Shown here in pieces: positions 1-64,000 of a stretch of 64,000 nt of DNA (the stretch's first letter is position 1; every line of letters begins with the position of its first letter). The DNA comes from Entomobacter blattae (lineage in GTDB: Bacteria; Pseudomonadota; Alphaproteobacteria; Acetobacterales; Acetobacteraceae). Both the position numbers and the translations under genes were made by a program. Where the stretch lies: contig NZ_CP060244.1 of NCBI RefSeq assembly GCF_014672835.1, forward strand, positions 62,001 to 126,000. The letters run 5' to 3'. The notes below the pieces were generated by a model, which worked only from the letters and a program-made list of their open reading frames with translations, searched no databases and was not told where the DNA came from.

Positions 1-7
1 AAACAAA

Positions 8-38
8 ACTCTGGAGGATTTTCCTCCAGAGTCAAACA
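8..38 (-). terminator. Intrinsic terminator of tuf
   Basis: A perfect 11-bp inverted repeat (8-18 and 22-32) with a 3-base loop. Read leftward it is followed by a T-rich run at the window edge. It lies just past the tuf stop codon and should end the transcript there. Confidence 0.85.
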
Positions 39-49
39 CTTAATAATAC

Positions 50-1240
50 TTATTCAACAATAGAGGATACAACGCCTGCACCCACTGTGCGGCCACCCTC
101 ACGAATAGCGAAACGAAGACCTTCATCCATAGCAATTGGAGCAATCAATTCCACATCCATCGCCGCATTATCACCTGGCATAACCATTTCCGTTCCTTCC
201 GCCAGATGAACAACACCGGTCACATCAGTCGTGCGGAAATAAAACTGTGGACGATAATTCGTAAAGAATGGGGTATGACGGCCACCTTCTTCTTTTGTCA
301 GAATATAAGCTTCTGCCTTAAATTTCTTATGAGGATTAATTGAACCTGGCTTTGCAAGAACCTGTCCACGCTCAACGTCCTCACGCTTTGTTCCACGAAG
401 CAGAGCCCCAATATTGTCACCAGCCTCTCCACGATCAAGCAACTTACGGAACATCTCAACGCCGGTTACAGTTGTCTTAACAGTATCACGAATACCGACA
501 ATATCAACTTCATCACCAACGTTTACAGCACCACGCTCTACACGGCCAGTCACCACGGTGCCACGGCCAGAGATTGAGAAAACGTCTTCAATTGGCATAA
601 GAAATGGACGATCAACAGGGCGTTCTGGTTGCGGAATATAAGAATCAACAGCGTCCATCAGATCTTTAATGCGGTTTTTTCCAATTTCTGGGTCACCATC
701 TTCCAGGGTGGCCAGAGCAGAACCTTTAATGATTGGAATTTCATCACCAGGGAACTGATAAGAAGAAAGCAGTTCACGAATTTCCATCTCAACCAGCTCC
801 AGAAGCTCTGGATCGTCAACCTGGTCAACTTTGTTCATGAAAACCACCAGAGCAGGAACACCTACCTGACGGGCTAGAAGAATGTGCTCACGTGTTTGAG
901 GCATTGGGCCATCTGCAGCAGAAACCACCAGAATAGCACCATCCATCTGCGCAGCACCCGTAATCATATTTTTTACGTAGTCAGCGTGACCAGGACAATC
1001 AACGTGAGCATAGTGACGCTTACCAGTTTCATACTCAACATGCGCTGTTGAAATAGTAATACCGCGAGCACGCTCTTCAGGTGCCTTATCAATCATATCA
1101 TAGGCAGTAAAGGATGCCCCACCAGCCTCAGCCAAAACCTTTGTGATCGCTGCCGTGAGGGTGGTTTTTCCATGATCAACGTGACCAATGGTTCCAATAT
1201 TACAGTGCGGTTTATTCCGCTCAAACTTTGCCTTTGCCAT
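50..1240 (-). CDS. tuf: Elongation factor Tu
   Basis: EF-Tu is the GTPase that delivers aminoacyl-tRNA to the ribosomal A site. The 396-residue protein has the usual bacterial length. The P-loop GHVDHGKT is at residues 19-26, the switch II DCPGH motif near residue 81 and the NKVD guanine-specificity motif near residue 136; the two beta-barrel domains follow and are complete. It is the last gene of a leftward ribosomal run and ends at a strong hairpin terminator. The gene directly upstream is rpsG with 73 bases between; fusA, which usually sits there in the str operon, is missing. The short gap may hold its own promoter, which I could not assign. Confidence 0.98.
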
Positions 1241-1313
1241 TATTCAATATCTCCGTTCTGGTGCCCACTGGGACAAAATAGCATGTAGAAATCTAATATA
1301 CTCAATAACCAAA

Positions 1314-1793
1314 TTACCAACGATAATGACTAAACGCTTTATTGGCTTCAGCCATACGATGCGTGTCTTCACGTTTTTTTACAGCTGCACCACGGTTATT
1401 TACCGCATCGAGCAGCTCATTTGAAAGACGCTCCTGCATGGTATTTTCACCACGCTTCCGAGAAGCATCTATCAGCCAACGAATGGCCAATGCCTGCCTG
1501 CGCTCTGCACGAACCTCAACAGGAACCTGATAGGTAGCACCACCCACACGGCGCGAACGAACCTCAACCACTGGCTTGACATTGTCTAAAGCCTCATGAA
1601 ACATCTGAACAGGATCCCCAGAAGAGCTCCCACCACGAGATTTTAATGCATCAAGGGCACCGTATACAATCCCTTCAGCGATTGATTTCTTGCCATCATA
1701 CATAAGCGCATTCATGAAGCGCGTGATAACGACATCTCCAAATTTTGGATCAGGAAGAATCTCGCGCTTAACTGCGCGATGACGGCGACTCAT
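1314..1793 (-). CDS. rpsG: 30S ribosomal protein S7
   Basis: S7 nucleates assembly of the 30S head by binding the 3' domain of 16S rRNA and contacts the E-site tRNA. The 159-residue product begins [20 protein letters not shown], the standard S7 N-terminus, and ends in the usual HYRW-type tail. It lies 14 bases downstream of rpsL and is surely co-transcribed with it. In many bacteria S7 represses its own operon; I see no leader structure that proves this here. Confidence 0.98.
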
Positions 1794-1807
1794 ATCTTAA
1801 TTCCCTC

Positions 1808-2179
1808 TTACTTCGGCCTCTTGGCGCCATATAACGAACGACGCTGACGGCGTTTTGCAATACCTTGCGTATCCAATACACCACGTAAAATATGATAGCG
1901 AACACCAGGAAGGTCCTTAACACGACCACCGCGTATCAAGACCACACTGTGCTCTTGAAGGTTATGCCCTTCACCAGGGATATAACTCACAACCTCATAA
2001 CCATTTGTCAGACGAACCTTCGCAACCTTACGCAAGGCCGAGTTCGGCTTCTTAGGTGTCGTTGTATAAACACGCGTACAGACACCACGCTTTTGCGGAC
2101 AACCCTGCAAAGCAGGCACTTTATTGCGCTTGGCCGCTGGCTCACGACCCTTAGCAATTAACTGGTTGATGGTCGGCAT
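1808..2179 (-). CDS. rpsL: 30S ribosomal protein S12
   Basis: S12 lies at the decoding centre and controls translational fidelity. The 123-residue product has the canonical start [12 protein letters not shown] and the conserved [20 protein letters not shown] segment (about residues 40-59). The lysines where streptomycin-resistance substitutions usually fall are wild type. It is the first gene of the rpsL-rpsG unit, with about 420 untranslated bases separating it from rpoC. Confidence 0.98.
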
Positions 2180-2405
2180 GCGCCTTTCCCAATCCTCATC
2201 TAAAAATAAGCCTTAATACCCAACAGAATATTACGGCTATTATTCATAACAAAAACCCGCTTTAGATAGTGTAACACCATCCTCACGGGGAATACATAAC
2301 ACATATGGCCTAAGTTGTGCATTATGCAAACGGCACCATACGATTCGAGTGTTGTATTCGTCTGCAACTGCTATTCCCAAATAACAGGTTGCTGTGGGCG
2401 CGAGA

Positions 2406-2433
2406 ATTACAAAACAGCTACGCTTTTGTCAAG
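2406..2433 (-). promoter_or_regulatory. Candidate promoter for rpsL-rpsG
   Basis: On the minus strand a perfect -35 hexamer TTGACA (2428-2433) is followed, after a short 15-base spacer, by TGTAAT (2406-2411), a five-of-six match to the -10 consensus. It lies about 230 bases upstream of rpsL. The spacer is shorter than the optimum of 17, so this is a prediction only. Confidence 0.4.
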
Positions 2434-2520
2434 CCCGCAATAGGGTGAATGTTTTGCCATTCTCTGTATAGAGTTCTCTTTACAATAGTTTTACTATTTT
2501 TACAAAATAAAATAGCGACT

Positions 2521-2562
2521 TTAAAAAAAATAAGTCAGATAGCCTGCCATCTGACTTATTTT
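2521..2562 (-). terminator. Intrinsic terminator of rpoBC
   Basis: A 14-bp perfect inverted repeat (2527-2540 and 2549-2562) with an 8-base loop. In the leftward direction it is followed by an uninterrupted T run, 36 bases after the rpoC stop. Confidence 0.85.
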
Positions 2563-2597
2563 GAACACACAATATCATCCAGTAGTGAATAAAAAGG

Positions 2598-5500
2598 CTA
2601 TTCAGCGGCCTCTACATCTCCTTCTGTTGAAGACATTTTCTGAATAGGCTGTGGATCATCCTGAGCAGCAACTGCACGAAGACGATTCATAACACTGCCC
2701 GTTCCCGCAGGAATAAGACGCCCGACAATCACATTTTCTTTCAGCCCATTAAGGGTATCGACTTTACCAGAAGTCGCGGCCTCTGTGAGCACACGAGTCG
2801 TTTCCTGAAACGAGGCTGCAGAAATAAAGGATTGAGTTTGCAATGAGGCCTTGGTAATCCCCTGAAGGACTGGAGTCGCTACCGCAGGCCTTTCATCACG
2901 TGCAAGATATTTACTGTTTTCTTGATCGAACTCAGCCCGATCAACAATTTCTCCGATAAGATATGTTGTATCACCAGGCTCTTGAATTTCGACCTTTTGC
3001 AGCATCTGCCTTACGATGACTTCAATATGTTTATCGTTAATCTTGACACCCTGAAGCCTATAAACACTTTGAATTTCATTAATGAGATATTCCGACAAAG
3101 CTTCAATCCCAAGCACTTTCAAGATATCATGCGGCACCCTAGGACCATCCACCAAAGGATCGCCCTGCATGACAAAATCCCCTTCTTGAACAGAGATATG
3201 TTTCCCTTTGGGAATAAGATAATCCGTCTCTTCCCCCGTTTCATCGTTCTTAATCACAATACGACGCTTGGCCTTATAGTCCTTCCCAAATTCAACACGA
3301 CCTGGTGCTTCAGCAATAATAGCATGATCCTTTGGCCGGCGGGCTTCAAACAGCTCTGCCACACGAGGAAGACCACCAGTGATATCGCGCGTTTTCGAGC
3401 CTTCACGAGGAATACGGGCTAAGACATCCCCTGCATTCACCACAGCGCCGTTCTGTACAGAAAGAAGGGAATCTGGAGACAGGAAGTAACGCGCATCATT
3501 CCCATTTGAGAGTTTAACCACGTTGCTTTTGGCATCTTTAAGTTGAAGCCTTGGGCGTAAATCTACACCCTTCGACGCCTGTTTATAATCCACAACAACC
3601 TTAGAGGTAAGGCCCGTAACCTCATCCATTCGTTCAATAAGGGTTATCCCCTCAATCAGATCAAGATACTCAACCGTGCCAGGCTGTTCGGTTATAATAG
3701 GAAGTGTATAAGGGTCCCACTCCGCCATTTTCTGATGGCGTTCAACTTTGGCACCATCTTCCACCAAAAGCCTCGCCCCGTAGGGCACACGATAACGGGC
3801 GCGCTCTGTACCTTGCTCATCCTTCAAGAGAATCTCACAGTTACGAGACATAATAATAGGCACATTCTGACTATTATGAACGATGTTACGATTGCGGATT
3901 TCTATGACACCATCACGAGAGGCTTCAACCATAGATTGCTCCGCACCACGCTGAGCTGCCCCCCCAATATGGAAGGTTCTCATAGTTAACTGTGTGCCAG
4001 GCTCACCAATGGACTGCGCAGCAATAACACCCACAGCCTCACCAATATTAACCGGAGTCCCACGAGCAAGATCACGCCCATAGCATTTCGCACACACGCC
4101 AACCTTGCTATCACAGGTTAAAACAGAACGAATAAGAACACTCTCAACGCCAGCTTTTTCTATACGCTCAGCATCAGCCTCTTCAATTAAGGTATTAACC
4201 TTGACGATAACTTCGCCTGAAACAGGGTGCACAACATCTGCAGCTGCCGTGCGGCCTAGGACACGCTCTGAAAGGGATGAGATAACCTCGCCCCCGTCCA
4301 TAACGGCACGAAGGCTTAACCCACGTTCTGTTCCGCAGTCCTGTTCAATAATAATGGAATCCTGGGCAACATCTACCAATCGCCGGGTTAGATAGCCTGA
4401 ATTTGCAGTCTTCAGTGCTGTATCGGCCAATCCCTTACGCGCACCATGGGTAGAGGTAAAGTAGTCAAGAACAGATAGCCCTTCCTTAAAGTTAGCTATA
4501 ATGGGCTGCTCAATAATCTCCCCCGAAGGTTTTGCCATAAGCCCACGCATCCCCGCCAGCTGTTTCATCTGCGCTGGCGACCCACGAGCCCCTGAATGAC
4601 TCATCATCCAGACAGAGTTAATAGGCTTACCCTCTTCCTGTTTGGAGATTTCCTTCATCATCGCAGCCTGGACTTCATCCGTGCATCGAGACCAGGCATC
4701 AACAACTTTGTTGTACCGCTCACCTGCAGTAATAAGACCATCCTGATATTGCTGTTCAAACTCTTTAACCTCATTAGCTGTGCGCTCAACGAGAGGCTGC
4801 TTTTCAGCAGGGATAATCATGTCATCCTTACCAAAGGAAATACCTGCTTTAGCGGCTTGGCCAAACCCGAGGCCCATTAAACGATCAGCAAAAATCACAC
4901 ACTCTTTTTGTCCACAATGACGATAGACCATATCGATGACATCAGAGATCGTCTTTTTGGTGAGCTGTTTATTAATAAGGTCGAAGGAGATGGCTGGATT
5001 TTTAGGTAAAATCTGTGCAATGAGCATCCTTCCTGGTGTGGTGACCACAGTCTGGCGAACACTCCTTCCCTCAGCGTCAATTGCTTCATAACGGGCACGG
5101 ATCTTGTCGTGCAGTTTAATGACACCACTATTAAGGGCATATTCTATCTCACCAATCGAGGCAAAGGCCGTAGCACCCACCCTTACCAGCCGACCCTGAT
5201 CATCATACTCGCTCTGGTCAGGCGTATTTCTAAATTCAGGGGTCTCAAGGCTAAGATAATAAAGCCCCAACACAATATCTTGTGACGGCACAATAATCGG
5301 CTTCCCATTGGCAGGGCTGAGAATATTGTTCGTCGACATCATCAACACGCGCGCCTCAAGCTGGGCTTCAAGGCTTAAGGGAACATGCACCGCCATTTGG
5401 TCGCCATCAAAATCGGCATTAAAGGCCGTACAAACCAACGGATGAAGCTGAATAGCTTTACCTTCTACCAAAATGGGCTCAAAGGCCTGAATGCCCAGCC

Positions 5501-6794
5501 GATGCAACGTAGGCGCACGGTTGAGCATAACAGGATGCTCCCGGATCACTTCCTCAAGAATATCCCATACTTCCGGCCGCTCCTTTTCCACCATCCGCTT
5601 TGCAGCCTTGATAGTTGTCGCATGACCATATTTTTCAAGCTTGGAATAAATGAACGGCTTAAACAGCTCCAGTGCCATTTTCTTAGGTAAACCGCACTGA
5701 TGTAATTTGAGCTCAGGACCCACCACAATAACAGAACGACCGGAATAATCCACACGCTTACCAAGAAGGTTCTGACGGAAACGCCCCTGCTTTCCTTTCA
5801 GCATATCAGAAAGAGATTTCAGAGGTCTTTTATTAGCCCCTGTGATGGCTCTCCCCCTACGCCCGTTATCAAACAAAGCATCGACAGATTCCTGAAGCAT
5901 ACGCTTTTCATTACGGACAATAATATCGGGTGCACGCAACTCAATCAGTCTTTTTAGACGATTGTTACGGTTGATCACACGGCGATATAAATCATTCAGG
6001 TCAGAAGTTGCAAAACGCCCTCCATCCAAAGGCACTAAAGGACGTAATTCAGGAGGAATAACAGGAACAATATCAAGAATCATCCATTCCGGACGAACGC
6101 CGCTCTCCGCAAAGGCCTCTACCAACTTCAAACGCTTCACCAGCTTTTTGCGTTTGACTTCTGAATTAGTCTCCTTCAGCTCAACTCGCAGCTTTTCCTT
6201 TTCCTCGTTACAGTCAATGCTAGAGAGAATCTTTTTAATCGCCTCAGCACCAATACCGACTTCAATCCCTTCATCCCCATACTCTTCCATAACACTAAAA
6301 TACTGCTCTTCTGTCAAAAGGCTGTATTGCTTAAGAGGTGAAGTGCCAGGCTCTAGAACAATGTAACTTTCGAAATACAAGACCTTTTCAAGATCCTTAA
6401 GGGTAAAGTCCACCATTAAACCAATACGACTTGGCAATGATTTAAGAAACCATATATGCGCAACTGGGCTAGCCAACTCAATATGGCCCATCCTATCGCG
6501 GCGAACTTTCGCCAAGGTAACCTCTACCCCACATTTTTCACAGACAATCCCACGAAATTTCATACGTTTATACTTACCGCATAAACATTCGTAATCTTTT
6601 ATGGGGCCAAAAATCCGCGCACAGAACAGCCCATCACGCTCTGGTTTGAAAGTACGATAATTAATCGTCTCAGGTTTCTTTACTTCACCATAGGACCACG
6701 AGCGAATCTGCTCAGGTGAAGCCAGCTGAATTTTGATTTGATCAAATGACAATGTTTGGCCATTCTGACCAAGGATCTTCATGATTTCATTCAT
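2598..6794 (-). CDS. rpoC: RNA polymerase subunit beta'
   Basis: RpoC forms, with RpoB, the catalytic cleft of RNA polymerase. The 1398-residue product has the N-terminal zinc cluster ([20 protein letters not shown], about residues 70-90), the catalytic magnesium loop [12 protein letters not shown] near residue 460, the trigger-loop/bridge-helix region and the second zinc site with CYGRDLARG-type sequence near residue 890. Length and domain order are normal for alphaproteobacteria. It follows rpoB after 105 bases and ends at a strong hairpin terminator. Confidence 0.98.
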
Positions 6795-6899
6795 GCTATA
6801 AACCTACCCTTGAGGGAGCCTGATTGAAGGATTTACCCCTCCCCAACCAGGCAATAAAGAAAAAATCAAACCTATATTAAGACAAACCAGTGGTCTCTC

Positions 6900-9800
6900 T
6901 TACTCAGAGCCTTGCTCAAGCTCAACATTCAAACCGAGAGATTTGAGCTCTTTTACCAGCACATTAAAGCTTTCTGGTATGCCTGCTTCAAAATCATCCT
7001 GCTCGCGCACGATGGCCTCATATACCTTAGTTCTTCCCGAAACATCATCAGACTTAACTGTCAGCATTTCCTGAAGGGTATAGGCAGCCCCGTAAGCCTC
7101 TAAAGCCCAGACCTCCATCTCTCCAAAGCGCTGACCACCAAACTGGGCTTTACCACCCAAAGGTTGCTGGGTGACCAAAGAATAAGGCCCAATAGAACGA
7201 GCGTGGATTTTGTCATCAACCAGATGATGAAGCTTCAGCATGTAAATATAGCCAACAGTGACTTCCCGCTCAAACATCTCTCCTGTTCGCCCATCTACCA
7301 AGCGGGATTGACCAGAATGACTAACACCAGCCTGTTTTAACATGTTTTCAATATCGGGAATGCTTGCCCCATCAAACACGGGGGTCATAATGGGCACACC
7401 TTTTCGTAGATTGTCACACAGCTCAATAAGCTGGCTATTTTCAAGGCTGGCTATGTCTTCCTCATAAACCCTTTCCCCATAAACCTCTTTGAGTTTATTA
7501 AGAAGGGTCTGCTTAGTCTCCATATTGCGCTGATAGTCGTCAACCAGCTGACCAATGTTTTTGCCCGTATTGGCACAGGCCCAACCCAAATGGGTTTCCA
7601 ATATTTGCCCCACATTCATACGTGATGGCACACCTAAAGGATTAAGAACAATATCCATTGGTGTTCCATCTTCAAGAAAGGGCATATCTTCAACAGGCAC
7701 AACACGAGAGACAACCCCCTTATTGCCGTGCCGCCCGGCCATTTTATCGCCAGGTTGAAGCTTGCGCTTTACGGCAATGAAGACCTTTACCATCTTCATC
7801 ACACCAGGAGGAAGCTCGTCACCTCGCTGAAGCTTCTCGACCTTATTTTCAAACCGGTCTTGGATACGCTGAACAGAGCTATCGAATTCCCGTTTAAGGG
7901 CCTCAATCTCCTCCATCACACGATCGGACTCAACAACGATATTCCGCCACATGCCGCGGGGATGTTCGCCCAAGACCTCTTCAGTGATCACAACCCCAGA
8001 ACGAATTCCCTTGAAGCCTGCTTCAGCTGTTTGGCCAATTAATTTCTCTTTTAAACGGTTATAGAAAGAACGTTCCTGAATAGCGCGCTCATCATCACGA
8101 TCTTTTGCCAAGCGTTCAATTTCTGCACGCTCAATGGCCATGGCGCGCTCGTCCTTATCCACTCCACGACGAGAAAACACCCGCACATCTACAACCGTTC
8201 CCGAGGTTCCAGGAGGAAGCCTTAAAGAAGTATCGCGTACATCAGAGGCTTTTTCACCAAAAATAGCACGTAACAGCTTCTCTTCAGGGGTCATCGGGCT
8301 TTCCCCTTTGGGGGTAACCTTTCCAATCAGGATATCGCCAGGGTTGACCTCTGCCCCTATATAGACAATGCCGGCCTCATCCAGATTACGAAGAGCCTCT
8401 TCACCGACATTAGGAATATCCCGGGTGATTTCCTCTTGCCCCAACTTGGTATCGCGAGCCATCACTTCAAATTCCTCAATGTGAATCGAAGTAAAAACAT
8501 CATCACGGGCAATCCGCTCTGAAATCAAGATAGAATCTTCGAAATTATAGCCATTCCAGGGCATAAAAGCCACAAGAACATTCCGCCCTAAGGCCAACTC
8601 ACCAAGATCTGTTGAGGGACCATCGGCAATGATATCACCTGCCCCAACACTATCCCCTACCCGTACAAGAGGACGCTGATTAATACATGTAGACTGGTTA
8701 GAGCGCATATATTTACGCAAACGATAAATATCGACACCCTGCGTCGCCCCAGAATCGTCCGTTACTCGTATAACGATACGAGCACCATCAATCTGGTCAA
8801 TCACTCCCCCACGCTTGGCCACAATGGTAGCCCCTGAATCCTTGGCAACAGCCGCTTCCATTCCCGTGCCCACCAATGGGGCATCAGACTGAATAAGCGG
8901 AACAGCTTGGCGTTGCATGTTTGAACCCATAAGGGCACGGTTAGCATCGTCATTTTCCAAAAATGGTATTAGTGCTGCTGCTACTGAAACCAGCTGCTTG
9001 GGAGAAACGTCACAAGCGGTAACCTCCTCAGGCTGAACCAGGCGGAAATCACTTCCTTTGCGGACAGAAACCAGATCATCTACCAAACGGCCATCTGCAT
9101 CCTGCTTGGCATCGGCCTGTGCTACGACCAACCTTTCCTCTTCCATGGCAGAAAGATATTTCCACCCATCCTGAAGAACGCCATCCTGCACAAGACGATA
9201 AGGGGTTTCAATAAAACCGTATTTGTTTACTTTAGCATAGGTTGCCAAAGAGTTGATCAGCCCAATATTGGGCCCTTCAGGGGTTTCAATCGGGCAAATA
9301 CGACCGTAATGGGTTGGATGAACATCGCGCACCTCAAACCCTGCACGTTCACGGGTCAGCCCTCCCGGCCCAAGTGCTGACAACCGCCGTTTATGGGTAA
9401 CTTCAGACAAAGGATTGGTCTGGTCCATAAACTGGGATAACTGGGAAGATCCAAAAAACTCACGGACAGCAGCTGCCGCAGGTTTGGCATTGATCAGATC
9501 ATGGGGCATCACTGTATCGATATCGACAGAACCCATACGCTCACGAATAGTGCGCTCCATGCGCAATAGGCCAATACGATACTGGTTTTCCATCAATTCG
9601 CCTACAGAGCGCACACGACGATTGCCGAGGTTGTCAATATCATCAACCGCACCGCGGCCATCTTTAAGGTCGCACATCACTTTAATCGTGCGTAGAATAT
9701 CCAGCTTTGTAAGAACCCGATTGTCATCATTCTCCTCAAGCCCCAAGCGCATATTCATTTTAACACGCCCGACAGAGGAAAGGTCATAACGATCAGAATC

Positions 9801-11072
9801 AAAGAAAAGCCCATGGAAAAGAGATTCAGCTGTCTCTCTTGTTGGAGGCTCCCCTGGACGCATAACACGATAAATGTCAATTAACGCATCTTCTCGGCTC
9901 GCATTCTTGTCAGCCATCAGGGTATTACGAATCCAAGGGCCGTTATTGGCATCTATAGCAAGAGTGGGTAGGCTTTTTAGACCTGCAGCTTCAATAGCAG
10001 CAAGACGCTCCTCCGTAATCTCTTCCCCAGATTCGCCGTAAATTTCCCCTGTTGTTTCATTAACAAGATCACAGGCGATATAACGACCAATGAGATCAGA
10101 TTCTGTTGCCAAAACTTCTTTGGTTGTTTCGGCAATTTTCCGTACGGTCCGCGCTGTAAGCTTTTCGTCTGCCTGAGCAATCACTTCCCCGGTTTTGGCA
10201 TCAACGAGAGGCGATAAAAGCTTCATTCCACGGAAAGCTTCAGGAACAAAACTCCGGGCCCAGCCTTTTTTAGTTTTGCGAAACTCAACCGTCTCATAGA
10301 AATAGGAAAGGATTTCATCGTCATCCATCCCCTTAATTTCCATGACATCAACATCGCCCCCCTCAGCAAGACGCTCTGCCCTAGCTTTTTTGGAATATTC
10401 ACTCTCCAACGCATAAAGCAGAGTGGTAACGGGCAATTTGCGCTTACGATCTATACGAACGTAAATGAGGTCTTTACTGTCAAACTCAAAATCCAACCAT
10501 GAACCACGATAAGGAATAACCCGGGCTGCAAAAAGATACTTGCCTGAAGAGTGTGTCTTTCCTTTATCATGATCAAAAAATACACCAGGACTGCGATGCA
10601 TCTGCGAAACAATGACACGTTCTGTTCCGTTGATAATAAAGGTGCCGTTATCTGTCATAAGCGGCATATCACCCATATAAACAGGCTGCTCTTTGATATC
10701 ACGAATAGAGCGGGAACCGGTATCTTCATCCACATCCCAAACTATTAAACGCAAGACAACCTTAAGAGGAGCGGCATAGGTAAGACCACGTTGAATACAT
10801 TCTTCAACATCATATTTTGGCTCTTCTAACTCGTAGTCCACAAATTCTAGACGACCACGACCTGCGAAATCATTAATAGGAAAAACCGAAACAAAAACTT
10901 CCTGTAAACCCGTACGCGTGCGGCTATCTGGCGAGACGTTCATCTGAAGAAAAGACTCGTAGCTTGCCCTCTGCACATCGATCAAGTTGGGCATGGGAGC
11001 AATTTCTGGAATTCTACCAAAATTCTTGCGAATACGCTTACGCCCCGTGAACGATTTTGTGATTGCGTTCAT
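6900..11072 (-). CDS. rpoB: RNA polymerase subunit beta
   Basis: RpoB forms the other half of the polymerase cleft and contains the rifampicin pocket. I place the start at 11072 ([20 protein letters not shown]), giving 1390 residues. A start 39 bases upstream is open, but it has no ribosome binding site, while 11072 follows a purine-rich GGAGCAGGGAAAG stretch and matches known family N-termini. The rifampicin region ([20 protein letters not shown] and the following [11 protein letters not shown]) shows wild-type residues, implying drug sensitivity. It is preceded by paired hairpins in the rplL-rpoB gap and followed by rpoC. Confidence 0.97.
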
Positions 11073-11428
11073 CGCTTTCCCTGCTCCATCTTGCTTGAAA
11101 TTTCCATCCACACCGCTGTGCGTTTAACTCTCGTGCTCTGATTTTTGCCTAACAAAAACAGACTATCCCTATTTTGCATTCAGGCTCCATTAACGTAAGA
11201 AACTTACCCGAAATAACGCGCTTAATATCTTTAAAATGGGCACACCATACCTAATAAATTCACTTGCCCTTAATGCCATTAGCGGAAAACCACCGATTTA
11301 CCCTTAACGCCCCCGCCATTCCTTAGGAGGTAAACGGCCAAATGGGGTGAGAACCGAACAGATTCTCACCCCTACTTAAATTAAAGTAGCAAAAATAACT
11401 TAGGTTTACTACCAAAAATTTAAGCCTC
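11073..11428. other. rplL-rpoB intergenic region
   Basis: About 356 bases without a gene. It holds the strong hairpin described separately (11344-11372) and the rpoB ribosome binding site region. This position is classically where an attenuator and an RNA processing site lower rpoBC expression relative to the ribosomal genes; only the hairpins are visible here. Confidence 0.6.
11344..11390 (-). promoter_or_regulatory. Paired hairpins, likely rplL-rpoB attenuator
   Basis: A perfect 10-bp stem (11344-11353 with 11363-11372) is directly preceded, in the transcribed direction, by a smaller stem made of CTACTT and AAGTAG around 11372-11389. No T run follows the large stem, so it fits a partial terminator or processing site better than a full terminator. 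Function is inferred from the known rplL-rpoB arrangement in proteobacteria. Confidence 0.55.
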
Positions 11429-11803
11429 TTATTTAATTTCGATAGTAGCCCCTTGTTCTTCAAGGGTCTTTTTGATTTTTTCTGCTTCGTCTTTATTGAC
11501 ACCCTCTTTAAGAGGTTTTGGAGCCCCTTCCACGAGATCCTTAGCTTCTTTCAAGCCTAGACCTGTAATGGCCCGAACTTCTTTAATAACGTTAATTTTC
11601 TTCTCGCCAGATTTTGCCAGAACTACTGTAAATTCTGTCTTTTCTTCAGCAGGGGCCCCACCAGCAGCAGGAGCTGCTGCAGCCACAGCAACAGGAGCTG
11701 CTGCAGAAACACCCCATTTTTCTTCCAAAAGTTTAGAAAGTTCTGCTGCTTCAAGAACGCTTAAAGCAGAAAGGTCATCAACAAGTTTATTTAAATCAGC
11801 CAT
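11429..11803 (-). CDS. rplL: 50S ribosomal protein L7/L12
   Basis: L7/L12 forms the flexible stalk that recruits translation factors. The 124-residue acidic protein has the N-terminal dimerisation helices, an Ala/Pro/Gly-rich hinge at about residues 38-55 and the C-terminal factor-binding domain containing [20 protein letters not shown]. It follows rplJ after 67 bases. A shadow frame on the other strand is not a gene. Confidence 0.98.
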
Positions 11804-11870
11804 TTTGGTTTCTTTCTCTATTTACTAAACACAACAATACCCTCCCCAAAAGAAGGGTAAAACACTCTTA

Positions 11871-12395
11871 TTAGGCGGCTTCCGCCCCACCCTTGGATGA
11901 ATAAGCACCCAAAACCCGAGCAATCTGTCCTGCTGGCGCCTGTAATACACCAGCAATTCGTGTTGCCGGTGTAGAAATAAGACCCACCAGCTTGGCACGC
12001 AGCTCATCAAGCGATGGCAGTTCAGCCAATGTCTTGATGGCAGACACATCAAGTGCCTGCTCGCCTAAAGCGCCACCAACGATAACAAATTTCTCATTGA
12101 TCTTGGCGAACTCAACGGCAGTTTTTGCAACAGCAACAGGGTCATCAGACCAAGCAAGTGCCGTTGGCCCCTTTAATAAGGGGGCAATACCGTCAAAGCG
12201 GGTGCCATTCAGAGCGAGGGTCGCTAACCGGTTTTTGGCAACTTTATAGCCCACACCAGCACTCCGCATACGCCTTCTAAGCTCTGTTGCATCAGCAACC
12301 GTCAGCCCATCATTTCTGGTTACAACAACCATAGACGTTTCTGCGAAGACAGCCGAAAGGGAGGCTACAAATTCACGCTTCTCCGTACGGTTCAA
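11871..12395 (-). CDS. rplJ: 50S ribosomal protein L10
   Basis: L10 anchors L7/L12 dimers to 23S rRNA at the stalk base. The 174-residue product begins MNRTEKREFVASLSAVFAET and carries the RNA-binding N-terminal domain and a C-terminal helix for L7/L12. It is first in a rplJ-rplL unit and is separated from rplA by 374 bases, the usual position of the L10 autoregulatory leader. Confidence 0.97.
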   Translation of the reverse strand: MNRTEKREFVASLSAVFAETSMVVVTRNDGLTVADATELRRRMRSAGVGYKVAKNRLATLALNGTRFDGIAPLLKGPTALAWSDDPVAVAKTAVEFAKINEKFVIVGGALGEQALDVSAIKTLAELPSLDELRAKLVGLISTPATRIAGVLQAPAGQIARVLGAYSSKGGAEAA

Positions 12396-12769
12396 TTCCC
12401 GTCTCCTTCATTCGACAGAGTGCTTCTCTAAAGCATTCTGCCTAGGTTACCCTTAAGAGCTACCTCGATTTTGAAGTATGCTCCAGCTCGCCTGCCCCAA
12501 AGTAAAAACGGAAAAAACCACGATAACAAAAACCAAAATTCCTGTATCTGGCCCCGTCTCCCAGCCGTAAAATTAAGGCTTATGCCACGTCTGGTCTCGG
12601 ACAGGATCGGGAAAACAAATAATTGCTTCCCTACGCCACCCCAGCATTATCTTCTGCTGGAGTGGAGATTCTTACTCATCATTCATTAACGCTATAAAAC
12701 AACGTTACACAACATTTCTACCAGAGAGTTCTACAAGACCCATCCCATTAAAGAGACCTTCTTGAATCA
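12396..12769 (-). promoter_or_regulatory. rplJ leader region
   Basis: There is no gene in these 374 bases. In proteobacteria the L10-L7/L12 complex binds a structured leader here and represses rplJL translation. One clear hairpin is visible, CCAGCA with TGCTGG (12641-12646 and 12655-12660), and the region is rich in short complementary stretches, but I cannot confirm the kink-turn binding site. A promoter is expected but not assigned. Confidence 0.45.
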
Positions 12770-13462
12770 CTAACCAGCTAATGTTGCCACATCCACAGCG
12801 ATACCAACCCCCATAGTGGAAGACAAGGCTGCTTTTTGCAAAAAAGTTCCTTTTGCACCAGATGGGCGTGCTTTCTGAACAGCATCAACCAAAGCAAGAA
12901 TATTTTCTTGCAGCTTAGCTTCATCGAAAGAGGCCTTGCCAATGCCGGCATGAATAATTCCTGCCTTGTCTGCACGATACTCAACCTGGCCAGACTTAGC
13001 TGCTTCAACGGCTGACTTAACATCCATTGTAACAGTGCCAAGCTTGGGGTTGGGCATAAGTCCGCGTGGGCCTAAAATTTTACCCAAGCGACCCACCAAA
13101 GCCATCATATCCGGTGTTGCAATGCATCGATCAAACTCGATAGTACCAGCCTGGATTTTCTCTGCCAAATCGTCATCACCGACCACATCTGCCCCAGCAG
13201 CCTTTGCTTCATCAGCCTTGGCACCACGAGCAAAAACCCCCACGCGAAGTGTTTTGCCAGTACCATGAGGCAAAGAAATCAACCCACGCACCATTTGGTC
13301 TGCATGGCGAGGATCAATCCCTAAATTGAGGGCAATTTCAATTGTTTCATCAAACTTAGCCGTCGCATTGCCTTTTACCAGCTTAACAGCCTCTACCAAT
13401 GCATAAAACTGATTACGATCTACCTTGGCCTTAATGGCTGCAAGACGTTTGTTTTTGGCCAT
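12770..13462 (-). CDS. rplA: 50S ribosomal protein L1
   Basis: L1 forms the mobile stalk at the ribosomal E site and usually represses its own operon. The start is placed at 13462 ([13 protein letters not shown]), giving 230 residues; a longer frame running to 13531 lies inside rplK in a different frame and is not used. The ribosome binding site GGAGGG sits inside the end of rplK, and only one base separates the rplK stop from this start, so the two are translationally coupled. The conserved PNPKLGTVT segment is present. Confidence 0.97.
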
Positions 13463-13463
13463 C

Positions 13464-13898
13464 TTAACCCTCCACCACAGTAAGACCCATAGAACGGGCA
13501 GAACCTGCAAGCATTTTGACTGCACCCTCAATATCGTTAGCGTTCATATCCTTCATTTTCTGTTCGGCTATTTCACGCAACTGTGCAGTGGTGATTTTTC
13601 CAACAGGGCTGCCTTTACCAACAGTTGTACCACCTTTGGAGACTTTAGCAGCCTTTAACAGAAAATAGGTGTTAGGAGGAGTTTTGGTAATGAAACTAAA
13701 CGTACGATCAGCATAAGCCGTAATCACCACCGGAATTGGCATGCCTGGCTCCAGTGACTGTGTTGCGGCGTTGAATTGTTTGCAAAATTCCATAATATTG
13801 AGCCCACGTTGCCCCAAAGCCGGACCAACAGGAGGGGAAGGGTTAGCCTTGCCTGCAGGAATTTGCAGTTTAATGTAGCCAACAATTTTCTTGGCCAT
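13464..13898 (-). CDS. rplK: 50S ribosomal protein L11
   Basis: L11 binds the GTPase-associated region of 23S rRNA and is needed for the stringent response through RelA. The start at 13898 ([20 protein letters not shown]) gives 144 residues, the family length; a start nine codons upstream is possible but unlikely. The proline-rich hinge region [20 protein letters not shown] is intact. It is the promoter-proximal gene of rplK-rplA. Upstream is rmuC rather than the usual secE-nusG. Confidence 0.97.
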
Positions 13899-14012
13899 AT
13901 TCGGGATGCTCCTTATAAAATCCATTAGCTTCGCCCGAACCGCGGTTACAGCGAAAACTGGCCGATTACTTTTACTTTGCCAGCCTTCTCCCGCGTTCGT
14001 TATGAGCTCGGA

Positions 14013-14041
14013 TATGTAGACAATTCCCCTCTTCCTGTCAA
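14013..14041 (-). promoter_or_regulatory. Candidate promoter of rplK-rplA
   Basis: On the minus strand a perfect TTGACA (14036-14041) is followed after exactly 17 bases by TACATA (14013-14018), a partial -10. It is about 120 bases upstream of the rplK start and in the only gap before rmuC, which makes it the best promoter candidate for this operon. Confidence 0.55.
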
Positions 14042-14062
14042 GCTAATCTCAAAAGAGGCCCA

Positions 14063-15349
14063 TTATTCTTCCTGTATCAAAAGCGACTGAGAAGTCATAT
14101 CTTCCTCTTGTTCGGGGGTTGCAATATTTTGTTCTTGTGTTGCAACATTACGAAGTTTCTTTGCAAACCAACGTGTGCGTGTTCGTGCAGCCTCTATAGA
14201 ATTGCCCATGGTGACAGTATTTTTGGCCAGTTTTTCTAAAATTCCATCCATCTTTATCATCTCCTGGCGGGTAGCGCCCAACAAGGCTGCCACCATCTGA
14301 GTTTTTTCCTCCATCGCCAAAGAGACATGCCCGATTTGAATTGTCCGCAAAAAAGCGGGCATCAAGGCTGGGCTCATGACCAGAATTCTGTGGGAACGAT
14401 TAAGTTCATCAATAAGTCCGGCCATGCGGGAAACCTCGGCATACAAGCCATCCGTTGGCAAATAGAGAATGGCAAAATCAACAGTGACAGGAGGAACAAT
14501 ATATTTGCTCGCTATTTTTTTTGCCTCTGAACGTACAGTGCTTTCCAGCTCACGGCGTGCCTTGCGCTCTGCCTCTCCATCTCCTACCTCAAGGGCGTCA
14601 AGGAGGCGCTCGTAGGATTCGGTGGGGAATTTTGAATCAATGGCAAGCAGCGGTTTATTTTGAGTATTGGCCGGCATGTAAAGAGCAAATTCAACAAACA
14701 CACCACTGGTTTCATCCAATTTCTGATTTATAAGAAAACCATCCGGGGGAAGAATATCGTCCAGAATCGAGCGGAGCTGGGCCTCACCCCACCCCCCACG
14801 GGTTTTGACATTTGAAAATAATCTTTTTAAATCCCCTATCTGAGCAGTCATCGAAGACACTTCACCCATGGCTTTCTGAACAGAGGCAAATTGTTCCAAT
14901 ACCCGACTAAAAGAGGTTTGCATCTGCTTTTCTACAGCTTCGTGCAAACGCTCTGAAACACTCGCCCTAATTTCATGAAGTTGCTTTGCGCTATTTTCAG
15001 CCATTTCCTTTAAGGCTGTCACCTGCATAATGCGGGCTTCTGCCTGCTCTTTTAACAAGGCTGCTGAGGCATCAGTGCTTTTTTCCATAATTTCTGTTTT
15101 TAATCGCCCAAGATGTCCTGTAAGAGCACGCTCTGTAGCGGCAAGTGTATTTAAAAGCTGTTCACTTCGGCGGGTTGAATACTCTGCCTCATAATGAAGG
15201 ATCTGAAATAGCTTGTTCCACTGCTCTTTCTCTGGTTGTGCCTCGTTGCTTTGAGAAACTTTACGCCAAAGCAGAAAAAAACCAAAACAAAGAAGAAAAA
15301 GCAGAAAAATCTGCACTATTAATAAGCCTAACGCAAATTCTTCCCGCAC
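14063..15349 (-). CDS. rmuC: DNA recombination protein RmuC family
   Basis: RmuC proteins limit inversions between inverted repeats; they have a restriction-endonuclease-like fold but a precise activity is not established. The 428-residue protein has one membrane segment (about residues 7-28), a long coiled coil to about residue 180 and the RmuC domain, with conserved LRSILDDILPPDGF and AIDSKFPTESY blocks. The start is GTG, preceded by AAAGGAG at good spacing. It is transcribed leftward, is followed by the rplK promoter region and is probably monocistronic. Confidence 0.9.
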   Translation of the reverse strand: MREEFALGLLIVQIFLLFLLCFGFFLLWRKVSQSNEAQPEKEQWNKLFQILHYEAEYSTRRSEQLLNTLAATERALTGHLGRLKTEIMEKSTDASAALLKEQAEARIMQVTALKEMAENSAKQLHEIRASVSERLHEAVEKQMQTSFSRVLEQFASVQKAMGEVSSMTAQIGDLKRLFSNVKTRGGWGEAQLRSILDDILPPDGFLINQKLDETSGVFVEFALYMPANTQNKPLLAIDSKFPTESYERLLDALEVGDGEAERKARRELESTVRSEAKKIASKYIVPPVTVDFAILYLPTDGLYAEVSRMAGLIDELNRSHRILVMSPALMPAFLRTIQIGHVSLAMEEKTQMVAALLGATRQEMIKMDGILEKLAKNTVTMGNSIEAARTRTRWFAKKLRNVATQEQNIATPEQEEDMTSQSLLIQEE

Positions 15350-15410
15350 GATATTCTCCTTTCCCTATTATGAAACTCACCTGTTTGAGGGGGTCATAAC
15401 CGTATAACAC

Positions 15411-18400
15411 TTACTGTATCAACTCCCGAAGGATTCCCGGTAACAACACAGAAAATGGATGAACATGCACATTCATATCATTCAGGGGCCCCCGAACGTC
15501 AAAAGTCGCTGAGATAAGCCCACCCCCTTCTTCTGGGCTAAACAATTCCCCAATCAATGGGAGTTTTCCAGGCAAGGTATTAATGATGAAGGCGGGCACA
15601 ATGGTCCCATCCACAGTAATTTCACCCTTATGAAGATCAATCGGTCCCTTAAAGGTCGCCCCAAGGGACGAATTACCGGCCTGCCCGTTTTTTAACTGAA
15701 TAATATTATCGTTCAATTCCAATTCGGCATGAATGTGGTTTAAATCAAATTGAGGTGGCTTGGGACCTAACAGCCAACCGTAAATGGAAAGATTATTGGC
15801 TAAAAGAAGGCTACGAGGAGCCTGCATCATGTGAAAAGGCCCGACATTGAACCTGCCTGTAAAAGGTGCAGTGGGCTTTTCATCATCAAAATACCCATGA
15901 ATATCCACCGGGCCACCCCTGAAATCCTTAATAAAATCAATGCTTCCAAAAAAATGACCCAAATCCTTCATCTGGAAATAAAGGGGCCGGAATCCTCTCT
16001 CCCTAAACATTAACAGGCGCATTCCCCCGGCATCGGCAATGTTGGAATAAATACGGCTAATTCTTCTTCCATCGCTGTCAACCTGAACACGGACATCACG
16101 AATAATTTTTTCAGGCTCAACCAAAAAATCCCTGGTGTAGGCATTAATATCCCATGGCCTTTGAGGGGCAGCTGGCCAGCCTGTTAATAAAGGTGGGACA
16201 TCAAAACCAGAGGACGTTTTCGAGCTATCCTTTTGCAGATAGGAAGAGGCATCAATATGTTGGGCATTAAGGGTAATATGAATGGACCCATTCTTTTGTC
16301 CACCCCCCTCAACAACAGGATAGGCCACACGAATATAGCCTTGCGAGTGATCAAGAATATAATCCCCTTCCACCAAATTTTCCGGCAAGCGGGAAGAAAG
16401 CATAACCCGCCCAGAAAAACGTAAACCTGGCGCATTAATGATCAAACTATCAAATGAGTTGCCACCGCTTTCTACGGGATGCATCACAGCCTGTAATGTT
16501 CCCGGAACATGATAAGGCTTCTCCCAGAATGGGGTGACAATATTCGCCTGAGAAAGATCAGCATGCATAACGACATCAATATGACCACTTCCGTATTTTC
16601 TATATTGAACGGATAAAGCCGCATTCCCGAAGATATAATCATGCAGGAAGGGAAGCTCCCGAGCCACTTCCTTTCGCGAAAGACGCATTTGCACATCAGC
16701 CTGTTGGGAGAAGCTTCCAGAAGGGACTTTTGCATATTTCATAGCATATGAAAAACTTGAAGGGATACCCGAGAGCTTACCGTTCCCCTTTAAAGCCAAA
16801 TTTTCGGTTGTGCTAACCAAATGAATATTCCCCCCTTCAAGCGGCCTATTCATGACGATATTTTGTATGGAAACATCGGTAAGGTAGGTATCTGCACGGA
16901 TCTTGACATCCTTAAGATGAATATCATTAACCAATGGCAGCTGCACAAAAAGAGCAACCTTGGCTTTCCCCTGCGGATGATCTAACGGCAGAGGGGCCGA
17001 TCGGGAAAAGAGATGAAATTTGGGTTCATCCAGAATGGCAAGAATGTCACGGACATCTCCAGAAATAGGAACGTGCACCACGCCGGTTTGAACCTTATCC
17101 ATCAAGCCAGAAATTTCCATTGTCCCCTTGTCAAACTGTATCTTTCCTGGACCTGCTGAGCCGATGCGCTTAACATCAGGATGGGCAATCTGGGTGGCAT
17201 GAAAAAATGTGATCAGAATTTTGTTTTTGTTGACAAACTGCATCTTTGCCTGGATATCTTCCAACGGCGGAATAGGGCGCATCCAGTAAACCTTAACTTT
17301 TTTGGCGTCAACATGCCCCCCTAATGAGGCGATATCAAGGTTTTCCCAGCCTGCATGGCTTCCCAGGCCAATATCCATATGAAAATTGCTGGCTTGCCCA
17401 CTCACAAGATTTTCTTCCACCCAGTCACGCGCCCCCTGACTGATACCCCGTGGCCAATATTCCATAATGCGCGCCAGATCGACCCTGGGGGTATCTAACT
17501 TCAGCATCATATCTATCAACTTACTTTCTTGCACGTTCGGAAGAGAAAGAGAACCACTTGTTTTAACCGCAAGCTGATAAGCACGATCTTGAGGAAATTT
17601 TGAAGAGGCCAAATGAAATAGCCCCTTCTTCATAGTCACCTTTAATGCTCCATCGAGGGTGGAGGGGAGCTTGGCCTCAACCTCTGTGGCGCCATCAATC
17701 ATGGGGATTATACCATCCCCTACCTGGATATACCCTGTTCCTACGGTAACTGTTGCCTGCAAGGAAGAGGGAAGCACAAATTGACTTTGATCCTTAGAGG
17801 CGGCCAAAATAAATTCAGCCTTAAAACCAATCGGAAGGTTGGCAGACTTTAAACCCTCCATTTGTGGATAAACAGAAACAAAAGCTGCTGGGTTAACAGG
17901 GTCAAGACTGATTTGCCATTTCAACCCTGTCTCCCCATTGGTAAGCTCAACAGCACTCCCATGGGCATGAAAGCTCATTGGCACAACATCTTTAAAGTTA
18001 AGGGCAACATTAATATCCCCCACAAAACCAATCCGCTTTTGTAACTTTAAAGCATTCAGCTTGATATCCAACTTGGTAACATTCCAGGAATACCCCAACG
18101 CCTCATCACGAATAATCGCGTGAATATCTGACGCTTGAACAAGCTTGAAACGAGAAAAATCAATCTTAGGCGGTGGGGCATTATCCGCAACACCGCCTGG
18201 CACATCCAAAGTAAAGTCTCCGTTTTTCTGACGAAGCAAATGAATATCAGCACCCTGGATATTAATGGAGTTAATAGATACCGCTCCCTTGAGCAAAGAC
18301 CGAAGCCTGAGCGAGACTTCGCTGCTTTTTATTAAATTAACCACTTGCCCTTTAGCATCCAGCACTTTGGCATCCACAAGCTTAATACTGAAAGGAGCCT

Positions 18401-18710
18401 TCAAACCATAATGAAACCCATTCCAGTTTAAAAAGACACGGCCAATTGTTAAGGATGCAGCCGGGGGTTTACCGGGTTGACCAGACATAATAACAACAGG
18501 GAAAAACCCTTTCGCCACAACAGAAACATCCAAAGGCCCATATCCGAGCCGAAAAATCAATACGGCCAAGGCAATAAGGGGGACCCCTAAAAGACTTAAA
18601 AGAAATAAAACAACGACCTTAATGGCAAGCCACCACGGCGAAAGGAAAAAGGCTCGAACCCCTCTCTCTTGCGTTGGCTTTTCCAATAGGTTCTCCGTAT
18701 CGTGTATCAT
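15411..18710 (-). CDS. AsmA/YhdP-like envelope protein (DUF3971-type)
   Basis: A 1099-residue protein with one N-terminal membrane anchor (about residues 28-55) and a very long beta-rich periplasmic part with repeated short amphipathic strands. Family knowledge: AsmA-like, YhdP and TamB proteins form hydrophobic grooves that bridge the inner and outer membranes for lipid transport. The C-terminal part, with FNVGPFHMMQAP and a GPIDLHKGEI segment followed by GRxxLIGELF-like residues, resembles the AsmA C-terminal region. It is divergent from glnE, with 65 bases between the two chosen starts. Assignment to the wider AsmA-like group is firm; the exact subfamily is inferred. Confidence 0.75.
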   Translation of the reverse strand: MIHDTENLLEKPTQERGVRAFFLSPWWLAIKVVVLFLLSLLGVPLIALAVLIFRLGYGPLDVSVVAKGFFPVVIMSGQPGKPPAASLTIGRVFLNWNGFHYGLKAPFSIKLVDAKVLDAKGQVVNLIKSSEVSLRLRSLLKGAVSINSINIQGADIHLLRQKNGDFTLDVPGGVADNAPPPKIDFSRFKLVQASDIHAIIRDEALGYSWNVTKLDIKLNALKLQKRIGFVGDINVALNFKDVVPMSFHAHGSAVELTNGETGLKWQISLDPVNPAAFVSVYPQMEGLKSANLPIGFKAEFILAASKDQSQFVLPSSLQATVTVGTGYIQVGDGIIPMIDGATEVEAKLPSTLDGALKVTMKKGLFHLASSKFPQDRAYQLAVKTSGSLSLPNVQESKLIDMMLKLDTPRVDLARIMEYWPRGISQGARDWVEENLVSGQASNFHMDIGLGSHAGWENLDIASLGGHVDAKKVKVYWMRPIPPLEDIQAKMQFVNKNKILITFFHATQIAHPDVKRIGSAGPGKIQFDKGTMEISGLMDKVQTGVVHVPISGDVRDILAILDEPKFHLFSRSAPLPLDHPQGKAKVALFVQLPLVNDIHLKDVKIRADTYLTDVSIQNIVMNRPLEGGNIHLVSTTENLALKGNGKLSGIPSSFSYAMKYAKVPSGSFSQQADVQMRLSRKEVARELPFLHDYIFGNAALSVQYRKYGSGHIDVVMHADLSQANIVTPFWEKPYHVPGTLQAVMHPVESGGNSFDSLIINAPGLRFSGRVMLSSRLPENLVEGDYILDHSQGYIRVAYPVVEGGGQKNGSIHITLNAQHIDASSYLQKDSSKTSSGFDVPPLLTGWPAAPQRPWDINAYTRDFLVEPEKIIRDVRVQVDSDGRRISRIYSNIADAGGMRLLMFRERGFRPLYFQMKDLGHFFGSIDFIKDFRGGPVDIHGYFDDEKPTAPFTGRFNVGPFHMMQAPRSLLLANNLSIYGWLLGPKPPQFDLNHIHAELELNDNIIQLKNGQAGNSSLGATFKGPIDLHKGEITVDGTIVPAFIINTLPGKLPLIGELFSPEEGGGLISATFDVRGPLNDMNVHVHPFSVLLPGILRELIQ

Positions 18711-18775
18711 CCCCGTTGTCCTTGATACCCTACTGCATTATCCTGAAAGCAAAATATTTTAGAGAACAGAACAAA

Positions 18776-21700
18776 ATGGCCAACGCTTTCATGACAAACC
18801 AGGTTCCTTTTTTTTCCGGCTGGGCAAACTGTCCGTGGCCTGAACCTGCCAATAGCTCGCGAGCACAGTGTTTTATTAAAGATATACTCCACTTGTGGAG
18901 CACAATGGGGTTGAAAAACCCTATCCACCAAAAAGAAGCATCCCTTGCGTTGCTTGCAGCGATAGGCGGAAATAGCCCCTACCTGGCTGAGCTGTCCCTG
19001 AAAGACCCCACTTTTTTTGCACAACTTCTCCATCATGGACCCGATACCATAACAAAGCAGGTTTTTCAGTCTTTGCGTGAGGTCTCTCCTTCCCTTTCTC
19101 GGCAAGAAACAGCCAAGGTCATGCGACAGGCCAAACATTATATGGCCCTTACATGCGGCCTGGCAGACATCGGTGACTTATGGCCCTTAGAAAAAATTAC
19201 AAAGACCCTTAGCCTCCTTGCAGAACATACACTAAACATTGCCGTAAACCATCTTTTACTCACTTCTCACGCAACAGGGACCATAACGCTTTCTTCTCCT
19301 ACCGACCCCTCTTATAAAAGTGGTTTTATTGTACTTGCCATGGGAAAGCTAGGGGCTTATGAGCTCAATTATTCTTCTGACATCGATCTGATCATACTCT
19401 ACGATCCAGCCTGCCATCAAGAGAACGACTCACTACGCCATACCTTTATCCGAATATGCCATGATCTTGTCAGCCTTATGTCAAAGCCCGATGAAAACGG
19501 CTATGTTTTCCGTACTGATCTACGTTTACGGCCTGATCCGGCCTCTACCCCTGTAGCAGTCTCTCTTCTTGCAGCTTTAACTTATTATGAAAGTATGGGC
19601 CAAACATGGGAACGTGCTGCCATGATCAAGGCCCGTCCCATTGCAGGAGATCTTGCAGCGGGGGAGGATTTTCTTAAAACCATAGCGCCCTTTATCTGGC
19701 GGCGACATCTGGACTTTGCCTTGCTGGACGATATTCGTGGCATGAAGCTGCGCATCAACCACCATCATAGCCGCAAGCATCTTTCCCTTCAGCAGCTTAC
19801 CCATCTTTCCAAGGCCTCCCTAGAGGAAAAAATAGAATTCCTGCTGGGTTATAACGTAAAGCTAGGACAAGGGGGGATAAGAGAAGTCGAATTTATGGCT
19901 CAGGCCATGCAACTGGTTTGGGGGGGCAAACGCGAAGAGCTCCGCGCTCCTTCCACCATACAAGCCCTAAGTCTTTTGGCTAAAAACCAGCTTATTGATG
20001 ACAGCCTGACACGGCAGCTTATCACCTCATACACGTTTCTTCGCCAGGTGGAACACAGGCTTCAAATGTACGAAGATAGGCAAACACACAGTCTTCCGAC
20101 AACGATAGAGGGGCTTAAAGCCTGCGCCATTTTTAATAATGCTCCTGATCTTGACCATTTCATTACCAACCTCTTCAATATTTTTCTCCAAGTCCATACG
20201 GCATTTGAAACCCAGTTTGTAGCCTCCTCCCACCTTGCCAGCACGCCGGCTGATCTTGTTTCTGCAGACTTGATCGGATATTTGCAAAAGCTTGGTTTTG
20301 ATGCCCCTGAAGAAGCCGCTGACATTATTTCCTACTGGGAAACAGATGGGCTAAGAGCTTTAAAATCCGATCGGGCTCGCAAACTTCTCAAAACCCTTCT
20401 TGTGCCAATTTTAACCGCAATTTCTCAACAGCCTTCCCAGCTTATTGTTTTAAAACGCTTTGACCACCTTCTAGCCGTCCATCGAGCAGGCATTCAATTC
20501 CTCTCTCTTCTGGAATATAATCCAGCCCTGATAACCCGTATTATCACCCTGTTGGGAAGCTCCTCCTTCCTGGCCACCTATCTGGCAGAAAACCCTGCTG
20601 CCATAGAAAGCCTACTCAGTACGGAAAACCCTTTAGAAGTCCATCAATCAGCCCTAATCCAAATTGCGGAGCTGGCAAAAAAATATTCTTCAACCGAAGA
20701 ACTTATTCCCCACTTACGCAATATTGTCTGTTCAGAACAATTTCAGATCTCTGTAGAACAGCTTGAGGGCAGAATAGATGTTGATGAAGCAGGGGTAGCC
20801 CGTACAAACCTTGCCGAGGCCGTTATCTCCAGCCTTTACAAGTCTGTCTATCATGAGCACAAACAAAAATATGGGCGCATCCCTCAAGGGGGTATGGCCA
20901 TTATAGCCCTTGGCAAAGCAGGCTCTCAGCAGATGATGGCCGGATCAGATCTTGATCTGTTGATGATATTTGATCACCCCGAAAATAATGCAGAAAGTGT
21001 TATTTCCCCTGCTGGCCGAAAAGGCACTCGTAAGCAACACCCCCTTCCCGCTGGACAATATTTTGTAAGGCTTTGCCATAGCCTCATTGCAGCCCTTACA
21101 AGCCCAGGGCTCGAAGGCCCACTTTATGCTGTGGATATGCGCCTACGTCCCTCAGGCAGTAAAGGGCCCGTTGCTGTCTCGTTACTCTCCTTTAAGCACT
21201 ATCACGAGAGCCAGGCCCAGACATGGGAGCGCATGTCTTTAACCCGTGCCCATATTATTGCCGGACCAGCTTTTATAAAACGCAAAGTGCATGTTGCTAT
21301 TAAGCAGGCTTTATCCTTACAACACCAGAAGGGCCCTGAAACGACCAAGCAAGATGCTTTGGCCATGCGCAACCGCCTGACTAAAGACCTACCACCAGCG
21401 AGCATCTGGGATATAAAATTACGGGCAGGCGGCTTAATGGAAGTGGAGTTTATTGCCCAAACCTTACAGCTTATTTCTACTCATCCTTCTACCAGACATC
21501 CTCAAGCAGCCCAAGTTTTCAAAGCCCTTGCCTCTTTGGGTGAAATAACACCAGCCCAAGCGCACCAGCTTTCTGAGGCGGAATATTTCTGGCGAACCCT
21601 CCAAAGTCAACTGCGCCTGCTTATTGGCACCACAGTCCCTAAAACGCCCCTTCTCCCTCTTTCCACTTTTAATGGAAAGATCCTGCTTGAAGATCTATAC

Positions 21701-21805
21701 AAAAAATTTCCTCATGCAACCCTAGAAAACCTTCCCGACATTATGGCCTCCTATGCCAAAACCGTAAGGATCCTATTCAGTGAGCTGATTGGTAAGCCAG
21801 ACTAA
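18776..21805 (+). CDS. glnE: Bifunctional glutamine synthetase adenylyltransferase/deadenylase
   Basis: GlnE adds or removes AMP on glutamine synthetase in response to PII, tuning nitrogen assimilation. Two nucleotidyltransferase domains are visible: the N-terminal one with GKLGAYELNYSSDIDLI and the C-terminal one with GKAGSQQMMAGSDLDLLM, separated by helical regulatory segments. I choose the start at 18776 (MANAFMTNQ), which gives 1009 residues. A start 102 bases upstream is open but would overlap the divergent envelope gene and has no ribosome binding site. No downstream partner is close. Confidence 0.95.
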   Translation: MANAFMTNQVPFFSGWANCPWPEPANSSRAQCFIKDILHLWSTMGLKNPIHQKEASLALLAAIGGNSPYLAELSLKDPTFFAQLLHHGPDTITKQVFQSLREVSPSLSRQETAKVMRQAKHYMALTCGLADIGDLWPLEKITKTLSLLAEHTLNIAVNHLLLTSHATGTITLSSPTDPSYKSGFIVLAMGKLGAYELNYSSDIDLIILYDPACHQENDSLRHTFIRICHDLVSLMSKPDENGYVFRTDLRLRPDPASTPVAVSLLAALTYYESMGQTWERAAMIKARPIAGDLAAGEDFLKTIAPFIWRRHLDFALLDDIRGMKLRINHHHSRKHLSLQQLTHLSKASLEEKIEFLLGYNVKLGQGGIREVEFMAQAMQLVWGGKREELRAPSTIQALSLLAKNQLIDDSLTRQLITSYTFLRQVEHRLQMYEDRQTHSLPTTIEGLKACAIFNNAPDLDHFITNLFNIFLQVHTAFETQFVASSHLASTPADLVSADLIGYLQKLGFDAPEEAADIISYWETDGLRALKSDRARKLLKTLLVPILTAISQQPSQLIVLKRFDHLLAVHRAGIQFLSLLEYNPALITRIITLLGSSSFLATYLAENPAAIESLLSTENPLEVHQSALIQIAELAKKYSSTEELIPHLRNIVCSEQFQISVEQLEGRIDVDEAGVARTNLAEAVISSLYKSVYHEHKQKYGRIPQGGMAIIALGKAGSQQMMAGSDLDLLMIFDHPENNAESVISPAGRKGTRKQHPLPAGQYFVRLCHSLIAALTSPGLEGPLYAVDMRLRPSGSKGPVAVSLLSFKHYHESQAQTWERMSLTRAHIIAGPAFIKRKVHVAIKQALSLQHQKGPETTKQDALAMRNRLTKDLPPASIWDIKLRAGGLMEVEFIAQTLQLISTHPSTRHPQAAQVFKALASLGEITPAQAHQLSEAEYFWRTLQSQLRLLIGTTVPKTPLLPLSTFNGKILLEDLYKKFPHATLENLPDIMASYAKTVRILFSELIGKPD

Positions 21806-21930
21806 AAACTCATCAACAAAAAATTATGTCCTATCCTGAATTTTTCAGGTAATACTGAACACAAAATACGTCTTTTTTTCTTACACCTTTCTTACCCCTA
21901 TTTCCTTAAACTCACTCAGACGGTACAAGA

Positions 21931-22407
21931 ATGAATACAACACATCTGTTGACTCCTGGCGATTCTGCTCCCCATTTTTCTCTTCCTACCAGCACAGGCC
22001 AAACCATCAGCCTTTCATCTCTGAAAGGCAAAAGCTTTGTGCTTTATTTTTACCCCAAGGCTAATACCTCCGGCTGTACAAAGGAGGCTTGTGCATTTGA
22101 AGAGGCCCTTCCAGCTTTTAAAACCCTCAATATTCCTGTCATTGGGGTCTCTCGTGATCCTATGAAGGCCATTATGCAGTTTGCTGAAAAATACAATCTG
22201 ACCTTTCCCTTGGCCTCAGATGAAGAAGGGAAAACATGTATGGATTACGGTGTGTGGGTAGAAAAATCCATGTATGGACGCAAATATATGGGCATTGAAC
22301 GAAGCACTTTTCTCATCGGGCCGGATGGGAAAATTCTGCAAGTGTGGTATAAAGTAAAAATTCCTGGCCATGTTGAAGCCGTTATGAAAGCCCTTTCAGG
22401 CTCATAA
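21931..22407 (+). CDS. bcp: Thioredoxin-dependent peroxiredoxin, BCP type
   Basis: BCP-type peroxiredoxins reduce hydrogen peroxide and organic hydroperoxides with electrons from thioredoxin. The 158-residue protein contains the peroxidatic cysteine C49 in YPKANTSGCT and a resolving cysteine five residues on (C54), the atypical two-cysteine arrangement of this class. There is no signal peptide, so it is cytoplasmic. It lies 125 bases after glnE and has no obvious terminator of its own before the next, convergent gene. Confidence 0.93.
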   Translation: MNTTHLLTPGDSAPHFSLPTSTGQTISLSSLKGKSFVLYFYPKANTSGCTKEACAFEEALPAFKTLNIPVIGVSRDPMKAIMQFAEKYNLTFPLASDEEGKTCMDYGVWVEKSMYGRKYMGIERSTFLIGPDGKILQVWYKVKIPGHVEAVMKALSGS

Positions 22408-22593
22408 CTTTCAATATCTCACTTTATTGGCCTCTGCCTTTTACCTTCTGCCCATACGCATGCAAACGCTAAAACCTGTATACAGACTTACATGAGCTCT
22501 GCATACAGCACCTGCCTTTTGGAAAAAGAAGAAATGCAACCCCAAAGGGAAAAAGTGGTTACGAGGAGAAAGAAAGAGTAATCATAAAAAATC

Positions 22594-23202
22594 TTAGTGC
22601 TGGGGTTGGATTTTCCTGTAATCTGAGGGTGCTTCAAAGACAGAATCCGGCTGGCTTGTAAAATCTATTTTTGTTGCCCTTACCATTACCAACCCATCTT
22701 GTACTACCCTGAGCATAATCCCATCATCTGTATAACAAACGTCACTGGGCCTGCCTTCTGTATCAGTGACATGCCAATCTGTACAACTCAAACCTACAAG
22801 GGTGGCCTTCCCCTGAGCACGATATTCGCCTGTTGAGGGTTTTTCTCCTGGCAAAGCAATTTTACCGCCTGGAGCAGGAGTTATCGTAATAATTTTTCTA
22901 ACAGGATCAACAACGGTGAGGGTATTATTCCGATAATTGGTTACCATGTAAGTTTCCGTTTTAGCGGGATCCACTCGCTGTCTTAAGGTTGAAACCGACC
23001 AACGCATACGCTGAAGAGCAGGAGGTTCCTTTGGAAAAGGAGAAAGAAGGGAGTAGGTAACATCTACATCGCGCTGTGGGGTCACATAAGGTGCTTGACG
23101 CTCCTTCTCTTCTGCCCACGCCACAAGAGGCTGAAAAGCCTGTTCGGCTAGTAAGGCCACTCCTGCGAGTAGAGCAAGACTTATCTGTGAAAATCTCTTC
23201 AT
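22594..23202 (-). CDS. Exported protein, paralogue of the next gene
   Basis: A 202-residue protein with a clear signal peptide (about residues 1-30, ending in VAWA). I recognise no named enzyme family. The mature part begins with PQRDVDVTY and has a pair of cysteines in GLSCTDW and DVCYTDDG that probably form a disulfide; both features recur in the gene at 23239-23913, so the two are duplicates that have diverged strongly. The start is preceded by AGAGAGGG. The fold may resemble DUF4412-type outer-membrane-associated proteins, but that is a guess. It is probably periplasmic. Confidence 0.75.
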   Translation of the reverse strand: MKRFSQISLALLAGVALLAEQAFQPLVAWAEEKERQAPYVTPQRDVDVTYSLLSPFPKEPPALQRMRWSVSTLRQRVDPAKTETYMVTNYRNNTLTVVDPVRKIITITPAPGGKIALPGEKPSTGEYRAQGKATLVGLSCTDWHVTDTEGRPSDVCYTDDGIMLRVVQDGLVMVRATKIDFTSQPDSVFEAPSDYRKIQPQH

Positions 23203-23238
23203 AACCCTCTCTTCTTTCCGCTATACCCTAGAAAAACC

Positions 23239-23913
23239 CTACTCATTCTCTGGCTTGTCAACGTGCTTGGCTACCCCTTCGCCCGGCTTTGGAGGATCAC
23301 GCCGTTCATACCCAGCTGGGGGTTCAAACAAGGCAACGGGTAAAGTTCCATAAACGACACTTTGAGCAATTAAATGCCCCTTAACTCCCGCTCCATCTGC
23401 ACCATCTTGCTGTAAAACCACCCCATCGTCAGTAACACATGCGATAGACTCTCCATGATCAGACTGAATTTGCCATACAGTACAAGCCTGCCCGACCAAT
23501 TGTTTACGGCCTTGTTGCTGAAAGCGCATGGAGCTATCTAACAAGAACGGGTTACGGATTTCCTTCTTCTTGGAAATCTGGGTATAGACCCGATCGGCAT
23601 TCATAATGATCGTAATAAGCTGTTTTTTACGATCCAGAACTATTTGCCCCTGGCCATCCACCTCGTCAATCCGTAGCAAATCGCCTTTACCGGAAAAATA
23701 AATTTTTACCGATTTTTGCTTAGGTTGATCTTCAGCCTGCACTAGGTACGTCACCGTTACATCTTTTTGGGGCATAAGCGGGGGAGCAGAAAGAGTATTA
23801 CTAACAGAAGAGGAAGAGATGGGCACATCTTCAGCAGCCATAACCGGCAAAGCAACCCCGACCAGACTGCTTATGAGTAAACTCCCATAGACATACCGAA
23901 AACACATCTTCAT
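23239..23913 (-). CDS. Exported protein, paralogue of the previous gene
   Basis: A 224-residue exported protein (signal peptide about residues 1-26, ending in VMAAED). It shares with its neighbour the opening PQKDVTVTY and the paired cysteines in GQACTVW and IACVTDDG. The middle has short alternating strands (KIYFSGKGDLLRID, IVLDRKKQLITII), consistent with a lipoprotein-carrier-like beta fold, though this is inference. The start follows GGAGGAA. It lies 36 bases upstream of its paralogue, so the two are one transcript. Function unknown. Confidence 0.75.
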   Translation of the reverse strand: MKMCFRYVYGSLLISSLVGVALPVMAAEDVPISSSSVSNTLSAPPLMPQKDVTVTYLVQAEDQPKQKSVKIYFSGKGDLLRIDEVDGQGQIVLDRKKQLITIIMNADRVYTQISKKKEIRNPFLLDSSMRFQQQGRKQLVGQACTVWQIQSDHGESIACVTDDGVVLQQDGADGAGVKGHLIAQSVVYGTLPVALFEPPAGYERRDPPKPGEGVAKHVDKPENE

Positions 23914-24087
23914 TTTATTCCTCCACTCAAAGTAGTACTACCGTTTGCTGCTACGCCCCTAGCCTTACCCAACAAATTCCGTAAAAATCTATCCCTCTAT
24001 TCACAAAAAAACAAAGGGAAAAACAAAACGCTCTTTTCCTCTTCCTACTGTATAAACAAGGATAATACCATCAGTTTTTCTCTTCAT

Positions 24088-24792
24088 CTAAGTGCTTTTG
24101 CCATAATCCTTGAGCTGGAGGAAATGTTTAAGTCCAAGGGCTTCTTCTACCACCTCTTTTGCAGTCATCTGGGGCAACCAATCGGCCTTTCTCTTGATGG
24201 CTGCATGCAATTTTTCTGCATAGGATTCGGCCGTTATTTCCACAGCACCAAACTGGGCAAGATGGTCTGTAACAAACTGGGTATCCAAAAGGGTAAAGCC
24301 ACCCTTTTTCATCCTTCCCACCAGATGCACCAAAGCCACTTTTGAAGCATCACGAGTACGGCTAAACATGCTTTCTCCAAAAAACGCTCCCCCCAGAGCC
24401 AGGCCATATAACCCCCCACACAATTGCGAGCCTTCCCACACTTCTATACTATGGGCCAATCCCTGCTGTGAAAGAGAACAGAAGACTTCCTGAATGGGGG
24501 CATTAATCCATGTATGCGCTCTCTGCGGTGTGCTTTCTGCGCAAAGGGCAATAACACGCTCAAAAACTGTATCAACCGTAATGGTGAAATAGCCTGAAAG
24601 CACTCTCTTTTTAAGGCTCTTGGGAAGATGAAAACTCTCAAGGGGAAGGATCCCCCTTTTTTGGGGCTGATACCAACTAACTTCCAGACTCTGGGCAGAG
24701 TCTGCCATGGGAAAGATCCCTTGACGATAAGCCTGTACCAACAATGCAGGATCTATTTGCCATTGAGAAGGAAAACCCACAGATTTTACCAT
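24088..24792 (-). CDS. aat: Leucyl/phenylalanyl-tRNA-protein transferase
   Basis: Aat transfers Leu or Phe from tRNA to proteins with N-terminal Arg or Lys, marking them for ClpAP degradation (N-degron pathway). The 234-residue protein has the characteristic YRQGIFPMAD segment near residue 22, WYQPQKRGILPLESFH near residue 40 and the GGLYGLALGGAFFGESMFSR core near residue 127. The length is normal. The start at 24792 has AAAGGGCT just upstream. It stands alone between the exported pair and the EcsC-family gene. Confidence 0.95.
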   Translation of the reverse strand: MVKSVGFPSQWQIDPALLVQAYRQGIFPMADSAQSLEVSWYQPQKRGILPLESFHLPKSLKKRVLSGYFTITVDTVFERVIALCAESTPQRAHTWINAPIQEVFCSLSQQGLAHSIEVWEGSQLCGGLYGLALGGAFFGESMFSRTRDASKVALVHLVGRMKKGGFTLLDTQFVTDHLAQFGAVEITAESYAEKLHAAIKRKADWLPQMTAKEVVEEALGLKHFLQLKDYGKST

Positions 24793-24874
24793 AGCCCTTT
24801 TGTTTTCTTACGTTCATCCATCAAAAACCGGCCACTCTATGTACGAAATCCTTTAACACAACGCGCTCTCCCTT

Positions 24875-25732
24875 TTATGAAAAGGGAGTATCTTTCCCCT
24901 GTTTTTCTGACCATTTTTCTTGATGGGCTGTATACACAGAATGGGCCACATTACGGGCTAATTCTCCCCTTTCGCGTTCAAGGCGGCGAATAACAAAATG
25001 CGCTCGTGCCAAGGCCTTATAATGGGCCAAAAAAGCCGCATTAAGCGCAGCCCCACACAGTGCGCCTGCAATAGGGGTCATCTGTAAGGAAATCTTGCGA
25101 GAAAGAGCCAAACCATAATGCCCTGCCACCTCTGAAACCAGCATAATCAACGGACGCCCGCGCAGTAATGTTCTCGCTGAAAAGAACCCTATTTCCCGCT
25201 CTGACGAATCCTTTTGGTTTAGCGATCGTAAGGCAAACACTTCAAGGCAAGCCCGCCGGGTTTCTGGATCTTTCAGATCCTCTCCCTCTTCTTGGGCAAT
25301 CCTTGCAATTTCGCGCATGATGGTTAGGGTTGTAAACCCAATATCGGGCACAAGGCCTGGCGCACCCACAAATCCCCCGGCAACACCAGAGGCCACCACA
25401 GCAGCATGGACAAAAGGCTCCCGCCATTTTGCCGGGGATTTTTTGCCACCATGTTTTACCCCTATAACAGCAACATCAAAAGCCCTGCTCAAGGAGGACT
25501 GAACCACGCCTTGAAGTTTTTTCTGGACTGCAGGAGCCATACTAATCCCCTGCATGCCTAGGCTTGCCATATGGCCTACAGCCCCGCCCATCAGATCTGC
25601 CAACCGAACAAGAACATTTCGGCGTTGCTCAACATCTTCAAGGGCTTTTTCCAGCGCTGAAAGATCCTCTACCGTAAGGGAAGACTCAGTGAGCTCTTTA
25701 TGAGAAGCATCATTAGAAGGTTTTTCTTGCAT
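24875..25732 (-). CDS. EcsC family protein
   Basis: A 285-residue protein of the EcsC family, named after a protein encoded with an ABC transporter in Bacillus but of unknown biochemical role. The conserved hydrophobic glycine/alanine-rich stretch (GVAGGFVGAPGLVPDIGFTT) lies near residue 117, and the family core follows with REIARIAQEEGEDLKDPETR. Hydrophobic segments may associate with the membrane. The N-terminus is polar and Ser/Glu-rich. It is a single gene with no close partner; no function is proposed. Confidence 0.8.
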   Translation of the reverse strand: MQEKPSNDASHKELTESSLTVEDLSALEKALEDVEQRRNVLVRLADLMGGAVGHMASLGMQGISMAPAVQKKLQGVVQSSLSRAFDVAVIGVKHGGKKSPAKWREPFVHAAVVASGVAGGFVGAPGLVPDIGFTTLTIMREIARIAQEEGEDLKDPETRRACLEVFALRSLNQKDSSEREIGFFSARTLLRGRPLIMLVSEVAGHYGLALSRKISLQMTPIAGALCGAALNAAFLAHYKALARAHFVIRRLERERGELARNVAHSVYTAHQEKWSEKQGKDTPFS

Positions 25733-26262
25733 CTTGTCTGAACTCTCCCTACCTGTTTTCTAACCCTATTGGCTATTGTAATGAAAAAACCTTATCAACC
25801 ACGGTCTCTAAGACCTCTGATACTCTTTAACCCAAACGCAAGCTTCACCACACCAAGAATATAGTACGACCTTAGAGGCACAGCCTTACCAAAATGGATC
25901 TTGTCATAGGCCAGTAACCTTGTGGTTTGCGAATATGCCAGCTTTATTGCTTTCACCATGATATACATGACATAAACGCCTTGTGATCGAAAAACACAAA
26001 AATAAAATATTTTCCCCAAGACATTGCATTGTCACTAGAAAAATTATCATATTAATAAGGTATTGATGAACTCTCTATATTCAACCATTCTTATTTCCAT
26101 TAGCCTTTATAGCATAATTTAGCCAAACCGTGCCATTCATGCCTATGGAATTAACAGGCGTTATGTCATTAACATATTTTCTGAGCAGGGTTCTTGCCCG
26201 ATCAAAAACATGTTCAAAACAAACCCATCTGCGAGACTAACCCATTCGGGATTGGAGATATT
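25733..26262. other. AT-rich gap, no supported gene
   Basis: About 530 bases between two divergent genes. A 74-codon open frame on the minus strand (25795-26019) has no ribosome binding site or recognisable sequence and I do not call it. The right half is AT-rich and probably holds the promoter of the exported protein at 26263. Confidence 0.5.
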
Positions 26263-26703
26263 ATGAAAACTGTTCTTTTACCCTCCCTGCTTGCAGGAAG
26301 TTACTTTGCTTTGGCCTTTATGATTGCCACCCCTACTTTTGCCCAAAATAGCCAACGTACCCAGCCTTCTGCTATACCACGCAGCGATAATGTTGCCCCT
26401 ACCTCGACCGCTACACCTGATACAGACTATTCCCGCTATAAACCCGTCACTTATGACACAGAAACTTCCAGCAGTGATAGTGTCACATCACAAAAACCCT
26501 CTGGCCTTCCTTCTGTAACAGCCAACCAAACTCCCCGCGAACCTTATAATGGTCCAGCTCTGGAAGCAGGAGGAATGCGATTCTTTTTCAATGCCCCCGT
26601 CTCGCCTCCTTATAACGCATCTTCGACCTATACCACTTATGCCGGCCAACCAGGCGGTGGATGGAATGCGACAGGCCAACAGGGAGCCGCTGGAGAACCC
26701 TAA
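26263..26703 (+). CDS. Small exported Ser/Thr/Pro-rich protein
   Basis: A 146-residue protein with a signal peptide (about residues 1-28, ending in TFAQN) and a low-complexity mature region rich in Ser, Thr, Pro, Tyr and Gly. The start at 26263 follows GGAGAT at correct spacing; an upstream start at 26194 lacks one. No domain is recognised. The tail is glycine-rich. It could be an envelope or surface-exposed disordered protein. A run of CCCTCT repeats lies 45 bases after its stop. Confidence 0.65.
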   Translation: MKTVLLPSLLAGSYFALAFMIATPTFAQNSQRTQPSAIPRSDNVAPTSTATPDTDYSRYKPVTYDTETSSSDSVTSQKPSGLPSVTANQTPREPYNGPALEAGGMRFFFNAPVSPPYNASSTYTTYAGQPGGGWNATGQQGAAGEP

Positions 26704-26747
26704 GCAAACTCAAGAGAGGAGGGAGAAGATTTTTAAGGGCATGCCTA

Positions 26748-26786
26748 CCCTCTCCCTCTCCCTCTCCCTCTCCCTCTCCCTCTCCC
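26748..26786. repeat. Hexanucleotide repeat, CCCTCT x 6.5
   Basis: Thirty-nine perfect bases of CCCTCT units lie between the convergent exported-protein and rnhA genes. The unit is a multiple of three, so open frames crossing it show artefactual Leu-Ser repeats. It is close to a GA-rich tract (26711-26729) that could pair with it. No gene function is evident. Confidence 0.95.
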
Positions 26787-26993
26787 ACAGGGTAGAAAAT
26801 CCAGAAGCTGTATTTCTTTGTAAAGTAAAACGTCATTCTGACTTTTTTTAAGACAGAAACTACAAAACGGCTTGTTCATAAGGGTGCATTCCCCTGCTCT
26901 AGAAGCCACACTTGCAAAGAGATACGCCCCATGAGAAAAACGTTGTAATCCTTGCAGTTTCAATCCCTGCAGGAAGGTAGAGGGCTGGGGCCC

Positions 26994-27452
26994 TTAGGTC
27001 TGTGTCTCTGCGCTTTTGCGTGCCAGCGTTGCCAGTTCATCAACCCGGTTATTTTCTGCGCTCTCAGCATGTCCCTTTACCCAGTGCCAGGTAATGATAT
27101 GCCTTTCCGCAGCCTTCAATACTCTCTGCCATAAATCCACATTTAATACCGGCTTATTCGAAGCTCCGCGCCAGTTACGCTTTATCCACCCCGCTGACCA
27201 CTCTGTAATGCCTCGGCGGACATACTGGCTATCGGTATAAAGATTGATCTCGCAAGGCTCCTTCAACGTTTCCAAGGCCTTGGCCGCCGCTGTAAGTTCC
27301 ATGCGGTTATTGGTTGTTTCTTGTTCAAACCCAGAAATTTCTTTCTCATGTTTTCCAAAGCGTAAAAGGGCTGCCCATCCCCCCGGGCCAGGATTGGGTT
27401 TACTGCCACCATCCGTCCAGATATCTACTTTTTTTAAACCTTTTTCTATCAT
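26994..27452 (-). CDS. rnhA: Ribonuclease HI
   Basis: RNase HI cuts the RNA strand of RNA-DNA hybrids, removing R-loops and primers. The 152-residue protein keeps all catalytic residues: D14 in DIWTDGG, E52 in NNRMEL, D74 in YTDSQY, H128 in KGHAES and D138 in NRVDEL, with the same spacing as the Escherichia coli enzyme. It lies 12 bases after thrB, within the conserved alphaproteobacterial order ispH-thrB-rnhA, so the three are co-transcribed leftward. Confidence 0.96.
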   Translation of the reverse strand: MIEKGLKKVDIWTDGGSKPNPGPGGWAALLRFGKHEKEISGFEQETTNNRMELTAAAKALETLKEPCEINLYTDSQYVRRGITEWSAGWIKRNWRGASNKPVLNVDLWQRVLKAAERHIITWHWVKGHAESAENNRVDELATLARKSAETQT

Positions 27453-27464
27453 GCGTGCAAAAAT

Positions 27465-28430
27465 TCAGGCCTGAAAAGCTACGAGAAAATCTCTTTGCTG
27501 AGAAAAAAAATCCAGCTTCATCATATATTCCCGTGGATCTTTTTTAATAACATGTGCCCCTTCAGGGGTAGCAAACCAATCATGAAGGCGTGTTAGAAAA
27601 AAGCGCAACGCCGCCCCCAGGCATAAAATTGGCAAGGACTGCCATTCTTGGGGTTGAAAATGCCGGACACTTCTATACCCATCCAACAACGCCTTGACAT
27701 TCTCCGGAAGAAAACTTTTATCAAAACACCAGGCATTCAAGGCAATGGCAACATCGTAGGCCAAAAAATCTGTGCAGGCAAAATAAAAATCTATTATGCC
27801 GCTAATCACGTCTCCTTCAAAAAAGACATTGTCGGGAAAGAGATCTGCATGAATCTGCCCTCTCGGTAATCCGGCGTGCTGAGAAGGCCACTGCTGTTCA
27901 ACCGTTGTCAGAAGACGACCAATTTTTGTACTAAGACCCGCTTCGAATATTTCGGCTTTTTCTTCACACTGCGCCCATAACCCCCGCCAAGTATGAATAC
28001 CCACAGAATTAAGACGTTCTTGGACAAAACCTTTCCCTGCCCAGTGGAATTTAGCCATTGCTACTCCAAGGGCCCTGCAGTCCTGCTGATGAGGATTTTT
28101 TTTCCACTGCCCATTCAGAAATGTGGTTAATGTGGCTGGGCGTCCTTCCAGAAGATGAATGATTGTACCACTTCTATCCATTACCGGACGGGGACAGTGG
28201 ATTCCCTGGGCGTGCAAAAATTGCATAAGTTCCATAAACCATGGCAAATCCTGCGACGATACTCTTTTTTCAAACAAGGTAAGAATATAGCGAGCCCGAG
28301 TGGTTTGAACAAAAAAATTGGAATTTTCTACCCCTTCACTAATTCCTGAAAAGGTCAACAATTCACCCACATCAAAAAGCAGAAGAAATGCCCTGAGTTT
28401 TTCTTCTGCCAAATTGGTATAAACAGCCAT
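27465..28430 (-). CDS. thrB: Homoserine kinase, aminoglycoside-phosphotransferase fold
   Basis: This type of ThrB phosphorylates homoserine for threonine synthesis; unlike the enterobacterial GHMP kinase it has the APH/choline-kinase fold. The 321-residue protein begins MAVYTNLAEEKLRAFLLLFD, as in the family, and has the catalytic GQIHADLFPDNVFF (about residue 193) and the magnesium-binding IDFYFA motif. It lies 18 bases downstream of ispH and 12 bases upstream of rnhA. Confidence 0.93.
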   Translation of the reverse strand: MAVYTNLAEEKLRAFLLLFDVGELLTFSGISEGVENSNFFVQTTRARYILTLFEKRVSSQDLPWFMELMQFLHAQGIHCPRPVMDRSGTIIHLLEGRPATLTTFLNGQWKKNPHQQDCRALGVAMAKFHWAGKGFVQERLNSVGIHTWRGLWAQCEEKAEIFEAGLSTKIGRLLTTVEQQWPSQHAGLPRGQIHADLFPDNVFFEGDVISGIIDFYFACTDFLAYDVAIALNAWCFDKSFLPENVKALLDGYRSVRHFQPQEWQSLPILCLGAALRFFLTRLHDWFATPEGAHVIKKDPREYMMKLDFFSQQRDFLVAFQA

Positions 28431-28448
28431 AACACCCTTTTTACACTA

Positions 28449-29468
28449 CTACCCTAACGGAAAGGGAAGACGGAACGTGACATGCTCTTCCTTAACGCTC
28501 CGTTCTTCTATCTGCAATTCATACCGATGGGAAAGAGCTTGCACCATTTCCTGAACCAGACTTTCAGGAGCAGAAGCTCCAGCCGTAATCCCGAGAGCTT
28601 CAACCCCTTCCAGCACAGACCAATCAAGATCATCCAAACGAGGGAGAAGAATAGCCCGAGGGGCACCAGAACGTTCAGCTACCTCGCGCAACCTTTGAGA
28701 GTTGGAAGAGTTGGGCGAACCTATAACAATCATTAAATCGCAAGAAGATGCAATTTGCTTAACGGCCTCCTGACGGTTGGTCGTCGCATAGCAAATATCC
28801 TCACGCCGCGGCCCCTCAATGTTGGGAAAACGTTCCCGCAGGATTTTTACAATTTCTGCTGTATCATCAACTGAAAGGGTTGTTTGGGTAATGAAAGCCA
28901 ACCGATCTTGGTTTTCTGGCTGAACAGTTCGAGCTTCTTCGGCATCATTAATAAGTGTAACAGCCCCTGGCGGAAGCTGCCCCATAGTGCCTACAACTTC
29001 AGGGTGACCAGCGTGGCCTATCATCAGGATATGGCGGCTTTCTTCAGGATCACCATTGGCGTAGTGACGTTCTGCCTCACGATGCACCTTTGAAACCAAG
29101 GGGCAGGTAGCATCTAGATAAAGGAGGTTCCGTCTTTGGGCCTCCACTGGAACACTTTTGGGCACTCCATGAGCAGAAAAAACAACATGGGCATCTTCTG
29201 GAACCTCATCAAGTTCTTCTACAAAGATGGCCCCTTTCTTTTCAAGCATTTCCACCACAGTCCTGTTATGAACAATCTCATGGCGGACATAGACTGGAGC
29301 ACCATAGCGCCGTATGGCTTCTTCTACTACCCGAATGGCACGATCCACTCCCGCACAAAAGCCCCTTGGGCCAGCCAGAAGGACTTTCAGTCGTGGTAAC
29401 GTACCTGCTGTTTTTGAAGAAGAAGATGGATTTTTAGATTTTGTCTGGGGCAACACCGTTTGGGACAT
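28449..29468 (-). CDS. ispH: 4-hydroxy-3-methylbut-2-enyl diphosphate reductase
   Basis: IspH is the last enzyme of the MEP pathway, an iron-sulfur reductase that makes IPP and DMAPP. The three cluster cysteines are present in [21 protein letters not shown] and ICYATTNRQ, along with GHAGHPE and the SPNSSNS substrate loop. I choose the ATG at 29468 (MSQTVLPQ), preceded by AGAAGG, giving 339 residues; a GTG 54 bases upstream is also open. A Ser/Lys-rich stretch of about 20 residues precedes the domain. First gene of ispH-thrB-rnhA. Confidence 0.95.
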
Positions 29469-29775
29469 TACAGCCTTCTGTTCAAAATGGGGAGAAAGAA
29501 CACTAAACCACACTTTATTCACTCATATAGCTATACTGAAAATATATGGGGGATACTATAAGTTTTTACCAGTATTAATTTTTTTACGTTCTGGCCTTAC
29601 ACAAGAGCGTGGTATTCTCGCTACAGGCTCATGAGAAATTGTTCATGATTACTGTTTTTTATAGATTATTCTATGATAACGCCACAATGATAACGCCACC
29701 AAGGAGTGTTTCAGTCATCTACACGGACGAAACCGCCCTGCGTTAAAACTGCCAAATACTCTTACAAGACCTATA
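29469..29775. other. Divergent promoter region
   Basis: About 300 AT-rich bases between ispH and the lipoprotein operon. It should hold promoters for both directions. A 14-bp tandem repeat occurs at 29673-29700; nothing else is recognisable. Confidence 0.5.
29673..29700. repeat. 14-bp tandem repeat, two copies
   Basis: ATGATAACGCCACA (29673-29686) is followed directly by the same sequence with one change (29687-29700). It lies 75 bases upstream of the lipoprotein gene. It could be an operator pair or a simple slippage duplication. Confidence 0.85.
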
Positions 29776-30384
29776 ATGTGGAACCAGAATATGTTTTTTC
29801 CCTTCCTGTTTTCCTCGAAAGCCAAACCTTTCTCACCCTTCCTTATCACCCTTCTAGCAGGTGGTTCTCTGATACTGGGAGGGTGTTCCTCTGGCAGTTC
29901 AAAAAGCTTTGCCCCCCAATGCCCTCATGTAGAAGTATTAAAAAACGCAGCAGACTATTATAACCACCAATCAGGCAGTTCAGATCTCTCCAATCTGATC
30001 ACCAGAGCTAATATTGCCTCTCTCCATGGAGATTGTGGCTATGCCAATGAAGAAAAAACAGCGATTGCGACCCGCCTCTCCCTAAAAATGACCATCCAGC
30101 AGGGCCCTGCTGCCAAGAGTAGAACAATCAATATTCCTTATTTTGTTGCGGTCCTCCATAATGGCTCAATCCAAAATAAATATGAATACTCACAGGAAAT
30201 AACCTTCCCCGAAAATATTTCGCAAATTTCAGCATCCACAAAGCTTGTAAAGATTTCCCTGCCGATTTCCGATACACTGAATGTAGAAGGTTACCAAATA
30301 GAGGTTGGCTTTCAACTCACTGAAGAACAACTGAACTATAATATGACCCACATTCTCCCTCCCACTTTCAAACCTTTCCAATAA
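29776..30384 (+). CDS. Exported lipoprotein, unknown function
   Basis: A 202-residue protein with a lipobox LILGGC, lipidated cysteine at residue 37, following a hydrophobic stretch. The rest is a soluble periplasmic domain with alternating strands and paired cysteines. An internal start at residue 6 would give a more typical signal length. It is followed after 8 bases by a creatininase-like gene and then by a beta-propeller gene, forming a three-gene operon of exported proteins. No family is recognised. Confidence 0.7.
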   Translation: MWNQNMFFPFLFSSKAKPFSPFLITLLAGGSLILGGCSSGSSKSFAPQCPHVEVLKNAADYYNHQSGSSDLSNLITRANIASLHGDCGYANEEKTAIATRLSLKMTIQQGPAAKSRTINIPYFVAVLHNGSIQNKYEYSQEITFPENISQISASTKLVKISLPISDTLNVEGYQIEVGFQLTEEQLNYNMTHILPPTFKPFQ

Positions 30385-30392
30385 TTTTTCCT

Positions 30393-31289
30393 ATGAGCCG
30401 CTTTCCCTTTTGCCGACTGGGCAATAAATGTATTTTTTCCTTCTCCCAGCATCGTTTTTTTACCCTCAGCAGACTATTTTTTATTCTTTTATACCTTGCT
30501 TTTCCGGCCCAGGCTCAAGACCAAGAGCAGGAACAGGTTGAGCTAGAAAAACTGACTTGGACTGAAATCCTACAAAAAGAAAAAGCCGGTACCCGCACGA
30601 TCATTATCCCTATAGGGGGTACAGAACAAAGCGGGCCTTATATAGCTATAGGCAAACATAATGCACGTGTTGCAAGCCTTGCCCAACAAATTGCCCAACA
30701 AGTTGGGCATACCCTGGTAGCACCCGTGATAGCGTACGTCCCTGAAGGCAATATTACGCCCCCGACATCCCATATGCGTTTTCCTGGAACAATTTCCATT
30801 CCTGAACAAACGTTCAAATCCCTACTCATATCTACAGCTGAAAGCTTCCAAACCCATGGGTTCAACCTTATTGTTTTTATTGGCGACCACGGGGGCTACC
30901 AACATATTGTGGCCGATGTTGCCCAAGCCCTGAACAAACGCTGGGCCAAAGAAGGTCGGGCCCGAGAAAAAAGTTACGCTCTTTATGTGCCTGAATATTA
31001 TTCGGTCCTTCAAACCCATTTTAATACCTATTTGCGCCAGCATGGTTTTGGCCAGGATATAGGCAAGCATGCCGATATCAACGATACTTCCTTGATGCTT
31101 GCTGTCGACCCCTCTTATGTCCGCTTAGTGCAGCTGCGCAATGCACCAGCACCCACGGCCCAACAGGGTATTTACGGTGGAGATCCAAGAAAAGCCAGTG
31201 CTGAACTGGGGCAGCAGGGAATAACATACCAAATTAAAGCGACAATTAAGGCTATTCAACAAAAACAAATTTTAATTTCAGGACAATAA
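30393..31289 (+). CDS. Exported creatininase-family amidohydrolase homologue
   Basis: A 298-residue protein with an N-terminal signal peptide (about residues 20-41, ending in AQAQ) and a creatininase-like domain. Creatininases are amidohydrolases with two metal ions bound by E, H, D and H residues in a TEQHGPHLPLGTD-type motif. Here that motif reads TEQSGPYIAIGKHN: the Glu is kept, but His is Ser and Asp is His. The later motif reads GDHGGY. This is a distinct exported subgroup; the substrate is unknown and metal binding would differ. It is the middle gene of a three-gene operon. Confidence 0.75.
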   Translation: MSRFPFCRLGNKCIFSFSQHRFFTLSRLFFILLYLAFPAQAQDQEQEQVELEKLTWTEILQKEKAGTRTIIIPIGGTEQSGPYIAIGKHNARVASLAQQIAQQVGHTLVAPVIAYVPEGNITPPTSHMRFPGTISIPEQTFKSLLISTAESFQTHGFNLIVFIGDHGGYQHIVADVAQALNKRWAKEGRAREKSYALYVPEYYSVLQTHFNTYLRQHGFGQDIGKHADINDTSLMLAVDPSYVRLVQLRNAPAPTAQQGIYGGDPRKASAELGQQGITYQIKATIKAIQQKQILISGQ

Positions 31290-31292
31290 TCC

Positions 31293-32558
31293 ATGCAAAA
31301 TATATTAACTAAACCATATAAATTTTTAAAAGCCTCGTTTTTAATGGTCAGCCTCTCTTCAACTTTTCTCTTTTCCGTCAGCCCTGCTGTTTATGCCAAT
31401 GATCCTGCTGCCCCATCAACCGCTCCAGCCCCCAAAGAAGAATCCCCTACATCTCCCAACACCTCTTCCTCGCTAGAAACGGCTCCTCCATTGGATCATA
31501 TGCCACCGGTGGTTAACCCCAATAATATTTATAGTGAAGCCAACCCCTCTAACCTTTCCGCTACGGCAAAAGAGGCCCTAAGCCGTGTGTATGTTCCTAA
31601 CCTTCGTTCCAACAGTATTTCTGTGATTGATCCAACCAGTATGAAAGTCGTCGATACTTTTAAGGTTGGGCGTAGCCCCCAGCACGTTGTCCCCTCATGG
31701 GATTTACAAACCCTTTGGGTCACTAATAACGCCGAAGGTACAACACATGGCAGCCTGACCCCCATCGATCCCAAAACCGGAAAACCTGGGAAAGCCATTG
31801 CTGTTGATGACCCCTACAATATGTATTTTACCCCCGATGGCCAATATGCCATTGTTGTCGCTGAAGCCCGCAAACGGCTTGATTTTCGCGACCCGCATAC
31901 CATGGAACTCAAACACTCGCTCTCAGTCCCCAACTGTAAGGGCATCAACCATGCAGCCTATTCGCAGAATGGTCGTTATGCCCTCTTTACCTGCGAGTTC
32001 GGTGGCTATATTGCAAAAATTGACATCTCCACACCCAAGGTGATGGGCTATCTTAAACTTTCAAAGGGAGGGATGCCCCAAGACGTACTCGCTGCACCGA
32101 ATGGTAAAATCTTTTATGTCGCTGACATGTTAGCCGATGGCGTTTTTATTGTGGATGGTGATAGCCTTAAGGAGATTGGATTTATCCCAACAGGGGTAGG
32201 GACTCATGGCCTTTATCCCAGTAGGGATGCGACTAAAATGTATGTTGCCAATCGTGGCACCCATAAAATCCATGGTGAACCCCATAGTAAAAAGGGAAGT
32301 GTCAGCGTTATAGATTTTGCAACCAATAAGGTTATCGCCACATGGCCCATTCCCGATGGAGGGAGCCCAGATATGGGCAATGTGAGTATTGATGGAAAAA
32401 CGCTCTGGCTTTCAGGCCGCTTCGACGATGTCGTTTACGCTATTGATACCGAAACGGGCGCCATGAAAAAAATCGCCGTGGGGGAGGAACCTCACGGGCT
32501 TACAGTATGGCCCCAGCCTGGCCGCTTCTCTATTGGCCATACAGGGATTATGCGCTAA
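31293..32558 (+). CDS. Exported beta-propeller protein, YncE-like
   Basis: A 421-residue protein with a signal peptide (about residues 10-35, ending in VYAND), a Pro/Ser/Thr-rich linker to about residue 85, then repeated YVN-type propeller blades with VIDPTSMKVVDTF and VIDFATNKVIATW signatures. YncE-like propellers are periplasmic or surface proteins that bind DNA or other partners in some species; the ligand here is unknown. It starts 3 bases after the creatininase-like gene, with AGGACAA as binding site, so translation is coupled. The operon ends at the hairpin at 32625-32662. Confidence 0.8.
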   Translation: MQNILTKPYKFLKASFLMVSLSSTFLFSVSPAVYANDPAAPSTAPAPKEESPTSPNTSSSLETAPPLDHMPPVVNPNNIYSEANPSNLSATAKEALSRVYVPNLRSNSISVIDPTSMKVVDTFKVGRSPQHVVPSWDLQTLWVTNNAEGTTHGSLTPIDPKTGKPGKAIAVDDPYNMYFTPDGQYAIVVAEARKRLDFRDPHTMELKHSLSVPNCKGINHAAYSQNGRYALFTCEFGGYIAKIDISTPKVMGYLKLSKGGMPQDVLAAPNGKIFYVADMLADGVFIVDGDSLKEIGFIPTGVGTHGLYPSRDATKMYVANRGTHKIHGEPHSKKGSVSVIDFATNKVIATWPIPDGGSPDMGNVSIDGKTLWLSGRFDDVVYAIDTETGAMKKIAVGEEPHGLTVWPQPGRFSIGHTGIMR

Positions 32559-32624
32559 GGTTTTTCCTTCTCTAAAAGTCTGTCCCTTTTTTAAAAATCT
32601 TCCCTTTGAAGGATTTAAGAGCCT

Positions 32625-32662
32625 AAAAAATGCCACACCAAGAAGGATGTGGCGTTTTTTAC
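32625..32662. terminator. Bidirectional terminator
   Basis: A 6-bp GCCACA/TGTGGC stem (32632-32637 and 32648-32653) flanked by A and T runs on both sides. It lies between the convergent propeller and aarC genes and can serve both transcripts. Confidence 0.8.
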
Positions 32663-32678
32663 TTTTAAAAAAATCATT

Positions 32679-34199
32679 TCAGCTAGAAACAAGCATGCTC
32701 CCCGTCTCAATAAAACGCTGATGCCATGAAAAGGCCTGAGGCAATAAAACAGGTTTATGGAATGAAAAAGACTGTTTTTGAGCATGCTGAAAATACTCTT
32801 CCAACATAGGGCGATAAAGGGGATGCGCACAGATTGCAATAATTTTCTGCGCCCGCTGAACAGGAGAAAGCCCCCTTAAATCGGCCAGGCCCTGCTCGGT
32901 CACCACCACATGTACATCCTGTGCGATATGATCTACATGGGGAACAGCCGGCACGATAGTAGAAATTTTTCCACCCTTTGCTATAGAGGGAGTCATAAAA
33001 ACTGACAGTAGGGCATTACGGGCAAAATCCCCCGAACCACCAATTCCATTTTGTATGGCAGACCCCATAACATGAGTAGAGTTTACATTCCCATAAATAT
33101 CAGCCTCTAAAAGCCCATTCATGGCAATAATATGAAAACGCCTGATGAGCTCTGCATGATTACTTATGGCTTGCGGCCGCAAAATCACCCGCCCCTGATA
33201 GCGCTGGGCATGAGTGTTAAAAGCAGCAGCCTGAGCTGGGGAAAGGGAGAAAGCTGTTGCGGAGACTTTTTCCATAACGCCTTCATCGAGCAGTTCCAAC
33301 ATGCCATCTTGGATAACTTCCGTAAACCCTTGAAGATTCCGAAAAGGCCCTTTTTTCAAACCCGCCAAAACAGCATTCGCAATATTACCCACCCCAGACT
33401 GCAATGGAAAAAGAGAAGGTGGTAGACGCCCCTTTTTGACCTCATGGGAGTAAAAATCCAACAAATATCCCGCAATTTTTTCTGCTGCATCATCGGGTGC
33501 AGAAAAATCGGCATTTCGATCCGGAGTATGGGTAAGCACCACGCCTTTGACTTTTTGCGGATCAACCCAGAAAGTATTTTTACCAACCCGGCCATTCACC
33601 TCGGTTAAGGGAATAGGCTGAAATGCCCCCTGCCCTTCATGCCGATAAATATCATGAAACCCTAAAAAATCCGCGCTCTGCCAACTATTAACCTCTAAGA
33701 GAACGGTTTTTGCGTTATCCAACCAGGTCTGGTTATTCCCCACAGAGGACGAAGGGATGAGGGCTCCGTCTTCGGTTATGGCTGAAACCTCGATAACAGC
33801 AACATCCATCTCTCCCCATATCGCAGCATCCACACTATCACCAGTGCGACTCAAATGCCCATCAACATACGCCACCTGGCCCGCATTAATGAGCGCTCGC
33901 ATGGCCTTTTCAGAATTATAGGGGCTACGGAAACTCACCGCCTGGGCCTGGGCTAAAGAGCCATCCAGCTCTGGCCCAGTTGAAGCCCCCGTCACTAACC
34001 TTATGGAAAAAGGCCTTCCTTCAGTGTGAAGCCTTTGGGCATTCTGGGCAAGGGCCTGGGGAATATCCTTGGGATAGCCAGACCCCGTAAATCCGCTCAT
34101 CCCGACAAGGTCATTATGCTGAATATGGAGGGCTGCTTCTTCTGCACTACAGATTTTTGCCTGAAAAGGCTTATATCCTACACGCTTTATGCCTTCCAT
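32679..34199 (-). CDS. aarC: Succinyl-CoA:acetate CoA-transferase
   Basis: This enzyme exchanges CoA between succinyl-CoA and acetate, replacing succinyl-CoA synthetase in the modified TCA cycle that gives acetic acid bacteria acetate resistance. The 506-residue length matches AarC. The catalytic glutamate is in GFTEVIQDGML, and GSSVGNNQTW-like and GVGNIANAVL motifs are present. The ATG at 34199 is chosen (AAAGGGAAAG upstream); a TTG 33 bases earlier is also open. The citrate synthase gene lies 2 kb away on the other strand. The specific substrate pair is inferred from sequence and context; acetyl-CoA hydrolase is the wider family name. Confidence 0.88.
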   Translation of the reverse strand: MEGIKRVGYKPFQAKICSAEEAALHIQHNDLVGMSGFTGSGYPKDIPQALAQNAQRLHTEGRPFSIRLVTGASTGPELDGSLAQAQAVSFRSPYNSEKAMRALINAGQVAYVDGHLSRTGDSVDAAIWGEMDVAVIEVSAITEDGALIPSSSVGNNQTWLDNAKTVLLEVNSWQSADFLGFHDIYRHEGQGAFQPIPLTEVNGRVGKNTFWVDPQKVKGVVLTHTPDRNADFSAPDDAAEKIAGYLLDFYSHEVKKGRLPPSLFPLQSGVGNIANAVLAGLKKGPFRNLQGFTEVIQDGMLELLDEGVMEKVSATAFSLSPAQAAAFNTHAQRYQGRVILRPQAISNHAELIRRFHIIAMNGLLEADIYGNVNSTHVMGSAIQNGIGGSGDFARNALLSVFMTPSIAKGGKISTIVPAVPHVDHIAQDVHVVVTEQGLADLRGLSPVQRAQKIIAICAHPLYRPMLEEYFQHAQKQSFSFHKPVLLPQAFSWHQRFIETGSMLVSS

Positions 34200-34434
34200 A
34201 CCCACTTTCCCTTTATATTGGAGTGTAAACAAAATATTAGACTGTAAAACAAACAGTTCTCTTCACAACCGTTGAGACCTTAGTTGCAACGGCTCTCATA
34301 TTCATGCAACATTTCTGAATGTCAATCTTCTATCCTGTCCACATGCTCAACATCCCAGCCCATTATCAATCATACTACCGGCATTTTTCTCGCACGTATC
34401 ATTTGTCAAAGGCGCCCTCTTTCGGGATCTTACT

Positions 34435-35148
34435 ATGACTTCTTCCTTGTTTATCAAGTCTTTCCTATTAAAAACTACCCCATTACGGGTAGTGGGGGAT
34501 GTTCATGGAGAAAAAGAGGCTTTTTCTTGTGCACTGAACACCCCCCATTTTGTTATCCAACTCGGTGATCTGGTTGATAACGGGCCTAATAGTGCCGGCG
34601 TTATTGAGCTTATGCTTCATACTCTCCAAAGCGACAAAGGGCTTTTTATTGCTGGAAATCATGAACGTAAGCTGGCCCGTGCCCTAGAAGGAAAAAATGT
34701 TACCATCGGCCCTGCCTTACAATACACATTGGATATGCTTCATTCTTCTACTCATAGACATCTTATAACGCCATTTCTGAAAGCCATCCAGGAAGCTCCT
34801 GCCTGGTTTAAGATAGGATCTTATTTTTTTGTCCACGGAGGTTTCCACCCCTCTATGCTGGTAGAAGATCCTCCACCCATAACAGGAAAAATGACTCCCC
34901 TTCTTGCCCGCGCCCTGTTCGGCAAGGTTATGAGCGAGATAAAGGAGGATGGCTACCCCAAACGCTCCATTAGCTGGGTTGATCATATCCCCCACGGCCT
35001 CACCCTTTATTGCGGGCACGATCAACGCTCAGAAGATGGAACACCCTGGACTATACAGGGCAACGCAGGTGGAATAGCAGTTTTCCTTGATACAGGAGCA
35101 GGAAAAGGAGGACACCTTTCCTGGATAGATCTTCCTCCCAATCCATGA
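34435..35148 (+). CDS. Metallophosphoesterase (PPP-like)
   Basis: A 237-residue calcineurin-type phosphoesterase with the full metal-binding series: GDVHGE, GDLVDNG, GNHE, VHGG and GHD. These ligands hold two metal ions that activate water for phosphate ester cleavage. It resembles the bacterial bis(5'-nucleosyl)-tetraphosphatase/serine-threonine phosphatase group, but the true substrate cannot be read from sequence. No signal peptide is seen. It stands alone; the metC remnant follows. Confidence 0.82.
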   Translation: MTSSLFIKSFLLKTTPLRVVGDVHGEKEAFSCALNTPHFVIQLGDLVDNGPNSAGVIELMLHTLQSDKGLFIAGNHERKLARALEGKNVTIGPALQYTLDMLHSSTHRHLITPFLKAIQEAPAWFKIGSYFFVHGGFHPSMLVEDPPPITGKMTPLLARALFGKVMSEIKEDGYPKRSISWVDHIPHGLTLYCGHDQRSEDGTPWTIQGNAGGIAVFLDTGAGKGGHLSWIDLPPNP

Positions 35149-35734
35149 ATCAGCGCATCACTCCCCCCTCATAGGCCACAAGCACCTTTTGAAAACCTGC
35201 TGGTGCATTTTCAAAACCGTCTCTCTGCCCATCAGCAAAAAGGTCATATGCCCATTCGCATGCCTTCCCCCGTTCGACCCTCGTAGCAAGTAAAAATTAC
35301 AATCCCACGGGCAGCTACAAACGCCATAGCCTTTCCACTGCACTATATGGGGGAATATGAAAGCTTGGTGCTGCCAAGTTTAGGGTCTGTCACCCACAAT
35401 GTTAGCAAGCCGTTTCCAAGGCCAATGTGCCGTTTTTACGTTGAGCTTGAAAATTGGCAGGATCTTGTGGCTGATATTGAACACGCTTTTCGTTTTCTCT
35501 TAACCGCGAAAATGGTGCAAATATGTCCCTCTAGCGCAAAGCCTGCCATAGCGAATATTGTTGAATAAGAATGCCAGCACTCCCTTTTTTTCCCTTAACC
35601 AAACCCATTCTATTTACTTCTCTCAGCGGGCCGATAGAGTCTGCTTTGTAGCTATTCCTCTATAGATAAGGACTCGCTAAGATCCTTAAAAATTTTGTTT
35701 TTCCCCTTTATCTCTTCTTAAGAGAGATGTAACT
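35149..35734. other. Non-coding stretch with metC remnant
   Basis: About 590 bases without an intact gene. The centre, 35320-35568, is a pseudogene fragment described separately. The rest, apart from the promoter region of the chorismate mutase, shows no signal. Confidence 0.6.
35320..35568 (+). pseudogene. Cystathionine beta-lyase 3' remnant
   Basis: A short plus-strand frame reads GEYESLVLPSLGSVTH, then a stretch with FYVELENWQDLVADIEHAF. This matches the C-terminus of cystathionine beta-lyase (MetC/PatB-like PLP enzymes), where a SWGGYESL motif is followed by a LEDxxDLIADLE helix. Upstream bases contain in-frame stops and no recognisable N-terminal domain, so only the last part of the gene survives. 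Methionine biosynthesis would then need another lyase. Recognised from the motif pair only. Confidence 0.5.
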
Positions 35735-36109
35735 ATGAACAGTGCAACACTGTATATTTCAGGATATGTCCCCCTTATGACGGCCCATCTCCCTTTTTTT
35801 GATGATGACAATACTTCTTCCGATCAAATCCTTCTCGCGCTTCGCCAGTCGGTTGATAATATCGATGCAGCTCTTATTCACATGCTTGCTGAGCGTTTTC
35901 GCCATACCCAAGCTATTGGTAAACTTAAGGCTAAATTTTCTCTCCCCCCAGCTGATCCCAAAAGGGAAACCCAGCAGATTGCCCGCTTGCGAAGATTGGC
36001 GCAAGAAGCCCATCTTGATCCGGATTTTGCAGAAAAATTCCTTAACTTCATCATCCGTGAGGTGATTTGCCATCATGAAGCCATAGCCGCCAAAAACCCA
36101 AAAAAATAA
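35735..36109 (+). CDS. Chorismate mutase, AroQ type
   Basis: Chorismate mutase converts chorismate to prephenate in phenylalanine and tyrosine synthesis. The 124-residue all-helical protein fits the AroQ fold: RQSVDNIDAALIHMLAERF followed by IGKLKAKF and a C-terminal helix pair. The AroQ active-site arginines and Lys are plausible. It appears as a free-standing enzyme without a fused prephenate dehydratase. An internal start at residue 15 is possible. It is just upstream of citrate synthase but separated by a 105-base gap with its own leader. Confidence 0.85.
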   Translation: MNSATLYISGYVPLMTAHLPFFDDDNTSSDQILLALRQSVDNIDAALIHMLAERFRHTQAIGKLKAKFSLPPADPKRETQQIARLRRLAQEAHLDPDFAEKFLNFIIREVICHHEAIAAKNPKK

Positions 36110-36214
36110 TATCCTTATATTTTCCTATTTTGCCGGTATATCCCCTTTCCTCTTTGGCCTCAAACTACCACAAAAATAAGAATGACATCCAAACCCCGAA
36201 TTTTGGAGCCTAAC

Positions 36215-37510
36215 ATGACCAAGCCTGTATCGAGTGTCTCTGTAACTGCTGGAGATGAAAGCGTTTCTCTCCCCATCATCAAAGGAACAATGGGGCCAGA
36301 TGTTATTGATATCCACGCCTTATCCTCTGCGCTTGGCCTACTTAATTACGACCCAGGTTTTGTTGGGACTGCTTCATGCGAAAGTAAAATTACTTTTATT
36401 GACGGCGAAAAGAGCCTGCTTCTCTACCGAGGATACCCTATTGAAGAGCTAGCTGAACGCGCCACCTTTACTGAAGTTGCCTATCTGCTTTTGAATGAGG
36501 AACTCCCCAATGTGGAGCAATATCGTCATTTTAGCCAACTTCTTAAAAAACAGTCTCTGCTACACGAGCAAATCAGAAATTTTTTTAATGGCTTCCGTAG
36601 AGATGCTCACCCCATGGCTATATTATGCGGAACCGTAGGAGCCCTTTCAGCCTTCTACCATGAAGCTGTAGATATTTCTAACGAAGCAAGCCGTATGCTT
36701 TCTGCTATCCGGCTTATTGCCAAAATTCCTACCATTGCAGCCTGGGCCTATAAATACACCCAAGGGGAGACCTTTATGTATCCCCGTAGTGAATATTCTT
36801 ATTCAGAAAATCTTCTCTACATGATGTTTGCCACACCCATGGAGCCCTACGTCATGAACCCCGTTGTCGCTCGGGCTATTGACCGCATTTTAATCCTGCA
36901 CGCAGATCATGAGCAAAATGCCTCAACCTCCACTGTCAGACTTGCGGGTTCAACAGGGGCCAATCCTTTTGCTTGTATCTCCGCAGGAATTGCAGCCCTT
37001 TGGGGGCCAGCCCATGGAGGGGCCAATGAAGCCGTTTTGAAGATGCTTGACTCCATCGGCCGCAAAGAAAATATTCCCGCTTTTATTGAAAAGGTCAAAG
37101 ATAAAAACAGCGGTATTCGCCTTATGGGGTTTGGGCACAGAGTATATAAAAACTTTGATCCCCGTGCAAAAATCATGCAAAACGCCTGCCACGATGTTCT
37201 TAACGAATTGGGCATTACCCACGAGCCCTTATTAGAACTTGCCATGGAGCTTGAAAAAATTGCCCTTGAAGACCCTTATTTTATCGAGCGGAAGCTCTAT
37301 CCCAATGTGGATTTCTACTCAGGGATCATCTTCAGGGCACTAGGGATCCCCTCTTCCATGTTTACACCCCTGTTTGCCGTTGCCAGAGCAACAGGCTGGA
37401 TTAGCCAGTGGAAGGAAATGATTGAAGGAACCCAGCGGATTAATCGGCCCCGCCAGCTTTATACTGGTGCTTCTTTAAGGCACTTTACCCCTATCTCCAC
37501 CCGCGATTAA
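36215..37510 (+). CDS. gltA: Citrate synthase
   Basis: Citrate synthase condenses acetyl-CoA and oxaloacetate to start the TCA cycle; its Acetobacter counterpart AarA is needed for acetate resistance. The start at 36215 follows TTGGAGC at the right spacing (431 residues); a weaker start lies 33 bases upstream. Catalytic residues are visible in [24 protein letters not shown] and NVDFYSG. It is the hexameric type by length and domain order. A terminator follows at 37532. The modified cycle with AarC is consistent with an acetic acid bacterium. Confidence 0.95.
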
Positions 37511-37531
37511 TTGTCCCGCTCATACAAAAAA

Positions 37532-37571
37532 CCCTTTCTCTTCTGAAAAAGAAAGGGACAATCCTTTTTTA
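37532..37571 (+). terminator. Terminator of citrate synthase
   Basis: A CCCTTTC/GAAAGGG stem (37532-37538 and 37551-37557) with a T-rich run starting 10 bases on. A longer outer pairing (ATTGTCCC near 37510 with GGGACAAT near 37555) is also possible. Confidence 0.65.
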
Positions 37572-37661
37572 AAACAATCCTGGAAAAACAAATATCGGGG
37601 GCACGAACTGCGAGCTATAATTCTTGTGTGTCCAGCGGGGCGCCTTTATTACTCACACTGA

Positions 37662-37910
37662 TTAATCACACCGGCAACCTGGTGTTGGCCCTGTAGCCTT
37701 TTTAACCACATGATGGTCAATCCACTCTGAAACAAGGAGTCGGGCTTCATTAATAGAGGCCTCAGGATGGTGGATACGATACAAGGTTGTACAGCTATCA
37801 AAAGCCTGGACATCACTCCGCCCAATCCCTTTTAACTCCTGATAGGCGGTAATAACTGCCTTTTCACACTTACGCGTAATCCGGTCAAGCTGATGGGTGG
37901 AAACAACCAC
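37662..37910 (-). CDS. Small conserved-looking protein, unknown function
   Basis: An 82-residue protein starting at GTG with GGAG exactly 8 bases upstream, which supports real translation. The sequence is mixed, with helical segments, two conserved-looking cysteines (residues 14 and 40) and a C-terminal CRCD motif. It has no signal peptide or membrane segment. No family is recognised. It is transcribed toward the convergent gltA terminator. Confidence 0.55.
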   Translation of the reverse strand: MVVSTHQLDRITRKCEKAVITAYQELKGIGRSDVQAFDSCTTLYRIHHPEASINEARLLVSEWIDHHVVKKATGPTPGCRCD

Positions 37911-38279
37911 AGCATATACTCCAAAAATGCAAATAATTCTTAAGGCTGCTAATTATGCACCCTATACGGGAAGAAAAGCAAGTTCATTTACAAAGCTCAT
38001 TCTAAAATTTTTCACTCCCAAAACCTATTTAACATAAAAAGAAGGGCTTCCGTTCCTTCCCTTCTTGCTTTTTACGCTATTTTCCTGCTGTAAATTTTCC
38101 AGATTTTTCTGCCATAATCCCTCTATTCCGTAAAAGGAACTCCCCTACAATAGCTCTAGATACCAAAAGCTGTTTCATGCTATTGAACTGTAAATCTTCT
38201 TGATGTGTTTATACCCATCTTTATTTTGCGCACGCGCCTTCTTTCCTCTTCAGCAATACTGCACAAGGATTCTTCTCTT
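37911..38279. other. Gap with orphan hairpin and possible small ORF
   Basis: These 369 bases separate the 82-residue gene from pyrE. They contain a hairpin terminator at 38034-38071 and, on the minus strand, a short frame of 33 codons (38080-38178) ending just before it. Neither is proved to be expressed. Confidence 0.45.
38034..38071 (-). terminator. Orphan terminator-like hairpin
   Basis: An 8-bp AAGAAGGG/CCCTTCTT stem (38039-38046 and 38059-38066) with a T run on the leftward side. No annotated gene is upstream of it on the minus strand, which suggests a small transcript in 38,070-38,200. Confidence 0.55.
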
Positions 38280-39035
38280 ATGCAACATTCCAAAAAAGCA
38301 GAAAATCGTTCTCTCTCCTCCCCTCTTGACTGGGATAGGGAAGCCGCATTGATAGCAGCCAACATTCTGCTGGAAATCAAGGCTGTAAATTTTAGACCCG
38401 AGGCCCCCTACACCCTAACATCTGGGTGGAAATCACCTGTTTATATTGATTGTCGGCGCATTATCTTTTTCCCTCGTGCCAGAACAAAAATTATTGAGCT
38501 TGCAGCAGAAAAGATAGGGCGCCACATTGGTTATGAAACGATAGAAGCCGTAGTGGGCGGTGAAACGGCTGGCATTCCCTTCGCTGCCTGGATTGCAGAT
38601 AAGTTAATGACCCCCATGGCCTATGTTCGCAAAAAACCCAAAGGTTTTGGCAGAAATGCCCAAATTGAAGGCGATGTCCCCGAAGGGATGAGGACTCTTT
38701 TGGTAGAGGATCTTACAACAGATGGGGGTTCAAAAGTGCATTTTGCCAATGCCCTGCGCAAAGCTGGTGCTATTATTGAAGATACATTTGTTGTGTTTTC
38801 CTACGGTGTTTTTCCTGGCTCTCATGAGACCTTGGCGAATATGGGTATTAACCTGCATGCGTTATGCACATGGTGGGATGTGCTGGATGCCTGTGCGCAA
38901 CGCCCTTATTTTGACGAGAAATCTACCACTGAAGTGCGGAATTTTCTAGAGAATCCCTGCGCCTGGTCAGCACAGCGTGGAGGGGTTGGAAGTGTGGAAG
39001 AAGCCCTACAACACAAAATTACCCAAAGCGCCTGA
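38280..39035 (+). CDS. pyrE: Orotate phosphoribosyltransferase
   Basis: PyrE makes OMP from orotate and PRPP in pyrimidine synthesis. The start at 38280 (MQHSKKAEN) follows AAGGA and gives 251 residues; a frame 75 bases longer is open. PRPP-loop and phosphoribosyltransferase motifs are present: RTLLVEDLTTDGGSK near residue 138 and GGETAGIPFAAWIADKL near residue 98. The protein is longer than the E. coli enzyme, as is usual for this alphaproteobacterial type. It is followed by murI after 38 bases, likely co-transcribed. Confidence 0.93.
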   Translation: MQHSKKAENRSLSSPLDWDREAALIAANILLEIKAVNFRPEAPYTLTSGWKSPVYIDCRRIIFFPRARTKIIELAAEKIGRHIGYETIEAVVGGETAGIPFAAWIADKLMTPMAYVRKKPKGFGRNAQIEGDVPEGMRTLLVEDLTTDGGSKVHFANALRKAGAIIEDTFVVFSYGVFPGSHETLANMGINLHALCTWWDVLDACAQRPYFDEKSTTEVRNFLENPCAWSAQRGGVGSVEEALQHKITQSA

Positions 39036-39073
39036 TTTGTCTTACTGATCACTTGCCTGACCAAAAGAAGACC

Positions 39074-39949
39074 ATGACCCCAATAAAACAGCGTTTACTC
39101 ACTTTTGATTCCGGGATAGGGGGCCTCAGTATTGTTCGTGCCATACGTAAGCAGGCTCCAGATATCCTGATCGATCATTTAATTGACAATGCTGTTTTCC
39201 CCTATGGAGAGGTGCCGGCAGAAGCCCTTAAAAAGAGAATTGTCGCGCTAATGGGCGAAGCCATTACGGCCCTGCAACCTGATGCTGTGGTCATAGCCTG
39301 TAACACAGCGAGCACCATAGCCCTAGATGCCCTAAGACAGGCCTTTTCCTTCATGCCTTTTATTGGATGTGTCCCGCCAATAAAATGGGCAGCAGATAGT
39401 ACAAAAACCCATTATATCGGCCTTTTAGCTACTCCTGCTACCGTTAAACGGCAGTACCTTTCCGAGCTTTATACACGTTATGCCAAAAATTGCCGCCTTT
39501 TAACCCATGGTAGCCATATATTAGCCCCCATCGCTGAAGACGTTTTTAGAAATAGGACAATTGATAAAACGGCCATTCAAAGGGAGCTTCTGGCACTTTT
39601 TAGCCAACCTGGTGGAGAATTGATTGATACAGTCTGCATTGGGTGCACCCATTATAGCTTTTTACTGGGTATCTTTCAGGAGCTAACCTCTTCTTCCATC
39701 ACCTGGCTGGATCCAGCAGATGCAGTAGCCCGTCAATCTATAAAAGTTCTTACTCACCAGCAAGGATCTTCTCTTAAAACCCGTAACCAACTCAAGCTGA
39801 CTTCCCAGGCAGAAGACATATATTTTACAGCCCCCCCCCTTTACCCCGAAGCCTTAAAAGAAAGGCTGGTTCCTTACGGGTTTAACCGAGAAATGAAAAT
39901 TTTTGCTTTTAAAAACTCTCTCTCTCCATCGGCTATCTTGCCCGATTAA
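39074..39949 (+). CDS. murI: Glutamate racemase
   Basis: MurI makes D-glutamate for peptidoglycan. The start at 39074 (MTPIKQRLLTF, preceded by AAAGAAG) gives 291 residues. The catalytic cysteine pair appears in VIACNTAST and IGCTHYSF, and DSGIGGLSIV is the N-terminal motif. It follows pyrE by 38 bases. Its last 17 bases overlap the end of the convergent polyprenyl diphosphate synthase gene. Confidence 0.94.
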   Translation: MTPIKQRLLTFDSGIGGLSIVRAIRKQAPDILIDHLIDNAVFPYGEVPAEALKKRIVALMGEAITALQPDAVVIACNTASTIALDALRQAFSFMPFIGCVPPIKWAADSTKTHYIGLLATPATVKRQYLSELYTRYAKNCRLLTHGSHILAPIAEDVFRNRTIDKTAIQRELLALFSQPGGELIDTVCIGCTHYSFLLGIFQELTSSSITWLDPADAVARQSIKVLTHQQGSSLKTRNQLKLTSQAEDIYFTAPPLYPEALKERLVPYGFNREMKIFAFKNSLSPSAILPD

Positions 39950-40946
39950 CCGTATAGTATGTAGTATCAACCAACATTTTTCGCAGGGGCGTTTCTTCAA
40001 AAACGTTTAAAGCGTCTATCGCTTTTTGAGCATACCAGTCTGCCTTGTCCATTGTCGCCTGTATGGCATGGCTTTTTTCAATATAGGATAAGGCCATTTC
40101 AAGATCCTGATCTGTTTGTTCATTTTGCTCAATAACCCGTTTCCAAAAAACTTTTTCTACACCTTCGGCTTTCTGGTAGGCCGCCAGAACAGGAAGGGTA
40201 ATTTTTCCTTCCCGAAAATCATCCCCTATCGTTTTTCCTAAAGTTCCCTGGTTAGCTGCGTAATCCAAGGCATCATCAACCAGCTGAAAAGCCATGCCTA
40301 AATTCGTACCAAAACTTTCCAATGCAAGCTCTTCCCTTTCTGGCCGTTCGGTAATAATAGCCCCAATACGACAAGCTGCAGCAAAAAGGGCAGCCGTTTT
40401 CCCATGAATAACATCCAGATACTTCTCTATGGAGGTTGAGAGGTCATTCTGGGTAGACATTTGCAAAACCTCCCCTTCCGCAATAGTCGCAGCAGCAGAG
40501 GACAGAATGCCCATAACCTTCAGCGACCCATCATCCGTCATAAGCTGAAAGGAGCGAGCAAACAGAAAATCGCCCACCAGAACCGAGGCCTTATTTCCAA
40601 AAACGGCGTTGGCACTCGCCAAACCACGACGCAGATTACTATCGTCAACAACGTCATCGTGCAAAAGGGTTGCCGTATGGATAAACTCAACACATGCTGC
40701 AAGTTTAATATGGCGCTGATGCTCTGGGCCATAAGGGTACCCACACAGCCGTGCAGAAGCCAAGGTAAGAAGGGGTCTGAGCCTTTTGCCCCCCGCTGCA
40801 ATAAGGTGAGCAGCAAGCTGAGGAATAAGTGGAACAGGGCTATCCATACGAGAAATAATAGTGCGGTTACAAGCCTGCATATCATCTTTCAGATAATCAG
40901 CCAGTATACGTAATGCTTCCTCATTTCCGGTGAGGGCTGTACTCAT
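39933..40946 (-). CDS. Polyprenyl (octa/decaprenyl) diphosphate synthase
   Basis: This trans-prenyltransferase builds the long isoprenoid tail of ubiquinone from FPP and IPP. Both aspartate-rich motifs are clear: LLHDDVVDDSN (FARM, near residue 97) and QLVDDALDY (SARM, near residue 223). Acetobacteraceae use ubiquinone-9 or -10, so the product is probably C45 or C50, but chain length is not read reliably. The ATG at 40946 is chosen over a GTG six codons earlier. It overlaps the convergent murI at the 3' end. Confidence 0.9.
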   Translation of the reverse strand: MSTALTGNEEALRILADYLKDDMQACNRTIISRMDSPVPLIPQLAAHLIAAGGKRLRPLLTLASARLCGYPYGPEHQRHIKLAACVEFIHTATLLHDDVVDDSNLRRGLASANAVFGNKASVLVGDFLFARSFQLMTDDGSLKVMGILSSAAATIAEGEVLQMSTQNDLSTSIEKYLDVIHGKTAALFAAACRIGAIITERPEREELALESFGTNLGMAFQLVDDALDYAANQGTLGKTIGDDFREGKITLPVLAAYQKAEGVEKVFWKRVIEQNEQTDQDLEMALSYIEKSHAIQATMDKADWYAQKAIDALNVFEETPLRKMLVDTTYYTVNRAR

Positions 40947-41159
40947 AACTTTTTCTTTCAACACGCTTTGGAGTTTGGATAATGCAATCTTTTATAATAA
41001 ATGTGGGACATACCCTTTAAATATGGCTTCCACCATGAATATAAACTGAATATTGTATAGGCGGAAAAGAACAAAACGATCAAGCATTAGCTTTTTTTAT
41101 CCTCCCTGTTTTTGATCTTCTCCTATGCTATTTTTAGTTGTTTATGAACTTTCCAACGA

Positions 41160-41945
41160 GTGTTTTTCTCTGTGCCCACCTTAAGCCCAACCACTAATCT
41201 CTATACGCACGATTTCCTCTTGGGAGGAAGGCTCGTCTATAACCAACTTGCTGCAGGGTATCGTACAGGCATTGAACCTGTCCTCCTCTCGGCTTTTATT
41301 CCCGCCAAACGCGGAGACGCCGTAATAGAAGGCGGTTGCGGCACGGGGGCAGGTTTGATGTGCCTAGCCCATAGAGTTCCGGGAATCCGGGGGTTTGGAC
41401 TAGAACAAGACCAAGAAACCACCCTTTTGGCGCGAGAAAATTTTTCTATCAACAACTTTCAAAACCTTCAATGCATTCACGCGACCATTCCCCACATTCC
41501 TTCTTTCATGATGCAAGATGCAGCTAGTGGAAAGCTAAGATTCGATCATGCTTTTGCCAATCCTCCCTGGCATGCAGATTCTGGAACCCCTTCTCCCAAC
41601 CCTCGGCGAGAAGCTGCCCGCAGGCTTTTACCAGGCATGCTCAGTGAGTGGATAGCAAGCTTGGCACGATTACTCAAACAGCAAGGAACCCTTACCCTCA
41701 TATTACCCACAGGGCTTTACCCCCAAGCTTGCCAGCTTATGGAAAAAAATAGCCTGGGCAGAATTACGCTTTTCCCCCTTTGGCCTAAAGCAGGCAAGCA
41801 GCCCAAAATCATTCTTATTCAAGCCTATAAATACTCTGCTGGCATGGGCCGGATTCTCCCTGGGCTCACCCTGCATCAAGAAGACGGAAAATACAGCCAA
41901 GAAGCAAAAGCCGTGCTTCAGGAAGGACATTCCCTTCTCTCGTGA
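41160..41945 (+). CDS. SAM-dependent methyltransferase, TrmN6/HemK-like NPPW type
   Basis: A 261-residue class I methyltransferase with the SAM loop EGGCGTGAGLMCLA (about residue 60) and the N6-adenine-type catalytic motif NPPW (about residue 138). Close relatives methylate adenine-37 of tRNA1-Val (TrmN6), which fits the length and N-terminal YNQLAAGYRTGIEPVLL block, though no in-sequence feature proves the target. The start is GTG without a strong binding site. It lies convergent to the LysR gene. Confidence 0.75.
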   Translation: MFFSVPTLSPTTNLYTHDFLLGGRLVYNQLAAGYRTGIEPVLLSAFIPAKRGDAVIEGGCGTGAGLMCLAHRVPGIRGFGLEQDQETTLLARENFSINNFQNLQCIHATIPHIPSFMMQDAASGKLRFDHAFANPPWHADSGTPSPNPRREAARRLLPGMLSEWIASLARLLKQQGTLTLILPTGLYPQACQLMEKNSLGRITLFPLWPKAGKQPKIILIQAYKYSAGMGRILPGLTLHQEDGKYSQEAKAVLQEGHSLLS

Positions 41946-41996
41946 CAAATCCTTTTAGCAGCAAGCTAGAATAAAAGGACTTCCTTCTACAAAGGG

Positions 41997-42932
41997 TTAT
42001 TCATCCTTATGGTATTTATAATAAGCCCATAAAGCTTTCCGTAGTTCCTCAACAAGAAAATCTGTCACCAGCATCACCCGGGCTGGGCGCAAGGTTCCTG
42101 GGGGCATCACGGCATTAAGCGTAAGATGAGGTAAGGACCAATCCAGCATCACGGCTTCCAGCGCACCGGCCTCGAGTTCTTTCCAGATAGTGAATTCTGG
42201 CTGAACGGCGATGCCTAACCCAGCACAGAGGGAAGCTGTTAAGGCATCGCCATTATTAGCCCGCAGCCGCCCTGAGGGAACAACGGAGACCGTCTCCCCC
42301 GACTGTTCATGAATAAAACGCCACACACCTGGTGTTGGTAAATAGACATATCCGAGGCAATCATGATGAACCAAGTCATTAGGATGTTCTGGCCTGCCAT
42401 GTTTTTGGAAATATTCAGGCGAGCCTACTAAAAGGCGACGAACATTACAAATTCGGCGAACACGCAAGGAAGAATCCGCCAAATTGGCTATCCGCAACGC
42501 CAGGTCAAAACGCCCCCCAATAAGATCTACTATACTGTCATCAAGGTGAAGATCTATCGAAAGCCCTTCATACTTCTTCAGCAGATCTGGCAGAAGGGGA
42601 GCGACATGCCGAAACCCAAACGACATGGGAACCGCAATCCGAATAACGCCGGCTAATGTAGAAGTCTGGGATTTGGCCTCTGTTTCCATATGCTCAGCAT
42701 TCACCAGCATATCTGTTGCGTTGCGCGCCAGATGATTCCCCAGTTCGGTTAACATTACACGACGCGACGTGCGATTAAGCAGGGTCGCCCCAACCCTTTG
42801 TTCCAAACGATGAATAGCCTTGGAAACCGTTGCAACAGAAATTCCCAGCTCAGCCGCTGTTCCGGTAAAGGAGCCAATCTCAGCCAATTTGGCAAATATG
42901 GCCCATGCTTCTAAATCTGGTAAACGTGACAT
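41997..42932 (-). CDS. LysR family transcriptional regulator
   Basis: A 311-residue regulator with an N-terminal winged helix-turn-helix (FTGTAAELGISVATVSKAIHRLEQRVGATLLNRTSR, seen here in two parts) and a C-terminal effector-binding domain. It is divergent from wrbA, separated by 280 AT-rich bases, so it likely controls wrbA and itself. The inducer is unknown; the pattern of LysR/quinone-reductase pairs suggests quinone or redox signals. Confidence 0.85.
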   Translation of the reverse strand: MSRLPDLEAWAIFAKLAEIGSFTGTAAELGISVATVSKAIHRLEQRVGATLLNRTSRRVMLTELGNHLARNATDMLVNAEHMETEAKSQTSTLAGVIRIAVPMSFGFRHVAPLLPDLLKKYEGLSIDLHLDDSIVDLIGGRFDLALRIANLADSSLRVRRICNVRRLLVGSPEYFQKHGRPEHPNDLVHHDCLGYVYLPTPGVWRFIHEQSGETVSVVPSGRLRANNGDALTASLCAGLGIAVQPEFTIWKELEAGALEAVMLDWSLPHLTLNAVMPPGTLRPARVMLVTDFLVEELRKALWAYYKYHKDE

Positions 42933-43212
42933 AATTCTTAATTTTCGAAATAATTGTTTTCTGATGTTTCTATTTATTTTATATTAAAAGCAAGCAATTA
43001 ATTGTGCAGAGCTCAAAACCATTATGCAGAAAGTAAGATTTGCTATTAATTGAAATTATGATATAGGCAATTATATGTCATTCCCGGAAGCAATTTTTAG
43101 TATTCGTTTTCCATCATGTCTATTTAAAGCAGCAGGATAACAATTAATTATTTTCCCGGATTTGCATTTTCAACAGTCTGCTTTTTCTGTGTAAAAAAGA
43201 TGGAGCATTTCT
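42933..43212. promoter_or_regulatory. LysR-wrbA divergent control region
   Basis: An AT-rich 280-base gap between divergent genes. Repeated AATTAATTG-like segments (near 42996, 43049 and 43142) are of the T-N11-A style typical of LysR boxes, but no single operator can be assigned. Confidence 0.45.
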
Positions 43213-43881
43213 ATGATACAACTTCCAAAATGGCTATTTCCTTTTGGATCGTCCTCTAAAGAAGAAAAAGGTAATGTTACTATGAGTAAAGTCCTTGTTT
43301 TGTACTATTCCAGCTACGGCCATATTGAAACCATGGCAAACGCAGTAGCTGAAGGTGCACGCGAAGCCGGCAGCACCGCAGACGTAAAACGGGTACCGGA
43401 AACCCTCCCAGAAGATATTGCTCGTCAGAACAACTTTAAGCTGGATCAGGCTGCACCTATTGCTACTCCGAATGACCTGCCAAACTATGACGCCATTATT
43501 GTTGGCACCCCAACACGTTTTGGCCGTATGTCTGGACAGATGGCTTCTTTCTGGGATGCTACCGGTGGGCTATGGTTTAAAGGTGCCCTTATTGGCAAAA
43601 TTGGTGCAGGCTTTACTTCTACCGGCACACAGCATGGCGGCCAGGAAACAACCCTTCTTTCCATTCATCTCAACCTGCTCCATCATGGCATGTTAATCAG
43701 TGGCTTGCCCTATAGCTTCCAGGGTCAGATGTCTACCGACGAAATTACCGGTGGTTCTCCTTATGGTGCTTCTACCATTGCTGGGGGTGATGGTTCTCGC
43801 CAACCTTCTGCGAATGATCTTGCTGGTGCCCGTTTCCTTGGAAACCATGTTGCTAAAATGGCTGCTAAAGTTAAGGCCTAA
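43213..43881 (+). CDS. wrbA: NAD(P)H:quinone oxidoreductase WrbA
   Basis: WrbA is a tetrameric FMN flavoprotein that reduces quinones in two-electron steps and limits oxidative stress. The domain from residue 24 ([19 protein letters not shown]) is of normal length, with [12 protein letters not shown] and the [19 protein letters not shown] segments. A 23-residue extension with tryptophan and prolines precedes it; the start at 43213 has GGAG at good spacing, but the internal ATG at 43282 also has AAGG, so either may be used. It ends at a bidirectional terminator. Confidence 0.94.
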
Positions 43882-43943
43882 GACTTTAAGTCTTTTATCT
43901 TAGCCGAGTGTATTTTATCAGCGATGTATTTGACTAAAATACA

Positions 43944-43974
43944 AAAGAAAGGGGGGAAATTCCCCCTCTTTTTA
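43944..43974. terminator. Terminator after wrbA
   Basis: A G5-C5 stem with AAATT loop and A-run/T-run flanks (43951-43965 core). It works in both directions and may once have also served guaA (see the direct repeat just to its right). Confidence 0.8.
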
Positions 43975-43994
43975 TGGTCAGGCCTTTTTTCTTG

Positions 43995-44028
43995 CACGAT
44001 TCAAAAAAGCCATATCAAAGGGAAAAAC
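43995..44028. repeat. Left 34-bp direct repeat, guaA-derived
   Basis: This matches 50773-50806 (inside guaA) at 33 of 34 positions in the same orientation. Read on the minus strand it encodes [10 protein letters not shown], the conserved GuaA motif, and then diverges and stops. It is thus a broken guaA 3' fragment and a candidate attachment-site copy at the left end of the island. Confidence 0.85.
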
Positions 44029-46042
44029 TATTATATTCTGACGGCTAAGGAGTTTTCTAAAGAATACTTATAACCCACTGGCCTCATCGAGACCATAAAA
44101 AAATCGCTACCCTTTAAAAGAAGGCCTAAGCATATATAACACTATTGGCAAGCTTATGTGTGTTACAGACAGGCTCATTATCCTGGCGGCATTCAATCTA
44201 CTGTTTCGATATAGCTATTAACGGAACATTGACAATACTCTTCAGTTTTTTAAGAAGAAGTAAAAAGCATAGAGGAGGTATCCAACCCGTAACAACCTGC
44301 CCAGAATATTAAATACCAGGATCTTAAAAAGAGACAGCACAAGAAACTTCACCCAATAGGAAATACGTGAAAATAAACCCACCCCCGAATATCACACCTC
44401 ACAGATATCCACGTCTCAACCGACAGGCCGTACCGCATAACTTTCCCTAGGGCCATTCTGGCTTTGTGTGATGAAGGGGAGTGTTCAAAAGAGAGCAATC
44501 AGAAAGGGTGAAGGATCAACCAGACTATCAAAAATTCGCAAATTGTGACTAAAGTCTTACAGGAAATCTCTTCTCCTCGTTCTTCAATACGCATGAGTCT
44601 CAATACTGCTAGTAATACTCTAGCTGCCACCACAGACAAACATCTTTTCATAAGTTTACCAAAATCTTCTCGGCGTAAGGATTAGAAGCACCCTAAAAGC
44701 AGCTCCCTCTAGCCAAAACGGGTCACAAAATAATACCAGCTATCAAATTCTCCGACAGACTTGAGAATAATACACGCTACCAAGGTAAAGAAATCAAAAA
44801 GAAGGTCATCAATGCAAAGACACTGACCTGTCAGCCTTGATGAGTGACCCCGGCCATTATTTTATTTTGATTTCAGCATATGCTCAAAAACTGCACGACA
44901 TAAAGTGCAGGTGTTAGAAACCATCGGGTGTCCACACACCCATTTTTCAACCCATAATACATAGAACATTTTCGCATCCTTAATACGGTCCTTACCTCAT
45001 GCTTTCTCCTTGGTTAATTCCCCTTTGGCTAATTCCCGATAGGAGATTCTCTTAACTTCTCTTCTCCCCATCCCACTCACGGGCATTCCGCTAAGCTGAT
45101 CGTGTAAGAGCGAACAGCATTACTCTCTTCTTCGCTGTGGATCACATCATGATAGTGAAGCAAAATCGAACCTTCAAAAATGGTAAAATTATAAAAATAG
45201 ATATGAGGATCCAGACACCAGCCCCTTACAGGTCTTTCACCTCATAAAGCTTGTCCTTTAACGTGAGGTTACGAGGCTTGATATCGGCCGGAGCAGCTTT
45301 TACACCGATTCAGCACAAAAACCATGATCTACCCTCTACCCAGTTCTGATGTAAAACGTAAACAATCAACGCATCACGTAAAGCCCACCCCATATTGAGA
45401 TCCGTGCAGAGCACAAGTGGCATTGGCCATTCGTTGACTGATAGATGCTTCTCGTAAGCGTGATGAGAATACCATAGCACCAGAAAAGATGGGTAACATT
45501 AAAGCCTCTCAAGGCAGTAATAATCTGGTGCCACCCTCCAACTATATAGAACTACTCTTTTGCCTGTAAGCCTCTCTCCTAGCAGAAGCAACCCATCTTT
45601 CTGCCCTTCATGCTGCACAAGATGAGGAGCGTAGATCGGAAAGAAGGTAAAAAAGCACGCCACTTAAGCCCAAACAGAAAACACTACTCCCCAACGACAA
45701 GAACGACCAGCCGATCAGGCACAGTTACCAAAAAGGCTCCTCTGATAATAGTAATAGACTAGAGCCCCTCTTTAGCGTTTATCTAATCAAGGGATCCTAC
45801 TCAATTATAAACAATCAAATTTTTAATAGAAAATTCAGTATTTTAAATCGCAACATGGTTTTAATACCATAAAAAATACCAAGAGTAGTCTAGAGAGCCT
45901 GACTCATCTAAGAATACGACCGTTTCAAGCACCGCTCACAGTGGCCTTGGGTTTCGATGATGGTTGCTCCAGTGAATATGCCGTTATGAACTAACTCCAT
46001 CTACCAGAAACTACGCCCTCTATGCATCATCTGGAGGCCATT
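44029..46042. other. 2-kb gene desert with decayed coding DNA
   Basis: No intact gene. On the minus strand a chain of fragments in shifting frames is visible between about 44,870 and 45,720, for example a segment reading PDRLVVLVVGE near 45,700, VLYSW near 45,550, GFNVTHLFW near 45,490, NEWPMPLVLCTDLNMGWALR near 45,390, RGWCLDPHIYFYNFTIFEG near 45,180 and CGHPMVSNTCTLC near 44,920. Stops and frameshifts break it into pieces, so it is a relic of one or more genes of unknown family. The left half, 44,030-44,860, shows nothing recognisable. Confidence 0.6.
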
Positions 46043-49000
46043 TCAGCTTGCCGCACCCAACACGTAAAGCCTCCACCAGTCTGGTGCCGCCGGGCAACCA
46101 GCCTGGTGGAGGCTAGGCTTGAGATCAACAGCCGATTTCTTGAACGCACCGACACGTTGATAGTCGGGTGTTATCAGCCAAATCCGCCCATCGCCCTCGT
46201 TGATAACTATGCGATAGAAGCCAGCCTGCGGGACTATCACAGTGTCATCAAGCAGATGCTTGTAATGTTCGACTGACCATTTCTGAATGCCGCCGTTAAG
46301 GGCGTCGGTTCGAAACCGCACCCACAGCGCAGCCGTATCGGGCGTGGGCTTGTCGCTGGCGTCAGTGTAGGCTGTGATCTCGTCGGACTCAAGCCAAGCC
46401 CGCATCCCAGCTGGCGTGACGAAGACCGACTTAGCATCTTTGATCGCCGCCATGGCCGCACGCCGCGAAGGAAGTCCCGCGCGAATCAGCATCGACATCA
46501 TAAATTGCGGGACGCCAGTTTCGACCGCTGCTGCGCCGCCACCCGCCACCTTCTCCGGCAACCAACCGAATGACATGCGGCGGGTACGAACAGCTTCCAA
46601 AGCCCAGACCAAACGATAGGTGAATGCCTCCTCAACGACTCGCATGTTCTGGGGTCCGATTTTGGCCACATCCTCACCAGACACCCAACTACGCAAGATA
46701 GCCCTCCAATTCACCGGTAATGCGTTCGCCTTATCGGGGATGAAAGGTCGCATGAATAGCAGACGTTCACCGAGACCGCCGAGCGCATCAACAAGTGCCT
46801 CGACGTCGCCACTCAATGCCGCATTGTCTGCTCGATCTAGAAGTTCGGCCAGCTCGTCAGCCATGGCGTCGATTTGCAGACCAGCCTCGAGTCCGACATC
46901 CATGGCGAAATGCCCACGTCGCGCCTGCGCCGTGGTGGTTTTCCAGATGAGATCGGCGCGAGCCTCGAACACCTTCTTATGCTGCGAGGCGACACCCTTG
47001 TCCTCACGCGCGATCTGGCGTGCCCAGAGCGATCCCTTGAGCGCATCGTCCAAGAGCTTCGGCAGGTCAGAACGATCGGAGTCGAGTGCTTCGATCAGAC
47101 CAAATACCGTTGCGTCTAGACGCTCGACGATCTGTGATAGTGACTCCTTTTCGATGGTTTCCTCATTGTCGCCATTAGCACCAGACTTCGTGCCAGTCAT
47201 CAAGGGCTCTACGACTTTAGCTCCTTCCTCGGGGGATATCCAAGCTTCACGTGCGTTGGCCAAATATTCCCAAGCATCATCACGATCCAGAACACCTTTA
47301 CGGGCCAGCCTCTCAAGAATCTCGGCGATAATCTGGATGAGACCGCTCTTCAGCGTTCGGGCCTTGGCGGAAGCCACTAACTTCCTCCATTTATTTTTTC
47401 GACAGTTGACATTATCGAACATGATATGAACGATGAGGCCTTCAACATCCACAAAGGCGCGCCCTGCGCGACCAGCAACGTTCGCGAATTCCTTTCCTTT
47501 GATCATCTCGGATGCCCGATACAACATTGGCACCAACAGGACAGCGGCGTTGAGGTTGAGACCCTGAGACAACGTCGGCGACGCGACAATGACCCGCAGG
47601 ACACCTTCGGACAGAAGGGCTTCCAGTTCGCGAAGGAACGAGCTCGGCGGTCGCCGTGGTGGATAGCAACGCCGACCTTTAGGCAGGCGACGGTTGGATG
47701 GTCTTCGCCCAACCACTCTTTGCCGACCTCCAGAGCGCGGGCGATCGAGGCTTCATCCTCCAACAGTGAGTCCAGATAACCGCGTTTGCGGAGGTCCACC
47801 ACCTGTTTACCGTAGCTCTCGATCCAATTCGCTTGGGTGGAGAAGATCAGTGTCCGCTTGCCCTGGCCCGCGAATTCCCATGCTGCGAACAGGGTGAGAT
47901 GCGAGTTCTTGCGCGGATAGGGCTTCGTCTCTTTCCCCTGTGCGGCTTTCTCCACGACGAATTTGTCGAGGAACGGACCATCATTGTCATCGAGGTCTAG
48001 CCGGAGCTGCGCGTCCTTGCCTCGCCAGGCGAGCGTGCCGAACCGCTGCCGTGTGAGGCGCCAATCGGAACGCACAGGCTCACCCGGATCAGAGCGTATC
48101 CACGCTGTAAGGTCATCCAGCTCATCACCGCTGGGCAGGATCGCAGACAAACAAACGATACGACGTTCGCCTGCGTCAGCGCGCCGAAGCAGACGCTGCA
48201 CGAGGATTTCATAGCGGATCTCGCGTTCACTGGAACCAATCATGTGGCCTTCATCGAGAACAATCAGACCGACATTGTTGATCAGCGATGGGTCGCTTCT
48301 CAGCGCAAAATCAAGTTTCTCGGGCGTCGCGATGATGATCTCGCGCGTGCGCAGTACGTCTTCATCGCCAGCCGAAAGGCCACTAGCACCGTAAAGGGAG
48401 GAAACGCTGAAGCCGAGCGGTGCGAATGTTTTTCTGAATGATCGCTAGGTCTGGACGGACAGTGCACGCAGCGGCGTCACGATCAACATCCGGCACGCCA
48501 ACGACAGAGTCATCAGTGCGGCAATCTCCGCCACGCGAGTCTTGCCGGCACTGGTCGGCAGGGAGACGACTAAATCGTCGGTGACATCCGTGGAACGCCG
48601 AGCTGCTTCGCGCTGTGATGGCCATAGCTCCACCTCGGACGTCTTGAGGGCGTAGAGCGACGAGATAAACAGCCGGCGCAGATCAGGGTATTTTTCCTCT
48701 GTTCCCTCCGGCGGTTCAATCGGTAAATTTGCGTGCAGAGAATGCTGTCAGAGGTCATCGATCAGGTGACGACAGAGGTTAGAGATCCACCACAGCGGAA
48801 CATTCCCTACGTTGTCCGCCAAGCTGACTGCGGTGATGAGCAGCATCCGCGCGGTCTCGATTGACTCAGATTCGTCCGTCTCGAGCGCAAATCGAAACAC
48901 GCCAGTGCCCGGCATATCGTCGTGTTGAGGATTGCCGATAAAGCCTCGTCGATGTCAGACTCTTTGCCCCTCAACGCCTTAACGATCTCCCCATCTTCGT

Positions 49001-49490
49001 GAGCCTGATCGCCCAACCAATCGCGAACGAATCCTCGCAACTGGCCAAGATCACGCAAGATCAAATGCCGGATCGCCGTTTCACCCGGCGACGCATTGAG
49101 ATCATCCGTGACATCGTTGAAGAGCGAATAGGCAAGGGCCGAAAAGCCAGCCAGATGATAGGCTACAGCGGCGATCGTGCGGTGAAAACCGCGATCAGGG
49201 GACTTCGGATCGCCGTTGCGTACCAAGGATTCAAAGGCGATTGCGGCGCACTCGAACGCCTTGTTTGTCAGATCCGACGCACCGGCCTGAGCACGCAGAG
49301 CCATCGATCCACGGAGCAAGGCAAAACCGTATTCGGCAAGATCAGTTTCGATCATCGGACCTAGTGACGGAGCGTTCGTAGGCAACACGCCTTTCTCGCG
49401 CATTAACGACCAAGCAACGCCACGATAGAGCAGGCCATCATCTTCCGTCGCGGTAGTCAAGAACGTGGTTAGTTCGTCAATTGTTTCCAA
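46043..49490 (-). pseudogene. hamB: Hachiman helicase HamB, disrupted
   Basis: HamB is the superfamily 2 helicase of the Hachiman antiphage system. Translating across breaks restores one protein of about 1150 residues: a helical N-terminus (49490-48930), LPTSAGKTRVAEIA (motif I), LIVLDEGHMIG (motif II, DEGH), CLSAILPSG (motif III), ASPTLSQGLNLNAAV, and GRAGRA (motif VI). Lesions: a frameshift near 48930, TGA at 48748-48750 where Trp is expected, TAG at 48445-48447 where Glu is expected, and a frameshift near 47650. The start is TTG at 49490 with AGGAGG nine bases upstream. The gene is visibly G+C-rich. It is almost certainly nonfunctional. Confidence 0.85.
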
Positions 49491-50348
49491 GATTTTCCGC
49501 CTCCTGGTACACGGCTGTGATAAAATGCTGGTGATCTACGACGTGGATTTTACTACGTAGTGATTACAATTCGTCCCTACGGCGTCGAGGTCCTCTTTCA
49601 ACGATGCATGCGGACCGTTACCCGACACGGTGAAAAGCATATGGTCGATGCAGTCGGCACAGAGGGACTTCATATCCCCCTCGTCGCGAAGGCTACGACC
49701 AAGCAGGTTGTCGTGCCGGTCATTACTCTCCAGGAGACGGTCTGCGACAAACAGGAGGGAAGCGGGCGTGCAGCGGCCGTTGTCACGATTCAGCACCTCG
49801 CGAGCGCTCGTAACCGTTTTCTTGCTAAGCACCTTATTGCTCTTGGCCTCCCCCTTAAGAAGCCAGAGCCTCTTGTCAGCCCCTTTGTATCCAACGCCGA
49901 TGAAGTCGTCACCGCGCATGACCACATTGCGGCCGTCCTTATAACGGAGACGGCACACCGGCACACGTAGGTCAACCTCTTCCTCGACCAGTTCCACCGC
50001 AAGAATTTCCCCGAGATCGCCGGACCGGCTTTCAGCAGTTTGCGGCAATTTTGCACTAAGAATCTGGGCTGCGCCCTTATATCCGAGGCGCTTCACGTCT
50101 TCGGCTATGCGTTCAAGGCGGTCGTAGTGCGACCGAATAGTCTTGACGAGGTCTGCGCGAATCTCGTTTCGACCGCCGTTCCTCTCAACATAGATCCAGT
50201 AGTACTTGCGCTTATCGCCTTTTTTTGTGGCTTTGCACCACCATTCGTACAGTCCCACGCAACCTCCAATCGACCACCCATGCCTCATTCGTAGTGTGAT
50301 TCCACACATGCTTCCAGCCGACTTGGAGGATGTGATCCAATTGAGCAC
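49477..50348 (-). pseudogene. hamA: Hachiman nuclease HamA (DUF1837), 3' frameshift
   Basis: HamA is a DUF1837 nuclease that works with HamB. The open frame (49536-50348, 270 residues) has the family motifs: SGDLGEILAVEL near residue 109, RGDDFIG near 145 and GEAKS near 166, the likely PD-(D/E)xK-type active site. A one-base loss near 49551 ends the frame early; in the next frame a natural tail, VVDHQHFITAVYQEAENLG, continues to a stop at 49477 that overlaps the hamB TTG start by 14 bases. This overlap is typical of coupled genes and shows that the end was lost. The start is GTG without a good binding site. DUF1837 assignment is by motif only. Confidence 0.8.
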
Positions 50349-50680
50349 AGTCAGAACACTATCAGTTGAGCGAATAATATTCTATTGAAAATATTATTAC
50401 AATTTAGAGGCCGTTTCGAAAGGGGTTAAGGAGCCGGAGTTCGGATGATTCCAAGGAGTGGCGAGCTCTTGGAGATTGTCATGTGGATCCCAACCACCCT
50501 TCAGCTGGCATCAGATTCAGATAGTACCACCTATCATGCCATACAAATACGGGTCTTGGCGTTGCATAAATTTGCTAGACAGTGCCAAGCCAAGAATGAA
50601 AAAAACCCAAAGTTACGCAGGTTTAGCTGCTATCTCATCTATCTCATGCTCTTTCGTGCCGGTCCATGACGGACACGGGA
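50349..50680. other. hamA-guaA intergenic region
   Basis: About 330 bases between hamA and the guaA stop; composition shifts from G+C-rich back toward host-like. Open frames on the plus strand look like shadows. A weak hairpin with a T run near 50,600 may be the guaA terminator, and a GTTGCATAAATTT segment near 50,560 resembles an IS5-family end only loosely. Confidence 0.4.
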
Positions 50681-52285
50681 TCACTCCCACTCTATTGTTC
50701 CCGGTGGCTTGGATGTCACATCGTAAGTCACACGGTTTATGCCCCTCACCTCATTGACAATACGGCTTGCCACACGATTCAGAAAAGCCATATCAAAGGG
50801 AAAAACCTCTGCGGTCATACCATCAGTGCTGGTAACAGCCCGCAAGGCGCATACCCTATCATACGTACGGCCATCACCCATAACACCCACACTTCGCACT
50901 GGTAACAACACCGCAAAAGCCTGCCAAATGGCATCATAAAGGCCAACCTGGCGAATCTCTTCTAGGAAGATACTGTCAACCTTTCGCAAAAGGGTGAGTT
51001 TCTCAGCTGTAACTTCCCCAGGAATTCGGATGGCAAGGCCTGGGCCAGGAAATGGGTGGCGGCCGATAACAACCTCTGGTAAGCCAAGCTCACGCCCTAA
51101 GGCCCTAACCTCATCTTTAAACAGCTCGCGCAGGGGTTCCACCAGCTTCATTTTCATCCGCTCTGGTAATCCCCCAACATTGTGATGAGATTTAATGGTG
51201 ACTGAAGGCCCTCCTGTAAAACTGACACTTTCAATAACATCGGGGTATAATGTTCCCTGAGCAAGGAAGTCTGCCCCCCCAAGCTTTACGGCTTCCTCCT
51301 CAAAGACTTCAATAAATAGGCGCCCTATAATTTTACGCTTCTGCTCTGGATCGGTAACACCTTTGAGATTCTCCAAGAACAATGCCGTTGCATCACGATG
51401 GACAAGATTAATATTGTATTTCTGTCGAAAAGTCCGAACCACATCTTCAGCTTCCCCTACACGCAATAGCCCATGATCTACAAAAATACAGGTCAGCTGA
51501 TCGCCAATCGCTTCATGCAGCAAAATAGCAGCAACAGAGGAATCGACCCCACCTGATAGGCCGCAAATAACCTTTTCCTTCCCCACCTGTTCGCGGATAT
51601 GGGCAATCTCCATCTCCTTAAAGCCGGCCATTGTCCATTGCCCCTTACAGCCAGCAACACCATGAGTAAAGTTTTTCAGTAAAATGGCCCCGTGAGGGGT
51701 ATGAACAACCTCCGGATGGAACTGAACACCATATAGCCTGCGCCGCTCATCTGAAATAATGGCAAAAGGAGCCCCTTCACTAGTCCCCACCACCTGAAAC
51801 CCAGGGGGAAGTTTTACTACCCTATCCCCATGGCTCATCCAAACCTGCTCCCGATTTCCTTTCGACCAGACCCCACGAAAAAGGGCACTATCTTCCTGAA
51901 TATCCACAAACGCACGCCCAAATTCCCGATGGTCTGAATTCTCAACCTTTCCGCCAAGCTGTTCACACATTGCCTGCTGACCATAGCATATTCCCAAAAC
52001 AGGTAGCCCCAACTCAAAGACAATGGAAGGAATCCGTGGAGAATGAGCCTCTGTTACACTTGCTGGCCCACCAGAAAGAATAACCCCTTTCGGATGAAAT
52101 TGACGAATACGCTCAGCAGAAACATTAAAGGGCCATATCTCGCAATAAACGCCACTCTCCCTTACACGGCGTGCAATTAACTGGGTCACCTGACTTCCAA
52201 AATCCAAAATAAGAATACGGTCATCGTGAAGGGTTTTTTCCAGATATGCGACACCTTGAGAGGGTTGTTGGGCCGTGGAATTCAT
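50681..52285 (-). CDS. guaA: GMP synthase (glutamine-hydrolysing)
   Basis: GuaA makes GMP from XMP with glutamine ammonia. The N-terminal class I amidotransferase domain has [15 protein letters not shown] and catalytic GICYGQQAM; the ATP-pyrophosphatase domain has [12 protein letters not shown]; the C-terminal dimerisation domain ends in the typical PPGTIEWE. The ATG at 52285 is chosen over a TTG three codons upstream; 534 residues. The 3' end of this gene is a well-known target for genomic islands, and here 34 bases of it (50773-50806) are duplicated at 43995. Confidence 0.96.
50773..50806. repeat. Right 34-bp direct repeat, inside guaA
   Basis: This is the intact copy of the repeat at 43995-44028, lying about 92-125 bases before the guaA stop. 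It encodes the [10 protein letters not shown] segment. The distance between the two copies is 6,778 bases. Differs at one position from the left copy. Confidence 0.9.
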
Positions 52286-52476
52286 AGGTTTCAAACTTTC
52301 TTACCAAACAAAGAATGGGAGAACGACACGTATTAATATATTTTTTTAACGAGAGAATAAACCATTAAAGCCAGAATGCCTTAATTATGATTTTATATGA
52401 GAGCCAAAATTTCTATATTTGGGGTTTCTCTCTTTCATTTGAGCCCGAATAAAACCAAAGCAGACGGACAATATCC

Positions 52477-52932
52477 ATGAAACGCTTTTTCTTTTCGCCC
52501 TTCTCTTCCTTTCTTTCTTCCTTTGCTCTTTTAAACAAGGGAAAAAAAATAAGATTTCTCTTCTCTCTTACCCTTCTAGGGAGTTACTTTCTGGGAAGTT
52601 GCTTTTCTTTTCCTGCTTTTGCCCAGGAGGCACAAGGAATATGGATTGGTACACTAAAAACAGAGAAGGGCACTTGCCCTACTGAACGCCCTAGCACTCT
52701 TGTGATTAGAAACGACGAGACTCTTTTTATTCCTGGATCGGGAAGTTTAATTCTTAAGGGTACATTTTCTCCTGATCACCCGCATTATCATGCCCAGTTT
52801 ATCGCCCAAGGCACAAACCATAAACCTTTCCCCATGGTTTTTGAAGGCCATTTTGACCAAGAAAAAGAGCTTTTTAAGGGTATTTATGCAACCCCCTCTT
52901 GCCGGGCCAACATTACTTTAGACCGTAAATAA
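52477..52932 (+). CDS. Small exported protein, unknown function
   Basis: A 151-residue protein with a basic, Ser/Phe-rich N-terminus and a hydrophobic segment ending in PAFAQEA (about residue 50), a long but plausible signal sequence. The mature part of about 100 residues has two cysteines likely in a disulfide (GTCPTERP, SCRAN) and short strands. An internal start may shorten the signal. No family is recognised. It follows guaA divergently and precedes tRNA-Arg. Confidence 0.6.
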   Translation: MKRFFFSPFSSFLSSFALLNKGKKIRFLFSLTLLGSYFLGSCFSFPAFAQEAQGIWIGTLKTEKGTCPTERPSTLVIRNDETLFIPGSGSLILKGTFSPDHPHYHAQFIAQGTNHKPFPMVFEGHFDQEKELFKGIYATPSCRANITLDRK

Positions 52933-53050
52933 TAAAGCCCATCGATAAAAAAATGTCTTTTTTTCGGCGAATAATTCCATATTTATAAAAACAATCAAAA
53001 AAAGCTCTTGCTCTTTTTCAAACCCTGCAGTACAAACCCTAACGGAAAAC

Positions 53051-53127
53051 GCACCCGTAGCTCAACTGGATAGAGCACCAGACTACGAATCTGGGGGTTA
53101 GAGGTTCGAGTCCTTTCGGGTGCGCCA
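53051..53127 (+). tRNA. tRNA-Arg (anticodon ACG)
   Basis: A 77-base cloverleaf: acceptor GCACCCG pairs with CGGGTGC, a D-arm with AGCTCAACTGGATAGAGC, anticodon loop CTACGAA giving ACG (modified to ICG, decoding CGU/CGC/CGA), T-arm GGTTCGAGTCC-like, and an encoded CCA. Single and isolated; no repeat of its 3' end is evident nearby. Confidence 0.95.
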
Positions 53128-53276
53128 GTATCCTCATGCAAAAGCCGTTATACCCTCTATTTCTGGGTTGCTCTCTACCCGTTCTGGACTACTTTTTACC
53201 CGCTTGAAACGTGCTTTTTTAATCCAGCCCTTTTTTTTCAAACGATCTGGTATTGACCAGCCTGGTTCTCGTTATG

Positions 53277-53762
53277 CTGAAGCCCCGCACTGCATCTTTC
53301 TCCGTTTCCTATGAAGATGATATTCTTCCGACCCTTGAAGCCCTGCTTGCTGAAGAAACAGATTTTATTGCCAATGCCGCCAACACGGCTGCCCTTTTGT
53401 TCGAATATCTCCCCAACATCAACTGGGTGGGATTTTACCTAATGAAAGATAACCAGCTTGTATTAGGCCCCTTTCAAGGAAAAGCAGCCTGTGTACGCAT
53501 TCCCCTAGGCAAAGGGGTCTGTGGCACAGCAGCCCAGAAAAAAGAAACTGTAATTGTTGATGATGTAAACCATTTTGAAGGCCATATCGCTTGCGATAGC
53601 GCCTCTCAATCAGAAATTGTAATTCCTTTAATAAAGAATAATACCGTCATTGGTGTTCTTGATATTGATAGCCCCCTCATCAAGCGCTTTTCTGAGCAGG
53701 ATAAAAACGGACTTGAAAAAGCGGCACAAATTTTTCTTCATTCGTTTCAAACCCTCTCTTAA
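53277..53762 (+). CDS. Free methionine-(R)-sulfoxide reductase (GAF domain)
   Basis: A single GAF domain protein of 161 residues. Members reduce free Met-R-sulfoxide using cysteines in AACVRIPLGKGVCGTAA and GHIACDSASQSEI, both present here with three Cys at family positions. It protects free methionine and gives oxidative stress tolerance. The start is taken at ATG 53277; a TTG 24 bases upstream is open. Cytoplasmic. It stands alone after tRNA-Arg. Confidence 0.85.
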   Translation: MKPRTASFSVSYEDDILPTLEALLAEETDFIANAANTAALLFEYLPNINWVGFYLMKDNQLVLGPFQGKAACVRIPLGKGVCGTAAQKKETVIVDDVNHFEGHIACDSASQSEIVIPLIKNNTVIGVLDIDSPLIKRFSEQDKNGLEKAAQIFLHSFQTLS

Positions 53763-53907
53763 TGGCCCTTTCCTCATGGAAGGGAAAGCGTTTATAGTCC
53801 ATACGACCCCTTTCCCAACCCCTTCGTCTAACAAGCATTTGACACCCCGTTAGGAATTTTCATACACTCCTTTCCTGTGAACTTTAAGGGATTTTCATGA
53901 GGTTTGA

Positions 53908-54282
53908 ATGGAAAGACATATCCTTGTATTAGAAGATGAAGAAGAAATTAGCACCTTAATCACTATTATCCTCTCTCATGCCGGCTTTCAGGTTTCATGT
54001 TTTCCAACCCTTCGCCAAGCCACGAACGCATTACAAAACCAGACCTTTTCCTTAGCGCTTATTGATGCGAACATGCCAGATGGCACTTCTTTTGATCTCA
54101 TAAAAATGCTGAAGAAAACGTCTTGTGAAGTTATTTTAATGAGTGGTAACCTTGAGTCCTTCCACTCCTTAAATTTTCAAGAATATCTTACCCTAGAAAA
54201 ACCTTTTCGTATCCAGAACTTACTTTCTGTTATTGAGCAGGCTGAAAAAAAACGGCCCACCTCGTCTCCTCTCTCCCCGTAA
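53908..54282 (+). CDS. Single-domain response regulator
   Basis: A 124-residue receiver domain with the acidic pair E9/D10/E11, phosphoacceptor D53 in LIDANMPDGT, and K98 in LEKPFR. It has no output domain, so it probably acts by binding a partner or as a phosphate sink. GAGG lies 5 bases before the start. No histidine kinase is in this window. The gene ends 18 bases from the convergent glycosyltransferase. Confidence 0.88.
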   Translation: MERHILVLEDEEEISTLITIILSHAGFQVSCFPTLRQATNALQNQTFSLALIDANMPDGTSFDLIKMLKKTSCEVILMSGNLESFHSLNFQEYLTLEKPFRIQNLLSVIEQAEKKRPTSSPLSP

Positions 54283-54300
54283 AAAACAGCCGAGATTCTC

Positions 54301-55791
54301 CTATCCCTTCAAGCATCCCATGGTCTTCTTCGCCTCATCTGTAATAGAAGGCGCTATGGCGACCTGATAAATCCTATAAGTTTCGGCAATTCGTCCTTGT
54401 TTTTGCCGGACCATAGTCCCTTGTAAGATTTTATCAGAAAAAATTCGTGAATCAGGGGGTTCTCTTCTTTTTATATTCTGAACGAAAAGTCCTTGTCCCC
54501 TTACCGTACAGGCAGAAAGCCTAAAATATTGCCAACGAGGATCAATCCCCACAACCTGGATGGCATGAGGAAGATAATAGGCCAGTTCTGCAGCATCACC
54601 ATAATCATCTGTGGCTATAAAAGCAGGCTGCCTTGCCGCTAATTGCATCGCCCATTCCTGCCATCCCCCCAGCTGTTTTAAACTGATATCAAATTTTCGG
54701 GGAATGGCCCAAACGGAATATCCTGCCTGAAGATAAACAGGAACAATCAGAAAAAGGGCCAAAAGACATGCCATGCGTGTGGCCTTCCACCCGATCATGG
54801 CTAATAAAACCACCCCAACAGGATAAACGACAGTTGGCCAGTTGGCTTGAACCCTATCTCCCAAAGCATGCTGAATAAAAACTATTATAGGGATGATCCC
54901 TAACCATAGTAACATTTTGTTCCCATCTCTCCCTTCAGCTTGCCTGCTGAAAGCGCGGGAAAAAGCAATACAAAACCCCATAAATAAAAGAGGTGTTATA
55001 AGACCTATCTGCCCCATAACAAGTTCAAAACTAAAACGAAGTGCATTTATGGGCGCCCAGTTTCCGGCCCGGCCGGCTTGCCTTGCCAGGCTTGCCCAAC
55101 CGTGCTGAGCATTCCATAAAAGGGTGGGAGAAAAGGCTATAATACTTACCAAAGCCCCACACCATGGCCAGGGTGTTTTTATATGCTGCCGTCCTACCCG
55201 AGTTAATAAACACCAACCTACCAACCCCATAATTAATAACGAGGCCGTATATTTACTATCCATGGCACAGCCGGCTACAAACCCTGTTACTATCCACCAA
55301 AAAGGGGTTGGCTTACCTCTCAGATGGCTACAGGCCCATACGAAAACACAAACAAAAAACAATAATGCCGTGTCAGGCGTTATGGTAACAGCCCCAATCC
55401 CCACAGCGAGAATGCTATTGTAGATGTAAATACAAGCAAGAGCGGACTTTGAAATACCAGACCCCTTCGAAAGGCCAACTTCCTTGAGCAACGGATTATG
55501 AAAACCCCTAACAGCTGACGCAAGAAATAGACTTCCCACAACCACAGAGAGCGGAGAAAGGAAGCGTATGCCCAAAAAGGTACTCCCCACACAATGCTCT
55601 CCCAACCAAATCCACAAAGCAACCATGAAAGGGTGATCCAAATACCCTAACGAGAGATGGCGTGCCCATACCCAGTAATACGCCTCATCCGGTGATAAAG
55701 GCATGATACTGGCCATATATAACCGTACGAGCGTGATACCAAGCACAAAGACACTACAGAAAAATACAGGGCGTTTCACTTGCGCGGCCAA
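54301..55791 (-). CDS. Membrane glycosyltransferase, GT39/ArnT-like
   Basis: A 496-residue polytopic membrane protein with about 10-12 hydrophobic segments and an N-terminal DEAYYWVWARHLSLGYLDHP motif of the dolichyl-phosphate-mannose-mannosyltransferase/ArnT (PMT_2) type. Such enzymes move sugars from polyprenyl-phosphate donors to lipid A or other envelope acceptors on the periplasmic face. It is the last gene of the lrp-GT2-GT39 unit. The start, TTG at 55791 or GTG at 55779, sits in a 16-bp tandem duplication. Confidence 0.85.
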   Translation of the reverse strand: MAAQVKRPVFFCSVFVLGITLVRLYMASIMPLSPDEAYYWVWARHLSLGYLDHPFMVALWIWLGEHCVGSTFLGIRFLSPLSVVVGSLFLASAVRGFHNPLLKEVGLSKGSGISKSALACIYIYNSILAVGIGAVTITPDTALLFFVCVFVWACSHLRGKPTPFWWIVTGFVAGCAMDSKYTASLLIMGLVGWCLLTRVGRQHIKTPWPWCGALVSIIAFSPTLLWNAQHGWASLARQAGRAGNWAPINALRFSFELVMGQIGLITPLLFMGFCIAFSRAFSRQAEGRDGNKMLLWLGIIPIIVFIQHALGDRVQANWPTVVYPVGVVLLAMIGWKATRMACLLALFLIVPVYLQAGYSVWAIPRKFDISLKQLGGWQEWAMQLAARQPAFIATDDYGDAAELAYYLPHAIQVVGIDPRWQYFRLSACTVRGQGLFVQNIKRREPPDSRIFSDKILQGTMVRQKQGRIAETYRIYQVAIAPSITDEAKKTMGCLKG

Positions 55792-55808
55792 TCACTTGCG
55801 CGGCCAGA
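55777..55808. repeat. 16-bp tandem duplication at the gene junction
   Basis: CACTTGCGCGGCCAAT-like units occur twice in a row over the stop of the GT2 gene and the start of the GT39 gene. Without the second copy the genes would overlap by GTGA (stop of one, GTG start of the next). Confidence 0.8.
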
Positions 55809-57027
55809 TAAAAAAACGAGACCCAATATAAAGGGCGATAGTTTGGCAGAAAAACATTAGCACCCGACCGCTGTAAGAATCCGGAAACTCTATGGTTTCC
55901 GTTGCCCAGAGGGGTGAAAAATAACTCAGAACAGCACAGACGATAAAAAAGACACTCCACCCCCATAGCTTGAACTTTTTTTGCTGGGAGTCATAAAATG
56001 TGACATAATTATTAAAAAAATAGGCTATGAGAAGAGCTCCAAAAATTCCCACGCCATACAATAAGCTTTCAGATGCTGTATGATTTTCCCCAGTTTGAAA
56101 ATAACCAGTCTGCAAATTCTGCAAATAGAGAGAAGCCAATAAAAAAGTGGGGACCATACTCCCTAAAAAAATGAGAAATTTCAGGGGAAAATACCGGCCT
56201 ATCCTATTTTCTATCACCATAAAAAAGAAAGCAGCCAGAACTGAAAAATCAAGCTTACTTTGCCCTGCCACCCTTTCTTTAAAGATAACGGGCAATTCTT
56301 TTATCCGCACCGAGGCAGGAAGGATCATGACCACATCTAACAAAATCTTAAACCCATGCCCAGAAAGCTTAGAGGCTACTGCCAAAAATAAGGAGCGCCT
56401 CATGGCAAAAAAACCACTCATCGGGTCCGTCAAGGAAATGGACAATAATTTTTGAGCGAATGTAACCCCCAGCTGCGAAAAAAAGTGCCTGTGCGGCCCA
56501 CTCAGACCAGCGGCATTCCCACCTTCTAGGTAACGGCTAGCTACGACGATATCGCACACATCGTTCACTATGAGGCTATAAAACGCTGGAATACGGGTTT
56601 CATCATGCTGCAAATCCCCGTCCATCACCACAACAATCTCGGCAGAAGAAGACAAGATCCCTTCTATGACTGCTGTGGATAGCCCTCTACGGCCAATACG
56701 GCATATTCCCCTTATATGGCTGTTAGCCTGGGCTATTCTCTCTATTTCCCGATAGGTTCCATCAGGAGAAAAGTCATCAACAAAAACAGCTTCCCAACTG
56801 ATACCTTTCAGCGTTTTTTCAAGTTTTTCAACCAGCAGGCTTACATTTTCTTTTTCGTTATAACACGGTATAATAACACTTAACCGTGGGCCTGTCTTAG
56901 CGGTGAGGCGTTCAGAAGAATGAATAGGCGTGCTAAGAGAAGGCATCCCCTCTGATCGTTTCAAATCTTTTCTATTCCCTCCAGCCTTGCACCATATAAT
57001 TTTTTTATCCCACCCTATTTTAGCCAC
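55792..57027 (-). CDS. Glycosyltransferase family 2 with GtrA-like membrane domain
   Basis: A 411-residue protein. Residues about 50-270 form a GT2 polyprenol-phosphate sugar transferase with IIPCYNEKENV, VDDFSPDGT and VMDGDLQHD (DXD) motifs; residues about 280-405 are a membrane GtrA-like part. This DPM1-like type makes polyprenyl-phosphate sugar, the donor used by ArnT/GT39 enzymes, and it sits directly upstream of such an enzyme, so the two form a pathway. Start GTG 2 bases after the lrp stop; an ATG at 56946 is an alternative. Confidence 0.88.
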   Translation of the reverse strand: MAKIGWDKKIIWCKAGGNRKDLKRSEGMPSLSTPIHSSERLTAKTGPRLSVIIPCYNEKENVSLLVEKLEKTLKGISWEAVFVDDFSPDGTYREIERIAQANSHIRGICRIGRRGLSTAVIEGILSSSAEIVVVMDGDLQHDETRIPAFYSLIVNDVCDIVVASRYLEGGNAAGLSGPHRHFFSQLGVTFAQKLLSISLTDPMSGFFAMRRSLFLAVASKLSGHGFKILLDVVMILPASVRIKELPVIFKERVAGQSKLDFSVLAAFFFMVIENRIGRYFPLKFLIFLGSMVPTFLLASLYLQNLQTGYFQTGENHTASESLLYGVGIFGALLIAYFFNNYVTFYDSQQKKFKLWGWSVFFIVCAVLSYFSPLWATETIEFPDSYSGRVLMFFCQTIALYIGSRFFIWPRK

Positions 57028-57029
57028 GC

Positions 57030-57497
57030 CTATTCTGGCAAGATATGTTGCTCACACGATGTACGAACAGTCTGAAAAGTCTGAACACGGCTTACGTTCT
57101 GGGCCTCTGTTAATTTTCTTGTTAAGTCATTTTCATGCATAACATCACGCGCCACAAGCCTGAGTAAAAAATCGCTTCCCCCCCGAATCATATGACATTC
57201 CTGTAATTCTGGCCATTGGGCTACCTCATTTTCAAAGGCGTGCAAGGCATTTTCACTTTGGCTATTGAGCCCTACAAGGGCAAAAAAGGTAATGGGCCAA
57301 CCCAATATAACCGGGTCTACACTAGCATGATACCCTTTTATAACCCCAGCTTCTTCCAAACGGCGCACCCTTCTTAAGCAGGGGGGAGCAGAAATTTTAA
57401 CCCGCTTTGCCAGCTCAACATTTGTTATACGGCCATCAGCTTGAAGTTCTGCTAGAATTTTACGGTCAATTGTATCCAGCTCTATAGCCGTTCTCAT
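57030..57497 (-). CDS. Lrp/AsnC family transcriptional regulator
   Basis: A 155-residue regulator with an N-terminal helix-turn-helix (LDTIDRKILAELQADGRITN and ELAKRV) and a C-terminal RAM (ligand-binding) domain. Typically binds amino acids and forms octamers. It is divergent from trxB and next to it, as in many alphaproteobacteria where lrp-trxB-lysR are kept together, so it may respond to redox or amino acid status. It also leads the glycosyltransferase genes. Confidence 0.9.
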   Translation of the reverse strand: MRTAIELDTIDRKILAELQADGRITNVELAKRVKISAPPCLRRVRRLEEAGVIKGYHASVDPVILGWPITFFALVGLNSQSENALHAFENEVAQWPELQECHMIRGGSDFLLRLVARDVMHENDLTRKLTEAQNVSRVQTFQTVRTSCEQHILPE

Positions 57498-57679
57498 TCT
57501 TGATACCTTATCGATCTAAGATTAAGTTCTATATTATACTATCAGGTTATACTGACTATCTTTGCATTTAATAATAAGCAAAAGTTATCTTTCAAATACA
57601 CCCTTTCCGACTTGCTATATAACACTTTTTTTCTCTACTTCTATATGCAAAACACTTAAACCAGATAACGGAATATATT

Positions 57680-58654
57680 ATGAGCGAAAACACCATTTTC
57701 ACAGATGTCCTTATCATTGGTGCAGGCCCAGCAGGCTATACAGCAGCAATCTATGCGGCTCGTGCCAACCTCAAACCTGTTCTTGTGGCAGGGTTGCAAC
57801 CAGGCGGCCAGCTTATGATTACCACTGAGATTGAGAATTTTCCTGGTTTTGCCAACCCCATACAGGGCCCATGGCTTATGCAACAAATGCAAGAACAGGC
57901 CGAAAATGTTGGGGCAAAAATTGAATATGACATCATCACCCAATGTCATTTGAAGCAAAATATTCTTGAAGGCCGCCCTTTTCAGCTTGTAGGAGATTCG
58001 GGAACCCACTATCAGGCTAAAAGTGTCATCATAGCCACGGGTGCCCAAGCTCGCTGGCTGGGGCTTAAATCTGAAACACGCTTGCAAGGGGCTGGCGTTT
58101 CTGCATGTGCGACGTGTGATGGATTTTTCTTTAAAGGCAAGGAAGTTGCTGTCGTCGGTGGCGGCAATACTGCAGTGGAAGAAGCACTCTACCTAACCCA
58201 CCATGCTGATAAAGTTACCCTTATCCATAGAAGAGACAGTTTAAGGGCTGAAAAGATCCTGCAGGATCGCCTTTTTGCCAATTCAAAAATCTCGGTTCTG
58301 TGGAACTCCACTGTTGAAGAGGTTCTTGAAGATACCAACTCGCGCGTGGTCAGTGGGGTGAGAGTACACAACAGCCAAACCAACACAACCACCACACTCC
58401 CTCTTGATGGGGTGTTTATTGCGATTGGCCATACCCCGAACACTCAACTCTTCCAAAAACAGGTCGAGCTGGATTCAGAAGGCTATATCATCACCACTCC
58501 TGGAACCACCCAAACCTCTCTTCCAGGAGTATTTGCAGCAGGAGATGTTCAAGATAAAACATACCGGCAAGCGATAACCGCTGCAGGTACAGGGTGCATG
58601 GCAGCTTTAGAGGCCGAACGGTTTTTAGCAACCATTCACCATGTTTTTGCATAG
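57680..58654 (+). CDS. trxB: Thioredoxin-disulfide reductase
   Basis: TrxB passes electrons from NADPH through FAD to thioredoxin. The 324-residue protein has GAGPAG (residues 14-19), the redox pair C143 and C146 in CATCDG, the GGGNTA NADPH site and a C-terminal FAD segment FAAGDVQDKTYRQ. Standard low-molecular-weight type. It is likely divergent from lrp and followed by a LysR gene. It would feed the BCP peroxiredoxin in this window. Confidence 0.96.
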   Translation: MSENTIFTDVLIIGAGPAGYTAAIYAARANLKPVLVAGLQPGGQLMITTEIENFPGFANPIQGPWLMQQMQEQAENVGAKIEYDIITQCHLKQNILEGRPFQLVGDSGTHYQAKSVIIATGAQARWLGLKSETRLQGAGVSACATCDGFFFKGKEVAVVGGGNTAVEEALYLTHHADKVTLIHRRDSLRAEKILQDRLFANSKISVLWNSTVEEVLEDTNSRVVSGVRVHNSQTNTTTTLPLDGVFIAIGHTPNTQLFQKQVELDSEGYIITTPGTTQTSLPGVFAAGDVQDKTYRQAITAAGTGCMAALEAERFLATIHHVFA

Positions 58655-58782
58655 CTCTTCCCCAATCCCTTAAAAAAAAACACACTTTATAACCTATATA
58701 TGAACTATATTTTTTTACGATTTGTATGATAAATAGTCACGATAAGACCAATAAATATAAACAAACAAAGGTATAATAGTGA

Positions 58783-59667
58783 ATGGATTGGGATAAACTC
58801 CGTATTTTTCATACAGTGGCACAGGCAGGCTCTTTTACCCATGCAGGCGATCTGCTTAACCTGAGCCAATCTGCTGTATCTCGACAGATCTCGGCTTTGG
58901 AGGAGTCTCTTAAACTCCCCCTTTTCCATCGTCATGCCCGTGGCTTACTTTTAACCGAGCAGGGAGAACTACTCAACAAAACCGTTCAAGATGTCTTTGC
59001 AAAACTGGCCATGACAGAGGCGCTTCTTTCAGAAAGTAAAGAAAAAACCCAAGGCCATCTCACCATTACCACCACGACTGGGTTTGGCAGTGCGTGGCTT
59101 GCAAAGCATATTGCACGCTTTTTAAAAACCCACCCTGATATCACGCTCTCCCTCATTCTGGACGATAATGACCTTAATCTTAGTATGCGTGAAGCCGATG
59201 TGGCTATAAGAATGCACCCGCCCCATCAGTCAGACCTTATCCAAAGGCATATCGCTGATATATCCTTGCCACTCTTCTCGTCTACCGAATATCTCTCTAC
59301 CTATGGCGAGCCCAAAACCCTGGAAGATCTTGATAAACACAAAATTATCCTTTTTGGTGGCCATGATAAACCTGTACCCCATGTCAACTGGTTGCGTTCT
59401 GCTGGTTTGCCCTCGGGGCAGCAACGTAAAGCTACACTTGAGGTTAACAACCTTATTGCCATTGCCTCTGCCATTGTTTCTGGAATGGGCATTGGCGCTC
59501 TACCCCAGTATATCTATTCCAGTTTTCCTGACATGGTGCCCATCCTGCCAGATGTTAAAACCCCAACCATTAACACCTATTTTGTGTATCCAGAAGAATT
59601 GAAGGCCTCTAAAAAAATCGCTCTGTTCCGGGACTTTCTGATTGAAGAACTCAAACAAAAACCCTAG
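58783..59667 (+). CDS. LysR family transcriptional regulator
   Basis: A 294-residue LysR protein with the N-terminal MDWDKLRIFHTVAQAGSFTHAG region and winged helix, followed by a substrate-binding-like effector domain. Placed directly after trxB, an order common in alphaproteobacteria. No RBS stands out at the start. The function is probably control of trxB-linked redox genes, which is inferred. Confidence 0.85.
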   Translation: MDWDKLRIFHTVAQAGSFTHAGDLLNLSQSAVSRQISALEESLKLPLFHRHARGLLLTEQGELLNKTVQDVFAKLAMTEALLSESKEKTQGHLTITTTTGFGSAWLAKHIARFLKTHPDITLSLILDDNDLNLSMREADVAIRMHPPHQSDLIQRHIADISLPLFSSTEYLSTYGEPKTLEDLDKHKIILFGGHDKPVPHVNWLRSAGLPSGQQRKATLEVNNLIAIASAIVSGMGIGALPQYIYSSFPDMVPILPDVKTPTINTYFVYPEELKASKKIALFRDFLIEELKQKP

Positions 59668-59710
59668 ACCAAACAATGCTTTACGAATATAAAACCTTTA
59701 TAGCTGCTTG

Positions 59711-61162
59711 TTATAATCTGTTATAGTGGTCATCAAAACGAACGATATCATCTTCCCCCAAGTAATGACCGGACTGAATTTCAATCATAACCAAGGGGAG
59801 ATCACCTGCATTTTCAAGCCGATGCAAACACTCAAAAGGAATATAAATACTCTCATTTTCCTTAAGCAATATCTCTTTTGTACCCTGGGTTACCTTGGCA
59901 AGACCTTGCACAACAACCCAATGTTCTGCCCTATGGAAATGTTTTTGTAGAGAAAGCTTCGCCTCTGGCCAGACAACAAGCTTCTTCACCTGAAAACGCT
60001 CCCCTAAAGCCAGCTGCTCATAATATCCCCAAGGGCGATACATTCGGTTATGCAAACGTGCCTGGCTAAGCCCCCTTTTTTCTATTCGCTCCACTATCTC
60101 CTTAACTTGCTGGGCTTTGGCTTTGTCCATAACCAAGGTTGCATCGCCAGTATTGACCACAACAAGATTTTCAACCCCAAGAAGAACTGTCAAATGGTTT
60201 TCAGATCGAACGTAGGAATTTTTCGTATCCAGAAGCTCTACCACACCGATGCCGACATTTCCATCGGCATCCTTACGGCCTATATCCCATAAAACGTCCC
60301 AGCTCCCTACATCCGACCAGCCAAAATCAGCCGGTATGACAACGGATTTTTTTGTTTTTTCCGCAATGGCATAATCAATTGAAATATGAGGGGCAGACTT
60401 AAACGAATTTTCTTCCAGACGAATAAAATCCAAATCCACGTGCTGTCTGTCGACAGACTGTTTGACGGCTTGAAGCAAGGTAGGGGTGTATAGCGCCATC
60501 TCCGCTATGAGCGTACTAGCTTTACAAACAAAAATGCCTGCATTCCACAGATATTGCCCCGTTTGGAGATATTTCTCAGCCTGGGCCTTATCAGGTTTTT
60601 CGTAAAAACCCTTAATATGATAGACATTTTCTATAGCTGTTAACGGCTGACCGGCACATATATAGCCATAGCCTGTTGCCGGTTTATCTGGCTTTATACC
60701 AAATGTTACGAAATACCCTTCTTCTGCTGCCTTGATACCTGGTTCTACCACTTCTATAAAACGCTCTACATCCCCAATCGCAGCATCTGCCGCCATGACC
60801 AACATAACAGTTTCTGGGTCTGAGTTTGCAAGAAAGCAAGCAGCAGCAGCCATAGCGGGAGCAGAATTGCGCCCTTCTGGCTCAAGAATAATAGTGGAGT
60901 GCTCAACGCCAACTTCTCTGAGTTGCTCAGCCACTAAAAAGCGGTGCTCTTGATTACAAACGATAAGGGGAGAAGCAAAACCTTGTTTGCAGGTTCTTAG
61001 CACCGTTTCCTGCAACAAAGTTTTTTCTGTAACCAAAGGCCATAATTGTTTTGGAAAGCTCGCACGCGAAACGGGCCACAACCGCGACCCTGCCCCCCCT
61101 GATAGCACGACAGGAACCGGCTTTGACTGATTTTTTTGCTTTATGACAGCACCACTATCCAT
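59711..61162 (-). CDS. Mannose-1-phosphate guanylyltransferase/mannose-6-phosphate isomerase
   Basis: A 483-residue bifunctional protein. The N-terminal nucleotidyltransferase domain has VVLSGGAGSRLWPVSRASFP and makes GDP-mannose; the C-terminal cupin domain has RPWGYYEQLALGERFQVK and KHFHRAEHW and acts as isomerase. Such AlgA/CpsB/ManC enzymes feed polysaccharide or LPS synthesis. It fits the nearby glycosyltransferases, although it is a separate unit. It follows a 78-residue gene by 26 bases. Confidence 0.92.
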   Translation of the reverse strand: MDSGAVIKQKNQSKPVPVVLSGGAGSRLWPVSRASFPKQLWPLVTEKTLLQETVLRTCKQGFASPLIVCNQEHRFLVAEQLREVGVEHSTIILEPEGRNSAPAMAAAACFLANSDPETVMLVMAADAAIGDVERFIEVVEPGIKAAEEGYFVTFGIKPDKPATGYGYICAGQPLTAIENVYHIKGFYEKPDKAQAEKYLQTGQYLWNAGIFVCKASTLIAEMALYTPTLLQAVKQSVDRQHVDLDFIRLEENSFKSAPHISIDYAIAEKTKKSVVIPADFGWSDVGSWDVLWDIGRKDADGNVGIGVVELLDTKNSYVRSENHLTVLLGVENLVVVNTGDATLVMDKAKAQQVKEIVERIEKRGLSQARLHNRMYRPWGYYEQLALGERFQVKKLVVWPEAKLSLQKHFHRAEHWVVVQGLAKVTQGTKEILLKENESIYIPFECLHRLENAGDLPLVMIEIQSGHYLGEDDIVRFDDHYNRL

Positions 61163-61188
61163 AAGGAGTCCAACCTCATTCCTAAACC

Positions 61189-61425
61189 TTAGCTAAAAGG
61201 CTTATGGAGCCTTTCTATGAGTCTTTTTAAAAAGCCGTTCTTTTTATTTTTCTGCTCTAAGCGATTCTGATAATTATCCTGAATTTTCTGCTCTTCCCGC
61301 TGCCTCTGTTTCTTTTGTTCCATCCATTTTTCGAGGCTTACCCCTGCTTTTGCAGCCCTTCGTGCTTCATAAGCCCTTTGACTTTCAGAAAGTCCCTCCT
61401 CTCCTCTGCCTATTGCCCCTTTCAT
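61189..61425 (-). CDS. Small charged protein, unknown function
   Basis: A 78-residue protein rich in Lys, Glu, Arg and Gln, probably helical or disordered (KKQRQREEQKIQDNYQNRLE). A strong GGAGG lies 5 bases before the ATG, which supports it as a real gene. No family is recognised. It is directly upstream of the guanylyltransferase gene and likely on the same transcript. Confidence 0.65.
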   Translation of the reverse strand: MKGAIGRGEEGLSESQRAYEARRAAKAGVSLEKWMEQKKQRQREEQKIQDNYQNRLEQKNKKNGFLKRLIERLHKPFS

Positions 61426-61592
61426 GATACCTCCACATTTCAGGAAACCATTATTAACAAAGCAAACTGAACCGTAGAAATTAGCACAGCTTTTTTACAG
61501 CCACCATAGTATACTAAGTGTTATTTACCGTATATGTTCTATCATGTATATTGTAACGATATTTTTAATAATAGTTTTTACAGGAGTTCCTT

Positions 61593-62207
61593 ATGCCTGG
61601 AGTATTAGTCCTTGTCCGACATGGACAAAGTGAATGGAATTTAAAAAACCTTTTTACCGGCTGGAAAAACCCAGATATTACAGAACAAGGTGAACAGGAA
61701 GCCCAGAAAACTGGCCAAATGCTGAAAAGCAAAAATGTTCATTTTGATGAAGCCTTTACATCAGACCTTAAGCGGGCCCAACATACAACTGACATCATTC
61801 TTTCCATCCTCGGGCAAGGTCATATCCCCATAACCCGTTCTCAAGCCCTAAACGAAAGAGATTATGGAGACTTAGCCGGTCTGAACAAAGATGATGCACG
61901 GAAAAAATGGGGTGAAGATCAGGTTCATATTTGGCGTCGCTCTTACGATGTCCCTCCCCCTGGAGGCGAAAGCCTAAAAGATACCGTTGCCAGAGTGCTT
62001 CCCTATTACATCCAGAACATTCTGCCAAAAGTTATGCAAGGGAAGAATATTTTAATTGGAGCACACGGGAACTCCCTCCGTGCATTAGTAATGGTGCTCG
62101 ACAGACTTACCCCTGAACAAATTACTAAGCTGGAAATTGGTACGGGCGAACCTTTCCTCTATAAACTGCGAAATGATACGACGGTAGAGAAAAAAGAAAC
62201 TTTCTAG
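61593..62207 (+). CDS. gpmA: 2,3-bisphosphoglycerate-dependent phosphoglycerate mutase
   Basis: The enzyme interconverts 3- and 2-phosphoglycerate in glycolysis. The 204-residue protein has the phosphohistidine motif RHGQSEWN (H10), ERDYGDLAG and [11 protein letters not shown] with the second catalytic His. It is shorter than the E. coli enzyme but standard for alphaproteobacteria. AGGAG precedes the start. A hairpin terminator follows at 62262. Confidence 0.94.
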
Positions 62208-62261
62208 TTTTTCAAGCAACCGCCAAAACCTTTTAGCCTAGCGCCCAGTCTTTGCGCCAGT

Positions 62262-62292
62262 CTTTGAAAATTTTCATCTTTCAAAGTTTTTA
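62262..62292 (+). terminator. Terminator after gpmA
   Basis: CTTTGAAA/TTTCAAAG stem (62262-62269 and 62279-62286) with five Ts directly behind. A duplicated CAGTCTTTG segment and a second hairpin (62350-62371) lie nearby; the second may serve ihfB. Confidence 0.75.
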
Positions 62293-62389
62293 TGAGATAT
62301 CGACTTTTCGAAAAATTCTAAAAGACTGGGTATTTTTTAGGGGACCTCCCTTGGAAAGTTGTTTTTCCAAGACCTATTTTCCGAAAAAA

Positions 62390-62668
62390 TTATTTATTAA
62401 TCCTGTTTTTAAGCTCTTTACCAGATCTAAAAGCAGGAATATTTTTGGCTGCAACCTCAACCTGCTCACCCGTTTTCGGGTTACGGCAAATACAGGCATT
62501 CCGTTTTTTGACACTAAATGTCCCAAACCCCCGTAATTCAATACGATGCCCTCGCGCTAAGGCGACAACCATATCATCAAAAACGATGGAAACTATCCTT
62601 TCCACATCCTTTAACATAAGATGTGGGTTCTCTTCAGCCAACGCTGCCACTAATTCAGAGCGGATCAT
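62390..62668 (-). CDS. ihfB: Integration host factor subunit beta
   Basis: IHF bends DNA and helps transcription, replication and phage integration. The true start is MIRSELVAALAEENPHL at 62668 (92 residues); a frame running into sppA is not real. The beta-arm has RNPKTGEQVEVAAKNIPAF and the DNA-contact GHRIELRGFGTFS segment is present. It is 22 bases after sppA, as usual in alphaproteobacteria. Confidence 0.93.
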   Translation of the reverse strand: MIRSELVAALAEENPHLMLKDVERIVSIVFDDMVVALARGHRIELRGFGTFSVKKRNACICRNPKTGEQVEVAAKNIPAFRSGKELKNRINK

Positions 62669-62690
62669 AAAAACTACCCTATCTTCAAGA

Positions 62691-63620
62691 TTATGGCTTC
62701 CAGATAGCCATAGCTCCTTCTTCTTTAAGAGGGAGAAAAGGTTGAGCTGCAGAAATAAATAGAGAAGAAACAGTACTTCCCAACTGTTGGGATAGCCATT
62801 TATACTTCTTCTCTGAGACATCCTTTATTTCGATGGCATTATTCAGATGATAATGAGAGATAAGCCATTTTTTTGCCGTATCCTGATCACCAATTTCATC
62901 AATCAGCTTTAAATTCAAGGCTTGGCTTCCTGTATAAGGCCTACCATCTGCCAGACGTTTAACGTCCTCAATGGATAAATGCCGCCCCTTAGAGACAATA
63001 GCTACAAACTGTTGATAAAGGTCTGCTATAACACCCTGCAACATTTCCCTTCCTGCTGGAGAAAGCGGCTTAAAAAAAGAAGGTTGGCCTTTCATCGGCC
63101 CAGAAACCAATTCATTAACATTCACCCCAACATATTCCATCAACCCCGAAACCTCAGGAGATTCCAAAATAACGCCTATTGAACCCGTTAGAGAGGTACG
63201 ATGGGCAAAAATACGCTGAGCGGGTACGGCAATCATATAACCAGCAGAGGCAGCCAAACCTTCCATGGTGACAACCACAGGTTTTTTGGCAGATAAGCGC
63301 TCGATCGCATCATGCACTCTTTCCCCAGAAGTCACAGCACCACCAGGGCTATTAATATCAAGGATAACAGCTTTTACCGTATCGTCCTTATAGACATCTT
63401 CAATTTGCTCAAGCGTCTCTTTAATGCTTTTTGAAGAAATGGTACCTTCTACCTTTATGCGCGCAATAGAGTTACCGCCAACAGATTTTATGTTTTTAAA
63501 ATCGCTGCTCCCAGCAAAAAGAATAGCGGCTACAAAAGCAACTACGGCAAAAACCCGCCAAACCAAAAGCCTTCTGCGTAATTTTAGGCGCATGAGCACG
63601 CTATCTTGCTTAAATTCCAT
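62691..63620 (-). CDS. sppA: Signal peptide peptidase SppA
   Basis: SppA degrades cleaved signal peptides at the inner membrane by a Ser/Lys dyad. The 309-residue protein has one membrane segment (about residues 19-37), nucleophile S125 in GLAASAGYM and general base K177 in SGPMKG, 52 residues later as in Bacillus. The SPGGAVTSGE oxyanion/structural loop is present. It is first in a sppA-ihfB unit. Confidence 0.93.
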   Translation of the reverse strand: MEFKQDSVLMRLKLRRRLLVWRVFAVVAFVAAILFAGSSDFKNIKSVGGNSIARIKVEGTISSKSIKETLEQIEDVYKDDTVKAVILDINSPGGAVTSGERVHDAIERLSAKKPVVVTMEGLAASAGYMIAVPAQRIFAHRTSLTGSIGVILESPEVSGLMEYVGVNVNELVSGPMKGQPSFFKPLSPAGREMLQGVIADLYQQFVAIVSKGRHLSIEDVKRLADGRPYTGSQALNLKLIDEIGDQDTAKKWLISHYHLNNAIEIKDVSEKKYKWLSQQLGSTVSSLFISAAQPFLPLKEEGAMAIWKP

Positions 63621-63825
63621 TAATGCCTCTACTGATTATAAAAATAGACTTCCATCTTTAACATTATAGTTTTCCTTATACACTACAGTTTTTCTCAAAT
63701 AAACATTCAGTATTCAAGAATGGCAGTATTTTAAGAATGAAACATCCCCTTCAATTTAAAAAAAAACGCTTAAGCCTAAACTCTTTACCCCACAAGGCGA
63801 CTAGAAAACAGACTATTTTTTTTTG

Positions 63826-64000
63826 CTAATCTCTTTGTCCCTTGATATTTTTGGAAGCCTGCTTGCGCCGGGATAAAGCTGAGACCTGCTCTTTTTTCCC
63901 CAAGCCACTCTTATGTGCCAACGTGGAGCGTTTTTGGGCATAATTTGGTGCTACCATCGGATAGTCTGGCGATAGTCTCCATTTTTCTCGATACTGATCT
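63826..64000 (-). CDS. MucR/Ros family zinc-finger regulator, 3' part
   Basis: The last 57 codons of a gene that continues beyond the window. They contain [20 protein letters not shown], the family signature C-terminal to the Ros/MucR zinc finger. MucR regulates exopolysaccharide, motility and cell-cycle genes in alphaproteobacteria. The stop TAG is at 63826-63828. The tail is rich in Lys and Arg. Confidence 0.85.

Follow-up and report, generated by a model that had tools for sequence, protein, structure and literature searches.

The window analysed here, a 64,000-nt stretch of the Entomobacter blattae genome, carries between 46.0 and 50.35 kb on its minus strand a hamA gene with the pieces of a hamB gene just 3' of it. 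As read from the assembly, these form a pseudogene pair of the Hachiman family and not a working member of it. The best explanation, to which we assign a probability of about 0.92, is that a Hachiman island inserted at guaA and then lost its mobility and its companion genes, and that hamA and hamB decayed. The locus is thus a known system at a known hotspot in ordinary decay: a fossil and no new system, but one that is unusually readable.

The HamA ORF (49536-50348, minus strand) matches the Pfam HamA profile PF08878 (E 5e-20), so the DUF1837/HamA domain is present, and the PADLOC profile HamA PDLC00159 (E 6e-92). Its E-x-K catalytic motif is kept as KGEAKS, aligned with KTEAKS of 8vx9_A (E138 and K140 of ECOR31). 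The hamB pseudogene (46022-49490, minus strand) consists of five ORF pieces that match, in order, a single PADLOC profile, HamB PDLC00174 (length 1163), at positions 2-216, 212-261, 302-362, 431-630 and 632-1142, and it keeps the DEGH motif (VGLIVLDEGH). The pieces are thus collinear with the profile over positions 2-1142. The Bordetella hinzii orthologues of the two proteins match solved ECOR31 proteins, namely HamA (8vx9, E 6e-35) and HamB (8vx9_B, E 7e-241). The assignment of the gene pair to Hachiman in an earlier note on this DNA is borne out by the HamA and HamB profile matches and the DEGH motif, and it had placed the genes correctly, while the island reaches past them on both sides. 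In the window, the HamA domain, the nuclease residues and an adjacent Ski2-like DEGH-box helicase are all found; complete open hamA and hamB frames are lacking owing to six disabling lesions. The locus resembles ECOR31 Hachiman (PDB 8vx9, PMC12278908) in its gene pair, their order, the HamA nuclease family with E-x-K and the Ski2-like HamB helicase with its DEGH motif. It differs in that both genes are broken and in that the top PADLOC profiles are HamB1 PDLC00174 and HamA1 PDLC00159.

The lesions were mapped by aligning the window copy with seven relatives, an alignment that leaves the positions of the deletions uncertain by a few bases. Against the intact relatives, hamA has lost a single nucleotide near 49548. 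In hamB, one nucleotide has gone at each of three places, near 48891, 47653 and 46108, and two nonsense codons lie in frame, TGA at 48750 and TAG at 48447. The window copy also differs from the relatives by in-frame lengths of 3, 9 and 24 nt. The hamA frameshift comes late, at about codon 253 of the 277 in the B. hinzii protein, and only the C-terminal tail is lost; from the N-terminal part of HamB, about 204 residues are encoded by the first ORF. The earlier note had held both genes to be inactivated, and the comparison with intact relatives agrees. Its hamA frameshift and two hamB nonsense codons are found as described, whereas its count of two hamB frameshifts falls short by a third near the 3' end. 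It should be noted that the individual lesions are read from the assembly sequence. Beside the third hamB frameshift, the 3' end of the gene contains an 18-bp near-perfect inverted repeat (46068-46114); this palindrome has no second copy in the genome and was set aside.

When one genome per species was searched, 47 related ham loci were obtained, mostly in Alphaproteobacteria and some in Beta- and Gammaproteobacteria. An open near-full-length hamB is found in 43 of them and an open hamA in 43. Intact copies, a point that the earlier note left to comparison with relatives, are present in at least 40 other genomes. The C-terminal piece of the window hamB is 60-84% identical to the related loci. 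Four conjugative rhizobial plasmids carry the hamAB pair, among them one of Sinorhizobium fredii (NZ_CP029234.1) on which it is intact, and integrase genes lie near the pair in 16 other loci, mostly of another integrase family than that of B. hinzii. Three further ham loci are apparently damaged: one has a short hamA (L016, 5684-6166), one a split hamB (L023, 6050-7288 and 7140-9659), and one a deletion through which hamA and the C-terminal half of hamB share a single 711-aa frame (L033, 7431-9566).

The closest ham pair is that of B. hinzii LMG 13501 (NZ_LRUJ01000008.1, locus L003), which lies directly 3' of guaA and is collinear with the window hamA-hamB at 88% nucleotide identity (89% for hamB alone). 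The B. hinzii island is limited by GAGTGGGA at L003:238, at the guaA stop, and by GAGTGGGA at L003:11741, and it encodes a tyrosine integrase, a resolvase, a ribbon-helix-helix/ParE pair, a further HTH protein, HamA, HamB and an OLD-type ATPase with a TOPRIM domain. In the window, guaA (GMP synthase; 50681-52294, minus strand; Pfam GMP_synt_C and GATase; at most 81% identical to relatives) is an intact host gene. At its stop lies the attachment core GAGTGGGA (50685-50692, minus strand), which matches that at L003:238 and marks the proximal island end. A noncoding end segment (50506-50680, minus strand) follows with nucleotide similarity to the B. hinzii island, and window 50757-50506 is 72.6% identical to L003:173-415 beside the B. 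hinzii guaA. At the other end, a distal segment (45795-45965, minus strand) matches the right end of the B. hinzii island (L003:11579-11748) with 79% nucleotide identity over 171 nt. Homology to L003 stops at a degenerate core, GAGTAGGA (45795-45802, minus strand), which retains 7/8 of GAGTGGGA and stands, at 45802, opposite the GAGTGGGA of L003:11741. The putative distal boundary is based mainly on the end of homology, the core being short and degenerate.

The published guaA island GIsul2 uses the same core, GAGTGGGA (PMC9376610). The window island shares with GIsul2-type islands the insertion at the guaA 3' end and this core, which a homologous end segment adjoins; the cargo of GIsul2 is a resistance unit (PMC9376610), whereas that of the window island is Hachiman. 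No tyrosine integrase gene stands beside guaA: PF00589 finds none in the island, and the 11 integrases that it detects across the genome all lie outside it. Compared with B. hinzii, the window copy is short of about 6.7 kb in total: about 4.8 kb from the guaA-hamA interval (L003:415-5233) and about 1.9 kb 3' of hamB. The segments lost are those of the integrase, the resolvase, the ParE-type toxin and the OLD-ATPase. Thus, while the two islands have in common the guaA-stop site, the GAGTGGGA core, both end segments and the collinear hamA-hamB, the B. hinzii island has open genes for the integrase, resolvase, ParE-type toxin, HamA, HamB and OLD-ATPase, and the window copy has broken ham genes and the ends only. 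The OLD-type ATPase gene with TOPRIM (L003 9813-11561), which in B. hinzii directly follows hamB and which the window copy lacks, is possibly a companion defence gene. The earlier note had described the decay as single-base events; this is accurate within the two genes and not for the decay as a whole, in which the 4.8-kb and 1.9-kb segments have also gone. At the 3' end of guaA, the ham pair lies in the remnant of an integrative island that has collapsed and is no longer mobile. An empty insertion site could not be shown because the guaA-wrbA neighbourhood differs among relatives. The guaA-targeted island, its two end sites, a worn integrase piece and a guaA repeat (the last two taken up below) are new with respect to the earlier note.

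The coding sequence of hamB has also changed in ways that do not depend on the breaks. At 483 HamB positions that are invariant in 43 intact proteins, the window copy is changed at 23 (19 missense changes, two stops and two frameshifted codons). The median for the intact proteins is 1, and the single high value (L032) belongs to a protein with a shorter N-terminal frame. Polarisation with six outgroups assigns 127 synonymous and 119 nonsynonymous changes to the window branch and 54 and 19 to the B. hinzii branch, and the spectrum-corrected omega values of the two branches are 0.57 and 0.22, respectively. These values suggest a neutral share of about 46% (25-67%) for the window branch. Since 11% of fourfold sites have changed on that branch, the neutral divergence since constraint was lost would be roughly 5%. 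The lower end of the 25-67% range may be nearer, as only two in-frame stops are seen where a neutral model predicts about five. The decay, which the earlier note called recent, is so in relative terms only, as a share of neutral sites changed. A HamA search of 60 same-family genomes gave only two other positives and no sister copy for dating, and when 40 relatives were searched for HamB, the only hit was a weak and distant one. Base changes run strongly in one direction (211 GC>AT vs. 23 AT>GC), and the G+C content of the island is 55-59% vs. 40-50% in the flanks; the GC>AT excess fits a stay of the island in a host whose G+C is lower.

These data bear on whether the system is in fact intact, with errors of sequencing or assembly behind its frameshifts and stops. 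Among the six lesions, the four 1-nt deletions are of a kind that long reads often introduce by error, but the other two are substitutions to stop codons, and the 19 missense changes at invariant HamB positions and the raised omega are both independent of indels. The absence of some 6.7 kb that the B. hinzii island has points the same way. Because rpoC (1398 aa), rpoB (1403 aa), glnE (GlnE, 1043 aa) and guaA, all nearby, are open, we consider such errors very unlikely.

Somewhat less probable still is that part of the locus works, with a near-complete HamA, possibly together with an N-terminal HamB fragment, being made for a use of its own. HamA is short of its tail only, retaining about 253 of 277 residues and E-x-K, and the DEGH motif of HamB survives, all of which speaks against a dead locus; moreover, the first HamB ORF of about 204 residues falls in the region that contributes to HamA binding in ECOR31 (PMC12278908). 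However, hamB as a whole is under relaxed constraint, published mutants without either activity lose defence (PMC12278908), and the same arrangement is seen in no relative among 46 loci. We likewise think it improbable, to a similar degree, that hamA and the putative HamA-binding piece of HamB would still be expressed and have been retained as a remnant in reduced or regulatory form. That the lesions are programmed, with full proteins made by frameshifting or readthrough, is barely credible: conserved sequence flanks each break and nothing else favours it, whereas both proteins are unbroken in the intact relatives, all six separate breaks would need decoding, and constraint is relaxed.

Beyond the distal core, traces of what may be another element are found. 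The N-terminal half of a tyrosine integrase gene survives there in worn form, with stops (44856-45285, minus strand), as detected by DNA matches and by tblastn with the B. hinzii island integrase, in three collinear pieces (E 1.5e-10); no PF00589 match is left there. This piece probably belongs to a second, older tandem element at guaA. A third GAGTGGGA, at 45071 inside the integrase piece, was taken as chance. Farther out, at the distal edge of the gene-poor region, a 34-nt segment (43995-44028, in guaA orientation) copies guaA codons ~497-507 at 33/34 positions. It is one of only two copies in the genome and lies 6.8 kb from that in guaA itself. As an attachment site of the ham island this repeat was rejected, because the B. 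hinzii comparison puts one core at the stop of guaA and the other near 45802. Two related genomes have a second guaA 3' end (58-62 codons) 3.3-3.8 kb after guaA. In L091 (G013:C316), the ends lie at 1571-1736 and 5593-5758 and the insert includes a PIN-domain gene; in L092 (G024:C51), they lie at 1487-1681 and 4978-5170 and the insert includes a D12 methyltransferase, a ParB-like gene and an Mrr-type endonuclease. By analogy, the 34-nt repeat of the window is probably a remnant of a guaA tail displaced by the older element, and guaA may be a hotspot for defence cargo in this group. About 2.1 kb of the window (43882-46020) has no ORF over ~56 aa and is likely the decayed rest of older inserts.

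Taken together, the favoured history of guaA insertion followed by decay runs as follows. A Hachiman-bearing integrative island entered the guaA 3' end via the GAGTGGGA core, as the undamaged-looking island of B. hinzii does; in the window host, the integrase and the companion genes were deleted, hamA and hamB gathered frameshifts and stop codons, and the island DNA has been drifting to the lower G+C of the host. We observe the gene identities, the lesions, the end segments, the deletions and the relaxed constraint, infer from them the order of events and the lack of function, and draw for the mechanism of the ancestor on published work with HamAB of E. coli ECOR31. In a working Hachiman system, HamB, a Ski2-like sensor helicase, restrains the HamA nuclease; DNA damage or free or phage DNA ends lead to helicase activity, by which HamA is freed and the DNA of the cell destroyed, and mutation of HamA E138/K140 or of HamB D431 abolishes defence (PMC12278908). 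The loss may stem from relaxed selection or from autoimmunity, the two causes that the earlier note named. Since the toxicity of Hachiman is set off by DNA damage (PMC12278908), a cost of the system to its host is plausible. A HamAB complex like that of the relatives is predicted not to form from the window genes, because there is no single frame for full HamB and HamA is without its C-terminal tail. The locus most likely provides no Hachiman defence today.

The window locus leaves the known mechanism of Hachiman unchanged. What it offers is a readable death of an acquired defence system, from the arrival of an island at guaA through deletion and point lesions to base-composition drift, for which the undamaged-looking B. 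hinzii island serves as the template for comparison. Going by domain scores, annotation tools would still report Hachiman genes at this locus, which advises caution for counts of defence systems.
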